A DNA stretch of 64,000 bases from Rubripirellula amarantea (lineage in GTDB: Bacteria > Planctomycetota > Planctomycetia > Pirellulales > Pirellulaceae): positions 3,099,406 to 3,163,405 of the forward strand of contig NZ_SJPI01000001.1 of assembly GCF_007859865.1 (NCBI RefSeq), read 5' to 3'. Every line of letters begins with the position of its first letter. Positions within the stretch are counted from its first letter, which is position 1. Below, piece after piece: positions 1-64,000 of this stretch. Made by a program: the position numbers and the translations under genes. Under the pieces are notes generated by a model. The model had not been told where the DNA came from, searched no databases, and was given only the letters and a program-made list of their open reading frames with translations.

Positions 1-10
1 TCCAAGGCAA

Positions 11-1177
11 ATGCACACAACACGACAACACGCCGAAAACTACCTTGCACTCGGATGGTCAGTCTTTCCATGCAAAGTCGCAACGAAGCGACCAGCGGTT
101 CGATCCTGGAAGCCGTATCAATCGACACGTACCAACAGAGATAAACTTGCGAGATGGTTCGACGGTGCTGACCGAAATATCGCAATTGTCTGCGGTGATG
201 TTTCCGACGACTTAATCGTGCGGGATTTCGATTCTAAGGGCCAATACGAGCAATGGTCGGCGAATCATCGCGACTTAGCAAAAACGCTTCCTACGGCTCG
301 CACAGCGAATGGACACCACTGCTACGCTCGGATGTCTCCATGCCCAAGAGTGAGAGTCAACGGCGTTGGTGATGGGGAACTGAGAGGGAACGGTGCGTAT
401 GTCATCGCACCACCAAGTGTGCATCCAAGTGGTGCAGTCTACGAATGGATTGTCCAACCATTCGCAAAGCTACCATTGGTCGAATTGAGCGACCTTGACC
501 TGGTACACCTTGAAGGAAAGCTCTCCTATGGTGAGGTGTTACAGAGCCAACAGAGTCAACGTAGCCAACAGAGCAAACTAAGCCAACAGAAGCCAACCGA
601 TGTCGTAGGCGAAGTGAGCGTTTTTCGCTCGCAAGTTTCCGACGCTATTGGTGCATCGGTGCCAACAACATCCGGTCAACGAAATCGGTGCTTGTTTGAC
701 CTTGCACGAAGGATCAAGGGGATTTCCAGCGAACCAATGCTAACGGACGATCTGATTGCCATCTTCGATCACTGGTACGATTTGTCGGAATCAAGACTAG
801 GCACGAAGGACTACGCCACGTCGCTCGACGACTTCCTAAGAGCGATTGAGAACGCACAGACACCGTACGGTGCGACTATGGAAGAACACTTCAATCAAGC
901 AATTCGGGATGGCTGCCCGCCTTGGATATCGTCGACGAAATTCGATCCTAAATGCAAGGTTCTTGCTTCACTATGCCGAACTCTGCAACGCGCCAACGGC
1001 GAGGATCCTTTCTATCTATCGGCACACGTCGCTGGTGAACTGATTGGCGTTAAGCCGATGCAGTGCTGGCGTTGGCTTGATTTGTTCGTGCGACTGGAGC
1101 GGATTCACAAAGTTGAAACAGGAAACTTTACGCAACGAAAAGCAACGCGATTTCGATATGTCGCGAATGACCTTTGA
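11..1177 (+). CDS. Bifunctional DNA primase/polymerase (PrimPol N-terminal domain) protein
   Basis: This is a probable replication protein of the integrative element, making primers or short DNA chains at the element's origin. The N-terminal 160 residues have the plasmid/phage PrimPol pattern: an early block with GWSVFPC and KRPAVRSW, an acidic RDFDSKG motif (D72 and D74), a conserved NGHHCYAR stretch (H102/H103) and a GNGAYVIAPPSVHPSG motif. A Ser/Gln-rich linker near residues 179-196 is encoded by three 18-nt repeats. The C-terminal 190 residues have no family I recognise; no Walker A motif is visible, so a fused helicase is unlikely. ATG start with AAGG just upstream. The recombinase gene follows after 138 nt on the same strand. 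Confidence 0.8.
   Translation: MHTTRQHAENYLALGWSVFPCKVATKRPAVRSWKPYQSTRTNRDKLARWFDGADRNIAIVCGDVSDDLIVRDFDSKGQYEQWSANHRDLAKTLPTARTANGHHCYARMSPCPRVRVNGVGDGELRGNGAYVIAPPSVHPSGAVYEWIVQPFAKLPLVELSDLDLVHLEGKLSYGEVLQSQQSQRSQQSKLSQQKPTDVVGEVSVFRSQVSDAIGASVPTTSGQRNRCLFDLARRIKGISSEPMLTDDLIAIFDHWYDLSESRLGTKDYATSLDDFLRAIENAQTPYGATMEEHFNQAIRDGCPPWISSTKFDPKCKVLASLCRTLQRANGEDPFYLSAHVAGELIGVKPMQCWRWLDLFVRLERIHKVETGNFTQRKATRFRYVANDL
545..598 (+). repeat. 18-nt tandem repeat, 3 copies, inside the primase gene
   Basis: Three 18-nt units begin with agccaacag at 545, 563 and 581. The period is a multiple of three and encodes a Ser-Gln-Gln-rich linker between the PrimPol domain and the C-terminal part. Confidence 0.8.
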
Positions 1178-1315
1178 TCTCGGTCGATGAATCACGGTAT
1201 GATGTCGAAGCGACGGCTAGGAACGGCTTAATTACCCGCTCTGAAAAGTCGGCATCACCACTGATCTGCCGTCGCAATTCTATTTCAATGGTGAACGTGA
1301 AAAGGTGAAACACTG

Positions 1316-2962
1316 ATGGGAACGCTAATTAAAAAAGTCGTCACCCGGCCTATGCCGACCGATGCAAAGATTGTCACCCGCAACGGCAAGCAGATTGCCC
1401 AATGGAAAGACCGACGCGGCAAAAAACGAACCGCCGAAGTGACCACCGGCAAAAGCGGAACGCCACGAATCAGAACCGAAGCGGCAACGTGGACGGCGAA
1501 GTACCGCGACGGGGAAGGGGTCGTCCAAGAAGTCGCGACGGGATGCAAAGACAAGCAATCGGCGTTGGCGGTGTTGAATGATTTGACGACACGGGCCGAA
1601 CACGTCAAGTCAAAGATTAAGTCACCAGATCAAGACCGTATTGCCGATCACGCTGGCACACCGATCGCTGAACACATCGAAGCGTTCTTAGAATACCAAC
1701 GTCAAAAAGGGACGCACGTTGACCGGGTCAAGCACTACAAAACGAAGCTCTACGAAACCTCCGACGCTTGCCGGTTTCGCACGTTGTCAGACTTGTCGGT
1801 CGATCGGCTAGAAAAGTGGTTGTCCGAGCAACGTAAAGGCGACCGTAACCTTTCGGCATCGCTCTACAACGGCTACCGCGAAACTTGGATGGTGTTCGGC
1901 AATTGGTGCATAGGCAAACGGCAAAGCCGAAAGCAAACTCACTTTAACGGCGAAAAGCGTTTGATCGCTAACCCTTTCGATGGCATGACGCGGCTGAACG
2001 AACAAGCCGAACGCCGCCGGGAGGCCCGGGCATTGACGGAAGCCGAATTGGTGAAGCTATTGGAAGCTGCAAGAACGCGACCGATGATTCACGCTCGGAC
2101 GATCTACCGGGGACCGAACAAAGGTCAGTTGCTTGCCAAGGTTCCCGACGATCGCCGCCGCGAACTCGAGCGACTCGGACGCGAAAGGGCATTGATCTAC
2201 AAAACGCTGGTGCTGACCGGGTTACGGGCCAACGAACTGCGAACGCTGAACGTGGGCGACTTGTTGTTCAAGGAAGTGCCCAGCATCAAGTTGAAGCACG
2301 ACAACGAAAAGAACCGAGCCGGGTCCGAAATCGCATTGCGTTTGGATTTGGCCGCTGACTTGCGCAAGTGGGTTGCGGGGCGCGACCGATCCGACCGAGT
2401 GTTCACGGTGCCCGATGGCATCCTGCGGATTCTCAACCGCGACCTGGAAGCCGCTGGCATCGAAAAGACGGTGGACGATCGAGTCGTCCACGTTCATGCC
2501 TTGCGACACAGTTTCGGGACTCACCTATCTATCGCGGGCGTTGCACCCCGCGTTGCCCAAGCCGCGATGCGACACAGCAACATCAGCCTGACGATGGGCA
2601 CCTACACCGATGCTCGGCTATTGGACACTGCCCAAGCGGTCGAGGCGTTGCCATCGCTGCCGATTGCCGACGACACCGAACAGCCAAAACCGGACGGCTT
2701 AGGGGATGATCGGCCCGGCGAAACACAGCAAACGGACGCCGAAGCTGGCCCGCGAATGGTTGCACCACTGGTTGCACCTGATGCAGTCCAGGAGGGTCAA
2801 AATAGTCCGTTTTTGTCCATTCCTGACCAAACCAATGAAGCCCAGAACGAAGGGCCAGAACACGAAAAAACCCCGCAAAACGCTGGGTTTTACGGGGTTT
2901 TCGGCAATGGACGATACAGAACTCGAATCTGTGACCTCCACGATGTCAACGTGGCGCTCTAA
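1316..2962 (+). CDS. Tyrosine recombinase/integrase of the tRNA-Val element
   Basis: This site-specific recombinase should integrate and excise the element. The catalytic set of the phage integrase family is visible: R304 in TGLRANEL, H394 and R397 in HALRHSFGTH, H420 in MRHSNISLT and nucleophile Y430 in GTYTD. A SAM-like N-terminal core-binding region lies around residues 110-210. The N-terminus is Lys/Arg-rich, as in arm-binding domains. After Y430 there is a long tail of about 115 residues. Its last part is translated from the tRNA terminator and the complement of tRNA-Val, so the C-terminus depends on what is joined at the att site. ATG start with an AAAGGTG-like ribosome site at about 1301-1307. 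Confidence 0.9.
   Translation: MGTLIKKVVTRPMPTDAKIVTRNGKQIAQWKDRRGKKRTAEVTTGKSGTPRIRTEAATWTAKYRDGEGVVQEVATGCKDKQSALAVLNDLTTRAEHVKSKIKSPDQDRIADHAGTPIAEHIEAFLEYQRQKGTHVDRVKHYKTKLYETSDACRFRTLSDLSVDRLEKWLSEQRKGDRNLSASLYNGYRETWMVFGNWCIGKRQSRKQTHFNGEKRLIANPFDGMTRLNEQAERRREARALTEAELVKLLEAARTRPMIHARTIYRGPNKGQLLAKVPDDRRRELERLGRERALIYKTLVLTGLRANELRTLNVGDLLFKEVPSIKLKHDNEKNRAGSEIALRLDLAADLRKWVAGRDRSDRVFTVPDGILRILNRDLEAAGIEKTVDDRVVHVHALRHSFGTHLSIAGVAPRVAQAAMRHSNISLTMGTYTDARLLDTAQAVEALPSLPIADDTEQPKPDGLGDDRPGETQQTDAEAGPRMVAPLVAPDAVQEGQNSPFLSIPDQTNEAQNEGPEHEKTPQNAGFYGVFGNGRYRTRICDLHDVNVAL
2866..2902 (-). terminator. Intrinsic terminator of tRNA-Val
   Basis: On the minus strand, directly after the tRNA 3' end, AAAACCCCG and CGGGGTTTT arms flank a short loop and run into a T tract. 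This is a typical rho-independent terminator for the tRNA. It lies inside the last part of the recombinase reading frame on the other strand. Confidence 0.75.
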
Positions 2963-2981
2963 CCAACTGAGCTAATCGTCC
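2908..2981 (-). tRNA. tRNA-Val (anticodon GAC)
   Basis: The minus strand reads a full cloverleaf: acceptor GGACGAT pairing with ATCGTCC, D-arm GCTCAGTTGGTTAGAGC, anticodon stem CCACG/CGTGG around loop TTGACAT (anticodon GAC), T-arm ACAGA-TTCGAGT-TCTGT and discriminator A. CCA is not encoded. The 3' half overlaps the end of the integrase frame and is the likely attachment site of the element. Confidence 0.95.
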
Positions 2982-3411
2982 GATTTGGGGTCGCTGGGAC
3001 TGGTGGTCAGTCCGGATTGTTGATTTCGGCTCGCGGCCGGTTCGGGCTGCTGCGAAATCAACTTTCGTTGGGCTGAGTAGTTTGTGCAGGTCTTGCCGAG
3101 TCGTCAAGTCGGTCTGATCAGCCGGTTTGGATTCTCCAGACGGCACAAAGGTCGCAATTCTTACTATTTCCGGCAATTCGCTGTTGACGCTTACCACCCC
3201 CGCGTCGGATACTTTCGGAAGTTTGGGGTTGACAGGGACTCCGCACGCTTTGGTGCAGTCGGGTCCCGAATCGGTGCAATTAAGCCCGGTGGTCATCCTC
3301 GCTCACGCATTCCAACGGTGAAGCTTTGCTTGCGGCAAGGCTGCCTGATGGGGTGCTCATTTCCTTTTTAAATTGTGCTGGTAGCCCACCGGCCGGAGAA
3401 GAACGCTTTTA
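2982..3411. other. Gene-free stretch upstream of infC
   Basis: This stretch holds the upstream region of tRNA-Val (minus strand) and the leader of infC (plus strand). The only structure I see is an inverted repeat with 10-nt arms, gttgatttcg at 3019-3028 and cgaaatcaac at 3053-3062, with a 24-nt spacer. Reading frames here on either strand lack recognisable protein features. One of them, on the minus strand, simply reads through the tRNA. Confidence 0.5.
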
Positions 3412-3942
3412 GTGGCATTAGCTCGCAGAAACCAACTACCTGAAACGCGTGATAGTACGCGAATCAACGCTAACATCCGAATTACCCCCGTGCGGGTCGT
3501 CAGTGAAGACGGAGAACAGCTTGGCATCCTTCCTACCGAAGATGCGCTTCAGCGCGCTCGCGATGCCGGTCTTGATCTCGTAGAAGTCGCTCCTGGTGAG
3601 CGGCCTCCGGTTTGTCGAATCATGGACTACGGCAAATTCAAGTACGAGAAGAACAAGAAGAAAAACACGGGGCAGTCCCACACCAAGACGAAGGAAATTC
3701 GTCTACGTCCGAAGACGGGTGATGAGGACATTCGCACCAAGATCCGCCAAGCCCAGAAGTTCCTTGAGCATAAAGACAAGGTTCAAGTGAGCGTGCTGTT
3801 CCGCGGTCGCGAAATGGCTCACATCGAAGAAGGCCGTAAGGTCATGCAGAGTGCGATCGAACAGCTCAGCGAATTTGGCAAGGTGGAAACACCGCCTCAG
3901 CAGCACGGTCGTCGCATGATTGCGATGATCGCGCCGAAGTAG
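3412..3942 (+). CDS. infC: Translation initiation factor IF-3
   Basis: IF-3 binds the 30S subunit, checks the initiator tRNA-start codon pairing and prevents premature 50S joining. The 176-residue length is normal. The N-domain contains [14 protein letters not shown]; the linker holds [14 protein letters not shown]; the C-domain includes [25 protein letters not shown] and [16 protein letters not shown]-type sequence. The start is GTG with GGAGAAG about 10 nt upstream. Starts of infC genes are often non-ATG, which in other bacteria allows autocontrol by IF-3. The usual downstream partners rpmI and rplT are absent; a NIF3-family gene follows after 16 nt. Confidence 0.97.
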
Positions 3943-3958
3943 TTCGGACCCGTCGTTC

Positions 3959-4777
3959 GTGTGTGCTGGTGCCATTCCTGGTCTTCCACTGGAAACCATC
4001 TGCTCGACCCTCACTCAAATCGCTCCGCTACGCCTAGCGGAGGATTGGGACAATGTCGGTTTGCTGGCGGGCGACCGCAAGGTGATTGTTTCGCGGGTGA
4101 TGACTTGTTTGACGATCACCCCCGACGTGGTCGATGAAGCGATCGAATCGCGAGTCGGTTTGATCGTGGCGCATCATCCGCTGCCGTTCAAGCCGCTCGG
4201 AAAGATCACCACTGACACGGTTGCTGGCGAAATGTTGTGGCGTTTGCTTGGCGCTCGCATTGCCATCTATAGCGCTCACACGGCCTTTGATTCTGCGGCG
4301 GTGGGAATCAATCAGCGATGGGCTGATTTGCTTGAACTGCAAAGTGTTGAACCCTTGGTGCCCTCCGATGCATTGGTTGGAACGAAACGCGAGGGAGCCG
4401 GTCGCTTAGGTCACTTGCCGGCACCCGTTTCGATGAAGGAGTTGACCGTGCGGGCTGCCGACATGGTTGGTGCCAGTGCGCCGCGGATGGTTGGCGGCGA
4501 AGAACGGCTGGTCAAACGGATCGGAATCGCCTGCGGCAGTGGCGGTAGTTTTCTTGCCGCGGCCAAGCGACGCGGGTGCGAAGCCTTGATCACTGGCGAG
4601 GCAACCTTTCACACATGCTTGGAAGCACGCTCGATGGGTATTGGCTTGGCGATGATGGGGCACTATGCGTCCGAGCGGTTTGCCATGGAGTGGTTAGCGA
4701 CTCGGATGGCCGACGAGCTTGACGGAATTGAGGTTTGGGCAAGCCGCAACGAGAGTGACCCCGTCGTGCGGGTCTAA
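3959..4777 (+). CDS. NIF3/DUF34 family dinuclear metal-centre protein
   Basis: This is a member of the widespread NIF3 (YbgI/YqfO) family. These are hexameric proteins with a two-metal site, sometimes proposed as GTP cyclohydrolase-like or metal chaperones; the in vivo role is unsettled. Family marks are seen in order: LRLAEDWDNVGLL near the N-terminus, VAHHPLPFK (metal His pair, about residue 71), SAHTAFDSA (His and Asp ligands) and MGHYASERFAMEW near the C-terminus (His and Glu ligands). The 272 residues match the short form without the central PII-like insert. The GTG start lies 16 nt after infC with no clear Shine-Dalgarno site, so translational coupling with infC is possible. Confidence 0.88.
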   Translation: MCAGAIPGLPLETICSTLTQIAPLRLAEDWDNVGLLAGDRKVIVSRVMTCLTITPDVVDEAIESRVGLIVAHHPLPFKPLGKITTDTVAGEMLWRLLGARIAIYSAHTAFDSAAVGINQRWADLLELQSVEPLVPSDALVGTKREGAGRLGHLPAPVSMKELTVRAADMVGASAPRMVGGEERLVKRIGIACGSGGSFLAAAKRRGCEALITGEATFHTCLEARSMGIGLAMMGHYASERFAMEWLATRMADELDGIEVWASRNESDPVVRV

Positions 4778-5087
4778 CGATTCGTTTGCGCCTATCGACA
4801 CGTATTGGAACGCGTCGGTTCAAGCGAGGGGGGAAACGCTCACTCGTGCGTGCCAGTCGTCGGCTCCCATGTTCGGTAGCGATCTTGGTTAGCGGCGTTT
4901 GTTGGCGATGTCTTATGGCGGACCGCGGAGCGTTCCGGCGACTATAGGGTAGCACTCGCCTCGCTGGGAATGCATTTTTCCGCATTCTTGGAACGCCGGT
5001 TGCTCTGCGTGTACAATTCGATGGCCACCGAAGAGCCATTTTGACAGGCGCTAAACTGGCGTCTTTATTTCTTTTGAAGGTTAATTG
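4778..5087. other. Intergenic region before the glycosyltransferase gene
   Basis: No coding sequence is supported here. Its right end carries the promoter-like pair listed separately and a GAAGG ribosome site at 5076-5080. Confidence 0.5.
5041..5069 (+). promoter_or_regulatory. Sigma70-like promoter candidate for the GT2 / BshC-like pair
   Basis: A perfect TTGACA (5041-5046) is followed after 17 nt by TTTATT (5064-5069). The spacing is ideal, but the -10 box is imperfect and the implied transcript start would fall close to the ribosome site, leaving a very short leader. Confidence 0.35.
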
Positions 5088-5873
5088 ATGGCTCGATCAG
5101 AACACAGGAATCCTAGCGATCGTCGTTGGCTCGTCGCCTTACCGGTTTACAACGAAGTTGGTTACGTCAATTCGGTGCTGGACGAAGTGGTGCAGTACGC
5201 GGATCACGTACTGGTGGTTGATGATGGTTCGAGCGATGGAACGGCGGAGGTCCTAGCGACACGTTCTGATGTTGAGGTCGTCCGTCACGATCAGAATCGC
5301 GGTTACGGTGCAGCCCTCATTACCGCGTTTGAACATGCTATCCAAGGGAACTACGAAGGCTTGGTGACCTTGGACTGTGATGGTCAACATCAACCTAAAC
5401 GAATTCCTCGTTTCATTGATGCCGCGGCCTGCGCAGACATCGTCTCAGGTAGTCGGTACTTGAAACAATATGAGGGCGACGATGCGCCCCCGCCCGAGCG
5501 AATGTTTATCAATCGTCGCATCACAGGCGAATTAAACCAGCGTTTGGGATTCGATTTGACTGACGCCTTCTGCGGATTCAAAGCTTATCGCACCGATGCG
5601 TTAAAAAAACTTCGGATCACAGATCCCGGTTATGCGATGCCGCTTCAGTTGTGGGTGCAAGCGGCGGCGGCCGGACTCGATGTGATCGAGGTTCCGGTAC
5701 CGCTGATCTATTTGGATTTGGAAAGATCGTTCGGTGGTTCGCTTGATCATTCCGAGACTCGATTGCGTTACTACCACCAAGTGCTCGATGATGCGATTGC
5801 GGAAGCAGCAACGCTGGGATGCGAGTTTCCATCACGCGATGCATCACTGGCTGTGAACAGCCGGATTGGGTAG
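5088..5873 (+). CDS. Glycosyltransferase family 2 protein
   Basis: A cytoplasmic GT-A fold transferase of 261 residues, of the dolichyl-phosphate-mannose synthase/polyprenyl sugar type. Visible marks: VALPVYNEVGYVNSVL at the N-terminus, VVDDGSSDGT (nucleotide-sugar binding) at about residues 43-52, LDCDGQHQP (DxD-like metal site) and a later GSRYL and DAFCGFKAYR. No transmembrane segment is present, so it likely acts on a lipid acceptor from the cytosolic face. ATG at 5088 is preferred over the in-frame TTG at 5085 because GAAGG lies 7 nt upstream of it. It is followed after 9 nt by the BshC-like gene, indicating co-transcription. Acceptor and donor cannot be told from sequence. Confidence 0.85.
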   Translation: MARSEHRNPSDRRWLVALPVYNEVGYVNSVLDEVVQYADHVLVVDDGSSDGTAEVLATRSDVEVVRHDQNRGYGAALITAFEHAIQGNYEGLVTLDCDGQHQPKRIPRFIDAAACADIVSGSRYLKQYEGDDAPPPERMFINRRITGELNQRLGFDLTDAFCGFKAYRTDALKKLRITDPGYAMPLQLWVQAAAAGLDVIEVPVPLIYLDLERSFGGSLDHSETRLRYYHQVLDDAIAEAATLGCEFPSRDASLAVNSRIG

Positions 5874-5882
5874 ACGAGTTCG

Positions 5883-7550
5883 ATGAATCTTGGAAAGTTG
5901 GCCAATCCGAAAACGCAATTAGTCGAGGATGAAAGCGAGTCTCGCTTTCGAGATTACCGCGCGCCATCGAAGCATGGCGAAGCGTTAATCGATCCACGAT
6001 TAGATGAAGCCGACACGATGGTGAAAGCCAACCGAGAGTTGTTGGATCAGTATGGTGATTTTTTTACGTCGCTACGGTCGCGAGCGCGGAGCCAGATGCT
6101 GGAAGATTCGCTTCGTTACACCTCGGCCTACCGCGATGTCACGTGGGCTCGAGAACGTTTGGCCAACAGCGACGCTGCGGAAATCTCGATCATCATGGCG
6201 GGCCATCAACCAGCCCTTTTTCATCCAGGGGTGTGGTTCAAGAACTTCGCACTTGATCACATTGGTCGCCAGCTCAATCAAGTGGATCAGGGGCAGCATG
6301 CGATTCCGGTAAATTTGGTAATTGATAACGACGTGGCTCCTGGCTCTTCGATTCGAGTTCCCGTCGATGGTGGACGGTCGCGAGTAACGGTTCCCTACGA
6401 TACGGCGGGTGGCGGCGTACCCTACGAGCAAACCGTGATTCGTGACCGCCAGGTGTTTGATCATTTCGATGATGCCGTGATTAGTGCCATGGGGCAAACG
6501 TCGGCTGAGTTCGGTGAGCCCTGTGTGCGTCAGTTGTGGCGACATGCGCTCGAAGCGATTGGTCGATGCGGCGTGGCTGGTTGCGCGTTAGCTCAGGCCC
6601 GTCATGGGCTTGAGGGCGAGATTGGATTGCAAACGCTTGAGTTGCCTCTAAGTGTTCTGTGTCGAGGTGCCGCGTTCGCTGAGTTTGCGTTGGCGATATT
6701 GACTCAGTTGCCGAAGTTTCATGACGACTACAACCAGTGCACCGACGCTTATCGCCGTGCACATGGGATTCGCAGCTCAGCTCACCCCGTCCCTAATTTG
6801 TCACGTGAAGGTGATTGGTGGGAGGCGCCGATGTGGATCTTTGGCAACGATGATCCGCAGCGAAAGGCGGCTTGGGTCAAGATGGAAGGCGAGACATTGG
6901 TGTTGTCCGATACGATCGAGCCTGATGATCGAGCTCGAGTGATCCGGATCGACACTCGCATGCGCAAACTTGCGGCGGAACAATTGGCGAATCTAGTGAA
7001 TCCCGATTTCAAGATTCGCCCGCGAGCACTAGTGACGACGATGTACGCCCGCTTGGTACTGAGCGACTTGTTCATGCACGGAATCGGAGGCGGCAAGTAC
7101 GATCAATTGGGCGACCAAATCATCGAGCGGTTTTTTGAAGTGAAGCCACCGCAGTTCATGGTCATTTCCGCAACGGTGAATTTACCAGGGGCGCACCGTG
7201 GTAACGCAGTTGAGCGTATTGAAAAGCTGACTCGACAATTGCGAGACGCTGTTTATCAGCCAGAGCGATTTGCCGATCAGGTCGACATGGACTCGGGTCT
7301 AATCGGTCGCAAGCAAGCATTGATTTCGCAGCTCAGTGATACCCGACCAAGTAAGGCTTGGCACGACGAGGTCGCTTCGATTAACGCTGCATTGAGCAAG
7401 TCGTTGCAGAATCTGACGTCCCAGTGGCGCGAGTTGTTAGTGGAAGCCAAGCAGGAAGCCGCCGGCGATTTGGTGCAGTCAAGCCGAGAGCATCCGTTCT
7501 GCGTTTTCCCGCTGCAGTATCTGCTTGAGACTTATCGCAAGCTTTTGTGA
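5883..7550 (+). CDS. Conserved protein with distant similarity to BshC
   Basis: This 555-residue protein is not a standard family member, but its motif order recalls BshC, the putative cysteine-adding enzyme of bacillithiol synthesis. A glycine-rich IIMAGHQPALFHPGVWFKN block (about residues 101-119) sits where BshC has GGQQAGLxTGPLYTxxK. It is followed by a strand ending in IDNDVAPG, where BshC has AGEDHD. A later IRPRALVTTMYARLVLSD and GIGGGKYDQLGDQIIERFF region parallels the BshC block with an IGGPGE motif. The similarity is judged by eye, and no bshA or bshB gene is in the window. It is probably co-transcribed with the GT2 gene 9 nt upstream. ATG start. Confidence 0.45.
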   Translation: MNLGKLANPKTQLVEDESESRFRDYRAPSKHGEALIDPRLDEADTMVKANRELLDQYGDFFTSLRSRARSQMLEDSLRYTSAYRDVTWARERLANSDAAEISIIMAGHQPALFHPGVWFKNFALDHIGRQLNQVDQGQHAIPVNLVIDNDVAPGSSIRVPVDGGRSRVTVPYDTAGGGVPYEQTVIRDRQVFDHFDDAVISAMGQTSAEFGEPCVRQLWRHALEAIGRCGVAGCALAQARHGLEGEIGLQTLELPLSVLCRGAAFAEFALAILTQLPKFHDDYNQCTDAYRRAHGIRSSAHPVPNLSREGDWWEAPMWIFGNDDPQRKAAWVKMEGETLVLSDTIEPDDRARVIRIDTRMRKLAAEQLANLVNPDFKIRPRALVTTMYARLVLSDLFMHGIGGGKYDQLGDQIIERFFEVKPPQFMVISATVNLPGAHRGNAVERIEKLTRQLRDAVYQPERFADQVDMDSGLIGRKQALISQLSDTRPSKAWHDEVASINAALSKSLQNLTSQWRELLVEAKQEAAGDLVQSSREHPFCVFPLQYLLETYRKLL

Positions 7551-8062
7551 ATCGGCAAGCCGTTCGAGCTCATGGGAAAGTCGCAGTTTGATGGCGCTGA
7601 AACGTTATGCGGTCACATGACGTCGCTAGACGGAGTGGTGCGTCTAACGATTGCCGACAAGGATCTGGCCGACGAACAACCAGACAAAAGTAAACGTGAG
7701 ACCGAGTGCAGCGTGGAAAGCATCAACATTCATTGTTCGGGCCTCAATAGAGAGTGAACGGGGGGGTGCGTTTGGCCCGTTCCATGGCCCGAAGCGTCGC
7801 GGTATTTAGCGGCGTTCGTTGAGAAAGACACGCCAGTCCCGGCGGTCTACTTAAGAGATCGGCACGTCAGCACAGAAAGTCCTCTGAAAAACACGAACAC
7901 GGATTCTTTGGCTTAAGCGTTAGCGTTTACCAGCTCTTTCGGTCCGATGCGTCACCTTTCTGGCCCTGATCGATTATCCTGGGTGAACTGCAAAGCCCTG
8001 CGGGCATCTGCCATAGGGTTATCTCATCTACTTTTCTTCGTTGTGTTCCGGACATCAATTCC
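7551..8062. other. Intergenic region, nothing recognised
   Basis: About 510 nt without a convincing gene. A 61-codon frame at 7572-7757 has no ribosome site and no recognisable composition, and I treat it as chance. The right end must hold the promoter of the zinc-ribbon/GYF_2 gene, but no clear boxes are visible. Confidence 0.5.
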
Positions 8063-8893
8063 ATGGGCATTCGATTTGCTTGCCACGGATGTGGTAAGTC
8101 GTTGAACATCAAGCAAGACCTTGCGGGCAAACGCGGCGTTTGCCCGTCATGCTCGATCAAGTTCCGGATTCCCTTAGAAGATGCGCCTCAATCTTCGCCG
8201 TTGGTCGATTCGTCAGCCAAGCAGCTTCCCGCTTCAAGGGAACGCGCCTCGGCGATCAACGCATCGCTAGCACCCAACGGTTCGTCGGAATCGTTGAAGG
8301 GGTCCTCCAGCGGAAGTAATTCCTCAGTCGCAACTGCTCAGGCAGCTCAGGCAGCTCAGCCCGCCCAGGTTTCTCAGGCGACTCCGGCGGATCTATTGAT
8401 GGACGATCCTGAGGCGACCTGGTACGTCCGTCCGCCAAGTGGTGGTCAGTATGGGCCAGCGACCTCGGACGTGTTGCGACAGTGGATTGACGAAGGTCGC
8501 GTCGCAGCGTCAGCACTGCTGTGGCGAGATGGATGGCCGCAGTGGCGTGCGGCGAGTGAAACGTTACCCGGTTTGGCGACACGTTTCCCCGGTGCGGGAA
8601 CCGGCGGAGATTCCGGAACGGCGTCACCCTCTAAGTCGGTTGTCGCTGCCAACGGTCATGCGACCACCCCCTCAAATGCTCCCGAGGTTGTGCGATCAGT
8701 CACCCCCGACGCCGCATCGCAAGTGCCTTCCCCGATTCCTGCAACGGCCGAACCGCCTTCGTTGAGTGGGCGTGCGGAAGTGGGGACAGTGCGGCGTGAG
8801 CGAAATGGCCGTCGAATCATGATGATCGTGCTACTGGCATTTATCGCTTTAGCACTCTTGGGCACGCTGGTTTACTTGATGGTTCGCCCGTAG
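8063..8893 (+). CDS. Zinc-ribbon and GYF_2 domain membrane protein
   Basis: A 276-residue protein with a planctomycete-type architecture. Residues 1-35 form a short zinc ribbon (CHGCGK then CPSCS, two CxxC knuckles). Residues 40-110 are a low-complexity Ser/Ala/Gln linker with an AQAAQAAQ stretch. Around residues 115-170 a GYF_2-like domain is visible (TWYVRPPSGGQYGP, then RQWIDEGRV and WRDGWPQW). After a Pro/Ala/Ser-rich spacer, a single transmembrane helix (about residues 252-273) ends three residues from the C-terminus, so it is probably tail-anchored with the domains in the cytoplasm. GYF_2 domains usually mediate protein interactions; the partner is unknown. ATG start. Confidence 0.7.
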   Translation: MGIRFACHGCGKSLNIKQDLAGKRGVCPSCSIKFRIPLEDAPQSSPLVDSSAKQLPASRERASAINASLAPNGSSESLKGSSSGSNSSVATAQAAQAAQPAQVSQATPADLLMDDPEATWYVRPPSGGQYGPATSDVLRQWIDEGRVAASALLWRDGWPQWRAASETLPGLATRFPGAGTGGDSGTASPSKSVVAANGHATTPSNAPEVVRSVTPDAASQVPSPIPATAEPPSLSGRAEVGTVRRERNGRRIMMIVLLAFIALALLGTLVYLMVRP

Positions 8894-9005
8894 CGGGATT
8901 CGTTTGAACCTGGTTGAGGTCCCTCCCGTACCCGGCTTAGACCCGATTCACTACAGTAGTTGAGCCTGAATCTTCCCCCCAGTTCACTCCACTAGGAGAT
9001 ACCTA

Positions 9006-9584
9006 ATGCTTCGTTCGATCCCGCTATTGATGCTGCTAACCAGTTGTTTCGTCGTCGCGGCCATGTCGCCGGCCTTTGCTGACCCAGCAACCGCTGAAAA
9101 GTCAGAAACGGTAAGTGTGTTTGGCGAAGTGACGATGCAGATTCCTGCGGACTTCAAACGCGTCAAACCCCAATCAATGATTCTGGAGCACGAATTCCAA
9201 GCTAGCGAAGGTGAAGGCGACGATGCCAAGGTTGCTCGCGTAACCATGATGGCCAGTGGCGGTGGCGTGCAGCCGAACATCGCTCGTTGGAAAGGGCAAT
9301 TCACCGGCGGTGATGATGCCGCGAAGAAGGTCGAAGTTATGGATGCCGGGCAGTGGAAGATTCACGTGGTCGATACGAACGGAAACTTCTCGGAAAGAAT
9401 GGGCGGCGGACCGTTTGCTGGCGGAAAAGTAGTCAATCGAAAGGATTACGGCATGACAGGTGCTATCCTTGAAAGCCCCACCGGCAAACTATTCTTCGTC
9501 AAGATGATCGGGCCTCAGTCGACCGTCAAAGCGAATCGCGATGCCTTCCTGAAAATGGTTAAGAGCATCGAAAAGTCCGAGTAG
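9006..9584 (+). CDS. Secreted protein of unknown function
   Basis: A 192-residue protein with a clear Sec signal peptide (hydrophobic LLMLLTSCFVVAAM, cleavage probably after AFA near residue 26). The mature part has no cysteines or catalytic motif I recognise. It resembles small exported planctomycete proteins with a single alpha/beta domain ending in a FLKMVKSIEK helix. AGGAG at about 8993-8997 supports the ATG. It stands alone between two other plus-strand genes with its own leader. Confidence 0.7.
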   Translation: MLRSIPLLMLLTSCFVVAAMSPAFADPATAEKSETVSVFGEVTMQIPADFKRVKPQSMILEHEFQASEGEGDDAKVARVTMMASGGGVQPNIARWKGQFTGGDDAAKKVEVMDAGQWKIHVVDTNGNFSERMGGGPFAGGKVVNRKDYGMTGAILESPTGKLFFVKMIGPQSTVKANRDAFLKMVKSIEKSE

Positions 9585-9649
9585 TGCCAAGTCGAACTGT
9601 CCCATTGGCTCCTTGAATCGTTGCACCCTTTCACCCTGTCTTAGCACTC

Positions 9650-11149
9650 ATGAATATCCAGAGTTTCTTGGAGCACCACGGGATTGTACGAAATCCCTTC
9701 GCCGAAGAAGACGCGCAAACCGACCAAGTGTTCAAAGAGCACTGCATCAGTAGCGCGTACCATCCGATTTGGGACAAAGTTTATGGCGATCCCAAGGAGC
9801 CATCGACATCGATTGTTTTCGGGCCTAAGGGCAGCGGCAAAACCGCGATGCGATTGCAGATTGATCGTCACCTGCATCGGTACAACGAAGAAAATCCAGG
9901 CCAACGCGTGTTCGTCATTCGTTATGACGACTTCAATCCTTTCTTAGATCATTTCTGCGAACGGATGAGTCGTCGGACGAATCGCAAGCCCGAGAAAGTG
10001 CTCGACGCTTGGCGGTTGTGGGACCACATGGACGCGATCATGTGCTTGGGAGTAACCCAGCTTGTCGATCGTATCTTGCAGTCCGAAGACGACAATGCAC
10101 GTGTGGGGAATCCGGTTAGTGCCAAGAGCTTGAAGTCGCTCGACCGCACCTCGGCCCGCGACATGTTGTTGTTGGCGACTGCGTACGATCAATCCACCGC
10201 ATCCTCTTTTGCGACACGTTGGAACAATCTTCGCCGTAAATTGCGGTACGGTAATTTTGTCACCAAGTTACCGCTGGCGCTGTTGATGGTGAGCTTCTTT
10301 GCTTCGATCGGCTTGGTGGCTTGGTTGTTTCTGCGGGACCGTGGTGTGGACGCGGAACCGGTATCGAATCATGTGTTGTGGTTGGTGCCTGGGATTACGT
10401 TGTTGGGCGGATTGCCGTACTTCATCAAGACCATCAAGAACCAAATTGCGGCAATTGGGATTCGTCGTCACATGCGAGTGGGCAAACGAGAAATCGGGCC
10501 ACTTCGGACGGCGCTTCAAGGTATTCCGATGAAAGAACTCGCATCGCAACCGCTGCCTCGCTACGAACGTACTGACGATCGCTACGAATTGCTAAACAAG
10601 TTTCGCGCAATCCTCGAACGTCTTGGGTACTCGGGAATCGTAGTGTTGATGGATCGCGTCGATGAACCTCATATGACTGGCGGTAAGGCGGAATTGATGC
10701 AGCGATTTGTGTGGCCGATGTTAGACAACAAGTTGCTCAAGCACCCTGGCATTGGATTCAAGTTGTTCTTGCCTCAAGAATTGCACCGCGATATTGAACG
10801 CGAGACGCGAGACTTCCATGAGCGCGCTCGCATGGATAAGCAGAACGTGATCCCGGCGTTTCAATGGACCGGCGAAGCTCTCTATGACTTGGCCAGGGCC
10901 CGAATGCTGGCGTGTGCGGGCGAGAACAGCACGCCGGAGCCGCGAGATTTGTTCGCTTCCGATGTGAGCTATGAACGGATGCTGTCGGCGTTTCAATCGT
11001 TGCGAGTTCCTCGGCATTTGTTTCGGTTCTTGTACCGCGTGTTGGTTGACCATTGCAATCGTCACACGGACGCGCATCCAGATTTCAAGATCAGCGCCGA
11101 GACCTTCGAAACAGCGTTGGCGGTGTACACCCGCGATGTGGAAATGTAG
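9650..11149 (+). CDS. Membrane-anchored P-loop ATPase of unknown role
   Basis: A 499-residue protein with a Walker A motif GPKGSGKT at residues 58-65 and a Walker B-like strand GIVVLMDRVDE at about 328-338. Two transmembrane helices near residues 203-228 and 243-260 lie between the two motifs. This split of an ATPase core by a membrane hairpin recalls KAP-type P-loop NTPases, though the N-terminal start (FLEHHGIVRNPFAEEDA) recalls ExeA/STAND-like ATPases. The C-terminal 100 residues look helical. No toxin, nuclease or receptor domain is visible. It sits alone between the secreted-protein gene and a 400-nt gap. Function is not predictable beyond ATP-driven work at the membrane. Confidence 0.65.
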   Translation: MNIQSFLEHHGIVRNPFAEEDAQTDQVFKEHCISSAYHPIWDKVYGDPKEPSTSIVFGPKGSGKTAMRLQIDRHLHRYNEENPGQRVFVIRYDDFNPFLDHFCERMSRRTNRKPEKVLDAWRLWDHMDAIMCLGVTQLVDRILQSEDDNARVGNPVSAKSLKSLDRTSARDMLLLATAYDQSTASSFATRWNNLRRKLRYGNFVTKLPLALLMVSFFASIGLVAWLFLRDRGVDAEPVSNHVLWLVPGITLLGGLPYFIKTIKNQIAAIGIRRHMRVGKREIGPLRTALQGIPMKELASQPLPRYERTDDRYELLNKFRAILERLGYSGIVVLMDRVDEPHMTGGKAELMQRFVWPMLDNKLLKHPGIGFKLFLPQELHRDIERETRDFHERARMDKQNVIPAFQWTGEALYDLARARMLACAGENSTPEPRDLFASDVSYERMLSAFQSLRVPRHLFRFLYRVLVDHCNRHTDAHPDFKISAETFETALAVYTRDVEM

Positions 11150-11546
11150 ATACGGCTTCAGTGAGTCGTTGGGGGCTCAGTGATTGCCAGTGAATCTCGC
11201 TGATTGCCAGCGATTCTGAATGGTTGAAGGTGAGCCGCGGTGAGTCTCGTTGAGCCTGGGGGTAAGATGACGAGGGCCGCGTTTTGCTCTCTGGGCTAGG
11301 TTTGAGCATGAGAACCAGATAATCGAGGCTCAGCCGATCCGTCATGTTTTGACTGATCGAAGCGGTTTGATTTCTTATCTCGCCGACCTGAGTGTCGAAG
11401 CATGCATTCCCAGCTTGCTCGAAACCGGCATTCTGGTAGGCTACCGATTGAAAATCATGGCGTGCGGCGTCTTTTTGCCGTGCGATTTGCTTCCTTATGC
11501 CTCGCGGATGCCCGCGAATGGCGAAAAATCATGGAGAATTCACTAG
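11150..11546. other. Intergenic region with a short degenerate repeat
   Basis: Apart from the degenerate 20-nt repeat at 11178-11217, which is followed by further loosely similar tga-rich 10-nt steps to about 11260, I see no gene. A 65-codon frame at 11349-11546 ends exactly at the start of the small basic gene. It has no recognisable features and no ribosome site. Confidence 0.5.
11178..11217 (+). repeat. 20-nt degenerate direct repeat, 2 copies
   Basis: The units at 11178-11197 and 11198-11217 share tgattgccag and a final gaatct/gattct. They lie just downstream of the P-loop ATPase gene. Confidence 0.6.
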
Positions 11547-11636
11547 GTGGGTACTAAACGAACGGGAAAAGGTCGGCGAAAAGTTGGGCGGAAAAAACGA
11601 CGTATGCGAGCCAAAATCCGTCACCGCAAGAAATAA
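11547..11636 (+). CDS. 29-residue highly basic protein, AURKAIP1/COX24 (bS22-like) candidate
   Basis: A short frame with GTG start, preceded by GGAGA at 11533-11537 (9-nt spacing), encodes 29 residues of which 18 are Arg or Lys plus one His. The core GRKKRRMRAKIRHRKK resembles the KKRR-x-R...K-x-RHRK pattern of the bacterial AURKAIP1/COX24 family, small ribosome-associated proteins (for example mycobacterial bS22). Such proteins bind rRNA through their basic helix. The gene lies 104 nt upstream of accD on the same strand. Too short for routine gene calling; the family match is by eye and could instead reflect composition, but the ribosome site and clean stop support a real gene. Confidence 0.6.
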   Translation: MGTKRTGKGRRKVGRKKRRMRAKIRHRKK

Positions 11637-11740
11637 TTTTGGCGGGTTTTCCTGGTCAATTTGGCTAGGCTAGAACTCGGTCACCCCAGAATCTGGGATC
11701 CAATTTCTGGGACCTTCCCTTTTCCTGCATCAAGCGTTGT

Positions 11741-12715
11741 ATGTCCACCGTCGATTCTGATTCGTCCGACCGTGCTTCGTTGACGCCGCCCGCTGGCGCT
11801 TCTGCTCCCAGCGGTGAGGCTGTCTCGGGCAGTGTGGCTGCGCGAAACGCCGCGTCGGCTGCGGCTAACTCAGGTTCCGCCAGCCAAGGCGACGACACTC
11901 AAGTCGTGGCTCCGAAGAAGCGCGGAGTGCCCGAGGGAAAATGGGTTCGTTGTCCCGGTTGCGGGTCGACGGTTTACAAAAAAGCTGTTGAGCAGAATCT
12001 AAATGTTTGCCCGAAGTGCGAGCATCATTTTTATGTCTCGGCCAAAGAACGGATCATCCAGGTCCTCGACGATGGCACGTTTGAGCCGATGAATGAGCAC
12101 TTGCGGCCGACGGACCCGCTGGAGTTCTCGGACCGTCGCAAATACGCTGACCGGCTGATCGGCGAACAAAAGCGTACCGGTTTAACCGACGCTGCACTGA
12201 CCGGCACCGGCATGATCCGAGCTCGACGCGTTGCCATCGCGATTACCGACTCAGCGTTCATCATGGGATCGATGGGCAGTGTGGTGGGCGAACGCTTGGC
12301 GAGGTTAATTGAACACGCCACCACTCAGAACTTGCCGCTGATCATCATCAGCGCCTCGGGTGGCGGAGCTCGAATGCACGAGGGCATTCTGTCGCTCATG
12401 CAGATGGCAAAAGTCTCCGCTGCTCTGGCTCGTTATGACGAGGCGGGAGGATTGTTCATTAGCGTTCTGACCAATCCAACGATGGGCGGCGTGGCAGCTA
12501 GCTTTGCTTCGCTGGGCGACTTGGTTTTCGCTGAACCGAAGGCTTTGATTGGGTTTGCTGGCCCCCGAACGATCAAGGCCACGATCGGGATCGAATTGCC
12601 CGAAGGATTCCAAACGAGCGAGTTCCTGCTCGAGCACGGCTACATCGACCGGATCGTGCCGCGCAAAAACCTCAAAACCGAAATTGCCCGCACAATCGAC
12701 TATTGCGGGAAGTAG
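11741..12715 (+). CDS. accD: Acetyl-CoA carboxylase carboxyltransferase subunit beta
   Basis: AccD forms the carboxyltransferase with AccA, moving the carboxyl group from biotin to acetyl-CoA to give malonyl-CoA, the first committed step of fatty acid synthesis. The zinc ribbon is intact (C71, C74, C90, C93). The crotonase-like core shows [35 protein letters not shown] and FAGPRTI. Residues 1-60 are an Ala/Ser/Gly-rich extension absent from most AccD proteins; either it is a disordered tail or translation starts later, but no other good start is seen. No accA or folC gene is adjacent. Confidence 0.96.
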
Positions 12716-13035
12716 CAAGTCGCAACAGCGACTAGGAACAAGGATCTAGGGGTCCGCCAGAGCGTTTTTGTCAGCTTTGTAGTAGACTAGAAGCGTGTGA
12801 GTTCGGGCGTTGATGGTCGATCGCTAGCGATACGCGGTTAGTGACCTGCCAGCGAAGATCTGGCTATTCGTGTCCTTTCAGCAGTGACCACAAATACCAG
12901 TGACGTTGCTGCTAGTGACACTGTTACCAATGGCCGCATTGTTTGCAGCTCACTGTCGATCGGTTGGGCAACGCTTCTGAAGCGTTGTTTCCTGTTTCCT
13001 GTTATCTATCCTCTGATATCTGACGCCAGCCTTCC
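12716..13035. other. Intergenic region between accD and the kinase gene
   Basis: About 320 nt without a supported gene. A small hairpin (gtcgc-aaca-gcgac) follows the accD stop. Around 12898-12942 there are loosely similar 15-nt steps (cagtgac/tagtgac), too degenerate to call a repeat firmly. Confidence 0.4.
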
Positions 13036-13956
13036 ATGTCCCTATTTGATTCGCTCAAGTCGGCTTTCAAATCTTCCGGTGGTGCGAAGACCACCGGGCG
13101 AATCGATGTTGAGGGACGTTTCCATCGCACGCGAACGGCGTTCACGGGAACGATGGCGAACTTCTTCGTCGCCAAAGACCGAATGCACAACGACCGCATG
13201 GTTGGCGTAAAAATTCTTGACATCGAAAAATACGAGCTCTTTGAAGCTCGCTTCAAGGGTCTCAACAAACCGACCGAAGGCCAAATTGCGATGTTGATGA
13301 AGCATCCCAAGGTGGTCGAGACTTACGAGATTGGTGTTTCGCCTAAAGGCGAACCCGTGATCGTGATGGAATATATCGGCGGCCCGAGTTTGCAAAATAT
13401 CGTTGTGCAAAAACAAGAGCACCACGTGACCGGCAAGCGTTTGCGGATGATCCGCGACATGGCCGAGGCTCTCAAGTACGTTCATGATCAAGGGTTCATT
13501 CACCGCGACATTTGTCCTCGCAATTTCATTTGTACCCCAGACAATACCCTCACCAAGCTAATTGATTTTGGCCTTACCGTGCCTGCGACGGCGCCGTTTA
13601 TGGTTTCTGGAAACCGCACCGGAACACCCTTGTACATGTCGCCCGAGATTGTCCGTCGTCGTCCCACGGATAAGCGAGTCGATGTGTTCTCGTTCGGGGT
13701 AACGTGTTTTTGCTTGGTCGCCTTTGAGCATCCTTGGCAAAGCGAAATGCTCAACGGTCGCGCGGCGTTGCAACATGACACCGCCGATTCGAAGCAACTG
13801 GTGGATCTTTGTCCGACGGTTGATCCTCGTTTGGCAAAAGCGATCATGCACGCACTCAATCCGAACGTAGATGATCGGACCGCTAGCATGGACATGTTCT
13901 TGCACTCGATCCGAGACGTCAAGCAAACATTCACCGACAAACCCGAAGTCTCGTAG
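13036..13956 (+). CDS. Serine/threonine protein kinase-like protein with altered catalytic loop
   Basis: A 306-residue soluble kinase domain without extra domains. The beta-3 lysine is present (K59 in MVGVKILD), as are the catalytic Asp (D158 in HRDICPRN) and the DFG motif (D177-G179). TPLYMSPE corresponds to the APE region, and DVFSFGVTCF to helix F. Two features are unusual. The glycine loop (GRFHRTRTAFTGT) lacks the GxGxxG spacing, and the catalytic-loop lysine of HRDLKPxN is replaced by Cys160. It may be an active divergent kinase or a low-activity one. No transmembrane or sensor domain follows the kinase core, unlike typical PknB-type planctomycete kinases. ATG start; convergent with the ABC exporter operon. 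Confidence 0.82.
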   Translation: MSLFDSLKSAFKSSGGAKTTGRIDVEGRFHRTRTAFTGTMANFFVAKDRMHNDRMVGVKILDIEKYELFEARFKGLNKPTEGQIAMLMKHPKVVETYEIGVSPKGEPVIVMEYIGGPSLQNIVVQKQEHHVTGKRLRMIRDMAEALKYVHDQGFIHRDICPRNFICTPDNTLTKLIDFGLTVPATAPFMVSGNRTGTPLYMSPEIVRRRPTDKRVDVFSFGVTCFCLVAFEHPWQSEMLNGRAALQHDTADSKQLVDLCPTVDPRLAKAIMHALNPNVDDRTASMDMFLHSIRDVKQTFTDKPEVS

Positions 13957-14008
13957 TCGCAAACGCGAAGGGCTGTTATGCAGCGGTACCGCTGTAGGAA
14001 CTTGGCGG

Positions 14009-15844
14009 CTAAGTTTGGGAAACAAAGCGTTCGTAGAGTGCTGCGTATATGCCGGATTTTGTCATCAAGTCTTGGTGTTTTCCATGCTCGACGATCCGGC
14101 CGTGATCGAATACTAAGATTTGATCTGCTGATTTGATGGTGCTTAGGCGGTGAGCGACGACGATGCTGGTTCGACTTTCAAGCAAACGTCCCAGTGAGTG
14201 CTGAATTCGCATTTCGGTCATCGTGTCGACGGCGCTGGTGGCTTCGTCAAGAATTAGGATTCGCGGATCCGCGACCACTGCACGAGCGAAACAAATCAAT
14301 TGCCGTTGTCCCAGCGACACTCGCCCGCCGCGCGATCCGGCTTGCGTGTCGAGGCCCTCGGGCAGGTCGTCGAGCAGCCATTCACAATCGAGCGATCGCA
14401 GCGCCGCGATGGCGTCTTCGATCGTAGCGCCCTCTCGACCGGCAAGAATGTTTTCGCCCACGGTTCCGGTAAACAAGAAGTTTTGCTGAGGCACGACTGA
14501 TACGACCTTGGCGAGTGATCGCGAAGTGAGTTGTCGAATGTCGTAGCCATCAATCCTTACCACGCCCGAATCGGGTAGGTAATACCGAGCGATCATGTTG
14601 GTCAGCGTTGATTTTCCGCTGCCGGTTTCACCAACCAACGCGATCATCGAACCAGCGGGAGCATCGAACGAAATGTCTCGTAGCACATTACGTCCGGGTT
14701 CGTATGCAAATGTAACGTTCTCGACCGACAAATCGCCTTGAACGGTTGAGGGTAATTCCGTTGCGTTTTCAACGTCACTCCATTCCGGTTGGGTGTCGAG
14801 CAATCGAAATACTCGTTCGGCACCCGCCATCGCAGAGAGCGCTTGATTGTATTGATTGCCAAGCACTTGAATGGGACTGAAGAATAGCCCGACCAGGAAC
14901 CAGAACTGAATCAAGTCACCGACCGGCATGGGGTCGGCGGCGATGATCGCTCGATAGGCTCCGACGACTAACACTAACCCCATTGAGATTTGACCCGTTA
15001 GTTCCAAGAGCGGCATCAAGCGGCCTCCTTCACGCACGGTATTCATGTTGTATTCGGCGTGGTCGCTGGTCAATTCGCGAAACAAATCGGCGTTGACGTC
15101 CTCGCGAGCCAAGGCTTGGGTGACTCGGATGACAGCGACCGATTCCGCGATCGTCGATGTGACTCGGCTAAAGCTTTCTTGCATATCACGATAGGCTTGG
15201 CTCAGTCGCGACCGCATCACACGTCCGATCAACCACATCACGGGGCTCATGGCGACCACGATGCCCAGTAATGGCTGGTCGTACCAAGCCATCACGATCA
15301 TCGCGCCGATCATTTGGCCACCTTGAACCAAAGAAACAAACAGCACGTCCTGCACGCCAACTCGAACAGAATCGCAATCACTAGTAATGCGACTAATGAT
15401 TCGGCCCGTCTTCGTTTTGGCGTAGTACTGCATCGGCATCTTTTGCAGATGCTCGTACACTTGGCCACGTAAATCGTGAACGATAGCTTCGCCTAATTCC
15501 AATGCAAATCTTTGTCGATAGACAAAAGTGATCTGCGTGAAGGCAGCTAAGACAAGCACGCCAATCGCGCCGAGAAGAATGGCTGGGAACTGATTGTTTT
15601 CACCCATCGTTCCCCGGGTAATCGGACCGTTGATGACTGCGCCGATTGCCCATGCCAGGGCAGGCAATTGCATCGACCGCATGATCACAAGCGCGGTGAG
15701 GGTGTTGCGTTTCTTCGCATACGGTCGCATCAATGCCCACAATCGCCGCACCAACGCTAGCGACAGTGGACGCTGTCTTGCTTCGGCATCGGCTTCGGGG
15801 TCTCGCACCACGCGGACCATGGGAGGGAATGCTGCGTTGCTCAA
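14009..15844 (-). CDS. ABC exporter half-transporter with degenerate signature motif
   Basis: A 611-residue protein with six transmembrane helices (about residues 45-345) followed by a nucleotide-binding domain. Walker A is GETGSGKST, the Q-loop region is SVVPQQNF, Walker B is ILILDEATSAVD with the catalytic Glu, and the H-loop is VAHRLSTI. The signature is VSLGQ rather than LSGGQ. Translation starts at TTG in a 4-nt overlap (TTGA) with the upstream exporter half, so the two proteins are translationally coupled and probably form a heterodimer. Substrate unknown; MsbA-type lipid or multidrug export are the usual roles. It is the last gene of the met operon and converges with the kinase gene. 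Confidence 0.9.
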   Translation of the reverse strand: MSNAAFPPMVRVVRDPEADAEARQRPLSLALVRRLWALMRPYAKKRNTLTALVIMRSMQLPALAWAIGAVINGPITRGTMGENNQFPAILLGAIGVLVLAAFTQITFVYRQRFALELGEAIVHDLRGQVYEHLQKMPMQYYAKTKTGRIISRITSDCDSVRVGVQDVLFVSLVQGGQMIGAMIVMAWYDQPLLGIVVAMSPVMWLIGRVMRSRLSQAYRDMQESFSRVTSTIAESVAVIRVTQALAREDVNADLFRELTSDHAEYNMNTVREGGRLMPLLELTGQISMGLVLVVGAYRAIIAADPMPVGDLIQFWFLVGLFFSPIQVLGNQYNQALSAMAGAERVFRLLDTQPEWSDVENATELPSTVQGDLSVENVTFAYEPGRNVLRDISFDAPAGSMIALVGETGSGKSTLTNMIARYYLPDSGVVRIDGYDIRQLTSRSLAKVVSVVPQQNFLFTGTVGENILAGREGATIEDAIAALRSLDCEWLLDDLPEGLDTQAGSRGGRVSLGQRQLICFARAVVADPRILILDEATSAVDTMTEMRIQHSLGRLLESRTSIVVAHRLSTIKSADQILVFDHGRIVEHGKHQDLMTKSGIYAALYERFVSQT

Positions 15845-17673
15845 TTGGTCACCTCAATCCCTTGGCTTTGCGCTACCAATCGATACGGTCCCGTTTGTCG
15901 GACAAGTTCAGAGTGCGTCCCTTCTTGGACGATCGATCCGCCTTCCATCACCAACACTCGATCGGCACCTCGCAACGTGCTAAGTCGGTGCGCGACAATT
16001 AGCGTGGTTCGGCCTGCTGACGCAGTTTCCATAGCGCACATGATCTCGTGTTCCGTCTCGGGGTCGATCGCGGAGACAGGATCGTCGAGTAGCAGAATGG
16101 CCGGGTCCGTCAGGATCGCCCGGGCCAGTGCCAGTCGTTGACGCTGTCCGCCCGAAAGCGACATTCCAAATTCGCCTAGCATTGTGTCGTAACCGTCCGG
16201 TGACTCTTCGATAAAATCGTGGGCGGCCGCCAGACGTGCCGCCATCCTGACTTGCTCGCGAGTCGCGCCGGGAACACCAAAGGCAATGTTCGCTCCGATC
16301 GTGTTGCTTAGAAGCAGCGGTTCTTGCAGCACCAAACCGACGCTGCGTCGCAGCGTTTTGAGGTCCCATTGTCGTACATCAACGCCGTCCACTTCGACGA
16401 TACCGCACTGCGGATCAAAAAATCGCGGGATCAAACTCAACAGCGTCGACTTGCCCTGACCCACGGCACCCAAGATCGCAATCCGTTCGCCCGGGCGGAT
16501 GTGAATGGAAATGTCTTTAAGCACAGGTTGCCCCGTCTGGTATTCGAACCAAACGCTGTGCAAGTCAATCTCGCCCTGAACGCGATCCGGCGTCCAAGGG
16601 GAAGCGGGCGGCGAGACTTCCTCGCTTGCGTCGAGCACTTCGAAGACTCGCCGAGCACCCGTCAACGACTCCTGAATCGAACCGGCGAGACCTGAAAGAT
16701 TTCCCACTTGATTGCTGAATTGTTGCAGTAGGCCAGCGTACACAATCAAACCTGTTCCCAGTGGCAAGACGCCGATGGACGTCAGGTAGCCGCCATAGAT
16801 CAATAAAATCACCAGATTGACTTGAGTCAGGAATCCAACCAGCGGTCCAAACCGACTCACTTTGGTAAACACTTCTTGTTGCTGATTTTCGACAGCATCG
16901 TTGGCCTGATGAAAACGTTTGATTTCCGCTTCCTGGCGACCAAGCGATTTGATCACTGCCACGCCGTCGCTGCTTTCGGCAACTCGAAGGACGAGATCGT
17001 CAAGAAGTTGCCGCGTTCGATCGTACATTGGCCGGACAGTTCGCGAAAAACGAATGCTAATCCACCAAATCATCGGAGTCGTAATCAAGCAGGCTATCGT
17101 AAGTCCGACGTGAATCCGCAGCATAAAGGTCAGGTACACGACCAATGACATGGCAAGGATCGAGAGTTGTACCAATACGCCGTCAATGAACATTCGAGTA
17201 GCTTGGACGTCGCCGGTCACGCGATTGATAATCGTGCCAGCGGGTTGGTCATTGTAGAATCGCAAACTGAGTCGCTGCAGTTTTGCGTACACCTTCGCCC
17301 GCAGGTCGACGACAATTTTGCGTTGAACGAGCGTCCCAGATGTAATTGCGTATGCGTAGTTCAAGGCGGCTCGCAGAATCGCAATCACGATCATCGCGAC
17401 TACCAGTGATACGACTTGTTTCATCGGCGACCAACTCACCGGGAACGTGAATTCCAACGGCAAAGTTGGCAATGTCGTGGTGCTGCCAGCGTGAAAGCGG
17501 ATCACGTCGATGGCAAGGCCACCCACTTGAACCAGCGTGACAGCCAGCCCCATCAAAATTGCCTGCAACGCCAGCATCGCTGCGCACCAGCCGCGATAGA
17601 CCCAGGCTAGTTGCAGCAGTCTCAGGACGACCTTGCCGTTGGTCAGCGCGGTGGGGGGCGAATGCTCGTTCAA
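15841..17673 (-). CDS. ABC exporter half-transporter with Asp in place of the catalytic Glu
   Basis: A 610-residue half-transporter: six transmembrane helices in the first 330 residues, then an ATPase domain with Walker A GAVGQGKST, canonical signature LSGGQRQ and VAHRLSTL. Walker B is ILLLDDPVSAID, so the catalytic Glu is Asp. In heterodimeric exporters this residue marks the subunit that supplies Walker A/B to the degenerate ATP site. The partner encoded downstream has the matching altered signature motif. TTG start overlapping the metX/metW stop by 4 nt (TTGA), giving a tightly coupled run of genes. Confidence 0.9.
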   Translation of the reverse strand: MNEHSPPTALTNGKVVLRLLQLAWVYRGWCAAMLALQAILMGLAVTLVQVGGLAIDVIRFHAGSTTTLPTLPLEFTFPVSWSPMKQVVSLVVAMIVIAILRAALNYAYAITSGTLVQRKIVVDLRAKVYAKLQRLSLRFYNDQPAGTIINRVTGDVQATRMFIDGVLVQLSILAMSLVVYLTFMLRIHVGLTIACLITTPMIWWISIRFSRTVRPMYDRTRQLLDDLVLRVAESSDGVAVIKSLGRQEAEIKRFHQANDAVENQQQEVFTKVSRFGPLVGFLTQVNLVILLIYGGYLTSIGVLPLGTGLIVYAGLLQQFSNQVGNLSGLAGSIQESLTGARRVFEVLDASEEVSPPASPWTPDRVQGEIDLHSVWFEYQTGQPVLKDISIHIRPGERIAILGAVGQGKSTLLSLIPRFFDPQCGIVEVDGVDVRQWDLKTLRRSVGLVLQEPLLLSNTIGANIAFGVPGATREQVRMAARLAAAHDFIEESPDGYDTMLGEFGMSLSGGQRQRLALARAILTDPAILLLDDPVSAIDPETEHEIMCAMETASAGRTTLIVAHRLSTLRGADRVLVMEGGSIVQEGTHSELVRQTGPYRLVAQSQGIEVTN

Positions 17674-19436
17674 GTTGGCGATAGCAGCAAAATCGCTGTG
17701 TCAGCGTTCAGGTTCGGATCGTCGATGGCGCTCACCCGACGATTGGATTCCGAGTCGAAATAGATTTCCGACTTGATTGCAATTCCTTTCTGATCGCAGA
17801 GGTCGCAAACGTCAGCGATCGACGGAAATCGCCGATTGGGCGTATTGAACCAATCGAAGTTGAAGGCTCCGTTGGCCTTGGGTGACCGTCCTCGCATGAC
17901 ATAGTCTTCCCGCAATGCGCGGTACGCGAAATTGGGAAAGCTAACAATCGTATGCTTCCCCACTCGCATCATTTCGTCGAACAGCGATTCGATATTCGCA
18001 ACCGCTTGGAGCGTTCCGCTTAAGACGACATAGTCAAATTGCCCATCAATGAACGCAGGAAGACCTTGATTTAAGTCATAGTCGATCACATTGAGCCCGC
18101 GCTTTGCTGCGCGAACGAGATCGTCTTGGGCGACCTCAACACCGACAAGCCTGTTGTGGCCGCGAGCAGCCAAGGCCGACAAGAGTCGTCCGTCTCCGCA
18201 GCCCAGGTCGAGTACCGACGAGTCGGGACTGACCATTTCCAAGATAGCCTCTTCCGCCAACGTTAGTGGCGAGTCAGGATCGCTGAGCGTGCCAAGCTTG
18301 GCTTCGATCAAGCCGGCGTATTGGTCGATGTCTTTATCAATTAAGAACGCGTCGTGTCCGGCGTCGGTCGTGATTTCCGCGTAGGTGACCGGTTTACCCA
18401 GCGCGGAAAGCGCTTCCACGATGTCTTGCGATTGTCGTGGTGGGAAAAGCCAATCACTGCTGAAAGATATAATCAAGCAATCGCACCGCAAATCGTCAAA
18501 CGATTCCATTAACTGCAATCGACTTGATCCCAGGTCCAGCAAGTCCATTGCCATCGAGATCGCGACGTAGCTGTTGGCGTCGAACCGAGTGGTGAACTTT
18601 TCACCTTGGTGGGCTAGATACGATCCAACGCTGAATCGTTGCTCAAAGATGGAGGCAAATTGGCGAGGGTCATGGCGATCAGGATCAAACTTTGCCTCCA
18701 TCGCTTGGCTTGATAGGTACGTGATGTGTCCCAGCATCCGGGCGATGGCTAATCCGGTGTCCGGGCGAAGGTCGCTGTCGTAGTATTGTCCGTCGCAAAA
18801 ATTGGGGTCGGTTTGAATCGCGTTTCTGGCCACTACGTCGAAACCGAGTGCTTGGTTTGTCAACCGTGGCGAGGTAGCGATGGCGATGCAAGTCTGCACT
18901 GATTGGGGATAACGAATGCTCCAAATCATCGCTTGATGACCACCGAGTGACCCTCCGATCACGGCGCGAAACGCTTCGATCCCAAGCGAGTCCGCAAGAA
19001 GTCGCTGAATCATCACGATGTCACCGATCGTGATGCGAGGGAACTGTGCTCCGTAACGTTGGGGCGGATTACTTCCTGGAATGACATCCGAGGGACCCGT
19101 TGTTCCCCGGCACCCACCCAACACGTTCGGGCAAATCACGAAGAAGCGATTCGTATCAATGGGTTTCCCCGGACCAATCAGCCGATCCCACCAACCAGGG
19201 TCGTCATCCGCATCGTGTTTGGCCGCGTGCGAGTCCCCCGAGATCGCGTGGCAGACCAAGATGGCGTTGCTGCGATCTTTGTTCAGCGAGCCCCACGTTT
19301 CATACGCGCACGTGACGGATTCGAGCTGCCCACCGAGTTCCAGCTCGATGGGGCCGGCGAACTGAATCTCCTTCGCATGGCGCAAAGGAGCAGCAGAGCG
19401 AAAGTCGTCGGTGCTGGCGTTGCGGGACGAGGACAT
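17670..19436 (-). CDS. metX: Homoserine O-acyltransferase (MetX) fused to MetW-like methyltransferase domain
   Basis: The first 380 or so residues are an alpha/beta-hydrolase homoserine O-acyltransferase: CAYETWGSLN, CHAISGDSHAA, NVLGGCRGTTGP, nucleophile Ser in GGSLGGHQAM (usually GGSMGG), catalytic Asp in SSDWLFPP and His in AGHDAFLID. The last 200 residues are MetW-like, with a SAM-binding SVLDLGCGDGRLL, FDYVVLSGTLQ and VSFPNFAYR. MetX and MetW are usually separate neighbouring genes; here they are one chain. The product activates homoserine for sulfhydrylation by MetY, encoded 98 nt upstream. Acetyl versus succinyl specificity is not decidable by eye. Start at the ATG giving MSSSRN; two upstream in-frame starts (to 19502) exist and no Shine-Dalgarno site decides. 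Confidence 0.88.
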   Translation of the reverse strand: MSSSRNASTDDFRSAAPLRHAKEIQFAGPIELELGGQLESVTCAYETWGSLNKDRSNAILVCHAISGDSHAAKHDADDDPGWWDRLIGPGKPIDTNRFFVICPNVLGGCRGTTGPSDVIPGSNPPQRYGAQFPRITIGDIVMIQRLLADSLGIEAFRAVIGGSLGGHQAMIWSIRYPQSVQTCIAIATSPRLTNQALGFDVVARNAIQTDPNFCDGQYYDSDLRPDTGLAIARMLGHITYLSSQAMEAKFDPDRHDPRQFASIFEQRFSVGSYLAHQGEKFTTRFDANSYVAISMAMDLLDLGSSRLQLMESFDDLRCDCLIISFSSDWLFPPRQSQDIVEALSALGKPVTYAEITTDAGHDAFLIDKDIDQYAGLIEAKLGTLSDPDSPLTLAEEAILEMVSPDSSVLDLGCGDGRLLSALAARGHNRLVGVEVAQDDLVRAAKRGLNVIDYDLNQGLPAFIDGQFDYVVLSGTLQAVANIESLFDEMMRVGKHTIVSFPNFAYRALREDYVMRGRSPKANGAFNFDWFNTPNRRFPSIADVCDLCDQKGIAIKSEIYFDSESNRRVSAIDDPNLNADTAILLLSPT

Positions 19437-19534
19437 GTTGATCAAGAAAAGCGGATTGGTGAAGTCGTCATTGCACATCGCGACGCAGGCACTCAGCGGC
19501 AACCAACGAGCTACTCGCGACCAATTCTTGGCAC

Positions 19535-20857
19535 CTAGGCCGACGCGGCCGCCAAGGCTTGTTCCAGGTCAGCGATAATGTCCGAAACGTCTTCCAGTCC
19601 GACGGATATGCGAATGTATTCGGGGACGACACCGGCCTTCTTTTGTTCGTCGGTGGTCAATTGCTGGTGCGTTGTGCTTGCTGGGTGAATCACCAAAGTC
19701 TTCGCATCGCCAATGTTGGCCAAATGCGAACATAGCTTGCACGAGTTGATGAATTTCTTGCCCGCCTCCATGCCGCCCTTGATTCCGAATCCCATGATCG
19801 CACCTTGTCCGTCGGGCAAGTACTTTTGACCGCGAGCGTAGTCTTTGTGGGACGGCAGGCCGGGGTAGTTCACCCATTCGACTTGGTCGTGTGATTCCAA
19901 GAACTCAGCGACGGCTTTTCCGTTTTCGCAGTGGCGAGGCATGCGAAGGTGAAGTGTCTCAAGGCCTTGCAAGAACAAGAACGCCGCGAACGGGCTCATC
20001 GCTCCGCCCGTATCGCGTAACCAATGCGTACGGATGTGAAGCAGGTAAGCGATGTTGCCCATCGGGCGCAGGTGTTCTTCAAAAACGGCACCATGATAGG
20101 AAGGCGACGGACCGCAGAACTCTGGCCACTTTTCAGGTTGATCGGCCCACTTGAAGTTGCCGCTGTCGACGATGGCACCGCCAATGTGAACGCCGTGACC
20201 TCCGATGAACTTCGTGGTGCTGTAGATATTGATATCGACGCCGTGTTCGAACGGGCGAAGCAAGAGCGGCGTCATTACCGTGTTGTCGCACAACACGGGG
20301 AGCGATCCATGCGGCGCTGAGTGAGCGGCGTCCGAGATAGCTTTGAAATCAGGCACATCGTTCTTCGGGTTGCCAATGCTTTCCATGTACACCAGACGCG
20401 TGTTTTCGTCGACGAGCCCATGGATGTCTTGAGGCCGATCCGGATCGAAGAACCGAACTTCGATACCAAGTTGTTTCAACGTTTGGCTGAACAACGTCCA
20501 AGTTCCGCCATACAGCGACGTGCTGCTTATGATGTTTTGCCCACTGTGTGCGAGCGTCAACACGGCGGCGGTGATCGCAGCCTGGCCTGAAGCGAAACAT
20601 AACCCGGTGACTCCACCGTCGAGTGCTGCCAAACGCTTTTCAAGAACGTCAACGGTAGGGTTCATCAGCCGGCTGTAGATGTTGCCGAACTCGGTGAGTC
20701 CAAACAACGCAGCCGCATGATCGGTATCGTTGAAAGTGAAGCTGGTCGTGGCATAGATTGGCACAGCACGACTGTTCGTGGTGGGATCGGGGACTTGTCC
20801 GGCGTGCAAAGCTTTGGTGCCAAGTTTCATGTTCTCAGGCAATGAAGAATCGCTCAT
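19535..20857 (-). CDS. metY: O-acetylhomoserine sulfhydrylase
   Basis: A PLP enzyme of the Cys/Met metabolism family (440 residues) that makes homocysteine from O-acetylhomoserine and sulfide. Family marks: THALHAGQ-like start (GTKALHAGQVPDP), IYATTSFTF, YSRLMNPT, CFASGQAAI, SLYGGTWTLF, the CDNTVMTP stretch and the PLP lysine in YSTTKFIGGHG. The length of about 430-440 residues and the long insertion before the C-terminus fit MetY rather than MetB/MetC. First gene of the operon metY - metX/metW - two ABC exporter halves. ATG start. Confidence 0.93.
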   Translation of the reverse strand: MSDSSLPENMKLGTKALHAGQVPDPTTNSRAVPIYATTSFTFNDTDHAAALFGLTEFGNIYSRLMNPTVDVLEKRLAALDGGVTGLCFASGQAAITAAVLTLAHSGQNIISSTSLYGGTWTLFSQTLKQLGIEVRFFDPDRPQDIHGLVDENTRLVYMESIGNPKNDVPDFKAISDAAHSAPHGSLPVLCDNTVMTPLLLRPFEHGVDINIYSTTKFIGGHGVHIGGAIVDSGNFKWADQPEKWPEFCGPSPSYHGAVFEEHLRPMGNIAYLLHIRTHWLRDTGGAMSPFAAFLFLQGLETLHLRMPRHCENGKAVAEFLESHDQVEWVNYPGLPSHKDYARGQKYLPDGQGAIMGFGIKGGMEAGKKFINSCKLCSHLANIGDAKTLVIHPASTTHQQLTTDEQKKAGVVPEYIRISVGLEDVSDIIADLEQALAAASA

Positions 20858-20985
20858 CAGGGTCCAATCTGTGTTTGGCAGGGAGGTAAATCAAGAACGC
20901 AAAGCGTAACGTTTCAATGCAAGAGTTACCATCACGCGACACCGCGATCTGGCTATGGTTGATTGCCCAGTTGAACCGTTGGGGA

Positions 20986-22929
20986 TCAGCTTTCTTTGGC
21001 GAAATCGACACGGCGCCGCTTGCGTCCCCGTCCAATCACGGCGTACGCCCATTCGCTTTGCATCGGTTCATCGCTGCCGGCGAACTCACGAATGAGCCAT
21101 CCACGACGGGCGGCGGGGGATCCGGCCGGTGGCGATCGCCGACGGCGGTCAATTTGCTCGGCAGTGACGAGGCGTAAGTCGGGCCGCGATTCCATCAGCA
21201 TCGAGTAGTAGCCCTCTTCAGAGAGCTCGTGATACCTCAGGTCAACTTTCTTTCGATCGGTCCAATGAGCCTCTTCACCGAGCGAGTCGATCAGATTTCG
21301 TTTGGTTAACCAATCTACTCGGCCGATCGCCATGTCGATGTCGTTGGCGTTTTGTCGAAACGCGTTTGCTGCATCAAACAATTCTTGCCAGCGATATAGC
21401 ACTAGCTTGGCGTCACCGAGCATGTTTGCCGGCGCATCGTCAACAAACCGCTTGGCCAAATTGAGATACACCTTTTGGATGTCCAATGCCGTCATCTCGC
21501 CACGGCTGGTAGGGACCCGAGAAACCAAGTTCCAGTCCGACGAGATCCGGTGCAGCGATTCGACCGGTTGGCGAATGATCGGCAGGCCTTCCACGTAGCC
21601 ACATTCGATCATATCGAGCACGAGTGACACCGAAGCCACTTTCACGTACTCGGCCAAATCGGACATGTTGGAATCCGATAATCCGATTTGCAGTCGTTGC
21701 CGTTTGGCAAACATGCTGCGCGTCGATGTCAGCGAGAGAAAGGATTTCGCGCAAAACTGAGCCAACCAATGTCCGAACACAAAGATCGGTCGCTCGCCGC
21801 GAAAGCCGCCCATATGAGAAACCGAATCAATCGCCATCGCTTTCGGGCTGAGATGATAACAACCGTCGGGATCAAGGTTGCCTGCCCCGCATAGTGCGAC
21901 GCGTGAAATCAACATCGGAGCTAAATAATGCCGTTGTTTGCGAAATGCAATGTGTTTGGCGACAAACCCCAGCACCAGCACCGTCGGTAAATGAACGAGG
22001 CGAAGCGAATGGATCAACAGCCCCGAAACCCAAGTCGGCAAACTCGCCAGGACATCTCGATTGTCTAGTGGTAACGGGTCGTCGTCAAAATCGTGGAATT
22101 CTGTTTCCTGGGCGAGTTTGTCTTTGCGCGATTTAAGTAACCGAGAGATGCCGACCAGCGAGATAAGAACCAACATGATTGGCATTGCCACCATCAAGCT
22201 GATCACTTGCATGCACCAGAGCAGAGCAATGAAGCCTCGGTACACGACTAGCAACCAACCTGTGGCCACTTCGGCTTCGTAGTTTTCCTGGCAGCCGTAA
22301 ACGTGCCCCAAAGCATCACTGCTGTTTTTCAGAATCCGCAAATCAAAACTGGTCTCTGAATCAAACGTAGCTTCCGAAGCAAGTTCGTCGATTGATCGCT
22401 GGCAGGAAAGCAGTTCAGTTGGATTGCGAACCTCGGGTGTGGCGATTTCAACCAAACCACCTGGCGCTGAGTGCATGGAAGGATGCGATTCGAACGAGAT
22501 CGCGCCTCCACTGGCCAAAAACAATTGTTCGCTATCGAACAGTCCGCCAACGGTGGGTTGATCGCGCTGGACCGCTTCACAGATTTGTTCAAAGACCAAG
22601 CGGGCTGGCGGAAGATCTTCGCGATCGAGGTTCTGTGGGTCGTTAACCAGAGTCGCGTACTCGGTTTCGAGCCCAATCAGGCGAGACACCAGCGGACGAT
22701 CGAGCCGGAACGCTTTGGCTTTACGGCTACCCGATCGAACGGTGTCGCGATCATTGCCGGTTGGGTCACTCCCCGGGGCGCTGGTGTCGCTAACCCCATC
22801 CTTCTGACTACCAGCGTTCTGATCGCCAGCGTTCTGGTCACCAGCATTGGGCTCACCAGCGGCTTTACCTTCGCCGGGATGATCCGTGGCGGTCTGATCG
22901 TCGGGAGGCAAGCGCGAATCGTCAGACAT
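20986..22929 (-). CDS. PafA/Dop (Pup ligase/deamidase) family protein with membrane insertion
   Basis: A 647-residue relative of the glutamine-synthetase-like enzymes PafA (attaches Pup to lysines) and Dop (deamidates or removes Pup). After a disordered acidic N-terminus with repeated NAGDQ units, the family blocks appear: RLIGLETEYA (beta-strand with metal-binding Glu residues, about 83-92), VEIATPEVRNPTELL, VYGCQENYEAEV (counterpart of the YGCHENY motif, about 210-221) and LQIGLSDSNMSDLAEYVKV (counterpart of the GDSNMSE motif). Directly after QENY, two hydrophobic stretches (about residues 224-261 and 299-331) interrupt the domain, predicting membrane anchoring. No Pup, UBact or proteasome gene is in the window. 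ATG preferred; a TTG 27 nt upstream is in frame. Confidence 0.82.
   Translation of the reverse strand: MSDDSRLPPDDQTATDHPGEGKAAGEPNAGDQNAGDQNAGSQKDGVSDTSAPGSDPTGNDRDTVRSGSRKAKAFRLDRPLVSRLIGLETEYATLVNDPQNLDREDLPPARLVFEQICEAVQRDQPTVGGLFDSEQLFLASGGAISFESHPSMHSAPGGLVEIATPEVRNPTELLSCQRSIDELASEATFDSETSFDLRILKNSSDALGHVYGCQENYEAEVATGWLLVVYRGFIALLWCMQVISLMVAMPIMLVLISLVGISRLLKSRKDKLAQETEFHDFDDDPLPLDNRDVLASLPTWVSGLLIHSLRLVHLPTVLVLGFVAKHIAFRKQRHYLAPMLISRVALCGAGNLDPDGCYHLSPKAMAIDSVSHMGGFRGERPIFVFGHWLAQFCAKSFLSLTSTRSMFAKRQRLQIGLSDSNMSDLAEYVKVASVSLVLDMIECGYVEGLPIIRQPVESLHRISSDWNLVSRVPTSRGEMTALDIQKVYLNLAKRFVDDAPANMLGDAKLVLYRWQELFDAANAFRQNANDIDMAIGRVDWLTKRNLIDSLGEEAHWTDRKKVDLRYHELSEEGYYSMLMESRPDLRLVTAEQIDRRRRSPPAGSPAARRGWLIREFAGSDEPMQSEWAYAVIGRGRKRRRVDFAKES
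22811..22870 (+). repeat. 15-nt degenerate tandem repeat, 4 copies, in the PafA/Dop-like gene
   Basis: Units starting with ccagc lie at 22811, 22826, 22841 and 22856. On the minus strand they encode the NAGDQ pentapeptide repeats of the disordered N-terminus. Confidence 0.75.
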
Positions 22930-23199
22930 CGAATCAGGTCGACCAGGAGCGGCCAAGTGAGTTTGGGGGGCTATTGGGGATCGGGCAATCGTGCGTTCAT
23001 TGTAGCGAGCGATTTCCCCGAGCCGATTGACAAATTCAGGGACATTCCAAGAACAGCACTTGTTTCGATATTATCTAGCTCTGCGACAAATGCGAGAACC
23101 TTCGTTTCCCTCCGCTGGAGTGCCCTGAAACTGGATTCTCGCCAGTCACGGAATTCTTGTCGCACCGTCCTCCACGCTACTAAACAGCACTTTGCTCCT

Positions 23200-26028
23200 A
23201 TGAAAACTGACGAACTTCGCGAAAAGTACCTTGCCTTCTTTGAATCAAAGGGCTGCACCCGGTGCCCCAGCGACGTCCTGGTACCCGCCTGGGACCACTC
23301 TGTTCTCTTCACGCCGGCTGGCATGAATCAGTTCAAGGATCACTTTCTGGGCAAAGTGAAGCTCGACTTTACCTCGGCGACGACCTGCCAAAAATGTCTC
23401 CGCACCGGCGACATCGACAATGTTGGACGGACAGCGTTCCACCACACGTTCTTCGAAATGTTGGGCAACTTCAGCTTTGGCGACTACTTCAAGGAAGAAG
23501 CGATCCACTGGGCTTGGGAGTTCCTGACTGACAAAAAATGGCTAGGCATCCCTGGGGACCGCCTGAGTGTGACCGTCTACAAGGATGACGATGAGGCGCA
23601 TTCGATTTGGCACGAAAAGATCAAGCTGCCCGAATCTCGCATCAACCGCATGGACGAGGACGAGAACTTTTGGCCCGCGTCGGCACCTAGCGAAGGCCCC
23701 GACGGTGTCTGTGGTCCGTGCAGTGAAATTTATTACCACCTGGAAGATGGCAGTGATGTCGAGATTTGGAATCTCGTGTTCACTCAGTTCAATCGAACCG
23801 GGAACCCGCCGGACAATTTGTTGCCGTTGCCAAGCAAGAATATCGACACCGGCATGGGGCTTGAACGCACCGCGAGCGTCTTGCAAGGTGTTCCCACGAA
23901 CTTTCACATCGATAGCTTGTTCCCGATCGTCGAAGCGGCCGCGGATGTTTGTGGGGTGAAGTACGTTTACGACAGTGACAATGGTCGGCGACTACGCCGG
24001 ATCACCGATCATGCTCGCGCGAGTGCCTTTACGATTCACGAGAATGTGTACCCGGGTGCCAAGGATGCTCGTTATGTGATTCGACGATTGATTCGTCGTG
24101 CGGTCTTGGACGGATATCAAATGAAGCTTCGCGAGCCATTCCTTTACAAGCTTGTGGAAGCGGTCGCTAATGCTTCAAAGGCTGCCTACCCAGAGCTTTC
24201 GCAAACTACGACTCGAGTTGCCGAGGCGATTGAGGCCGAAGAAAAGGCGTTCTTCGATACGATCGATGGCGGCATGAAGCGAATCGAAAAACTGTTCACT
24301 CATATGAAGAGCGAATCGCAGGCGATGGTGCCCGGTGACGACGCAGCGGACCTGCAAAAAACCTATGGCGTGCCACCTGAATTAGTCCAAACGCTTGCGG
24401 CCGAGCAAAACTTTACGTTTGACTGGGAAGGCTATCGCAAATCGATGGACCAGCACAGCATCGACAGCGGTGCCGGTCAAGTTGCGTTATTCCAAACCGG
24501 TCCCCTCGAAACGTTGAAGGAATCTCTTCGCGAAACGCCTTTCATCGGCTATGAACACACGTCCGCCAAAGCCATCGTCAAGGGCATCATCACGGGCGAT
24601 GATGACAAGGATGACGACGGGCAATTGCTTTCCCATCTTGATCGCCCCAGTGATAACCCGATGCGAATCGTGCTCGATCACTCTCCCTTTTACGGTGAAT
24701 CGGGTGGCCAAGTTGGCGATTGTGGCGTGATTGAAAACGATGACTTTACCTTCGAAGTTCGCGACACCCAACGACATGCCTCGTTGATCGTTCATCACGG
24801 CAGGCTCGTCCGCGGTGCGATCCACGAGGGTGATCAATGCGAAGCCAAGGTTGACGTCGAAAATCGAACGGCGTTAGCCCGTGCTCACTCGGCCACGCAC
24901 ATTCTGCATCATGCACTGCACCATCACGTTGGTCGTCATGCTGAACAACAGGGGTCCAAGGTCGAAGCTGACCGGCTGCGTTTCGACTTTACGAATCCAA
25001 AGGCCATTCCAGACGATATTTTGGCCAAAATTGAAACCGACGTTCTTGCCAAGGTGTCAGACGCCGAGCCGATTCGATGGGACACCGTGTCACTTGCCGA
25101 GGCTCGCGAAGCCGGCGCGATGATGTTGTTCGGCGAAAAATACCCGGACCCATGTCGAATGGTATCGATGGGTACTTTTAGTCGCGAGCTTTGTGGTGGC
25201 ACGCACTTGACCAACACCTCGCAAGTCCAGGCGTTCGAAGTCGTCGTTGAAGAATCGGTTTCCACTGGAACACGCCGGATCGAAGCCCTCACGGGTGCCC
25301 GAGCCGAAGAACACCGTGCTCAGACTCGCGAACTATTGTCGCTGGTTGCTTCCAAACTTGGTTGTCAGCCCGGCCAAGCACTTGATGCACTCGTTGCATT
25401 GACGGACGACGTGAAAACGTTGAAGAAGGAACTGTCATCCGGAAAGGCTGGCAAGCATTCCGATACGTTCCAATTCAAGGGCGGCAAATCAACGACTGAC
25501 ACCAACGACTATCAAGCCGTTCGCACTGCCGTGCGAGCGATCACCCGCCGATTGAATGTTTCCATTGGCGACGTGGGCGATCGCATTGATGCCTTGTTGG
25601 CTGATCGCGAAAAGCTAGTCGGTGAATTGAAAACCGCCAGCGAAGGTGACAAGGTTTCGATTGATGATTTGATCGCAAGTGGTGAAACGGTCGACGGTAC
25701 TTTGGTGGTCGTGACTGAAGTCTCTGGTGGCAATCCCAACCTGATGCGTGGATGGATTGATCAAATTCGCAAGAAGTCCAACGGTGATTCAGCGGTGCTT
25801 CTGGCATCTGTCGCCGATGGCAAGGTAGTGCTTGTTGGTGGTTTAAGCCACTCGCTGGTCGAACGAGGCTTGAAGGCGGGGGAATGGGTTGGTGCTGCAG
25901 CGAAAGCGGTTGGCGGCGGTGGCGGAGGTCGTCCCGACATGGCTCAAGCCGGCGGCAAAGATCCGGCGAAACTTCCAGCGGCCCTCGAAGAAGCGATGGC
26001 GTCGATGAAGGCGAAGTTGACCGCGTAA
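23200..26028 (+). CDS. alaS: Alanyl-tRNA synthetase
   Basis: AlaRS charges tRNA-Ala and edits mischarged Ser/Gly. The aminoacylation domain starts MKTDELREKYLAFFESKGC and includes FTPAGMNQFKDHFLG and FHHTFFEMLGNFSFGDYFK. The editing domain has the HSATH motif at about residue 564 and CGGTH at about 664, together forming the zinc site. The C-terminal domain ends with the GGGGGGRPDMAQAGGKDP stretch typical of C-Ala. The length of 942 residues is longer than usual, with acidic inserted stretches such as GDDDKDDDGQ. The open frame extends 729 nt upstream, antisense to the PafA/Dop-like gene, but that part has no synthetase sequence. Divergent from that gene across about 270 nt. Confidence 0.97.
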   Translation: MKTDELREKYLAFFESKGCTRCPSDVLVPAWDHSVLFTPAGMNQFKDHFLGKVKLDFTSATTCQKCLRTGDIDNVGRTAFHHTFFEMLGNFSFGDYFKEEAIHWAWEFLTDKKWLGIPGDRLSVTVYKDDDEAHSIWHEKIKLPESRINRMDEDENFWPASAPSEGPDGVCGPCSEIYYHLEDGSDVEIWNLVFTQFNRTGNPPDNLLPLPSKNIDTGMGLERTASVLQGVPTNFHIDSLFPIVEAAADVCGVKYVYDSDNGRRLRRITDHARASAFTIHENVYPGAKDARYVIRRLIRRAVLDGYQMKLREPFLYKLVEAVANASKAAYPELSQTTTRVAEAIEAEEKAFFDTIDGGMKRIEKLFTHMKSESQAMVPGDDAADLQKTYGVPPELVQTLAAEQNFTFDWEGYRKSMDQHSIDSGAGQVALFQTGPLETLKESLRETPFIGYEHTSAKAIVKGIITGDDDKDDDGQLLSHLDRPSDNPMRIVLDHSPFYGESGGQVGDCGVIENDDFTFEVRDTQRHASLIVHHGRLVRGAIHEGDQCEAKVDVENRTALARAHSATHILHHALHHHVGRHAEQQGSKVEADRLRFDFTNPKAIPDDILAKIETDVLAKVSDAEPIRWDTVSLAEAREAGAMMLFGEKYPDPCRMVSMGTFSRELCGGTHLTNTSQVQAFEVVVEESVSTGTRRIEALTGARAEEHRAQTRELLSLVASKLGCQPGQALDALVALTDDVKTLKKELSSGKAGKHSDTFQFKGGKSTTDTNDYQAVRTAVRAITRRLNVSIGDVGDRIDALLADREKLVGELKTASEGDKVSIDDLIASGETVDGTLVVVTEVSGGNPNLMRGWIDQIRKKSNGDSAVLLASVADGKVVLVGGLSHSLVERGLKAGEWVGAAAKAVGGGGGGRPDMAQAGGKDPAKLPAALEEAMASMKAKLTA

Positions 26029-26173
26029 GTGAACCGGCAAGTCGCCGCGGCGAGGCGTGGAATCGCTGCGGCGAATGTCGAAGGATTAGCGCGAAGCCTA
26101 AATCAACACTCGGCGCTTTATAGACGCGAACCTGTAAGATCGACGCGGCCCCAAGAACCGGGCGTGTCGATAG

Positions 26174-27397
26174 CTACGTTGTGTACTCGGAGTTGAAGTT
26201 TACGTAGTCGTTCGTTAGATCGCTCGCCCAGTATTTCGCCGATGCACCCGTTTTGCCGACGGCTAATTCGATCAGGACTTCCGATGAAGCCTTCATTGCC
26301 TGACTAAGAGCTTTGGCATCGAACGGCAACGGGGTTCCGTTCTCGTAGATCAACGTGCCACAGATCTTTAGCGATGTTTGTTTGGGATTGATCGTTGGGC
26401 CCGCGTACCCCGCAGCGGAAACGATGCGTCCCCAGTTCGGGTCGCCGCCGGTGATCGCACACTTGACCAAGGGGCTCGCTGCAATCGTTTTTGCGATCAG
26501 AGTCGCGTCGGTGTCGCTGGCGGCGCCAGAAACTTCGATCGCTAGCACGTGAGTACAGCCTTCGCCATCGGCAACCAGCAGTTTGGCTAAGCGGATGCAG
26601 ACATCATTTAACGTTTGCTGGAAGGTTGAAAGGTCGTCGCCGGAAAGTGATTCGCCCTCTCCGCTAGAGATCAGCAATAGCGTGTCATTGGTGCTCGTGT
26701 GTCCGTCAACGCTGACGCGATTAAAGCTCTCGTCGGCTGCCATCTTCAACGCAAACTGACAAGTGTTTTCGTCCAACGGTGCGTCGGTGATCACGACGCT
26801 AAGCATTGTCGCCATGTTAGGCGAAATCATTCCTGCGCCTTTGGCCATCGCGGCGATCTTGTAGGTGTTCTTGCCGATCGTAACGTTACCCCATTGGACT
26901 TTTCGGAAAGCGTCGGTGGTCATGATCGCGGTCGCGGCGGCACTGAATGCTTCGGCTCCCGCGGCAAGTTTTCCGTACGCATCGACCGTCCCGGCGGCGA
27001 CTTTTTCCATCGGAAGTTGGTGGCCAATTACCCCGGTACTCATCACAAGCACGTCGTCGGCGCGACATCCGACATGATCGGCGACGATTTGTGTCATTCG
27101 CGCGGCATCCTGATCCCCTTGATCGCCGGTGCACGCGTTGGCATTGCCGCTATTGATAACCACGCCGCGAAAACTGCTGGTGGGTGTTCGGCTGCGGCAT
27201 AGGACGACCGGCGCGGCGACAATTTGATTGGTGGTGTAGACGCCCGCAGCAACGGCAGGTCGGTCCGTAACGATCAGTGAAACGTCGGGTTTGCCGCTTG
27301 CTTTGATTCCTGCTTTGACGCCTGCAAAGCGAAAGCCCTGCGGCAGAACGTCGTCAGCGAGGTCGGAAGTTTCAGGAGCATTGGTATTTGCGGTCAT
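26174..27397 (-). CDS. argJ: Glutamate N-acetyltransferase / amino-acid acetyltransferase
   Basis: ArgJ recycles the acetyl group between N-acetylornithine and glutamate in arginine synthesis. It is a 407-residue precursor that cleaves itself into two chains. The cleavage motif is seen as GAGMISPNMATML, with the expected cut between A196 and T197. Other marks: NSGNANACTGDQG, MSTGVIGHQLPM (oxyanion-hole region with TGVIG) and DPNWGRIVSAAGYAG. It stands as a single gene, convergent with alaS and divergent from an ABC ATPase gene whose upstream frame overlaps it. Confidence 0.95.
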   Translation of the reverse strand: MTANTNAPETSDLADDVLPQGFRFAGVKAGIKASGKPDVSLIVTDRPAVAAGVYTTNQIVAAPVVLCRSRTPTSSFRGVVINSGNANACTGDQGDQDAARMTQIVADHVGCRADDVLVMSTGVIGHQLPMEKVAAGTVDAYGKLAAGAEAFSAAATAIMTTDAFRKVQWGNVTIGKNTYKIAAMAKGAGMISPNMATMLSVVITDAPLDENTCQFALKMAADESFNRVSVDGHTSTNDTLLLISSGEGESLSGDDLSTFQQTLNDVCIRLAKLLVADGEGCTHVLAIEVSGAASDTDATLIAKTIAASPLVKCAITGGDPNWGRIVSAAGYAGPTINPKQTSLKICGTLIYENGTPLPFDAKALSQAMKASSEVLIELAVGKTGASAKYWASDLTNDYVNFNSEYTT

Positions 27398-27398
27398 A

Positions 27399-28523
27399 AT
27401 GGGGAGACCTGTTCAAGCGAAAAAGTGTCTACTGGGCATCGAATTGACGTTGCCGAATAATGGAACAACCCGGCGAGCGTACGAAAAGCCCGCCAAGACC
27501 ACTTCAGCAAGAGAATCGCGTTTGAATCGTCTGCCAGAATCCGAAACTCTGCCCCCACGTCCTACGGAATCGGTATCGACAGATGCGTCTGCATCGATCG
27601 TGGTCACGACCGGTTTGACGAAGCGATACGGTGATTTCGAAGCATTATCGAAATGCAGCGTTCAGGTCACTCGTGGCGAAATATTCGGGTTGCTGGGGCC
27701 TAATGGTGCCGGCAAGACCACGCTGATTCGGTTGTTGTTGGGGTATCTACAGCCAACCGAAGGCGAGATTTCAGTCGATGGATTTGATCCTCGAGTGGAC
27801 GGGGTATCGCTGCGAGAGCGTGTGGCTTACTTGCCTGGTGACGCTCGCTTGCCCCGGCATATGCGAGGACGCAGCGTTTTGAAGTTCTTTTCCGAAATGC
27901 ATCCTCACGGCAGCCTCGAGCGGAGCTTGGCGGTCGCCGAAACGTTGGAACTCAACATTGCTACTCGTGTCGCTTTCATGTCGACCGGGATGCGCCAGAA
28001 GCTTGCGCTTGCAGTTGTCTTTGGCGTTCATACTCCCTTGTTGATATTGGACGAGCCAACGGCAAACTTGGATCCCACCGTTCGTGCTGCCGTGCTAGAT
28101 TTGGCGATGGAGGCGCGGGACCAAGGGCGGACGGTGATGTTTTCGTCGCACGTGCTAAGCGAAATCGAAGAAACTTGCGACCGAGTAGTGTTTCTTCGCA
28201 AAGGGCACCTCGCTCACCAATTAACGATGGATGACTTGTTTCAACGCCATCGAATTACAGCGGATTGGCCGGCAAACCCGCTGCAAGTTCCTGAGGCATT
28301 GGCCGGGCTTGTCAAACTTTCGGTTCGCGAACGTCGGGGCGGCAAGACGCTTTGCATCGACACCCAAGGCGATTTAGCTCCGCTGCTTTCATGGGTCGAT
28401 TCGCTATCGCTAAACCACGTTCGTATTGAACCGTTGGGATTGCGAGCGGTCTATGACAGCGTGCACCTGGGAACGAAGTTCGATGCGACGACAACATCCG
28501 GCACCAGTGAGGTGGCGATTTGA
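27399..28523 (+). CDS. ABC transporter ATP-binding protein (ABC-2 type)
   Basis: The ATPase subunit of a probable ABC-2 exporter, paired with the permease encoded directly downstream (4-nt overlap). Marks: LTKRYGDFEAL start of the domain, Walker A GPNGAGKTT, a STGMRQKLALA signature (degenerate LSGGQ), Walker B LLILDEPTANLDP and SSHVLSE H-loop. The start is uncertain. The ATG at 27399 lies one base from the argJ start codon on the other strand, leaving no room for separate promoters; a TTG at 27522 also precedes the ABC domain, which begins near 27600. The N-terminal 65 residues have no recognised domain. Confidence 0.85.
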   Translation: MGRPVQAKKCLLGIELTLPNNGTTRRAYEKPAKTTSARESRLNRLPESETLPPRPTESVSTDASASIVVTTGLTKRYGDFEALSKCSVQVTRGEIFGLLGPNGAGKTTLIRLLLGYLQPTEGEISVDGFDPRVDGVSLRERVAYLPGDARLPRHMRGRSVLKFFSEMHPHGSLERSLAVAETLELNIATRVAFMSTGMRQKLALAVVFGVHTPLLILDEPTANLDPTVRAAVLDLAMEARDQGRTVMFSSHVLSEIEETCDRVVFLRKGHLAHQLTMDDLFQRHRITADWPANPLQVPEALAGLVKLSVRERRGGKTLCIDTQGDLAPLLSWVDSLSLNHVRIEPLGLRAVYDSVHLGTKFDATTTSGTSEVAI

Positions 28524-29485
28524 TCAATCGAATCTTGATTCGTAAGTACATCGGCCAATCTCTGCTGCTGTTTCTGTCCTGCGGTGTGGCGCTGTTTGCG
28601 TTCGCGTGGGTCCGAGTTTGGGTGGTGAGCTTCCTGGATATGGGGCAATTCCAAACGATCCTCGAACAGTTTCGCGAATTCGAAAAGTTCGCGCCGATCA
28701 AATTTGATGCTTTGTTTACCTACGGCGGCCGAGTGGGCATGACGTACGACGAACCCATCGTGATTTTATGCACCGTGATCTGGTGCATTTCCCGAGGCAG
28801 CGATGTCGTTAGTGGTGAATTAGGACGCGGCACGATGGAAATGATTCTGTCACAACCCATCACCCGGCGGACGTTGTTGCTTTCTCACGCCACGGTTTCC
28901 ATTGCTGGACTGGCAATGCTATGCCTGTTGGTCTGGGCGGGCATTTGGGTGGGGGTCAACGCGACAAGCGTCGAAGAGTCTTTGCCGGCACCTACCTTCC
29001 GGGTGCCGATCGTCAACATTGATATTCCGCTGACCGTGAATGAGCCGCAGACTCAAACTGTCTTGCTGGCCGAACGAGTGGACGTTCGCACCTACGCTGC
29101 GTCGACGTTCCATCTGTTTTCGTTTGGGTTCTTCTTGCTGGGTTTGGCGACAATGTTATCGTCGCTTGATCGCTATCGTTGGCGAACGGTCGGCCTTGTC
29201 GTTGGGTTTTATGTACTGCAGGCCGTGATGTTTGGGTTGGGCAAAGCCGCACCCGCACTAGAATGGCTTTTGTCGCTCACCTTTTTCAGTTGTTACAAAC
29301 CACAAAAGGTGACATTGCTTGCGTCGGATGAGGGCTTGGCGGCACCTTGGAGCTTGACCGAGCCGTTGTCGGAATGTGTGTCACCACCCTTGGTTTATCC
29401 GTTGATCCTGATCGGACTGGGGTTGGCGTTTTACATTGCTGCGGCTCAGATTTTCACCAAACGGGACCTGCCAGCACCACTGTAA
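28520..29485 (+). CDS. ABC-2 family transporter permease
   Basis: A 321-residue integral membrane protein with about six hydrophobic helices. These include one near residues 12-34, a helix after SRGSDVVSGELGRGTMEMILSQ-type sequence (the typical ABC-2 segment between helices 2 and 3), and others near residues 118-140, 196-215, 222-245 and 295-315. The SGELGRGTMEMILSQPI motif is characteristic of ABC-2 permeases related to NosY/CcmB-like exporters. TTG start overlapping the ATPase stop by 4 nt. Substrate not predictable. Confidence 0.85.
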   Translation: MINRILIRKYIGQSLLLFLSCGVALFAFAWVRVWVVSFLDMGQFQTILEQFREFEKFAPIKFDALFTYGGRVGMTYDEPIVILCTVIWCISRGSDVVSGELGRGTMEMILSQPITRRTLLLSHATVSIAGLAMLCLLVWAGIWVGVNATSVEESLPAPTFRVPIVNIDIPLTVNEPQTQTVLLAERVDVRTYAASTFHLFSFGFFLLGLATMLSSLDRYRWRTVGLVVGFYVLQAVMFGLGKAAPALEWLLSLTFFSCYKPQKVTLLASDEGLAAPWSLTEPLSECVSPPLVYPLILIGLGLAFYIAAAQIFTKRDLPAPL

Positions 29486-29607
29486 AGCGGGATTTCGCTG
29501 TCTAAACCGAAGTTCCGTCGGGACGGTAAAATAGATAGGATACAGGCTCCCTGCTGGTCCTTACTTACCTTGTTTGCTAGCAACCATTACCGCTGTGAGC
29601 CTGATCT

Positions 29608-31605
29608 GTGGCGAAAACGAATAATACGGCTGATCCCTTGGATTCTGAATCAAAGACGCTCACTCCCGCCCAAACTCGCGCTGAGTCGTTCCGAATTGCC
29701 GCAGGTCGCGAAACGATCGAGGCGTTTGTGGTCGCGTTCATCTTAGCGCTTTTGTTTCGAGCATTCTTGGCAGAGGCGTTTGTCATCCCCACTGGGTCGA
29801 TGGCGCCTACTTTGATGGGGGCTCACAAAGACATTTTCTGTGACCGTTGTGGATACAACTTTCGCGTCGGGGCGAGTCGTGAACGAGCCGACGGAAATTC
29901 GGTCGTTGTTGTCGGTGGGATATGTGCGAATTGCCGACACGTCAACTCCATGGACTTGGCGAGCAATTCCGATCACGCGACTTTCAACGGTGACCGCATC
30001 TTGGTCAATAAGTTCAGCTATGTGTTGGGCGATCCTGAACGCTGGGACGTGATTGTTTTCAAGTTTCCGGGAAATCCGAAACAAAACTACATCAAGCGAT
30101 TGGTAGGCTTGCCCAACGAGACGTTAACGATTCTGCATGGTGATGTTTATGCTCGCGAAACAGGCACCGACGACCGTCCTGAAATTTTGCGGAAGCCGCC
30201 GAGCACGCTATTGGCAATGAGTCATCTCGTTTACGACACCGACTATCAGTCCGAGATGTTGATTAACGCGGACTACCCCAGTCGCTGGCAATCTTGGACT
30301 GAAAACGCTACGGAACCTCCGACGGATTCGTGGAAGGTCAATCAAAGCGTCGATGGTGTTCTCGCTACGGTGACCGCAAGTGACGAACCAAAGTGGCTGC
30401 GTTATTTCCATCACTTCCCCGACGATGAACAATGGGCTGATGCCGCGGCGGGCGTTTCGCTGGCCGATGCTAATCCCTACCAAACGCGGGCGATTACTGA
30501 CTTCTACACTTACGATTCCTACATTCAAGCTCCGTTCTCGTATGTCTTTGCGAACGCGGGATCCGGTGGGGCTCAAGGTAGTGGCTATTTTTCGGGTCTG
30601 TCCTTCAATCCTCGTTATCAAAGCGGCGAGGGCCCCGAACAATTCGGCGGTGCGACGACATGGGGAGGCATGGATTCGGGAGACCAGCAACTCGGACGCG
30701 ATGGCATGCATTGGGTTGGTGACCTGATCGCGGGATTGGACATTGAAACCACCTCGGATGCCAAAGAACTTGTGCTCGAATTGGTGGAAGCAGGGGTTCG
30801 CCATCAGTGTCGGTTTGATTTGACATCGGGATCGGCATCGCTTTCGATCATTGATTTCGAAGGCAATCCGCAGCGATTTGACACTGCAGAGGAAAGCGAT
30901 AAGGCGAACGCTTCACCCACCGCAATGACGTCAGTCCAAGCGGGCTCGCGGCATCATATTCGCTTTAGCAATTGCGATGACCAGATTTTGCTTTGGGTGG
31001 ATGAAAAGGTTGTAACCTTCGACGCACCGACAACTTTTCAAGCTGGATCCTTTCGTAAAATTTCCGACGATCGTCCTCGCATAACGTTAGCTCACCCACT
31101 TGATGCTTCGCCCGTTGGGATTGCCGTTCGCGGTGGTTCGTCAACCATTCGGCACCTTCAGGTGCTGCGGGACAAGTATTACATCTCGACCGAAAGTAGT
31201 CGTTTCGGCGGCATTTTTGACTACGACCGCAATCAACTCTCGCAATTGACCGGACGTGGAATGAGCCAGCGTCAGATTCAAGATGTGCTTGCTGACCCGA
31301 CTCAGTGGGACAGCTTTGCGGGATGGCAAACCCGCCGCGAAGTTTCGTTTGAGCTGCAAGCAGATCAGTTTTTTCCAATGGGTGACAACAGCCCCGAAAG
31401 TCTCGATGCAAGATGTTGGGCAGGCACAAAGGCTCAAACACCGATGCCTCGCGACGTCAATCGAGACGCCTGGAAGTGGGGCGATGTTTCTTATGTACCA
31501 AGAGACTTGTTAGTCGGGCGTGCCGTGGTGGTGTTTTGGCCGCACTCTTGGAATTCGCCTGTACCATTTACTCCTAATTTCAAACGCATGAAATTGATCC
31601 GATAA
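29608..31605 (+). CDS. lepB: Type I signal peptidase with zinc-ribbon-like and large C-terminal insertions
   Basis: This enzyme removes Sec/Tat signal peptides outside the cytoplasmic membrane. A single N-terminal anchor (about residues 38-58) is followed by catalytic Ser64 in IPTGSMAPT and the general base Lys163 in NYIKRLVGLPNE. The GDNSPESLDAR box starts at about residue 592. Two insertions are unusual: a four-Cys ribbon (C78, C81, C106, C109) right after the Ser box, and about 400 residues between the Lys and GDNS boxes. The second resembles a beta-sandwich or sugar-binding-like region, but I cannot name it. Ordinary signal peptidases have 180-350 residues. GTG start. LptB-like gene follows after 43 nt. 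Confidence 0.9.
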   Translation: MAKTNNTADPLDSESKTLTPAQTRAESFRIAAGRETIEAFVVAFILALLFRAFLAEAFVIPTGSMAPTLMGAHKDIFCDRCGYNFRVGASRERADGNSVVVVGGICANCRHVNSMDLASNSDHATFNGDRILVNKFSYVLGDPERWDVIVFKFPGNPKQNYIKRLVGLPNETLTILHGDVYARETGTDDRPEILRKPPSTLLAMSHLVYDTDYQSEMLINADYPSRWQSWTENATEPPTDSWKVNQSVDGVLATVTASDEPKWLRYFHHFPDDEQWADAAAGVSLADANPYQTRAITDFYTYDSYIQAPFSYVFANAGSGGAQGSGYFSGLSFNPRYQSGEGPEQFGGATTWGGMDSGDQQLGRDGMHWVGDLIAGLDIETTSDAKELVLELVEAGVRHQCRFDLTSGSASLSIIDFEGNPQRFDTAEESDKANASPTAMTSVQAGSRHHIRFSNCDDQILLWVDEKVVTFDAPTTFQAGSFRKISDDRPRITLAHPLDASPVGIAVRGGSSTIRHLQVLRDKYYISTESSRFGGIFDYDRNQLSQLTGRGMSQRQIQDVLADPTQWDSFAGWQTRREVSFELQADQFFPMGDNSPESLDARCWAGTKAQTPMPRDVNRDAWKWGDVSYVPRDLLVGRAVVVFWPHSWNSPVPFTPNFKRMKLIR

Positions 31606-31648
31606 CGGGATCAATCCATTTGAGTCGGACTCTGGAAAGGAATCCAAT

Positions 31649-32515
31649 ATGTTCCCGTTCGTTAAGACTAGCGATGCCGACGACGTGCTCGATGACACGC
31701 CGCCTTATGTGCTTGAAGCCATTGATTTGCAAAAGACTTACGGTCGTCGTCGCGTCGTCGACGGTGTTTCATTGAACGTCGGGCAGGCCGAGATTGTAGG
31801 ATTGCTTGGTCCCAACGGTGCGGGCAAGTCAACCAGCTTTCGCATGATTTGCGGCATGGTCGAACCAGACCGTGGACGCGTTTATTTGGACGGGCGCGAC
31901 GTCACGACTTGGCCGATGTTCTTGCGCGCTCGCGACGGACAAATGGGTTATCTGCCGCAAGAGCCAAGTGTGTTCAAGAAGCTAACGGTGGAACAAAACA
32001 TCTCGGCGTTATTGGAATTGTTGGGCATGGACCGCGCCGCTCGCAAAGAACGCACTGATGAATTGCTCGAAGAGTTCAACATCACGCACATCCGCAAGAG
32101 CAAGGCAGGCGGGTTGTCGGGCGGCGAGCGGCGTCGTTTGGAAATCGCGCGTTGCTTGGTATCGAATCCCAAAATTGTGATGCTCGACGAACCGTTCGCG
32201 GGCATCGACCCCGTAACGGTGCAGTCGATTCAGGAAGTGATTTTGCAACTGCGTGAATCAGGCATCAGCGTGTTGATCACCGATCATGCGGCCCGCGAAA
32301 TTCTGGGCACCGTGGATCGCTGTTACGTGATCTATCAAGGGCAAGTCTTGATTGATGGCACGCCAGAGGAAGTCAAGCAGCATCCTAAGGTGCAGCAGGA
32401 ATACCTGGGCAACCTCGATGGCGTGGACGTCAATAGTTCAACCAAAGCTCACGGAGTTCCCTCGCCCCATTTTCGTGGAGCTAGAAAGCCGACCCGCAGC
32501 GTCACTGACGTTTGA
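31649..32515 (+). CDS. lptB: LptB-like ABC ATPase (lipopolysaccharide export)
   Basis: The ATPase that powers extraction of lipopolysaccharide by LptFG and its passage to LptC/A/D. Marks: Walker A GPNGAGKST, GYLPQEPSVFKKLTVEQNI (the characteristic LptB Q-loop region), LSGGERRRLEIAR and LDEPFAGIDPVTV, then ITDHAAREIL. The catalytic domain of about 240 residues is flanked by short extensions, including a Ser/Thr/Arg-rich tail after residue 255. No lptA, lptC or lptFG gene is seen nearby. The ATG is supported by GGAAAGG at 31634-31640. YhbG/LptB family membership is clear; the export substrate in planctomycetes is inferred. Confidence 0.88.
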   Translation: MFPFVKTSDADDVLDDTPPYVLEAIDLQKTYGRRRVVDGVSLNVGQAEIVGLLGPNGAGKSTSFRMICGMVEPDRGRVYLDGRDVTTWPMFLRARDGQMGYLPQEPSVFKKLTVEQNISALLELLGMDRAARKERTDELLEEFNITHIRKSKAGGLSGGERRRLEIARCLVSNPKIVMLDEPFAGIDPVTVQSIQEVILQLRESGISVLITDHAAREILGTVDRCYVIYQGQVLIDGTPEEVKQHPKVQQEYLGNLDGVDVNSSTKAHGVPSPHFRGARKPTRSVTDV

Positions 32516-32551
32516 TACCCCTCGGACGTTCACGTGCCAGAGATGTGTGCG

Positions 32552-32621
32552 AATGATCTGATGCGAATCGTGGTACGCAAATCAGGGTACGCAAATCGTG
32601 GTACGCAAACTGTCGTATGCG
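32552..32621 (+). repeat. 14-nt degenerate tandem repeat, 5 copies
   Basis: Units of 14 nt start at 32552, 32566, 32580, 32594 and 32608; units 2 and 4 are identical (aatcgtggtacgca). They lie 37 nt after the lptB-like gene. Confidence 0.8.
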
Positions 32622-32693
32622 TAGGTGAAGTCATTCGAAGCCACTGGGGTTTGGACCGGGACTGTTGATCGAGAGTCCCAAATCCGTTGCCAG

Positions 32694-32735
32694 CAATTGC
32701 GTGCCTTCTATTGCATGTCTGCTATTGCATGTCTG
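32694..32735 (+). repeat. 14-nt tandem repeat, 3 copies, overlapping a stop codon
   Basis: Units at 32694, 32708 and 32722; the last two are identical (ctattgcatgtctg). The third unit contains the stop codon and last codons of the M14 carboxypeptidase gene on the minus strand. Confidence 0.75.
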
Positions 32736-33951
32736 CTTTACGTTCAAGCAGCAACCGCATCATCTCTTCGGCCGAATTGATAGCGATATCACGTATCAGG
32801 TCACGTTGAGTCTCATCGCCGAACTCATATGTGACCGCGTGAATGCCGAGTTCACGAGCCACCCAAGCCTTGCTGGTCGATCGGTGAGCGTTGTGGCCAT
32901 CATCGCGTAGCATCTCAAACGCAGGCATGCGTTTATCGATGGCGGCAACCCACTGAGTCGTAAAGCCTGGAGGAAACAGTTCGGTTTCTCGGGGCGGTGT
33001 GTAGAAGACTTCGTTAAACGTGCTGTGGAAATCAAGAAACAACCACAATCGACCGTTCTCTCGGTCTCGTAGCGTTAGCATTTCGTCGCGGATCGCTTTG
33101 GTTTCGGGCTGGGTGAATCGAAGCCAATCGCGATTTAAATCGACTCCGTTAGCGTTACTGCGCCAGTATCCTCGTTCGACTCCGTCGGGGTTGGCCACCG
33201 GCACGATGACCGTCAGGAAGTTCTCGCGAAACTTTTTCGCCAAGTTGCTATCGGTGTTTATCGCGTCGACAAAGTGCATCATGCCAATCGTTCCCGTGAC
33301 CTCGGGTGGATGCTGTCGCGAAAGAATGAAGATGGAATCTTTCGCATCAGGATTGCCAATGGCGACTCGATGCAGTGGGTTGCCGAGAACGGACTGACCA
33401 ATCACAGATTGATCGACGTCAGGCTTCGTTGACAAGCCCTTCATCCAACTGCCAACTTCCTTTTCACTGACGATTTCTTGACCAGCGACCCATAGCGATT
33501 TTTCGCCTACGGGAATGTTCAACGTTACTTCGCGACCGGTGGGATGCCGCGAAACGACAAGGTTTTCAGCCGATTCCCAATTCACTCGATCGCGACTGAT
33601 CTTAGGAGCGTATCGGTGAGACCCGCCTTCGTAACGCAAGCGAACTTGAATTTCGCGTTCGGAGTCTGCTTTGACCCGAAAAGCGTACCAGGCGCTGTCG
33701 TTGATCGGTTCGAGTTCGGGTTTGATGGTGATTTCGAAGTGATCTTTTTTCTCAACGAGACTGTCAATTTTGCCGCCGGGAAAGTCCGTGTCGAATCTTA
33801 TCCCATGTTCTTTAGATTCGTAGGAAACCTCGGTGCTTATCAGCGTAGAAGGATCTGCAATCGCGTTGGTGCTACCAACGACTAGGCCTGCTGCTGATAT
33901 CGCTGCTGCAAGAAACACGCGGCGAAAGCGGTGGGTATGAGCGCACATCAT
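32722..33951 (-). CDS. Secreted M14 family zinc carboxypeptidase
   Basis: A 409-residue exported peptidase, probably acting on extracytoplasmic peptides. The signal peptide is clear (Arg-rich start, hydrophobic VFLAAAISAAGLVVG, cut after NAIA). The mature protein begins with a beta-rich N-terminal domain of about 130 residues like that of M14-type esterase/peptidases (pepdidase_M14_N). The catalytic domain then shows SRQHPPEVTG (zinc His and Glu), NPDGVERGYWR with NGVDLNRDW (substrate binding Asn-Arg), LDFHS (third zinc His) and VTYEFGDE (catalytic Glu). ATG at 33951 preferred because AGGA lies 8 nt upstream; a second ATG directly follows. Confidence 0.87.
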   Translation of the reverse strand: MMCAHTHRFRRVFLAAAISAAGLVVGSTNAIADPSTLISTEVSYESKEHGIRFDTDFPGGKIDSLVEKKDHFEITIKPELEPINDSAWYAFRVKADSEREIQVRLRYEGGSHRYAPKISRDRVNWESAENLVVSRHPTGREVTLNIPVGEKSLWVAGQEIVSEKEVGSWMKGLSTKPDVDQSVIGQSVLGNPLHRVAIGNPDAKDSIFILSRQHPPEVTGTIGMMHFVDAINTDSNLAKKFRENFLTVIVPVANPDGVERGYWRSNANGVDLNRDWLRFTQPETKAIRDEMLTLRDRENGRLWLFLDFHSTFNEVFYTPPRETELFPPGFTTQWVAAIDKRMPAFEMLRDDGHNAHRSTSKAWVARELGIHAVTYEFGDETQRDLIRDIAINSAEEMMRLLLERKADMQ

Positions 33952-34367
33952 GAACTCGTCCTGAGGGAAGTTTGTGAAACTCAAACTTAAACAGAGGGTC
34001 TGCTTAAGCGCCGTTCATCCATGAATGGCTTGCCGATGGCGTTTAATAAGTTTGAATTCGGTGAGTTTCACGTCGGTAGGGTGGGGTCAAAGCAACGCTT
34101 TGAGCTGAGGTGGGATACTAAAAGTATAGCATATGCCGATCTTAAAACCAAATATCGATCACTCCAGGGCAAACGGAAGGGGCTGCCATGCCCTAATCAC
34201 GTTGTTTATGCGCTCAATCCACGCACCGTTGAAATTCTGGTATCAGATCCCAGCATCGACCGGGTTGGAGCAGTCGTAGAGGAAAGAGCGGTCCCCCAAT
34301 TCCCAGCCACAATGGCCGTGTTACGATCGTTGCCTCATTGCCATTCACCTGTCTTTCGCGAAAAGTT
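33952..34367. other. Intergenic region with a long inverted repeat, upstream of mgtE
   Basis: No convincing gene. A 116-codon frame at 34021-34371 runs into mgtE and has no recognisable features. A split inverted repeat spans 33974-34071: gtgaaactca (33974-33983) pairs with tgagtttcac (34062-34071), and tcaaactta (33981-33989) pairs with taagtttga (34047-34055). It could be the ends of a small decayed element or an mRNA/DNA control structure. I do not recognise the known magnesium M-box sequence here. Confidence 0.4.
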
Positions 34368-35744
34368 ATGACTGAACCAGCCGTCGAATCGGATACCCGG
34401 CCCTGGGAAGAACTTCTGAAACTCGCCCGCCAGGGCGACGAATCTGAGTTGTCTGATTACTTGGCGAGTCTCCCGCCAACGGATCAGGCGTTTGCGTTTG
34501 CTCACCTGGACGATGAAGACGCAGAATTGATCGTCAACACGCTTTCGGTCTCGCACGCTGCGGAATTGTTGTCGCGACTTTCCGAAGCACAAGCCGCGGG
34601 TTTGGTGGGAACACTTTCGCCGCAATTGGCGGCAGCCATCGTTCACGAATTACCATCGGATGAACAAGCGGACGTGCTCGGCGAATTGGCCGACGATCAA
34701 GTGGGTGCCATCCTCGATCAGTTGCCCGAGGATGAAGCGACTGATCTGCGTGAGTTCATCGCTTACAACGACGAGGTGGCCGGTGGGTTGATGAATCGCG
34801 AGCTGATTCGCATTCCTTTGAATGAAACCATCGGTGGTGTGATTCGCATCATCGAGTCAGCGCTTGAACGGCTGACCGAGGGCGATGTTCGATACGGCTA
34901 TGTGGTCGACGATAGTGATCGCTTGGTCGGTGTGCTACCAATGCAAAACTTATTGTTTAGCAAGCGATCCACCGCAGTCGGCGATGTGATGATTCGCGAG
35001 CCGATGACTGTTCACGATCAAACCCCTTTGGACGATTTGATCGATGTGTTTGATTCGTACAATTTTCTTGGCATTCCTGTTGTTGACGCTGATCAGAAAC
35101 TCGTAGGTGTTGTGCTCAGGCAATCGGTTGACTATGCCGCTGGGCAAGCAGCCGAAAGCGACTATTTGAAGAGCCAGGGTATTGTCGGCGGTGAAGAACT
35201 ACGAACCATGCCGCTGTGGTTGCGCTCGCGACGACGTTTGAGTTGGCTGAGTGTCAATATTTTGTTGAACGTGGGAGCAGCCAGTGTGGTGGCGTTCTTT
35301 CAGGACACGTTGCAGTCGGTGATTGCCTTGGCCGTGTTCTTGCCGATCATCAGCGACATGAGCGGGTGCAGCGGTAACCAAGCGGTCGCGGTCAGTATGC
35401 GAGAATTGTCACTGGGGTTATTGCGGCCGACGGAAGTCTTGCGAGTTTGGATCCAAGAACTCGGCGTCGGGTTGATCAATGGCGCCGTGCTGGGACTCTT
35501 GGTGGCGATCGCTGCTCTGCTTTACAACGGGAATGGCTACCTGGGATTGGTTGTTGGTACGGCGCTATTTGCCAATACGATCGTGGCGGTGTCGATCGGC
35601 GGCACGGTACCCCTTATCGTGAAACGATTCGGATTTGACCCGGCCATTGCCAGCGGCCCGCTGCTGACAACCATTACTGACATGTGTGGATTCTTTTTGG
35701 TGTTGGGAATCGCAAGCCAAATGATCGACAAGCTGACTCAATAA
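34368..35744 (+). CDS. mgtE: Magnesium transporter MgtE
   Basis: A 458-residue Mg2+ channel/transporter. The order of parts is typical: an acidic superhelical MgtE N-domain (about residues 15-130, repeated LPxxExxxxL-like units), two CBS domains (about 135-260, with VGVLPMQNLL and LVGVVLRQSVDYA) and five transmembrane helices (about 285-458). The helical part includes SGCSGNQAVAVSMREL, the counterpart of the family's GNAGxQ motif, and ASGPLLTTITDMCGFF. In the family the N-domain and CBS pair sense cytosolic Mg2+ and close the pore. ATG at 34368 chosen over 34338 because the N-domain begins shortly after it. Confidence 0.94.
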   Translation: MTEPAVESDTRPWEELLKLARQGDESELSDYLASLPPTDQAFAFAHLDDEDAELIVNTLSVSHAAELLSRLSEAQAAGLVGTLSPQLAAAIVHELPSDEQADVLGELADDQVGAILDQLPEDEATDLREFIAYNDEVAGGLMNRELIRIPLNETIGGVIRIIESALERLTEGDVRYGYVVDDSDRLVGVLPMQNLLFSKRSTAVGDVMIREPMTVHDQTPLDDLIDVFDSYNFLGIPVVDADQKLVGVVLRQSVDYAAGQAAESDYLKSQGIVGGEELRTMPLWLRSRRRLSWLSVNILLNVGAASVVAFFQDTLQSVIALAVFLPIISDMSGCSGNQAVAVSMRELSLGLLRPTEVLRVWIQELGVGLINGAVLGLLVAIAALLYNGNGYLGLVVGTALFANTIVAVSIGGTVPLIVKRFGFDPAIASGPLLTTITDMCGFFLVLGIASQMIDKLTQ

Positions 35745-35808
35745 CTACGCTCCTGGCGTGCAACGGAGTCGTGATTCAGACGTTCTGGTTTTGCTTGAGG
35801 CTTTCAAA

Positions 35809-35850
35809 GTGACCTTGTCGAAGTGAGTGTGTCGAAGTGAGCGGTGAATA
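35809..35850 (+). repeat. 14-nt degenerate tandem repeat, 3 copies
   Basis: Units at 35809, 35823 and 35837 all start gtga, and the first two end tgtcgaa. Located 64 nt after mgtE. Confidence 0.6.
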
Positions 35851-36002
35851 ATCTGTAGCTGACGCTTGAGTCAAAAGCTTCCTGAGTGCTTCGCTGTCTA
35901 GTATCGAGCGTGTAAGAGCTTGGTTGTCGGTTGCATGTCGCGACGTTTTGAGTTCTGTTGGACGGATCGTTTTGACCGCTTGATGTCCCTCGAGAATACA
36001 CG

Positions 36003-37538
36003 ATGAAGTTTTCTAATTGCGTTTTGATACTTGCGCTGATCCTGGTCTCGGCTAGCCTCCGAAGTGAAGTCACGGCTGATGACGTGGCCAAACGTCCCAA
36101 CATTGTCTTTGTGCTTTGCGATGACCATCGTTTTGATTGTTTGGGGATTGCAGGGCATCCATTCTTGGAAACACCTCACTTGGATCAACTTGCACGTGAC
36201 GGGGCGATCTGCAATCGCGCGTACGTGACAACTTCGTTATGCTCACCCAGTCGCGCGTCCATTTTGACGGGCCAGTATGCTCACAACCATCGTGTGATCG
36301 ACAACTATCATCCCGTCGATCCTGATTTGGTTTTCTTTCCTCAGCATCTGCAAGCAGCGGGCTACGAAACGGCCTTCATCGGCAAGTGGCACAAAGGCGG
36401 CGAAATTGATGACCCTCAGCGAGGGTTTGACCATTGGATCGCATTCAAAGGACAAGGCACTTACTTTCCCGATGGCCGTGGCACGACTCGGGAAGTTCCG
36501 CAAACGACTTATGACGGTCTCAACATCAACGGGAAGCGGGTGCCACAAAAAGGCTACATCACCGATGAACTAACGGACTATGCCATTGAATGGTTGGCAG
36601 ACCGAAGCGACGAGAAACCGTTCTTCTTGTATGTCAGTCACAAAGCCGTGCACTCGGATTTTGTACCTGCTGACCGACATCGCGGTCGCTACGACGATCA
36701 ACCGCTTCCGATCGAAGTGCCCAGCGTGTCAGAGATGAACGCGGGTAAGTTGCCAATGTGGGTTCGCAACCAACGCAACAGTCGTCACGGGGTGGACTTT
36801 GGATACAACTTGAAAGGCTTCACGCCGGAAGTTTACTACCGACGTTACTGCGAAACCTTGCTCGCTGTTGACGAAAGCGTCGGACGTCTGCGTCAAGAGC
36901 TTGCGGATCGCAATTGGATGGACAACACGGTGTTCATTTACATGGGGGATAACGGTTTTCAGTTCGGCGACCATGGGTTGATTGACAAACGAGTGGCATA
37001 CGAAGCGAGCGCTCGCGTGCCTTTGATCATGACAGCGCCCGGACGAATTCCATCGGGGCAATCGTTTGATGGTTTGATCGCGAACATCGACATCGGACCG
37101 ACGTTGCTGGAAGCGGCGTCCGCTAAGCCGCTGGACGAAGTGGATGGAATGAGTGTGTGGAAACCACTCTGTGAAGCCGACGCCGGCAGTTTGGAAGGTC
37201 GTAGCGTTCTGTATGAGTATCTTTGGGAGCGAAACTATCCTCAGACTCCGACAATGCATGCGTTGTTAGGGACTCGCTACAAGTACGTTCGATATCATGG
37301 CTTGTGGGATCGAGATGAGTTGTTTGATCTGCAAAATGATCCAGGTGAAATGCGCAACTTGATCGACGACGAAGACCAAGCGGTTCGCGTAGAGGAGATG
37401 AACGCTCGGTTGTGGGAGATGATTCAATCAAGCGATGGAAACGAAATCCCGATTTTGGAAGATCGCGGTTCAACGTATCCGTTGCGAAATCCTCAGAAGG
37501 CACCGCAAGCGAGTTTTCCTGATGAGTTTTTTAAGTAG
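36003..37538 (+). CDS. Secreted sulfatase (formylglycine-dependent, S1 family)
   Basis: A 511-residue exported sulfatase, hydrolysing sulfate esters probably from sulfated polysaccharides. Signal peptide at residues 1-25 (LILALILVSASL, cut near VTA). Metal ligands D40/D41 lie in VLCDDHRFD. The active-site signature is C80-S-P-S-R84 followed by ASILTGQYAHNHRV; C80 must be converted to formylglycine. TGKWHKGG-like IGKWHKGGEID and MGDNGFQFGDHG (further metal ligands) are present. No anaerobic or FGE-type maturase gene is adjacent. The substrate cannot be told; subfamily resembles those acting on carrageenan, glycosaminoglycan or choline sulfates. The next gene starts 8 nt after the stop. Confidence 0.92.
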   Translation: MKFSNCVLILALILVSASLRSEVTADDVAKRPNIVFVLCDDHRFDCLGIAGHPFLETPHLDQLARDGAICNRAYVTTSLCSPSRASILTGQYAHNHRVIDNYHPVDPDLVFFPQHLQAAGYETAFIGKWHKGGEIDDPQRGFDHWIAFKGQGTYFPDGRGTTREVPQTTYDGLNINGKRVPQKGYITDELTDYAIEWLADRSDEKPFFLYVSHKAVHSDFVPADRHRGRYDDQPLPIEVPSVSEMNAGKLPMWVRNQRNSRHGVDFGYNLKGFTPEVYYRRYCETLLAVDESVGRLRQELADRNWMDNTVFIYMGDNGFQFGDHGLIDKRVAYEASARVPLIMTAPGRIPSGQSFDGLIANIDIGPTLLEAASAKPLDEVDGMSVWKPLCEADAGSLEGRSVLYEYLWERNYPQTPTMHALLGTRYKYVRYHGLWDRDELFDLQNDPGEMRNLIDDEDQAVRVEEMNARLWEMIQSSDGNEIPILEDRGSTYPLRNPQKAPQASFPDEFFK

Positions 37539-37546
37539 GGCTCGGT

Positions 37547-38038
37547 ATGGATCGACCAGTGGACTGGAAATCGCTAACGAAGCGTCTATCGCAAACGGAC
37601 TGGCAAATAGCACTGGTGGTAAGTGGTGGCGGAATCGGTGCTATCGAGCGATGCATGAAGCGAGCGGGTGCGTCGGTGAACTTTGTGGAAGCGGTCGTTC
37701 CCTATTCGCGAGCTTCGATGCGGGACTACCTTGGCGCGCCGATGGTAGGGAAGAGTGCATCGAAAGAGACGTCAATTCAACTCGCGCAAGTGGCATTTGA
37801 ACGAGCGGTTTCGTTTTCTGACATCGATCAGGGACGAGCCGTCGGGATCGCGTTGGTCGCCGCCATGCCCACGTTTCCCGCACGCAATCAGACCAACCAA
37901 ATTCACGTTGCGATGATAACAATGAATGGATGTCAATCACGTTCTCGCGAATTAGATGGTCAACTCATTGACCGTGACGACGCCGAAGAAATCGCTGAGG
38001 CGATGGTAGCAGAGATGGTTGAGAATCTTACCGGGTAA
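37547..38038 (+). CDS. CinA C-terminal (nicotinamide-nucleotide amidase)-like protein
   Basis: A 163-residue stand-alone protein. The order of elements resembles the CinA C-terminal domain: ALVVSGGGIGAI in place of TAESCTGGLL, FVEAVVPYSRASMRDYLG in place of GGVVAYSNxxKxxLLG, an AVGIALVAAMPTFP strand in place of the VTGIAGP segment, and the IHVAMITMNG strand. The catalytic Ser-Cys motif of amidases is replaced (SGGG), so activity is doubtful. Eight nucleotides after the sulfatase gene, so probably co-transcribed, though a functional link is not obvious. Confidence 0.5.
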   Translation: MDRPVDWKSLTKRLSQTDWQIALVVSGGGIGAIERCMKRAGASVNFVEAVVPYSRASMRDYLGAPMVGKSASKETSIQLAQVAFERAVSFSDIDQGRAVGIALVAAMPTFPARNQTNQIHVAMITMNGCQSRSRELDGQLIDRDDAEEIAEAMVAEMVENLTG

Positions 38039-38125
38039 ATTGAGAATCCACTTTGCAAACGCAACGTCAGATCCGAGTTCCGTCTACAATGTCCAGCTTC
38101 TCTCGCCTCGACTGGACCGATTCGC

Positions 38126-40810
38126 ATGAAGCCCAACGAAACGAACGACGACGAAATTGTGCCACCAGCATTGCGGGAGGTTAAGTATGAATACACACCT
38201 GCTCTCGTCGATATCTTGACCCATCTCAATACGACCATTTTGGTATCGACCTATCAAGCTGGCAAATTGTTAGTGCTTGGTGCGAAAGATGGGAAACTAA
38301 CAATCTCTTTCTTGGACTACGAGCAACCGATGGGGCTGGCGGTAAGTCCGCATCGGATCGCCGTGGGTTCGCGCCGGCAAATGCACTTCTTAGTTCCAGC
38401 TCATGAAACTCAGGAGCGTGATTCGAAGTATGACAGTTGTTATGTGCCTCGCACAAGTTTCTATACGGGCAATGTTCACGGGCATGACTTGGCATGGGGA
38501 AGGGAAGGCTTGTGGGTCGTCAATACTCTGTTTTCGTGTTTGTCGACGCTGCACGAAGACTACAGCTTCGTGCCGCGATGGAAGCCACCTTTCATTTCGC
38601 AGTTGATCGATCAAGATCGCTGTCACCTAAACGGCATGGCGATGGTTGAAGGCGAGCCCAAGTTCGTGACGGCGATGAGCCAAACCGACACGGCCGCAGG
38701 CTGGCGACCGAATAAGGCCAATGGCGGTGTGGTAATGGAAGTGCCTAGTGGTGATGTGATGTGCAGCAATCTTTCGATGCCACATTCGCCTCGTTTTTAT
38801 TCTGACCGATTGTGGGTTCTCGATTCTGGGCGGGGTGCGTTTGGTTATATCGATCAATCCAGCGGTAAGTATCAAACTGTTGAGCAACTTCCTGGTTACA
38901 CTCGCGGATTATCTTTTGCCGGTCAATTTGCCTTCGTTGGGCTATCAAAGATTCGCGAGACGTCGGTATTTGGTGGGGTGCCAATAGCTGAAAAGCGTGA
39001 TGAGCTTCGCTGCGGTGTCGGTGTGATTGATCTGACGACCGGCAAGACCGTAGCGGTTTTTCAATTTCATAGCGGCGTGACAGAAATTTTTGCGGTTGAG
39101 GCGCTGCGAGGATTTAGCAATCCGCTGATTGCCGGTGCATCGGTTGATCAACAGGAACGTGAAGTTTGGATCGTGCCAAATCCAAACGGACCGATTCCAG
39201 TGGTCAAACCCAGCGTGCCGCTGTTTGCGACGCCTTCTATTGACGGGGGATCATCATCAGGGGACTTGTCTCCTGCTCAATTGATCGATCTGGGGAATAA
39301 GCGACAAGAACAGGGTAACCAACCATCAGCGATGTTGTGTTACCAACGTGCATTGGAGATTGATCCCAAGTGCATTCCGGCTTTGCAAAATCTCGGCTAT
39401 CTGGCGTTCAATATGGGCGAAGCTGAAAAAGCAAGCGACGTCTATGATCGGCTGCTCGCGATTGAGCCTTCGGCGATCAATTACCTGCTCGCTGCTTCGG
39501 TCTTGCCAGTGATTTATGACTCAGAAGCGGAAGTGCAGCATTGGCGAGAACGTCAGTTGAAGGTCCTTGAAGACTTGGCTGCTACCGGCGAGCAAGTGGA
39601 CGCGACCAAGAGTTTAGTACCCACATGCTTCTTCGCGGCATATAAGGGGCTCAACGATCGTGACGTGATGCAGCGACGCGCAGCAGCGGTGAAGGGAACC
39701 GATTTTACATCTCGTCAGAGAGCTGAGCGAAGCGATAACAGACTGCGAGTTGGTTTCGTTTCGGCATACTTCCGCAACCACACGATTGGGCGTTTAAATA
39801 TCGGGCGGCTTGAAAATCTTAGTCGTGAAAAAATTCACTTGAGCGTGATTTATGCCGGACGAGAACAGGACGAGATGAGTGAGCGATTTAGAGCGACGGC
39901 TGACGATTACATCCGTTTGCCGCGTGACTTACCTTCCGCAATCGCGACAATGTCAGAATTGGATTTGGATGTGCTTGCGCACGCCGATGTCGGCATGGAC
40001 TCGCTAACGCAAACACTCGCTTTTTCTCGTTTCGCACCTGTTCAGGCAGCAACCTGGGGCCATCCCGATACAACGGGAAGCACGATGATGGATTACTTCA
40101 TTTCCAGTGTGGGCTTAGAGTCCGAGAACAGTTCGGAGGCCTATTCCGAGGATTTGGTTCTTCTTCCGTCATTGGGGATTCAGTACGAGCGTCCTTCGCT
40201 TCCCGAAAAACATAAGATCCGCAACGATTTGGGTTTGTCTGATGATGCGAATCTGTACGGGTGTCCCCAGACGCTGTTCAAGTTTCATCCTGATTTTGAC
40301 GAGATTCTTGCGGGCATTTTGGAGGCAGACCCGATCGCTGAGTTAGTGTTGTTGGAAGGCCGACTGCCCGAGTGGACCCACCGACTGCGAAGGCGATTTC
40401 GACGCACTTTGCCTGAGGCGGGAAAACGAGTGCGTTTCTTGCCTGCACTGCCGCATGAGGACTTTCTCTCGCTCGTTGCCAATGTCAATGTGTTGCTTGA
40501 TCCAATTCATTTTGGTGGCGGGAACAGTTCGCTGGAGGCGCTCGCAATCGAAACGCCTCTGGTGACGATGCGAGGCGACTACTTGCGCAGTCGAATTACG
40601 AGCACAATTTATGAGAGCGTGGACTTTACCGATTTGATTGCGGGTGACGCAGAACAATATATCGGGTTAGCAACACGAGTCGTTAATGACGATGATTTCC
40701 GAGTTAACGTGCTGCGAAAAATTCGCGATGCGTCCAAAGCATTGTTCGATCAAGCCGGACAGGCCGATGAGCTAGAGCATTGTCTGTTGACGATGACCAA
40801 AGCAGGCTAG
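38126..40810 (+). CDS. TIGR03032-like domain fused to TPRs and a GT41 (O-GlcNAc transferase-like) domain
   Basis: An 894-residue soluble protein of three parts. Residues 1-350 resemble the TIGR03032 family, a beta-propeller-like domain common in planctomycetes and cyanobacteria (STYQAGKLLVLG, LDYEQPMGLAVS, HDLAWGREGLWVVNTLFSCL). Residues 385-460 form two to three TPRs (GNKRQEQGNQPSAMLCYQRAL and following). Residues 520-894 match SPINDLY/O-GlcNAc transferase-type glycosyltransferases (GFVSAYFRNHTIGRL, QAATWGHPDTTG, FHPDFDEIL and LDPIHFGGGNSSLEAL, where the last holds the UDP-binding region). It may glycosylate proteins or a carrier. Its own promoter region lies in the 88-nt gap after the CinA-like gene. 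Confidence 0.8.
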   Translation: MKPNETNDDEIVPPALREVKYEYTPALVDILTHLNTTILVSTYQAGKLLVLGAKDGKLTISFLDYEQPMGLAVSPHRIAVGSRRQMHFLVPAHETQERDSKYDSCYVPRTSFYTGNVHGHDLAWGREGLWVVNTLFSCLSTLHEDYSFVPRWKPPFISQLIDQDRCHLNGMAMVEGEPKFVTAMSQTDTAAGWRPNKANGGVVMEVPSGDVMCSNLSMPHSPRFYSDRLWVLDSGRGAFGYIDQSSGKYQTVEQLPGYTRGLSFAGQFAFVGLSKIRETSVFGGVPIAEKRDELRCGVGVIDLTTGKTVAVFQFHSGVTEIFAVEALRGFSNPLIAGASVDQQEREVWIVPNPNGPIPVVKPSVPLFATPSIDGGSSSGDLSPAQLIDLGNKRQEQGNQPSAMLCYQRALEIDPKCIPALQNLGYLAFNMGEAEKASDVYDRLLAIEPSAINYLLAASVLPVIYDSEAEVQHWRERQLKVLEDLAATGEQVDATKSLVPTCFFAAYKGLNDRDVMQRRAAAVKGTDFTSRQRAERSDNRLRVGFVSAYFRNHTIGRLNIGRLENLSREKIHLSVIYAGREQDEMSERFRATADDYIRLPRDLPSAIATMSELDLDVLAHADVGMDSLTQTLAFSRFAPVQAATWGHPDTTGSTMMDYFISSVGLESENSSEAYSEDLVLLPSLGIQYERPSLPEKHKIRNDLGLSDDANLYGCPQTLFKFHPDFDEILAGILEADPIAELVLLEGRLPEWTHRLRRRFRRTLPEAGKRVRFLPALPHEDFLSLVANVNVLLDPIHFGGGNSSLEALAIETPLVTMRGDYLRSRITSTIYESVDFTDLIAGDAEQYIGLATRVVNDDDFRVNVLRKIRDASKALFDQAGQADELEHCLLTMTKAG

Positions 40811-40839
40811 AGAGAACTGTACATAATTTGCGACTAAGT

Positions 40840-42522
40840 TCACCGTTCGCTTAGTTGGGCGGCTGTTTGTACTAGGTTGACAAATTCACTTCGAAGGCCT
40901 GTGGAGTCATTCCCGAGGGCGGACTGTGCGACCTGCTGGATGTCGGCAAGCTTCCATGGTTTGCCCTGATCTACCTGACGCAATGACATTCCGAAACCGG
41001 CCACCGCGGCTGCGAATCGGAAGTCTGCATCGGCGAGATCAAATCGAGTCGAGTCGTTGACGACGACATGTTCGCTCCAGCGACTGTTAGATTCCCCCGG
41101 CAGTTTGTAGCGTAGCTTCACAGTCATCAATTCACCTGCATTGGGATCGGCAACAGGAGTTTTCGCGGCGGAGTACTTCAGCGGATCGATATCCCTCAGG
41201 ATATCGGTAGTTAAGCCAGCGGGGATGATCTCGTAGAACGCGGTAACCGTGTGGCCGGCGCCGATTTCTCCTGCGTCAACGGAATCGTCATTGAAGTCCT
41301 CATTGGAAAGCAACCGATTTTCGTAACCCAGCAACCGATATCCAGCGACGGCCTTGGGATTCAATTCGACTTGAATCTTCACATCTTTGGCGATCGTGAC
41401 CAGTGTCGAGGTCACCTGTTGGACCAGTACTTTCCGAGCTTCGCTAGCCGAATCGATGAATGCATAGTTGCCGTTTCCGCGATTGCTGATCTGTTCGAGC
41501 ATCGAATCGTTCAGGTTTCCCATCCCGAATCCAAGCACTGTCAAGTCAATCCCGCTAGCAGATTCCCGTTCGATCATGCGAACGAGCTCATCGTTGCTAC
41601 GTTGGCCGACATTGAAGTCGCCATCGGTGCAAAGGAGGACTCGATTGACGCCATTGGATTGAAAGTGATCGCGAGCAATTTGGTAGGCAAGCCGCAAGCC
41701 ATCGCCTCCGTTGGTGGATCCGTACGGGCGAAGTGAACGGATCGCTCGACTTATCTCGTCTCGTTCGTTTGCGGCGGTCGAATTCAGAACCAAGCCAGCC
41801 GATCCCGCATAAGCAACGATGGCAATTCGATCTTGGGGCGACAATTGCGAGAGCAGCAACAGCAAGCTGCGTTGTAACAGTGGCAACTTATTAGACGCTT
41901 CCATGGAACCGGACGTGTCAATCAGTAGCACCAAGTTGGCAGGGTCTCTTTGTCGCCAGTCAATATCGCGTCCCTTGAGTGCGATTCGAACAAGTTGATG
42001 GTCATCATTCCAGGGACAATTTGTAACTGCGAACCTAGTCGCGATCGGTTCGCTGCTCTCGGGATCGGGCAATGCGTATTGGTAATCGAAGTAGTTCACC
42101 AGTTCTTCGATCCTAACAGCGTCAGGCCGCGGCAGGCGTCGGTAGTCTCGCAAGTGTTGGCGCACCTTGCTGTAAGACGCGGTGTCGACGTCAATCGAGA
42201 ATGTACTTAGCGGCTGATGAGCGGCACTGATGAAGGGATGAGTATCGATCACATCGTGTCGATCCGAATCCGAGTCTCGTAGGTCAGGGGCATGGTCATC
42301 TTCAGCAGACTCATGAAGGTACATTGCATCGTCAATCGTCGAATGAACGTAACCTCGTTGTTGCTGGCCACATCCGGCAACCAAGATTGAAAATGTGAAG
42401 GCGACCAGTTTGCTTAAGGAAGGATGTGAGATGGGTAGGCAGGGAATGGCCAAACGATTCGTGGTTAAATGATTCGTGGTTAAGCGCTGCACGGCTAACC
42501 ACTTCATGGCGGGACGCTTCAT
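40840..42522 (-). CDS. von Willebrand factor A domain lipoprotein
   Basis: A protein of about 560 residues with an N-terminal YfbK-type vWA_N region (STFSIDVDTASYSKVRQHL, then RIEELVNYFDY), a vWA domain with MIDAS motif DTSGSM, and a C-terminal beta-rich domain. The N-terminus has a likely lipobox (LVAGCGQQQ, hydrophobic FTFSILVAG before the Cys). The start is uncertain. Upstream of the lipobox the frame is built of pentapeptide units encoded by a 15-nt degenerate repeat, and the first ATG is at 42522. A TTG at 42453 would give a normal-length signal peptide without the repeat peptides. Probable metal-dependent protein-interaction role at the membrane; partner unknown. Confidence 0.75.
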   Translation of the reverse strand: MKRPAMKWLAVQRLTTNHLTTNRLAIPCLPISHPSLSKLVAFTFSILVAGCGQQQRGYVHSTIDDAMYLHESAEDDHAPDLRDSDSDRHDVIDTHPFISAAHQPLSTFSIDVDTASYSKVRQHLRDYRRLPRPDAVRIEELVNYFDYQYALPDPESSEPIATRFAVTNCPWNDDHQLVRIALKGRDIDWRQRDPANLVLLIDTSGSMEASNKLPLLQRSLLLLLSQLSPQDRIAIVAYAGSAGLVLNSTAANERDEISRAIRSLRPYGSTNGGDGLRLAYQIARDHFQSNGVNRVLLCTDGDFNVGQRSNDELVRMIERESASGIDLTVLGFGMGNLNDSMLEQISNRGNGNYAFIDSASEARKVLVQQVTSTLVTIAKDVKIQVELNPKAVAGYRLLGYENRLLSNEDFNDDSVDAGEIGAGHTVTAFYEIIPAGLTTDILRDIDPLKYSAAKTPVADPNAGELMTVKLRYKLPGESNSRWSEHVVVNDSTRFDLADADFRFAAAVAGFGMSLRQVDQGKPWKLADIQQVAQSALGNDSTGLRSEFVNLVQTAAQLSER

Positions 42523-42571
42523 GACTGGACATTTTATGACTGGGCATATCACGGCTAGGCACTCCAATGAC
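42452..42571. repeat. 15-nt degenerate tandem repeat, 8 copies
   Basis: Eight consecutive 15-nt units start at 42452, 42467, 42482, 42497, 42512, 42527, 42542 and 42557, with shared cores such as gattcgtggtt, cacggct and catgact. The period equals five codons, so all frames on both strands stay open and read as pentapeptide repeats. It covers the 5' end of the vWA lipoprotein gene. Confidence 0.85.
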
Positions 42572-42954
42572 GGTATGTTGAAGAAGATCGCTGTGAGAGT
42601 GAGCGACACAGCCAAGACGATTCGTCAAAGGCGATGGATTTCGGTGTTTAGGAAAAAGTCCAATTTTTAATTCCGTTCGTCATCCTGGGTTCGTCTTCAT
42701 GGCTTAGCGTGCGAGTACGCAACGCTCCTGTTTTTGTCACTGTTTTCCCGCTACGGTCGTGCCGCGGCGAAATGGTGTCAGCGATGACCAGGAGCACTAG
42801 CGATGACCAGTGACCAAAGTTCGTCATGTCAAACGCATGTACGGCTTGGCGGCTCAATAGACGACGACGAGAGTGTGTTGAATGAAGGTCCTCAGCAGGG
42901 GGTAAAGCTTCGGCAGGTCCAGAGCTCATACCGAGGCAGATCCCGAGCTCATGC

Positions 42955-43032
42955 TGAGTCTGAGTCTGAGTCTGAGTCTGAGTCTGAGTCTGAGTCTGAG
43001 TCTGAGTCTGAGTCTGAGTCTGAGTCTGAGTC
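42955..43032 (+). repeat. Hexanucleotide repeat (TGAGTC) x13
   Basis: Thirteen perfect tandem copies of TGAGTC, followed by a variant copy. On the plus strand in one frame it reads as (Ser-Glu)n. Because six is a multiple of three, changes in copy number would not shift that frame. Confidence 0.95.
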
Positions 43033-43036
43033 TGAA

Positions 43037-43096
43037 GCAGGGGCAGAGGCAGGGGCAGAGGCAGGGGCAGAGGCAGGGGCAGAGGCAGGGGCAGAG
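43037..43096 (+). repeat. 12-nt repeat (GCAGGGGCAGAG) x5
   Basis: Five perfect 12-nt copies directly after the hexanucleotide repeat; the 12-mer itself is two similar hexamers. It ends 171 nt upstream of the gcvP start codon. Confidence 0.95.
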
Positions 43097-43267
43097 TTAG
43101 GGCGGGGCATCCAACGCACCGATTCGCTTAAGCCTTTCAGCTAGGGAACAATTGACGCACTTCGCCGAGCACTCTGGAATTGGCAGGTGACAATTCGTGC
43201 ATGGAGTATCTAAGATATTGCCTGCATTCTGCGATTCCCGCCTTCGACTTCTGGATTCACGTCGACT

Positions 43268-46228
43268 ATGAGCGTCACCCTTCCCGGCACGACTTCCTCC
43301 TCTCAAACATCAACCATGCTCGACTTTGCGGACGGATTCATTCGCCGGCATATTGGCCCCTCAGCTAGTGAAATGGTGGTGATGCTCGACGAGCTAGGGT
43401 TTGATTCACTTGATTCATTCACCGACGCCACGGTGCCGGCCGAAATTCGTCTCGACCACGACTTGGACATCCCTGCACCGCGGGGCGAACGTGAATTCTT
43501 GATCGCGCTGAAGACGATTGCTTCGAAGAACAAGGTTTACCGTTCTTGCATCGGAATGGGGTATACCGGGACTGTGACGCCACCGGTGATCCTCCGCAAT
43601 GTTCTTGAAAATCCCGGCTGGTACACCCAATACACTCCTTACCAAGCTGAAATCGCTCAGGGGCGTTTGGAAGCGTTGTTAAACTTTCAGACCATGATTG
43701 CCGATTTGACGGGCCTACCGCTCGCCGGTGCAAGCTTGCTCGATGAAGCCACCGCCGCTGCTGAAGCGATGGGGATGTGTGCTTCGATTGCCAATCACAA
43801 GAAGACTGGTTTTTATGCCGCGGACGATTGCCATCCGCAAACGCTTGCGTTGCTAAAGACCCGAGCAACCGGTTTGGGGATCGATTTGAAGGTCGGTCCG
43901 ATCGAGGACATCGATTTTGCGCATGGTGAGGGCGGTTTGTGCGGTGTCTTGGTTCAGTACCCAACGACCGACGGACAGATTGTCGATTACCGCGATCTCG
44001 CCAAGCAAGCTGCTGACAGCAAGTGTTTGCTCGTAGCCGCTGCTGACCTGCTTGCATTGACTGTTCTGACACCGCCGGGCGAATGGGGCGCAGACATCTG
44101 CATCGGAAGTGCACAACGGTTCGGAGTTCCAATGGGACTCGGTGGGCCTCACGCAGCCTTCATATCCACCCACGACAAGTTCGCTCGCAAGCTACCGGGA
44201 CGTCTGATCGGGGTATCTAAGGATTCGCATGGCGATCGCGCGTTGCGGATGGCAATTCAAACTCGCGAGCAGCACATTCGTCGCGACAAGGCGACCAGCA
44301 ATATATGCACGGCTCAAGCATTGTTAGCAATCATCAGTTCGTTCTACGCTGTCTACCATGGACCCGATGGGCTGAAGCAAATCGCCACACGAACCCAAGC
44401 GTTTACTGGCGCGTTGGCATTGGGATTGGAAAAGCTCGGCCATAAGATTTTGGGCAATGGAACCATTTTTGACACCATTCGCATTGAGCTTGGTAAAGGC
44501 CGGCGTCATGCCGCTCGTCAAGTTGCCGATGCCGCTCGAGAACGCCAAATCAATCTGCGCGAGTACGCTGACGGGACACTCGGCGTCACGCTTGATGAGA
44601 CCACCGATCGCGCTTTGGTGGCTGACTTATTGGCTGCCTTCAACTTCGGTCACTACACCGGTTTCGATGTCGATGCGTTGCTCGCTGAGTTTGACCAAGC
44701 GGGTCGATTGGCGCTAGGAGTTCACCAACGAACGAGCGAATACCTGACGCATCCTGTTTTTCATCAGCACCGAAGTGAAACGCAGTTGTTGCGTTACATC
44801 TTCAAGTTGATGGGACGCGATTTATCGCTGGCGCATTCAATGATCGCGTTGGGATCGTGCACGATGAAGCTCAATGCAACGAGCGAGATGATTCCGGTCA
44901 CGTGGACCGAGTTCGCCGACATTCATCCGTTCGCACCTGATACGCAGTGGCGCGGTTACACGCATTTGTTCCGTGAACTCGAGCAATGGCTTTGCGAAGT
45001 CACCGGCTTCGCGGCGGTGTCGTTGCAACCTAACGCGGGCGCCCAAGGTGAATACGCGGGCTTGTTGGTGATTCGTGCCTACCACGAACACATGGCCAAG
45101 AAAGCGGGCGTTGAAAATCGTCGCCATGTTTGTTTGATTCCCACATCGGCCCACGGAACCAACCCTGCTTCGGCTGTGATGGCGGGCATGAAGGTCATTC
45201 CGGTCGCTTGCAATGATCGTGGCGATGTCGATATGGATGACTTGAAAGCGAAAGCGGAAACGCATGCGGATGACTTGTCGGCACTGATGATCACTTATCC
45301 ATCAACGCACGGCGTATTTGAATCAACCATTCGTGAAGTGTGCGACATCATCCACCGTCACGGTGGGCAGGTATACATGGATGGTGCAAACATGAACGCT
45401 CAAGTTGGATTGACCAGCCCCGGCAACTGTGGTGCTGATGTTTGTCACTTGAACCTGCATAAGACGTTCTGCATTCCTCACGGTGGCGGCGGTCCCGGCA
45501 TGGGGCCGATTGCGGTGGCTTCGCAACTGGCGCCGTTCTTACCAGAACACCCGGTCGAGCGGCCTGATACGGCGGGCGAGTTTGCCATTGGGCCAGTCTC
45601 GGCGGCACCCTACGGAAGCCCCAGTATCCTGACGATCAGCTATGTCTACATCGCGATGATGGGTGCGGCGGGATTAAAGCAGGCTACTCAGGTAGCGATC
45701 CTGAACGCGAACTACATGGCTAAGCGATTGAGCGACCACTACGACATCCTTTACACCGATGCCAATGGACGTGTGGCGCACGAGTTCATCGTTGATTGTC
45801 GAGCTTTTGAAAAATCAGCGGACGTCAAAATCGAAGACATTGCTAAACGATTGATGGACTATGGTTTTCACGGTCCCACAATGTCATGGCCCGTGCCGGG
45901 GACATTGATGATCGAGCCGACTGAGAGCGAATCGAAAGACGAGTTGGATCGGTTTTGCGACGCCATGATCGCAATTCGAAAAGAGATCGCCGCGATTGAA
46001 GCTGGCGAGATGGACCGCCAGGACAATCCGCTGAAGAATTCACCGCACACGATGGGTGAAGTTGGTAGCGACAATTGGAGTCACCCTTACACTCGCGAGC
46101 AGGCCGCTTGGCCAATGAAGTGGTTGCGTGATGCGAAGTTCTGGCCCACGGTCGGGCGGATCGACAACACTTATGGCGATCGTAATTTGGTGTGCTCTTG
46201 CCCACCGATGGAAAACTACGGCGAGTAG
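43268..46228 (+). CDS. gcvP: Glycine dehydrogenase (decarboxylating), P-protein
   Basis: The PLP-dependent P-protein of the glycine cleavage system, decarboxylating glycine and passing the aminomethyl group to the lipoyl group of GcvH. The full-length single-chain form (986 residues) with two aminotransferase-like halves: the N-half includes [29 protein letters not shown]-type sequence and [31 protein letters not shown]-type sequence; the C-half has the PLP lysine at K732 in [21 protein letters not shown]. gcvT and gcvH are not in the window. ATG start. Tandem repeats lie 170 nt upstream. Confidence 0.97.
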
Positions 46229-46330
46229 ATCTTGTTGATGGTGGCGGATCTCATCCAGCGTGACGCTGGGTGAGCGACAAGCCTAAGGAGCTCATTCCAT
46301 TCGATACGACTCCTTGAGGCCAAGATTAGC

Positions 46331-47665
46331 ATGACATCTCTATCGCTTCGCCTGCCTTCGGGGCCTCGTGGAAAGCTTCGCAATACTTGGCGCGTGCTGA
46401 AAAGCCCTCGGCATTTTTTCCAGGATTGTGTCGCGAAGTATGGTGACCCGTTCACGATGAACGCGATCAACGGAAAGGTTGTCGTGACGGGGCGGCCAGA
46501 ATTGATTGAACAAATTTTCCGAGCCGATCCTGATACGTTTTCTGTCTTCGCCAGCGAGGGTCTCAAGCCGATCTTGGGGGCTGGGTCGCTGCTGATGATG
46601 GAAGGCCCGGATCATCGCGCCGAGCGCAAGCGTGTCGCGCCGCCTTTGCATGGTGATCGCATGAGGGTCTACGGCGAGACGATGAAGAGGATCGCCGAAC
46701 AAGCGATTAGGAAACGCGAAGACGGCCAGCCTTTCACGGGGCTACAGTTGGGAACCGAGATTTCTCTCGATGTGATTTTGCAGACTGTTTTTGGTGCCGA
46801 TTCAGAAGACCTTCTGCAAGAGTTTCGTGTCTGCACGCGAGCGGCATTGGATCGTTCTTGGCCGGTTCTGTTCTTTTCGCCCAAGATGCAGTTCGGCTTT
46901 GCCGGACTTAGTCCCATGGATCGGTTGCGAAATGCGCAGCAACAGCTTCGCGGTGCATTGAAACGAGAACTCGACCGTCGAGGATCAACGATTGCTGATC
47001 GAGAAGACATCTTGTCGATCCTTGCTCGACCGACGGAAGACGAGCCCCACCTGGATTTCGAACACTTGGCTGACTCGGTGGGAACTCTTTTGTTTGCCGG
47101 CCACGAAACGACTGCGGTATCGGTTGCTTGGGCTTTGTACCATTTGCACCGCAATCCCGGTTGGCTTGATCAATTGCGAGTCGAGATTGACGCCAGTGAT
47201 GGATCGCCTCTGACTTATTCGAAGATGCCCCTGCTGATGGGAGTCGTCCAAGAAACGTTGCGACTCAACCCGATTGTTACCGAGGTCTTGCGAACGTTGC
47301 GTCGACCATTCTCATTGGGCGACTATCATCTTCCCGTGGGTCACTCGGTGGCAGCCGCCGCTTGTTTGGCACACTACGACGAAACCGTGTTCGTGAATCC
47401 GAATGAATTTGACCCTTCGCGATTCGTCGACCAGACGTATTCGCCGTCTCAGTACTTTCCGTTTGGCGGTGGCAATCGCCGATGTGTGGGCGCCGCGTTT
47501 GCTACTTTCGAGTTGGCAATTGTGTTGGGAACGATCTTGCGTTCGCATGAGCTTGAATTGCTCGACCAAGGCGACGTAGTATCGACGCGTCGGAACATCA
47601 CAATGGGGCCCTCCACCGGCGTGAACCTGAGGGTGATCCAACGGCGGGGCGTCGATCGGGTATGA
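46331..47665 (+). CDS. Cytochrome P450
   Basis: A 444-residue soluble bacterial P450 monooxygenase. Marks: I-helix AGHETTAVSVAWAL with the proton-relay Thr, K-helix ETLRLNP (ExxR), and heme-binding FPFGGGNRRCVGA with the axial ligand C385. No N-terminal membrane anchor or fused reductase; redox partners are not adjacent. Substrate unknown; the sequence type resembles the CYP102/CYP110-like class with fatty-acid or terpene substrates, but this is a guess. ATG 102 nt after gcvP, followed by a small gene and a methyltransferase on the same strand. Confidence 0.93.
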   Translation: MTSLSLRLPSGPRGKLRNTWRVLKSPRHFFQDCVAKYGDPFTMNAINGKVVVTGRPELIEQIFRADPDTFSVFASEGLKPILGAGSLLMMEGPDHRAERKRVAPPLHGDRMRVYGETMKRIAEQAIRKREDGQPFTGLQLGTEISLDVILQTVFGADSEDLLQEFRVCTRAALDRSWPVLFFSPKMQFGFAGLSPMDRLRNAQQQLRGALKRELDRRGSTIADREDILSILARPTEDEPHLDFEHLADSVGTLLFAGHETTAVSVAWALYHLHRNPGWLDQLRVEIDASDGSPLTYSKMPLLMGVVQETLRLNPIVTEVLRTLRRPFSLGDYHLPVGHSVAAAACLAHYDETVFVNPNEFDPSRFVDQTYSPSQYFPFGGGNRRCVGAAFATFELAIVLGTILRSHELELLDQGDVVSTRRNITMGPSTGVNLRVIQRRGVDRV

Positions 47666-47711
47666 TGCGTGGCCGACTGTTATTGAAGAAATACTTTTCC
47701 CTGAGCTTCGC

Positions 47712-47999
47712 ATGAAAACCCATTCGTCATTGCCTATTGGTGATCAACCGCCACCCGCATTCGGATGCATTGTGTATGTCCGCGCTCTCGACGGAGGCAA
47801 GGTTGCTGCTCGTGTGATGAATCTAGACGGATTCGAAGTCGAAGCTTCCAATGAACGCGAGGCGATGTCGAAGTTAGTGCCGCTGTTCCGCACGCGAGTC
47901 AAAGAAATGCACGAATCGGGCGAAGAGATTCCTTGGATCGAATCGTACCGCGCACCTGACGAAGGTGAAGTCAAACGCTTCTTGCCCGTTCACCTTTAG
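47712..47999 (+). CDS. Conserved small protein of unknown function
   Basis: 95 residues with a compact beta-beta-alpha-like layout: two strands (FGCIVYVRAL and KVAARVMNL), then a helix (NEREAMSKLVPLFRTRVKEMH) and an amphipathic end. It resembles small planctomycete proteins found next to metabolic genes. No motif for catalysis or binding is visible. It lies 46 nt after the P450 gene and 23 nt before the methyltransferase gene, which suggests one transcription unit. Confidence 0.6.
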   Translation: MKTHSSLPIGDQPPPAFGCIVYVRALDGGKVAARVMNLDGFEVEASNEREAMSKLVPLFRTRVKEMHESGEEIPWIESYRAPDEGEVKRFLPVHL

Positions 48000-48022
48000 G
48001 GCCTCGTCGGAATATACAATTC

Positions 48023-48874
48023 ATGCAAAGCAACACCCCTGCTCCCGCGGATGCATTCGCCTTTGGAAAGAACTGGTCTCGTTTTTTGCAAACGCTCAAC
48101 GACGATCGTATACAGTCCGCTGAATCGTCGCTGAAAGAACTGGTGGGACGGGACGACTGGTCCGGCTTGCGATTTTTGGACGCGGGAAGTGGAAGCGGCC
48201 TGTTTAGTCTGGCGGCTCATCGAATGGGTGCGATTGTTACTTCGTTTGATGTCGATGACGATTCGGTGGGCTGCACTAACGAGATCAAACGAAGGTACGC
48301 GCCGGAATCGGGCCAGTGGCGAGTCCATCAGGGTTCGCTGCGAGACAAGCCGTTCATGGAATCATTGGGGACCTTCGATGTCGTTTACTGCTGGGGCGTT
48401 GCCCACCACACCGGCGACATGTGGACGGCGATCGACCATTTAACTGAGCGTGTTGCCGACCAAGGAACCTTGGTGATCGCTATCTACAACGATCAACTCT
48501 ATGTGTCTCGGATATGGTCGGGCGTCAAGCAGATCTATCAAAGGCTGCCCGTAGTCCTGAGGCCTGTTTTTGCGGCGTTGGTGGGAGGCCTAGAATTTGT
48601 AAAGCGATTGATGGTGACCTTGGCCGCCTGCCTGCTGCGATTATTGATGCTGCGAAATCCGTTAGTGCCGATCTTCAATTGGATCGGTGACACGAAGACT
48701 CGCGGCATGCATGGATGGTACGACTTGGTTGATTGGGTCGGCGGATGGCCGTTCGAGGTTGCTAAACCCGAAGAGATCTTTCGGTTCATGCGAGACCGAG
48801 GTTTTGTGCTAACCGAAATGACGACCGCATGCGGAGGCCATGGTTGCAACGAGTTTGTATTTACTCGTCGTTGA
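48023..48874 (+). CDS. Class I SAM-dependent methyltransferase
   Basis: A 283-residue enzyme. Motif I is RFLDAGSGSGLFSL (SAM binding); motif II is SFDVDDDSVG; motif IV is FDVVYCWGVAHHTGDM; then GTLVIAIYND. A hydrophobic stretch around residues 178-214 (VLRPVFAALVGGLEF... VTLAACLLRLLML) suggests association with the membrane or a lipid substrate. It could methylate a lipid, quinone or polysaccharide-linked acceptor. Same strand and close to the P450 gene, which could supply a hydroxyl acceptor, but that link is speculative. ATG start. Confidence 0.85.
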   Translation: MQSNTPAPADAFAFGKNWSRFLQTLNDDRIQSAESSLKELVGRDDWSGLRFLDAGSGSGLFSLAAHRMGAIVTSFDVDDDSVGCTNEIKRRYAPESGQWRVHQGSLRDKPFMESLGTFDVVYCWGVAHHTGDMWTAIDHLTERVADQGTLVIAIYNDQLYVSRIWSGVKQIYQRLPVVLRPVFAALVGGLEFVKRLMVTLAACLLRLLMLRNPLVPIFNWIGDTKTRGMHGWYDLVDWVGGWPFEVAKPEEIFRFMRDRGFVLTEMTTACGGHGCNEFVFTRR

Positions 48875-48901
48875 ACCGTCGTGATTCAAGAATCGTTCCG
48901 G

Positions 48902-49753
48902 CTAGAAGTTTTCGGGATAAATAACCAGTTCGATCCGTCGATTGGCGGACCGGCCTGCAGCAGTTTGGTTGCTTTGCCGAGGATTATTGGAACCTTGCGC
49001 CACCGTGAACAATTGATCGGCGGGCATTCCCGACCGGCGCGTTAGCAAGTCAAGGACTGCGGCCGTTTGCGCCGCGGTGAGCTGATGACTTGAGGAAACC
49101 GCGCCGCCATAAAGAGGTCCGTTATCGGTGTAGCCTTCGATGCCAATACGGTTTCGTGGAAACAGGCTTCGTAGTTGAGCCGCGATCGGATCAAGCGTGG
49201 AAGAGGCTTGAGGATGAAGTTGTCCCGATCCGGGCTGGAAGAGTTGGTCCGAGGGAACGACGATGCGGATCACTTCGCCGTCTTGCTGGACAGGGATGCC
49301 GCCTAGATTCAAGCGGCTCGCCATTTGAGACAAGTTCGTGTTGGGGGTGATCGCAGCATTGCCCCGTATTTGCGTGCTCGCTTGAATGCCACGTACTTTG
49401 GACTCAGCTTCACGGGCCGCGATTGCATTGGATTGAACCTGGCTGGACATGTCAGCGAGTTGACGTCGTAGCAATTCCGACTCGTCCCGATAGACCTGGG
49501 TTTGTTGCTCACTTTGGGCAAGTTGAGTTTGCAATTGGCGATTATCATCGTCGAGTAACTGCACACGTCGGCTCAGTTCAGAGATCCTCGCTTCGCCCAT
49601 CGATACCTGGGCCTGGTTGGGAGCGCCCCAAGGGGCACCTGCTTGACTGGCAAAGTACGGGTTCTGGCTACATCCAGCAACGATCAGCGTCGCGAAGGCG
49701 GCGAGCGTGGTGATGCAGCGGTGGTTGAGTAAGCAGTTCATGCTAATTCTCAT
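48902..49753 (-). CDS. OmpA-family lipoprotein
   Basis: A 283-residue lipoprotein with lipobox VAGC (Cys near residue 28) and an OmpA C-terminal domain at about residues 165-283 that can bind peptidoglycan. In order: LLNHRCITTLAAFATLIVAGC signal region, a Gln/Ala-rich coiled coil (about residues 55-125, SRRVQLLDDDNRQLQTQL and following), then VPSDQLFQPGSGQLHPQAS, RIGIEGYTDN (the ExYTD/GHTD motif that contacts peptidoglycan) and GRSANRRIELVIYP. Probably tethers the outer membrane to the cell wall. ATG start; a second in-frame ATG four codons on. Confidence 0.88.
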   Translation of the reverse strand: MRISMNCLLNHRCITTLAAFATLIVAGCSQNPYFASQAGAPWGAPNQAQVSMGEARISELSRRVQLLDDDNRQLQTQLAQSEQQTQVYRDESELLRRQLADMSSQVQSNAIAAREAESKVRGIQASTQIRGNAAITPNTNLSQMASRLNLGGIPVQQDGEVIRIVVPSDQLFQPGSGQLHPQASSTLDPIAAQLRSLFPRNRIGIEGYTDNGPLYGGAVSSSHQLTAAQTAAVLDLLTRRSGMPADQLFTVAQGSNNPRQSNQTAAGRSANRRIELVIYPENF

Positions 49754-50199
49754 GCGATTTTCCTAGCGGCGCGAGATCTCAACTCCAACGGATTCGAGAA
49801 TTCTCGGCAAATTTCTTCATGAAGTGAGTCGGTCGTACCGAAACCCAGTGCCCCAGAGCAAGAGAGAAGTAGCGATCTGGTTTGATGAGGACCGGCAGGA
49901 ACGCAGTGAAGCATAGAGTCGGTCGCAAGGTTCATGAGCTGAGGCACGATGCGCGGCGTGCGTCCGGGACCCCTAAAACCCGGGACCCCTAAAACCCGGG
50001 ACCCCTAAAACCCAGGGCACCTGAATACTGTGTCCGTTTGAAAGATCGCCAGCAACCGCTCTGAATACGAAGCCGAGTCTCGGACTACGGGCCCTGGAAT
50101 CTGTCCCGCACTTTGCTCTTGGTCTGGCGGGCCGAGCTTTGTTACATCGAACAGAACTTCGCGAAGTTATTTGATTCGATCTCGAGGAAACCGAGCCGT
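49754..50199. other. Intergenic region between the OmpA-like and HEAT-repeat genes
   Basis: About 450 nt between two divergently transcribed lipoprotein genes. It contains the 16-nt tandem repeat at 49965-50012 and a GAGGA ribosome site at 50184-50188 for the HEAT-repeat gene. Nothing else is recognised. Confidence 0.5.
49965..50012 (+). repeat. 16-nt perfect tandem repeat, 3 copies
   Basis: Three identical copies of cgggacccctaaaacc at 49965, 49981 and 49997 in the intergenic region. Confidence 0.95.
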
Positions 50200-50985
50200 A
50201 TGCGCGACCTTGCACCTTACTTTTCATGTCGATTGGCCCCTCGTGTTTTGGCACGAATGGTTGTCGTTGCGCTCACGTGTACGTTGCTGACCACCGCGAT
50301 GGTCGGGTGCCAGGATGGACCCATGTACGCCATCAAGGCTGCCAATCCCTACTATTCGTATCGCGAATGGGGGAAGGACAAAGAGATCGGAACGACTGAT
50401 TTCGAGCGGCGAGTGCAGCTTGCCGAGCTTGCCGAAACGATGCCCGACTTACCTCCCGAACGCCAACAGTTTTGGTCGGGTCAGTTATCGGAATTGATGG
50501 CGAACGACAAAAGCGCCGAGATGCGAAGGTTGGCTGTACGTGCCGCCGCAGGCATCGACGATGCATCTTCGTTGACGCTCATCGAAAAGGGCCTTGATGA
50601 CGAGAGCGTCAAGGTTCGAATGGAAGCTTGCCGAGTACTCGCGTCGAAGCAATCCAATGAATCAGCACGCCTGCTTGCAGCCACCGTGGGTACCGAAACC
50701 GATCAAGATGTGAAGCACGCCGCCATGAAATCGCTCGCGGCGCATTCTTCGCCTGTCGCCATTAAGTCCTTGAGCGTAGCTTTGAAAGATCGCAATCCCG
50801 CAACGCGGTCGCTTGCGGTCGCTTCGCTCAAAGGCTCCACCGGCAAGGATCTCGGCGACGATCCTCAGACATGGATCGCAGCCCTCGAAAAGATTCCTGA
50901 TGACTCTCTCACACCGGGCGCCATTGGCGGACCTGGGGATAGTGAGACAAAGGTCGCCAATCGTCTTCAAGACATCTTTCGTTAG
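50200..50985 (+). CDS. HEAT-repeat lipoprotein
   Basis: A 261-residue putative lipoprotein. The signal peptide (VLARMVVVALTCTLLTTAMVGC) ends in a lipobox with the Cys near residue 37. The mature part has about four HEAT-like helical repeats (MRRLAVRAAAGIDDASSLTLI, VRMEACRVLASKQSNESARLL, VKHAAMKSLAAHSSPVAIKSL, TRSLAVASLKG). These repeats mediate protein interactions; no catalytic motif is seen. ATG at 50200 with GAGGA 11 nt upstream is preferred over the upstream in-frame start at 50113, because the signal peptide then has normal length. The SHD1 gene follows after 62 nt on the same strand. Confidence 0.75.
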   Translation: MRDLAPYFSCRLAPRVLARMVVVALTCTLLTTAMVGCQDGPMYAIKAANPYYSYREWGKDKEIGTTDFERRVQLAELAETMPDLPPERQQFWSGQLSELMANDKSAEMRRLAVRAAAGIDDASSLTLIEKGLDDESVKVRMEACRVLASKQSNESARLLAATVGTETDQDVKHAAMKSLAAHSSPVAIKSLSVALKDRNPATRSLAVASLKGSTGKDLGDDPQTWIAALEKIPDDSLTPGAIGGPGDSETKVANRLQDIFR

Positions 50986-51047
50986 TCCAAGGCCATCGGC
51001 TTGTTGTTCCTGAATAGTTCTGATTTCTTACGGCTCAAGACACTGTG

Positions 51048-52613
51048 ATGTTGAAACTACGTTTTCCATCGAAACTTCGTTGTGCTGTCGCTAGTGCGAT
51101 GGTGTTCGTTTTCTTTGACGTATCTGCTCGGGGGCAAGAACTTGGTCGCGTTTGGGTCGATGCCTCGGGCCTGCATTCGATCACTGCGACTTTGGTGCGG
51201 GTCGAGAATGATTCGGTGGTTTTGTTGCGAGCCGATGGTGGAGAGGTAAAGCTACCGCTTGGTCAACTCAGTCACGACGATCAGAAATACGTCTCCAATT
51301 ACAGCGAGAAGATCACTGCCGAGAACGGTTTGCGATCATCACCGCCGCCCAAGCCAGAGGTCGAACCGCTCGAGGCTTTGGAACTTCCCCAAGCATTATT
51401 TGAATCGGCCGAAAACAGCGTCCTGGAACTCGGTCCGGCATTGGTCATGGCGGGCGATGTTGGCCTGCCGAGGTCATTGCCAGCAGATCGTTCCCGATTT
51501 GCGTTTGGATGCCAAGACATCAACATCGAGATGGACAAGCTCGACTTCACCGACGATCGAGTTTCTCGACCGATTCCGATCATTACCACGGATAAATGGG
51601 ATACACGAACCACCTCGGTGATCATTTCGGCAAGCACCCAGGTCCGGTTCATGAAAGACACCGCGCGTCACCAAGTGGTGCGATTTGACTTTCAAGACGG
51701 GCGGCGTGTGGTAGCGATGCAGCATGATCGAAACGTCGCTCTTCTTGACCATGACCACGACAACCAGCGATCGTTAGTGTTGGTTGATCATGGTCCAGTG
51801 GGTGATGGCGGAAAGCTAGCGCTGGCCGAAGGATGGCAGGCTGACAATCTAAGGATCACCAATGCGCGAGCGGTTCCAGGGGCGTCCCCCATACAAACGC
51901 AGCCCAAGGTGCGGTGGGCGCGCTTCGTGGATGCCCAGCATGTGATCGTGGCGATTGATTCTTCAGTCGTGCTTTGGAATCTTGTTTCAGGTGAACCGAT
52001 CTATCGAATTGCTAACGTGGATCTGAAGGCGACACCGGCGCTATCAGGCGGGCACCGTTACTTGGCCATTCCCAGCTACGGAAAAGTCGATCTGCACGAA
52101 ACGGCAACCGGCAAGCGACTCGGGCAAATCAAGATTGAACCTAAGCTTCCCGCCGTTAGCTTTTCTCCCTATGGCGACTCTCTTGCGATCTCTACTTCTC
52201 GAAGAATTCGCGTTTGGAATCTGCCCGGTGCAGCCCTCGACTACGACGTCCAGGCTCGAGAAAGCCTCGGGCGTGAACCAACGGTATGGGTCAACCACGA
52301 GCTTTTGCTCACCAGCAGCGGCGTGTTGATGAGTCTGCCCATGGGACTTCCGATTTGGAAGTACGACGTCACAGCGTGTGAAGTCGCGTCGTTAGGTGAG
52401 CACGTTGCGATCTTGCGACGTGAGCCGATCGAGCAATTGGTGACTGTCAAGCTTCCGCATCCGGCAGCGCAGGTTACGCTTGAACATCTGCGTTCATCAT
52501 CTGTCGATATCGACGAATCGAGCTGGCGAATCGCGGGACGAAGTATGTGGAACGGGACACAGTGGGTGGACCGAGACGTGCGAATCGGTGCTAAGCCGAT
52601 CAGTCGTCGGTAA
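51048..52613 (+). CDS. SHD1-domain protein with beta-propeller-like region
   Basis: A 521-residue exported protein. A hydrophobic N-terminus (AVASAMVFVFFDVSARG) is probably a signal peptide. Residues 32-85 match the SLA1 homology domain 1 (RVWVDASGLHSITATLVRVENDSVVLL and LPLGQLSHDDQKYV), a domain known in yeast Sla1 and abundant in planctomycetes, where its function is unknown. The rest (about residues 140-521) shows repeated WD40-like strands such as VVLWNLVSGEPIYRI and RRIRVWNLPGAAL. ATG preferred over the GTG one codon upstream. The stop codon directly abuts the stop codon of nadA on the other strand. Confidence 0.75.
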   Translation: MLKLRFPSKLRCAVASAMVFVFFDVSARGQELGRVWVDASGLHSITATLVRVENDSVVLLRADGGEVKLPLGQLSHDDQKYVSNYSEKITAENGLRSSPPPKPEVEPLEALELPQALFESAENSVLELGPALVMAGDVGLPRSLPADRSRFAFGCQDINIEMDKLDFTDDRVSRPIPIITTDKWDTRTTSVIISASTQVRFMKDTARHQVVRFDFQDGRRVVAMQHDRNVALLDHDHDNQRSLVLVDHGPVGDGGKLALAEGWQADNLRITNARAVPGASPIQTQPKVRWARFVDAQHVIVAIDSSVVLWNLVSGEPIYRIANVDLKATPALSGGHRYLAIPSYGKVDLHETATGKRLGQIKIEPKLPAVSFSPYGDSLAISTSRRIRVWNLPGAALDYDVQARESLGREPTVWVNHELLLTSSGVLMSLPMGLPIWKYDVTACEVASLGEHVAILRREPIEQLVTVKLPHPAAQVTLEHLRSSSVDIDESSWRIAGRSMWNGTQWVDRDVRIGAKPISRR

Positions 52614-53810
52614 TCACTTCACGGCTAGCATTCGTTCTAACGCGATCAAGCTCCACTTCGTCGTTTCGTCGTCGACGTGGATTTGGTTGACAATGGCACC
52701 GTCGCGAAGGTTTTCCAGAGTCCAACACAAGTGCGGTAAGTCGATGCGGTACATCGTGGCGCACATGCAGACGACTGGACTAAGGAAATGAATTTCCTGT
52801 TCTGGATGTTCAGCCTTCAATCGGTTTACCAAGTGCAATTCAGTGCCGATTGCCCACTTCGTTCCCGGTGGGCTTTGCTCGACGGTTCGCAAAATTTTAC
52901 CGGTGCTTCCCGAGACGTCAGCCAAGTCATTGACTTCGCGAGGACATTCCGGGTGCACGAGGATTTTGATGCCCGGATATTGTTTTCGGAACTGATGCAC
53001 GTGTTCAGCGCGGAACATTTGGTGGACGCTGCAGTGACCTTTCCACAGAATCACTTTGCTGTCTTGCAACGCTTGTTCGCTGTTGCCACCTAGGTCCATT
53101 TCGTAAGGGTCCCACACCGGCATTTGTTCTTCGGTGATTCCCATCGTTAATGCTGTGTTGCGACCGAGGTGTTGGTCAGGGAAAAAGAAAACGCGATCGC
53201 CACGTTCGTAAGCCCACTCCATCACCGCCGCCGCGTTACTGCTTGTGCAAACGATGCCTCCATGCCGACCGCAGAACGCTTTTAAGCTTGCCGCACTGTT
53301 GATGTACGTGACCGGAATCACTCGCTCGGTATCGATCACTTCTGCCATATCGGCCCAAGCCGCTTCGACTTGCTTGATGCCAGCCATATCCGCCATCGAG
53401 CAACCCGCAGCCATATCAGGCAAGATCACCGTGACGCGGCGACCATTGCGTTCGGCAAGCTTGTCAGGCCGATTGGCCAAGATATCCGCCGTTTCGGCCA
53501 TGAAGTGCACGCCGCAGAAAACGATGGTTTCGCACGTCTTACTTGCCGCCGCTGATTCGCTTAGCAGATAGCTATCGCCGCGAAGGTCGGCATGTTCGAT
53601 CACCTGGTCCTGTTGGTAGTGGTGGCCGAGGATCATTAGACGATCACCGAGCTCTTGCCGAACGGCTGTGATGCGAGCGTTCAGTTCGTCTGCTTCTAAA
53701 GACTTGTAAGGCTTCAGCGGATGAACTTCGTTGGGGTTGGCCGTCAAAGCGACGAGGTTATCAGTAGCCAATGCACGGGGTCCTTGGGTCACGTGGTGAA
53801 GAAGGCTCAT
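52614..53810 (-). CDS. nadA: Quinolinate synthase
   Basis: NadA condenses iminoaspartate (from NadB) with dihydroxyacetone phosphate to give quinolinate, the precursor of NAD. The 398-residue chain shows MILGHHYQQDQVIEHAD, CGVHFMAETADIL (first cluster Cys), LPDMAAGCSMADM, VTYINSAASLKAFCGRHGGIVCTSSNAA (second cluster Cys) and HPECPREVNDLAD (third cluster Cys), the three ligands of the oxygen-sensitive 4Fe-4S cluster. Its length of about 400 matches the longer NadA type. No nadB or nadC nearby. ATG start. Confidence 0.95.
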   Translation of the reverse strand: MSLLHHVTQGPRALATDNLVALTANPNEVHPLKPYKSLEADELNARITAVRQELGDRLMILGHHYQQDQVIEHADLRGDSYLLSESAAASKTCETIVFCGVHFMAETADILANRPDKLAERNGRRVTVILPDMAAGCSMADMAGIKQVEAAWADMAEVIDTERVIPVTYINSAASLKAFCGRHGGIVCTSSNAAAVMEWAYERGDRVFFFPDQHLGRNTALTMGITEEQMPVWDPYEMDLGGNSEQALQDSKVILWKGHCSVHQMFRAEHVHQFRKQYPGIKILVHPECPREVNDLADVSGSTGKILRTVEQSPPGTKWAIGTELHLVNRLKAEHPEQEIHFLSPVVCMCATMYRIDLPHLCWTLENLRDGAIVNQIHVDDETTKWSLIALERMLAVK

Positions 53811-53888
53811 TGTACCATCCCACTTAGCAAGCGGCCCATGCCCTCAAATTCCAATCCCTTTGCCCCCAATCGAAGGTCATCAAGGACT

Positions 53889-53916
53889 GTATTTCAGAGC
53901 CAGTATTTCAAAGCCA
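53889..53916 (+). repeat. 14-nt direct repeat, 2 copies
   Basis: gtatttcagagcca (53889-53902) is followed at once by gtatttcaaagcca (53903-53916), differing at one base. Located between nadA and tRNA-His. Confidence 0.75.
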
Positions 53917-54079
53917 CAGTCAGGGAATCTTTGCACCCGAGCCCAAGCCACCCAAGCCCTGATCGCCAAATCGTTAAAACCCGAACCAATCCGAGCGGAA
54001 TCTGTCCTTGCTGTTCGTGAGGCCAGGCTTCTGCCCGTTGACCAGGGTCCTGGCCATGGATAAATTGACGTCTCACGCG

Positions 54080-54153
54080 GTGGCTGTAGCTCAGTTGGTT
54101 AGAGCGTCGGATTGTGATTCCGAATGTCGGGGGTTCAAATCCCCTCAGTCACC
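54080..54153 (+). tRNA. tRNA-His (anticodon GTG)
   Basis: Plus-strand cloverleaf: acceptor GTGGCTG pairing with CAGTCAC, D-arm GCTCAGTTGGTTAGAGC, anticodon stem TCGGA/TCCGA around loop TTGTGAT (anticodon GTG), T-arm GGGGG-TTCAAAT-CCCCT. Discriminator C at 54153 and an encoded G at 54079 (position -1) fit the tRNA-His identity pair. CCA is not encoded. Confidence 0.95.
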
Positions 54154-54186
54154 CTTTCAAAAGCACCGTCTTTTGCCGGCCAAAAC

Positions 54187-54306
54187 GCGTTTTGATGTTA
54201 CGGCCTGCGTTTTGATGCCTGGGCAAGCGATTTTTCGTTGCAGCTCGAATTCTTTCGCTACAGCCAGCGTTTCGTCACTGCAGCCCGCGTTTCTTCGCAA
54301 CCGCTC
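54187..54306 (+). repeat. 20-nt degenerate tandem repeat, 6 copies
   Basis: Six 20-nt units begin at 54187, 54207, 54227, 54247, 54267 and 54287. Most start gcg followed by a T-rich stretch and end near a gcc/cag element (for example gcgttttgatg in units 1 and 2, gcgtttc in units 5 and 6). They lie between tRNA-His and the 3' end of the polysaccharide deacetylase gene. Confidence 0.75.
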
Positions 54307-54343
54307 AATGGCATTCGGCCCCGTCCATTTGATGCGGGCTCCA

Positions 54344-55240
54344 TCACCCCGGCTGACCTTGCTCGCCGACGTGCTTTCTCCAGTATTCTTCCATGTTTCC
54401 ATTCGCGAAGTAACGGACATGAGGTACCGGCCACTCGGCCTCGAAGTGATGGCGTGGAATCAACATCATCGGCGTGCGGCCACCAACTACCGTGCCGCGA
54501 TGGATGCCAAAACCGGCCCGATAGCCAGCCACCTTCGTCTGCTGAAATGTTGTCGAGTCATAGTCACCAGGCTTGCCGTACGGATAGGCGATCGTAGTGC
54601 ATGGTCGCCCGAGCTGCGTTTCGATTTCAGCTTTGGATCCCCGCAGTTCGTCATCAAGCGATTCAGGTTCGTTTGAAAGCGAGGCCAGACGCACGTGAGT
54701 TTTGGTATGCGATCCTACATCGAAACCGTTTGTGATCATCTGCCGCAGATCATCCCATGTGGCCATTTCTAATACGTCTCGGTATTCAGCGATCTCGAGG
54801 GAAAAGTGAGCGGCGTTGTCCCAGTCCGATCCGATCCAATGGGTAGGAGCGAACATGATCATAGAAACCTGTTCGTCGCACAAAATGGGAAGCGCGTTGC
54901 GTATGACGTTCCTGTACCCATCGTCAAACGATAGGTGAAAGTACCGACCATCAATTTTGTTGTTTCCTTCGGCCATCGCTAGGCAAGTTTCCGTGTCGAT
55001 AAACTGCCCTCGGTGTTTGAGCATCTGAATCAATCGCAAGAACTCAGTGCGTTGATCATCAAAAACATGGTGACATGCGAGGCAACGAAGAAACGTGGAC
55101 TCGTCTTTGGTGTCGAGCCAACTTTTGACACGCAATGTCATGTCACGCATGGTTCGGCGAAGCATGGCTCTTGCACCAAAACGGCGCACCACGGTGTCTC
55201 GCCAAGTGGTCGCATAGGCTTTGTGAGGATTGTTACTCAT
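54344..55240 (-). CDS. Polysaccharide deacetylase (NodB homology domain)
   Basis: A 298-residue NodB-type deacetylase probably acting on N-acetylated sugars of a glycan. Metal site: FHLSFDDGYRN (Asp-Asp motif) and VGSHTKTHVRL (His-x3-His). The AYPYGKPGDYD motif follows. The N-terminal 60 residues are Cys/His-bearing (RCLACHHVFDDQRTEFLRL), but no zinc ribbon is complete. No signal peptide is visible, so it may act in the cytoplasm on lipid-linked intermediates. ATG start in a 4-nt ATGA overlap with the upstream GT4 gene, and so in the same transcript as GT4 and the pyruvyl transferase. Confidence 0.87.
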   Translation of the reverse strand: MSNNPHKAYATTWRDTVVRRFGARAMLRRTMRDMTLRVKSWLDTKDESTFLRCLACHHVFDDQRTEFLRLIQMLKHRGQFIDTETCLAMAEGNNKIDGRYFHLSFDDGYRNVIRNALPILCDEQVSMIMFAPTHWIGSDWDNAAHFSLEIAEYRDVLEMATWDDLRQMITNGFDVGSHTKTHVRLASLSNEPESLDDELRGSKAEIETQLGRPCTTIAYPYGKPGDYDSTTFQQTKVAGYRAGFGIHRGTVVGGRTPMMLIPRHHFEAEWPVPHVRYFANGNMEEYWRKHVGEQGQPG

Positions 55241-56421
55241 GAGTCGACATGCCCTGGTTCAGGGACATCTTTTCCCGCGATGGAAAATGCTAACGACTGC
55301 ATGGCAGCTTTGGTTGCCGATTCCAATTGTTTGCCACGACGAATCGCTGCCTCCGAAGCGATTTGATGCGACACCGGATCCGACATCCATTGCCTGATCT
55401 GTTCCGAGGCGCGATCCGCGAATCGAACGTCGGGTGGAACGATCAACCCGGCCCCAGCGATAAGGCAGGGGATACAGGCACGGTCAACGGAAATCACTGG
55501 CACTCCATAGGCAAGAGATTCGTTCAGCACGATTCCCCAGGAATCAATTTTCGATGGGAATAGAAAGCCATCGATGTCTTGGAAGAACTTCACTTTGTCA
55601 TCATCGTAAACGGCACCACGATACTCTATTCGACCCCCATGATTCGCGATCGCTTGATCGAGTAGCCGACGATCTGACGCGCCGTGACAGGGACCGGCAA
55701 GGACAAGTCGAACCGAGTCGTCGTTCTTAGCAACCATTTCAAACGTTTCGATGATCTCGAGAAGTCCTTTGTCAATTGAAAGATTGCTGAGATGGCCGAC
55801 TATGAAACCCCGACGTTGCCCAGCCGCGTCGGGCAATTCGTTGCGTGATTGAACATCGGATGGAACATCGGATGGGGCAACGCAATCGACGACCATGGGA
55901 GGCACAATCAACGCATTCACGGTCGAACGGTAGGCAAGGTTGAAGTCGTCAACCATCCGCTGACATGCCATGACGTGCTGAGTGTTTCGAGGGGCGATAT
56001 GCAACAGTAATCGCATTCTGCGATCGGGGACCTCGATATAGTTGACGACGTGATGGTGCAGGATGCAGCGAAATCCACGCGCTCGAGCCGCGGCCACGTG
56101 CAGCAGATTGTAGATCAGGCCCGCGCGAGAATTTACCACCATGTAGATAGATTCGTTTCCTCGACACTTCCAGCTCAAAATCACCAACGTCGCTTGAAAG
56201 CTGACCAGCATTTTTTTCAATCGCCATAATGGCCGGCTATCGCAGAACGAAGTTCCCAGATCATGTTCCCGAAGTGAACAACACGAACGCAATCGGGAAA
56301 CGATTTGCTCGGTCGAATAGGTCATTCCCGTTCGTGGACCAGGCAACGCACCCACGAAGGAAGCAAAACGGCTCATCGCTTGCGGATCACTCGTCTCTAT
56401 TTGACGCCCAGCGGTGCTCAT
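55237..56421 (-). CDS. Glycosyltransferase family 4 protein
   Basis: A 394-residue GT-B fold transferase. The C-terminal half has VGHLSNLSIDKGLLEIIETF, RLVLAGPCHG, FLFPSKIDSWGIVLNESLAYGVPVIS (the E-x7-E motif of GT4 with the catalytic/nucleotide-binding glutamates). The N-terminal half contains HHHVVNYIEVPDRRM. The start at 56421 (MSTAG) is chosen because it gives the common 4-nt ATGA overlap with the upstream pyruvyl transferase gene; an in-frame start 51 nt upstream exists. Sugar and acceptor unknown. Confidence 0.85.
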   Translation of the reverse strand: MSTAGRQIETSDPQAMSRFASFVGALPGPRTGMTYSTEQIVSRLRSCCSLREHDLGTSFCDSRPLWRLKKMLVSFQATLVILSWKCRGNESIYMVVNSRAGLIYNLLHVAAARARGFRCILHHHVVNYIEVPDRRMRLLLHIAPRNTQHVMACQRMVDDFNLAYRSTVNALIVPPMVVDCVAPSDVPSDVQSRNELPDAAGQRRGFIVGHLSNLSIDKGLLEIIETFEMVAKNDDSVRLVLAGPCHGASDRRLLDQAIANHGGRIEYRGAVYDDDKVKFFQDIDGFLFPSKIDSWGIVLNESLAYGVPVISVDRACIPCLIAGAGLIVPPDVRFADRASEQIRQWMSDPVSHQIASEAAIRRGKQLESATKAAMQSLAFSIAGKDVPEPGHVDS

Positions 56422-57518
56422 GCCGTTCGCCTGCGATTTCGCGTCTCGAGTAAGCCATCGATATTCTTCCAAGCTGATGGCAACAATGAATCGACGCTGG
56501 GGGACCCGTGCGCAATCGCTTCGTCGATTAGCCGCTTCAAGTCGGTAGTTGTCATCAGCTCGGGATCGTACAGCGGAAAGCCCACTCGCTTTGCAAGCGA
56601 CTTTACTTTGTTGCTCTTTGCGATTCCAACCACCGGTACCGAGTTGATCAACGCCAAGATCAATGGATGCATCCTAACACTGATCACACAGGCAGCGTTG
56701 GCGTACGTCGCGAGAACCTCGCGAGGAGCATCGCAGTTTTGCCAACGGATGGACGTGTCAGTGATGTCAGCTTGAAGTTGACAAAGCAATCCCGCATCAA
56801 AGTTCTCGCGAACGTCACTGGATACCACGATCAGAGATCGATCCGGAAACGAATCACGCAGGAAAGCGATCAACGTTCGATAGAATGATGCATCAGCGAA
56901 CGAACGCAGTGGGCTTCGGTGCAATCCAATGACGATCGATGACTTGGACGAACAAGACAGTGCTTGATTCGGCTCAGCTAAGACCGCCGAAAAGACGACG
57001 TCGGCTGTTGATTTCAATCGCTTGGGCTGGCATCCGGCAGCGATCAGCATCGCGTGCGAAAAATCATCGCGACAGCCGATCCAGTCCGAACTGGCAACGA
57101 TTCGTCGTGCCAGCCAACGAGAGCGAAAACGGGTTACCCCTTCCGTACCGATTCCAATCAACCTCGCACGCTGGCCTCGCAGTCTTCCCATCCAACACAA
57201 TAGCAGCACAAAAAGCATGCCCTTGCTTGACCGATCGCCCGTCAGCATTTGGCCACCGCCGATAACAAGACGGTGTGTTTTCAGTAAGCGAAAGAGTAAT
57301 CCGATACGATCGGCCTTGACCATCCGAACCCCACGACGCTGGTAATCTCGTGAGATTGTTTCGCTTATTCTCGTGCAAATTCCGGTCACGGACGCGGGGG
57401 CATATTCTTGTTCAAGCATGCTCCAAACACTATCGAGAATCGCTTCATCGCCTGAATTCCAGCCCCCAAAATAGCCGAAGACAAGAAACTGATTTGACTT
57501 TGCAGGTACTTCATCCAT
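56418..57518 (-). CDS. Polysaccharide pyruvyl transferase family protein
   Basis: A 366-residue member of the CsaB/WcaK/PssM family, which transfers pyruvate from PEP to sugars of cell-wall or exopolysaccharides as a ketal. Marks: FGYFGGWNSGDEAILDSV near the N-terminus, VIGGGQMLTGDRSSKG, WIGCRDDFSHAML and, near the C-terminus, VISVRMHPLILALINSVPVVGIAKSNKVKSL-type sequence. The ATG at 57518 starts just before the FGYFGGWNSGDEA block; a GTG six codons upstream is in frame. First gene of the operon with GT4 and deacetylase. Confidence 0.85.
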   Translation of the reverse strand: MDEVPAKSNQFLVFGYFGGWNSGDEAILDSVWSMLEQEYAPASVTGICTRISETISRDYQRRGVRMVKADRIGLLFRLLKTHRLVIGGGQMLTGDRSSKGMLFVLLLCWMGRLRGQRARLIGIGTEGVTRFRSRWLARRIVASSDWIGCRDDFSHAMLIAAGCQPKRLKSTADVVFSAVLAEPNQALSCSSKSSIVIGLHRSPLRSFADASFYRTLIAFLRDSFPDRSLIVVSSDVRENFDAGLLCQLQADITDTSIRWQNCDAPREVLATYANAACVISVRMHPLILALINSVPVVGIAKSNKVKSLAKRVGFPLYDPELMTTTDLKRLIDEAIAHGSPSVDSLLPSAWKNIDGLLETRNRRRTA

Positions 57519-57728
57519 ATCAGTCACGCTTTCCACACGCCATTCGCCCGCTCTCGAAGGCCGTCGAAGAGTTGAATAAGGAGGGTGATAGATTTTATTG
57601 CTTGGACTAGGCTCAGCTTAATCCAACGGACCCAAGAGTTTGCGTGGGATAGGACCGACTTCACGATAACTTTGCGAAAAACGGCGTCGACTTGAGAGTG
57701 CATCTGAGACTTCCTACGATTGAAAGTT

Positions 57729-59111
57729 ATGTCAACGAACATCATCGACATCGAAACACTCATCATCGGCGCCGGCCCGGGCGGTTTAGCGACGGCGTAT
57801 CAGCTCGCAAAGTCCGGTTGCAAGTCCCTCACGGTGGAACAGTCTGATCAACCCGGCGGGTTGATGCGGTCGTTTGTCCACGGTGAATTCACTCTCGACA
57901 TTGGACGCAAGGAACTTCCGGGACGTTTGTCGGACGTCGATCAGCTTTGGAGCGAAGTGCTAGGCGCCGACCTTTGCAACTACGATCGGCGGCTTGGTGT
58001 CTTGTACCAGGGGAAGATTTACGAAACCGAACGTTCGCACGGTGGACTGACTTATGGCATGTCGCCACTGGAATTCTTAGGCGGTTTGACGCAGATGATC
58101 GGCGGGCGATTAAGCAGTCGCAATACGCCGGTCACTTACCAGGATCAGGTCTATCGGCGCATTGGCGAACGGTTTGCCAAAATTTTCTACCAAGGATACG
58201 ACCAGAAGATCGGGGGTGTCCGTTGGGATCAACGACAGGCCGAAGTGGAAAGCACAACTAAGACGGCGACGACTAGTTGGCGACACATTTTGCGTCGAGC
58301 GTTTGCGGCAAAGTCCACTCCGATTCCTTGGCGCCATCCTGCGTACGGGTCGGGGCAGGTCTGCACTTCGCTGCATCAGCAAGCTGCTGATCGTGGCGCC
58401 GAATTTTGGTTTGATACGGCAGTCAGTAAGATCGGAACCGAGGGTGATCGTGTCACGGAAGTTCGCGTGATGCGAGGTGGTGATGAGTGCCAGCTTCGCC
58501 CCAAGACTGTGGTGTCGAGTTTGCCCATCGAGATTTTGGCTCGCCTGCTTGACCTGCCAGCACCCACTGCGAAGCCGTCAGTTGCCGAACGTCGCAGCAC
58601 TATTTGTGTTTATCTGTTTTTCGACGAACCACCACGGTTTCCACATAGCTGGCTAAAGGTCACCTGTCCGAGGCTTAAAGCCGGACGCGTCACCAACTAT
58701 TCCATCTTCAGCCGCAAGATGGTTCCCTCGGGAAAGACCTGCCTGTGTGTGGAGTTTTGTTGCTTGGGACAGGATCCGCTGTTGGATGAAAGCGATGAAC
58801 GTTTGAAAGAACTAGCGCTCGCTGAGGTCGCCGGTGCCAATCTGGTTGATAAAGCTAGGTTCTCTGACCACCTTGTTCGGCGATTGCCGGGTGTCGATGG
58901 TGCAACGGACCTAAACGATTGGTGGAACCCAACCCGTCGTGAGATGCTTGATAGGTCACGGAAGTTCGCGAACCTGTACTGCATTTGCCAACCCGGTACG
59001 GACTACGCCTCGTGGTGCGGTTTAGAGGCAGCCAATGCAATCGTCCAGGGAAGTCGTTCATCGTTTGATCGCGACATGGACCCCGCGGCGTTATTTGGTT
59101 TGCCGGGCTGA
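57729..59111 (+). CDS. FAD-dependent amine-oxidase-like protein
   Basis: A 460-residue flavoprotein. The dinucleotide-binding motif is LIIGAGPGGLATAYQL at about residues 11-26, followed by VEQSDQPGGLMRSF. The closest types are protoporphyrinogen oxidase-like and UDP-galactopyranose mutase-like NAD(P)-binding amine oxidases. The polysaccharide neighbourhood favours a sugar-nucleotide or lipid-linked-sugar role, but this is inferred. Divergent from the pyruvyl transferase gene. ATG chosen; a TTG three codons upstream is less likely. Confidence 0.7.
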   Translation: MSTNIIDIETLIIGAGPGGLATAYQLAKSGCKSLTVEQSDQPGGLMRSFVHGEFTLDIGRKELPGRLSDVDQLWSEVLGADLCNYDRRLGVLYQGKIYETERSHGGLTYGMSPLEFLGGLTQMIGGRLSSRNTPVTYQDQVYRRIGERFAKIFYQGYDQKIGGVRWDQRQAEVESTTKTATTSWRHILRRAFAAKSTPIPWRHPAYGSGQVCTSLHQQAADRGAEFWFDTAVSKIGTEGDRVTEVRVMRGGDECQLRPKTVVSSLPIEILARLLDLPAPTAKPSVAERRSTICVYLFFDEPPRFPHSWLKVTCPRLKAGRVTNYSIFSRKMVPSGKTCLCVEFCCLGQDPLLDESDERLKELALAEVAGANLVDKARFSDHLVRRLPGVDGATDLNDWWNPTRREMLDRSRKFANLYCICQPGTDYASWCGLEAANAIVQGSRSSFDRDMDPAALFGLPG

Positions 59112-59204
59112 CGCAGAAGCAGCATTACGGCTTGTTGCTCTTTAGCGATCGATTGAACGATAAGCGGGCTAACAGCAGCTTGGCGAGTGCGACAGGCCGC
59201 GCGA

Positions 59205-60113
59205 CTAAGATCGCCAGTTCGATAAGTCTCGGTCAAGTAACTCTTCGAGCAACGCGACTTCGGTTTCAAAAGCATTAATCAATTCGGTTCGAAAAGATCG
59301 CTCCAGTTCACTCTTGGGCTGCTTCTTCATCGACATTTGCTTTTTTGCACGGTCGGCGAATTGATAGAATGGTCCTTTAAGGGTCCGCTTGAGCGTCTGG
59401 GTCAGCGTTCTGGCTTGGTCACTTTGCAATAGACGTGTCAACCACTTTGCACGAGCCGCCATTGCCTCGTTGACCAACGGAAATTCCTTGCGACCGTCGT
59501 CCGGCAGGTCCAGGAACGAAAGGATGCGTCGATAAACATTGCCGGGTGACGTACGAAAGTCGTCGTGCAAGACAACAAGTAGTTGATTGCTGGGAACGAT
59601 GTTCATGGCACGCTTGACTTGTTGTCCTAGATTGCCCACGGTCTTGTACTGAAGCATGACCGGGTTGAGGCACGCCTTTGGCACGTTGCTCGCTTGAGCA
59701 CGCTCAGTTTGTCGAGCCCACGCTCGTTCGAAGTCGGGCTCGTCGTCCCAACCGCTGAAGCAATTGTGAGTGTGAAGCGAATGCACAAGGTCGACCGGAT
59801 TGCGGAGCAGCACAATGATTCGAGCTGCGGCGTTGAACTGAAGAATGTTCTTCAACGCAATTTCTGACACGAGATAGTTGGTCGATCCTTCGCCCACCGC
59901 TAAGTAGGGTTCACCCGCGCCGGCGAACAGTTCGAGGTATTGATCGACGCTATTGATTCCGTAACTTTCACGGATCCCGGGCATATCGTCGCTCCAGAAG
60001 CAGGGCTCCTTGGGGTTGCAAAAGAAAACGTTTGGATGGTCGCGAAGATAGACGCTGATCGCAGTCGTACCACACTTAGGCGCCCCGACGAGGAAGAAAT
60101 TGGGAGCAGGCAT
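59205..60113 (-). CDS. Sulfotransferase
   Basis: A 302-residue PAPS-dependent sulfotransferase. The 5'-phosphosulfate loop is VGAPKCGTTAISVYLRDHP, and the 3'-phosphate-binding stretch is VLLRNPVDLVHSLHTHN. A later KEFPLVNEAMAARAKWL region is typical of heparan-sulfate-type sulfotransferase relatives. It could sulfate a surface polysaccharide. ATG at 60113; a TTG two codons upstream is also possible. Minus strand, convergent with the FAD enzyme gene. Confidence 0.88.
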   Translation of the reverse strand: MPAPNFFLVGAPKCGTTAISVYLRDHPNVFFCNPKEPCFWSDDMPGIRESYGINSVDQYLELFAGAGEPYLAVGEGSTNYLVSEIALKNILQFNAAARIIVLLRNPVDLVHSLHTHNCFSGWDDEPDFERAWARQTERAQASNVPKACLNPVMLQYKTVGNLGQQVKRAMNIVPSNQLLVVLHDDFRTSPGNVYRRILSFLDLPDDGRKEFPLVNEAMAARAKWLTRLLQSDQARTLTQTLKRTLKGPFYQFADRAKKQMSMKKQPKSELERSFRTELINAFETEVALLEELLDRDLSNWRS

Positions 60114-60396
60114 GGTCAAGCGGTGGAGGTAGACGCTGGGATACAGCTAGTAGTCTAGTCGATCATAGCGTTGGGTGATGCAGAGCCCGAGGCCAGGATC
60201 TATCGCCCCAGTTGGCAACCACCCCAAATTGCACGCAACCGCACGCTCCCACATTCGCTTTATCGCTATTCGAGTTTTACACACGCCTTATTAAAGCGTT
60301 GTCGACCATCGGCGACCTAGGCCATCGCGACATCGACGATATCGGCACTGTAACTCAGATGGCCAACTCAGTTAGTCAACTTCAGCAGCGTGTTCT

Positions 60397-61470
60397 CTAG
60401 GCTACCGCTACGCCGACTTCGCGAGTTCGAAGTCGCGTCCATGCCTTTCGAAGAGCGTTGGTCATCGGTTGTTCGACTCGGTTGGTGATGATGATCGCTA
60501 ACGAGAACGAGAACACGACCGCGATGACGAAGCAGGCCAGTGGCGGAATCCCGGCTTGGTCAAATCGGTAGATCAATGCACTACCCAGGTTGTTGTGGCA
60601 AAGGTAAAGCGCGTAGGAAATCGTACTGACGTAAACCAGTGGCTTGAACCGCAGCACGGGAACCCTGCCGTACGCACAGGCTGTCACAAGCCCGATGATC
60701 GCAACGGTGGCCGCCGGATTGTGCTTTCCATGATCGATGCTGTGGAACACCGCGGCGGCGACTGTCATTGCCAATAGGTTTTGCCACTTCTTACCCACGC
60801 CTGTCTTGATCATGTACAGCATGAATCCGATCGCGAACAACGGAACAAAGTCCAACAACATCAAACGACGGATGGTGCTGGCCGCAATGAACCAACCCGC
60901 TTCCCCGTGACTGACCGCCAGCGCGTCAAGTGACGGGCATACGATTAGCGATGCGATCAGCAAACTGCCCCATCCAACGAAGTAGCGTCGTAACGCACCG
61001 AGGCGGAACATGATCACGAGCGTAGCGTAAAACATCATTTCAATTTGCAACGTCCACATCACCGGATCCACGCATTCGTAGCCGAATACTTTTGGAAGCA
61101 GTGTCATGTTGGCGGCGAACTGAGCCAGCGAGACTTGTTCGTTCATCGGAGCGAGCTTCAAGATGAACAGGTTTGCGATGATGACGAGCAAGAAAATTGG
61201 GATAATCCGAATCAAACGAGCGGCCACAAAGTCAACCGGTTTTCCGCGACGCAGAAGCGACATGCTATTGACGAAGCCGGACAGGATGAAAAACATCTCG
61301 ACGCCGTACGCACCAAACGGCCACTTGAAACCCAGGTCCGACGAGTAGCCAAATTTCTCGGCGTAGACCCAGGTGAAATGGAAGAGCACCAAGTTGATCG
61401 CAGCGATTGCTCGCAAGGCGTCAAGTTCGACAATTCGCGTGTGCGGCTTGAGGACGGCGCTGTTGCTCAT
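60397..61470 (-). CDS. Acyltransferase family 3 membrane protein
   Basis: A 357-residue membrane protein with about ten helices. The N-terminus has the family mark RIVELDALRAIAAINLVLFHF, with the conserved His/Arg pairs of acyltransferase_3 (OafA-like) proteins. A YGVEMFFILSGF motif follows. These enzymes O-acetylate (or otherwise acylate) surface polysaccharides or lipids. Probably decorates the glycan made by the neighbouring genes. ATG start. Confidence 0.9.
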   Translation of the reverse strand: MSNSAVLKPHTRIVELDALRAIAAINLVLFHFTWVYAEKFGYSSDLGFKWPFGAYGVEMFFILSGFVNSMSLLRRGKPVDFVAARLIRIIPIFLLVIIANLFILKLAPMNEQVSLAQFAANMTLLPKVFGYECVDPVMWTLQIEMMFYATLVIMFRLGALRRYFVGWGSLLIASLIVCPSLDALAVSHGEAGWFIAASTIRRLMLLDFVPLFAIGFMLYMIKTGVGKKWQNLLAMTVAAAVFHSIDHGKHNPAATVAIIGLVTACAYGRVPVLRFKPLVYVSTISYALYLCHNNLGSALIYRFDQAGIPPLACFVIAVVFSFSLAIIITNRVEQPMTNALRKAWTRLRTREVGVAVA

Positions 61471-61801
61471 AAAGTTTGGTCGACCGGATAGAGAAAAGAG
61501 TGGTGGGAACGCAGCGTTGGCGTCTTTTCGAGCGGTCTATAGCACTTTAATTCTCAATCGTGGGGTCGGTCGTTCTACCACCTGGTTGGAACCGAAATCG
61601 CTCGATTGGGGCGTACGCTTTGACGATCACAACGAATTTTCGTTTGCCCAATCGTCGTCGCTCGGTTTCCAGGGGGTCGCCCCCCTTTCGTGAGAGCGAC
61701 TTGGTATTCAGAATCACCCGTATTATCCACCCAAACTGCCTTCAACGATTCAGCCCAGGCACCACGATAGGCCACCACCTCGTCTGGGCGAACACCGGAA
61801 A
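61471..61801. other. Intergenic region before the phosphomutase gene
   Basis: About 330 nt between the divergent acyltransferase and phosphomutase genes. No gene, tRNA or clear repeat seen; it should hold promoters for both. Confidence 0.4.
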
Positions 61802-63031
61802 ATGCCCGTGAAATACGTCATCGTCATCCCCGACGGCTGTGCCGACGAGCCCATCGAAGCACTCGCGGGCAAGACTCCATTGCAGGCTGCAAAGCTGCCC
61901 GCCATGGACGCGCTGGCCGCCCAGGGCATGCTGGCGCTCGCCAACAACACGCCCGCTCATCTGCCCGCGGGTTCCGAAGTCGCCAATCTATGCCTGCTGG
62001 GCTACGATCCGGACATTTATTTCACCGGTCGGGCGCCCCTGGAAGCCGCCGCTCAAGGGATCACCCTCGGGCCGCATGACTGGGCTGTGCGTTGCAACTT
62101 GGTTACCGTTGAAAACCAAGTCATGACCGATTTTACGGCTGACCATATCAGCACCGAAGAGTCCACCGAATTACTGGACGCACTGAACGGTCTGCTCAAG
62201 CAAGATTGCCCGATCGAATCAAAGTTGGAATTTGTTCCCGGGGTCAGCTACCGGAACTTGCTGATCTATCGTGGTGACGAGAACACGCCCGCACCGTTTT
62301 CCAACGAAACGCGTTCCTCGGCCCCGCACGATCTGACTGACTTGCCGATCACCGACGACTTCCCTCGCGGTTTAGGTTCGAACGTGCTTGTCGATTTGAT
62401 GAATCGGTCCGTCGAATTATTCGCCGGACACCGCGTCAATCAAAAGCGGATTGCCGACGGAAAGCGTCCCGCGACGAATGTTTGGCTGTGGGGACTTGGC
62501 GGTGCACCCGCATTGCCCACTTTCGAGCAGAACCACGGTGTCAAAGGTGTAATGATCACCGCGGTCGATTTGCTTCGTGGTATCGCTGCGTTGGTTGGTT
62601 GGCCGCGGATTGAAGTCGAAGGTGCGACTGGCTATCTCGACACCGACTATGCCGCGAAGGGACGCGCCGCCATCAGTGCGTTGGAAAACTACGATGTGGT
62701 GTGCGTTCACATCGAAGCACCCGACGAAGCATCGCACGAAGGTCGACACGAGGCGAAAATCGAAGCGCTCGAGCAAATCGACACCCACATCGTTGGCCCG
62801 TTGGTCGAAGCGTTAGCGAAGCACGGCGACTACCGCATCCTTGTGACGCCCGATCATCCGACATTCTGCAGTACCAAAAAACACACTCACGGAATGGTGC
62901 CATTGGTGATTGCGGGAACCGGCGTCGAAGCCGACTCACAAACCACCTACGACGAACTCGCTTGCGATTCCGCGGGTAAGAAGTTCGAAAAGGGCTGGGA
63001 TCTAATGAACGCGTTCATCGTCAAAACCTAG
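61802..63031 (+). CDS. ApgM-type phosphomutase, possible homoserine kinase (TIGR02535-like)
   Basis: A 409-residue alkaline-phosphatase-superfamily protein of the archaeal-type cofactor-independent phosphoglycerate mutase family. Marks: YVIVIPDGCADEP (metal-binding Asp), TPLQAAKLPAMDALA, PAGSEVANLCLLGYDP (Ser nucleophile region), VCVHIEAPDEASHEG and TPDHPTFCSTKKHTHG (metal His/Asp). A subgroup of this family (TIGR02535) is the proposed alternative homoserine kinase, often found near aspartate-pathway genes. Here lysC starts 60 nt downstream on the same strand, which supports that reading. Whether it isomerises phosphoglycerate, phosphorylates homoserine, or both cannot be told from sequence alone. 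ATG start. Confidence 0.85.
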   Translation: MPVKYVIVIPDGCADEPIEALAGKTPLQAAKLPAMDALAAQGMLALANNTPAHLPAGSEVANLCLLGYDPDIYFTGRAPLEAAAQGITLGPHDWAVRCNLVTVENQVMTDFTADHISTEESTELLDALNGLLKQDCPIESKLEFVPGVSYRNLLIYRGDENTPAPFSNETRSSAPHDLTDLPITDDFPRGLGSNVLVDLMNRSVELFAGHRVNQKRIADGKRPATNVWLWGLGGAPALPTFEQNHGVKGVMITAVDLLRGIAALVGWPRIEVEGATGYLDTDYAAKGRAAISALENYDVVCVHIEAPDEASHEGRHEAKIEALEQIDTHIVGPLVEALAKHGDYRILVTPDHPTFCSTKKHTHGMVPLVIAGTGVEADSQTTYDELACDSAGKKFEKGWDLMNAFIVKT

Positions 63032-63091
63032 CCAGCCGCTCCGCTGCATTCACCCTTCCATTTCCATCCTTCTCACTTCATCCTTTTTCTC

Positions 63092-64000
63092 ATGTCGCTC
63101 ATCGTCCAAAAGTTTGGTGGCACCAGTGTCGCTGACGTTGAAAAGATCAAAGCAGCCGCTCGCAAAGCCATCCGCGCCCAACATCAAGGCCATCGAGTCG
63201 TCATGGTCGTCAGTGCCATGGGCAAGAACACGGACGTTTTGCTTGAACTTGCGGGCGATATTGGCGACGACATGCCGGCACGCGAAATGGACATGCTGCT
63301 TTCGACGGGCGAGCAGGTTAGTGTCGCCTTGGTTGCGATGGCGATTCACTCGCTTGGCGCAAAGGCGATCAGTTTGACCGGTGGCCAGATCGGCATGAAA
63401 ACCGACAACAGTTTCAGCAAAGCACGCATTCAATCTATTAGCACCGAGCGAATTGAACGATTGCTCGACGAGGGAAACATCGTCGTTGCCGCTGGATTCC
63501 AAGGGATCGACGATGATTTGAATATCACGACTCTTGGTCGTGGCGGTAGTGACACAACCGCCGTGGCATTGGCTGCGGTGCTTGGTGCTGACGCCTGCGA
63601 AATCTACACCGACGTCGACGGTGTCTATACCACCGACCCTCGGAAACTGCCTGAAGCGCGTCGCGTTGAAGTGGTCAGCTACGACGAGATGCTTGAACTT
63701 GCATCGCTCGGTGCGGGAGTCATGCATTCACGTAGTATCGAGTTCGCTAAAAAGTTTGGAGTGCCGATTCATGTCCGCAGCAGTTTCTCGGATACCGAAG
63801 GCACCATGATCGTTGCCGAGTCCGAATCAATAACTCAACCGGTCAGCGGCGCGGCCATGACAGCCGACGAAGCGCGAGTCACGGTGCTTGGTGTGCCGGA
63901 CGTACCGGGCAAGAGCCAGCAAATTTTCTCGGCGATTGCCAAACGCAAGGTTGCGATTGACATGGTGGTGCAAAACATCGGTCAAAGCGGGCGCGCCGAC
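63092..64000 (+). CDS. lysC: Aspartate kinase (N-terminal part, cut by window end)
   Basis: The frame starts at ATG 63092 and is still open at the last base, giving 303 residues of a protein that should be about 400-450. Aspartate kinase phosphorylates aspartate, the first step to Lys, Met and Thr. Marks: [15 protein letters not shown] at the N-terminus, [47 protein letters not shown] and [15 protein letters not shown]. The first ACT (regulatory) domain begins near residue 265 ([18 protein letters not shown]). It is the probable partner of the upstream apgM-type gene in the aspartate pathway. Confidence 0.97.

Follow-up and report, generated by a model that had tools for sequence, protein, structure and literature searches.

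What would an enzyme of the Pup-ligase family act on, and where in the cell, when hydrophobic helices interrupt its catalytic domain and no tag gene lies beside it? This question is raised by a gene in the window, by which we mean the whole 64,000-nucleotide stretch of Rubripirellula amarantea DNA analysed here. The first-pass annotation, reading motifs, had described the product as a PafA/Dop relative, perhaps tethered to the membrane, that might use a different protein modifier or substrate. The gene and its parts are as follows.

20986–22956, minus strand: Pup_ligase-family (PafA/Dop-like) gene, 656 aa from a TTG start; PF03136 match with E 1.5e-67
22929, minus strand: alternative ATG start, giving 647 aa; the start used in the first-pass annotation
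22693–22956, minus strand: low-complexity N-terminal extension (residues 1–88) ahead of the catalytic domain, from sequence; start codon uncertain
22660–22674, minus strand: GhExE motif GLETE (residues 95–99), from the alignment; motif as given in PMC2588565
22489–22491, minus strand: Glu156, at the aligned position of the PafA catalytic Asp (profile alignment)
21904–22278, minus strand: insert between Y226 (QENY strand) and R352, predicted membrane segment, from the alignment and the modelled helices
22213–22269, minus strand: hydrophobic segment 1 (residues 230–248), Kyte–Doolittle (KD) mean 1.69
22147–22203, minus strand: hydrophobic segment 2 (residues 252–270), KD mean 2.62
21943–21999, minus strand: hydrophobic segment 3 (residues 320–338), KD mean 1.72

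The enzyme belongs to the PafA/Dop family. PF03136 (229 bits against a cut-off of 25; residues 92–637, model positions 1–438 of 441) is the only Pfam family above cut-off, and a profile of 54 aligned rows, the window's own included, matched the PDB chains of Dop (best, 253.6 bits) and PafA (best, 193.4 bits) and nothing else at E 0.001. An AF2 model of residues 80–656, with residues 1–79 left out, had a mean pLDDT of 92.2 and a pTM of 0.92; the closest solved structures were those of Dop (4b0r and 7oy3; for 4b0r, Z 41.1 over 412 residues at 2.3 Å), and PafA 4bjr_B gave Z 35.6. The kinship read from motifs is thus borne out, as is the GS-like fold that structure prediction had been proposed to confirm; the GLETEY, QENY and SDSNMS blocks stand in the order described, and the long N-terminus is present. 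Scores fell far under the cut-offs of both NCBIfam models (PafA TIGR03686, 124.2 of 551.3 bits; Dop TIGR03688, 120.5 of 492.3 bits), so the enzyme is a member of the family but neither equivalog.

The active site is conserved, with one substitution. Glu97, Glu99, Glu170, Glu175, Asp214, Glu224, Tyr226, Arg352, Arg421 and Asp428 each occur in 54/54 rows, and these include both glutamates of the GhExE motif. In the profile alignment, Glu156 falls on the Asp of LYLDVGSH in PafA 4b0t (LYLNVGSH, with Asn, in 4bjr); its column holds E in 53 of the 54 rows and D in one, and the canonical catalytic Asp (PafA Asp64, Dop Asp94) is absent here. Asp94 is given as the catalytic position of Dop in PMC8599861, and the PafA residue is probably number 64, given that Leu63 and Val65 flank the catalytic Asp in Table 1 of PMC7947786. 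Compared with the same table, the EIATPE stretch of the window enzyme is neutral between the two enzymes, its first A being PafA-like and its P Dop-like. We did not find a Glu in place of the catalytic Asp in print.

The hydrophobic insert after QENY, already remarked on in the first pass, is kept across all 54 rows. It measures about 125 aa in the window enzyme (between Y226 and R352) and 104–139 aa over the rows. When hydrophobic windows were defined as 19 residues with a KD mean above 1.6, the insert of the window enzyme contained three, and those of the relatives two or three (46/54 rows, the window's included) or one (8/54). The AF2 model draws the insert as a 51-residue helix (residues 233–283) and a 28-residue helix (308–335). 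Both ends of the insert join the catalytic core, and therefore an even number of membrane crossings is expected; three KD windows and two long modelled helices fit two crossings and four alike. Tethering of the enzyme to the membrane is likely on these grounds. An enzyme 45% identical to that of the window is encoded in genome G443 (locus L087), which we take to be that of R. baltica SH1.

Is there a tag for this enzyme? Of the 54 aligned rows, 39 have a short Pup-like frame with a GE end at the start of the enzyme gene, on its strand. No candidate Pup frame with a G[EQ] end adjoins the enzyme gene of the window, so that the remark of the first-pass annotation that no Pup gene is nearby is literally true. 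Across 241 genomes of the window's family, we found 105 Pup-like places, 66 of which end 20–200 bp before the PF03136 match of an enzyme on the same strand, and 39 of which are non-adjacent (in draft genomes, this means enzyme and tag on different contigs). We built a tag profile from 19 Pup-like proteins, none of them from the window's clade, and searched 14 genomes with it. In each of 11/11 clade genomes, it gave one match that reached the last model position, with E values of 1.2e-9 to 9.4e-4 (2.0e-7 in the window's genome); in three control genomes, it matched the adjacent tag gene, and the next best match anywhere in the 14 genomes had E 0.207. Absence of a tag gene from the window's genome was thereby ruled out. 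The gene lies as follows.

G000:C1, 2525964–2526161, plus strand: Pup-like tag gene of the window's genome, 65 aa, ending RSNVGHDGE, no lysine

It sits on the same contig as the enzyme gene, 594,230 bp away, and is of the same kind as the genes found next to related enzymes. For the genome as a whole, the suggestion that the modifier is missing or of another kind is thus not borne out.

The relocated tags form a uniform set. Frames were fetched for 31 of the 39 non-adjacent places (all but those of G434, G436, G477, G476 (two), G355, G409 and G448), and all 31, from 31 genomes, end in DGE before the stop codon; elsewhere the tail of the Pup-like proteins is GGE or another xGE. Over the last 33 codons, pN was below pS in 465/465 pairs of these 31 tags, pairs that share ancestry. 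The DGE tail and helix of the relocated tag are under purifying selection. Proteins of 50–90 residues with a C-terminal G[EQ] are treated as Pup-like in PMC2588565, and the tag of the window's genome, 65 aa with a DGE end, is of this description. Established Pup models did not recognize these proteins. PF05639 had no match over cut-off in the window's genome and matched 0/19 and 0/23 Pup-like proteins, the window's own being among the 23; scans of the proteins against Pfam and NCBIfam hit no Pup model and gave stray matches only (E 0.19 and 0.062); and a profile of the Pup-like proteins matched no Pup chain in the PDB, its two matches being unrelated chains (E 0.37 and 9.5). Since no Pup model or chain matched, what ties the tag to Pup is its position, its size, its tail and its co-occurrence with the enzyme.

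Around the relocated tag gene, some of the neighbours recur within the genus, but they are not shared with the other genera checked. In a Pfam scan of these neighbours in the window's own genome (L142, 4376–14625), the tag gene lies between divergently oriented genes for ribosomal proteins S12 and S7 and for EF-G and a His_biosynth gene, which is followed by three large genes without a Pfam match; parts of this arrangement are common to loci of the same genus.

Part of this picture was anticipated. Iyer, Burroughs and Aravind (2008; PMC2588565, cited in PMC2837639) described Pup ligases of Rhodopirellula and Plesiocystis with four transmembrane (TM) segments after core strand 4, noted no proteasome linkage for them and suggested membrane-associated protein tagging. 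The window's system resembles theirs in that the hydrophobic insert comes straight after core strand 4, there is no proteasome link and the Pup-like protein ends in G[EQ]. It differs in that Pup is invariably adjacent to the PafA gene according to that paper, whereas the tag gene here is 594 kb off, and in having three hydrophobic windows and two modelled helices as against four TM segments. The novelty of the membrane-insert design is therefore mostly lost to that publication for Rhodopirellula; what is new here is the split arrangement of enzyme and tag genes with its DGE tail, together with the Glu-type site. An unlinked arrangement was not found in print. Among the matches listed, searched by titles and abstract openings and with subscription literature mostly outside, we found no experimental work on the membrane-insert subfamily; searches for PafA2 returned no literature, and those for UBact returned mostly unrelated papers.

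Set against the known enzymes, that of the window shares with PafA (4b0t, 4bjr) the GS-like fold and the GhExE and strand-4 motifs but has the insert and Glu for the catalytic Asp, and its genome yielded neither a 20S proteasome nor Mpa. It is structurally closest to Dop but carries the insert, and in its genome there is no second family member to serve as the ligase and the tag already ends in Glu. The tag is like Pup in being a small protein with a Gly-Glu tail, encoded at the enzyme start in many relatives; it differs in the failure of PF05639 and PDB chains to match and in its DGE, or elsewhere GGE/xGE, end.

Enzyme and tag occur together. With a tag profile that includes members of the window's clade, unlike the 19-protein profile above, Pup-like matches at E 0.01 were found in 99 of the 241 genomes, and PF03136 matches of any kind in 120: 96 genomes had both, 24 the enzyme only, 3 the tag only and 118 neither (Fisher p 8e-40, kinship ignored). 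Counted by genus (n = 68), the figures were 37, 2, 1 and 28, respectively (p 1e-15, kinship ignored). The tag-only genomes are G409 and G448 (E above 0.001) and G477 (4.2e-11), the last of which belongs to the window's genus. The stretch upstream of the enzyme was fetched for 17 of the 24 enzyme-only genomes and seen separately for G365 (L094), leaving out G456, G470, G471, G479, G485 and G489. In 14 of the 17, it held a similar-looking GE frame, such as YLEQIDAGQSGE; in G313, the frame was of another look, and in G475 and G504, from genera of the unlinked clade, the fetched stretch held none. Counting G365, 15 of the 24 enzyme-only genomes thus do have a similar-looking upstream GE frame that the profile missed, and the evidence from co-occurrence is stronger for it. 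Of the 19 genomes of the window's genus that bear the enzyme, 15 had a tag match, the other four being G470, G471, G475 and G479.

A tree of the 54 enzyme rows (insert columns removed, midpoint rooting) gathered the 15 rows that lack a neighbouring tag frame into one group (SH-aLRT 97) nested among tag-linked rows, which amounts to one change; one separation event therefore suffices. For 11 of these 15 rows (L036 by way of G468, apparently the same contig), the tag was sought through the whole genome, and L034, L035, L037 and L038 are called unlinked in the tree solely for want of an adjacent tag frame. Some genomes carry more than one family member. G458, G459 and G460 (L078, L079) have two full-length PF03136 matches each, each with an adjacent tag match; G501 also has two, with one tag match adjacent and one distant; and at L104–L111, in other genomes, there are tandem PF03136 pairs, in which the rows of L104, L106 and L108 lack the insert.

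The window's genome was also searched for a proteasome. It encodes one PF00227 (proteasome-fold) protein, on another contig (34.6 bits against a cut-off of 22.4), and no Mpa/ARC ATPase (TIGR03689) over cut-off, the best score being 151.7 of 504.75 bits; hence this genome, the only one searched in this respect, shows no evident route to a 20S proteasome. The PF00227 gene adjoins a transglutaminase-like gene (L004 (G000:C4), 414–2046), and we take the pair to mark an Anbu-like (Anbu-type) peptidase. Pupylation is chiefly known from actinobacteria, as a mark for the proteasome, and Corynebacterium pupylates without a proteasome.

Around the enzyme gene, a conserved operon partner was sought and rejected: in a comparison covering 33 of 38 loci (all but L097–L101), neighbouring genes were common to close relatives only. 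alaS stands beside the enzyme in the window, L072, L073 and L076; a four-gene block occurs, whole or in part, at L034–L038, L074 and L075; another block is common to L086 and L087; and a few further gene pairs recur elsewhere. An Rfam scan around the enzyme gene gave nothing informative. Elsewhere in the window, a 610-aa frame (17670–19502, minus strand) fuses an alpha/beta hydrolase domain, presumably homoserine O-acetyltransferase-like, to a MetW domain (PF07021, 4.4e-45) and adjoins a Cys/Met PLP enzyme.

We consider it probable that the window enzyme carries out membrane-anchored, proteasome-independent ligation of the Pup-like tag. The helices inserted after core strand 4 would hold the GS-like catalytic domain at the inner membrane. 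With ATP, the enzyme would activate the small Pup-like protein, for which the 65-aa product is the candidate, at the gamma-carboxylate of its C-terminal Glu, and ligate the activated tag to an amine, most likely on lysines of proteins in or near the membrane; no 20S proteasome would be involved. Ancestrally, the cognate tag gene would have stood just upstream of the enzyme gene and have been separated from it in the window's clade. We prefer a ligase to a hydrolase because there is a single enzyme copy (one PF03136 match in the whole genome) and the tag ends in Glu rather than Gln, a combination that fits a ligase needing no deamidase.

Removal is the main competitor to ligation. An enzyme that mainly removes or hydrolyses, as Dop does, or one bifunctional enzyme akin to the PafA/Dop ancestor, seems to us the less likely reading but one with appreciable weight, since both profile score and structure (Z 41 against 36) lie nearer to Dop than to PafA; the enzyme being the sole PF03136 copy in its genome and single-copy planctomycete homologues forming the outgroup to both PafA and Dop in PMC7947786 point the same way. 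A pure depupylase would, however, be left without a substrate unless another protein did the conjugating, and the genome yielded no second PF03136 protein; nor is deamidation needed for a tag that already ends in Glu. It is distinctly unlikely that the enzyme of this clade has turned to another modifier or to a small molecule while the relocated Pup-like protein went its own way. The pairing is drawn between genes that are unlinked in the clade, and four of the 19 enzyme-bearing genomes of the genus show no tag match, but the other 15 do, the tag's DGE tail and helix are held by purifying selection, and the ten active-site columns are invariant whether or not the tag of a row is linked.

The two other alternatives concern what kind of protein this is. 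That the hydrophobic stretches span no membrane, forming instead a soluble hairpin of helices or a dimer interface, would agree with a model of one 51-residue and one 28-residue helix in place of four clear crossings and with an Arg inside the first hydrophobic segment in 50/54 rows. We think it improbable, given KD means of 1.7–2.6 in the insert (up to 3.0 in relatives) when nothing outside the insert exceeds 1.6 in 53/54 rows, and given a core that aligns over 412 residues to soluble Dop, a protein that lacks any such insert. The same alignment speaks, if only indirectly, against the buried core helices that the first pass had named as refuting its reading. There is next to no chance that the enzyme is some other carboxylate-amine ligase, such as gamma-glutamate-cysteine ligase, the identity against which the first pass had proposed to check its reading and which was rejected here: the fold is held in common (YbdK-type ligases 1tt4 and 1r8g, Z 20.8 and 20.6; plant glutamate-cysteine ligase, Z 16.7), but PF03136 stands alone above the Pfam cut-offs and the Z scores of Dop and PafA are about twice as high.

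Beyond membrane-anchored ligation of the Pup-like tag, we offer as a speculation, and hold it doubtful, that a single Glu-type membrane enzyme both attaches and removes the tag, which would act independently of the proteasome as a signal carried by membrane proteins or even by amino lipids, with the tag and enzyme genes regulated apart; for attachment to amino lipids, Atg8 provides a comparison. For work on the family, the present case carries a warning: searches confined to neighbouring genes, or made with the Pfam Pup model, miss Pup-like tags of this kind. The unlinked tag gene named here supplies the missing partner with which the 2008 prediction of membrane-associated tagging may be tested and, if our reading is true, a membrane-inserted enzyme with a tag of its own would show an independent use of Pup-like tagging.
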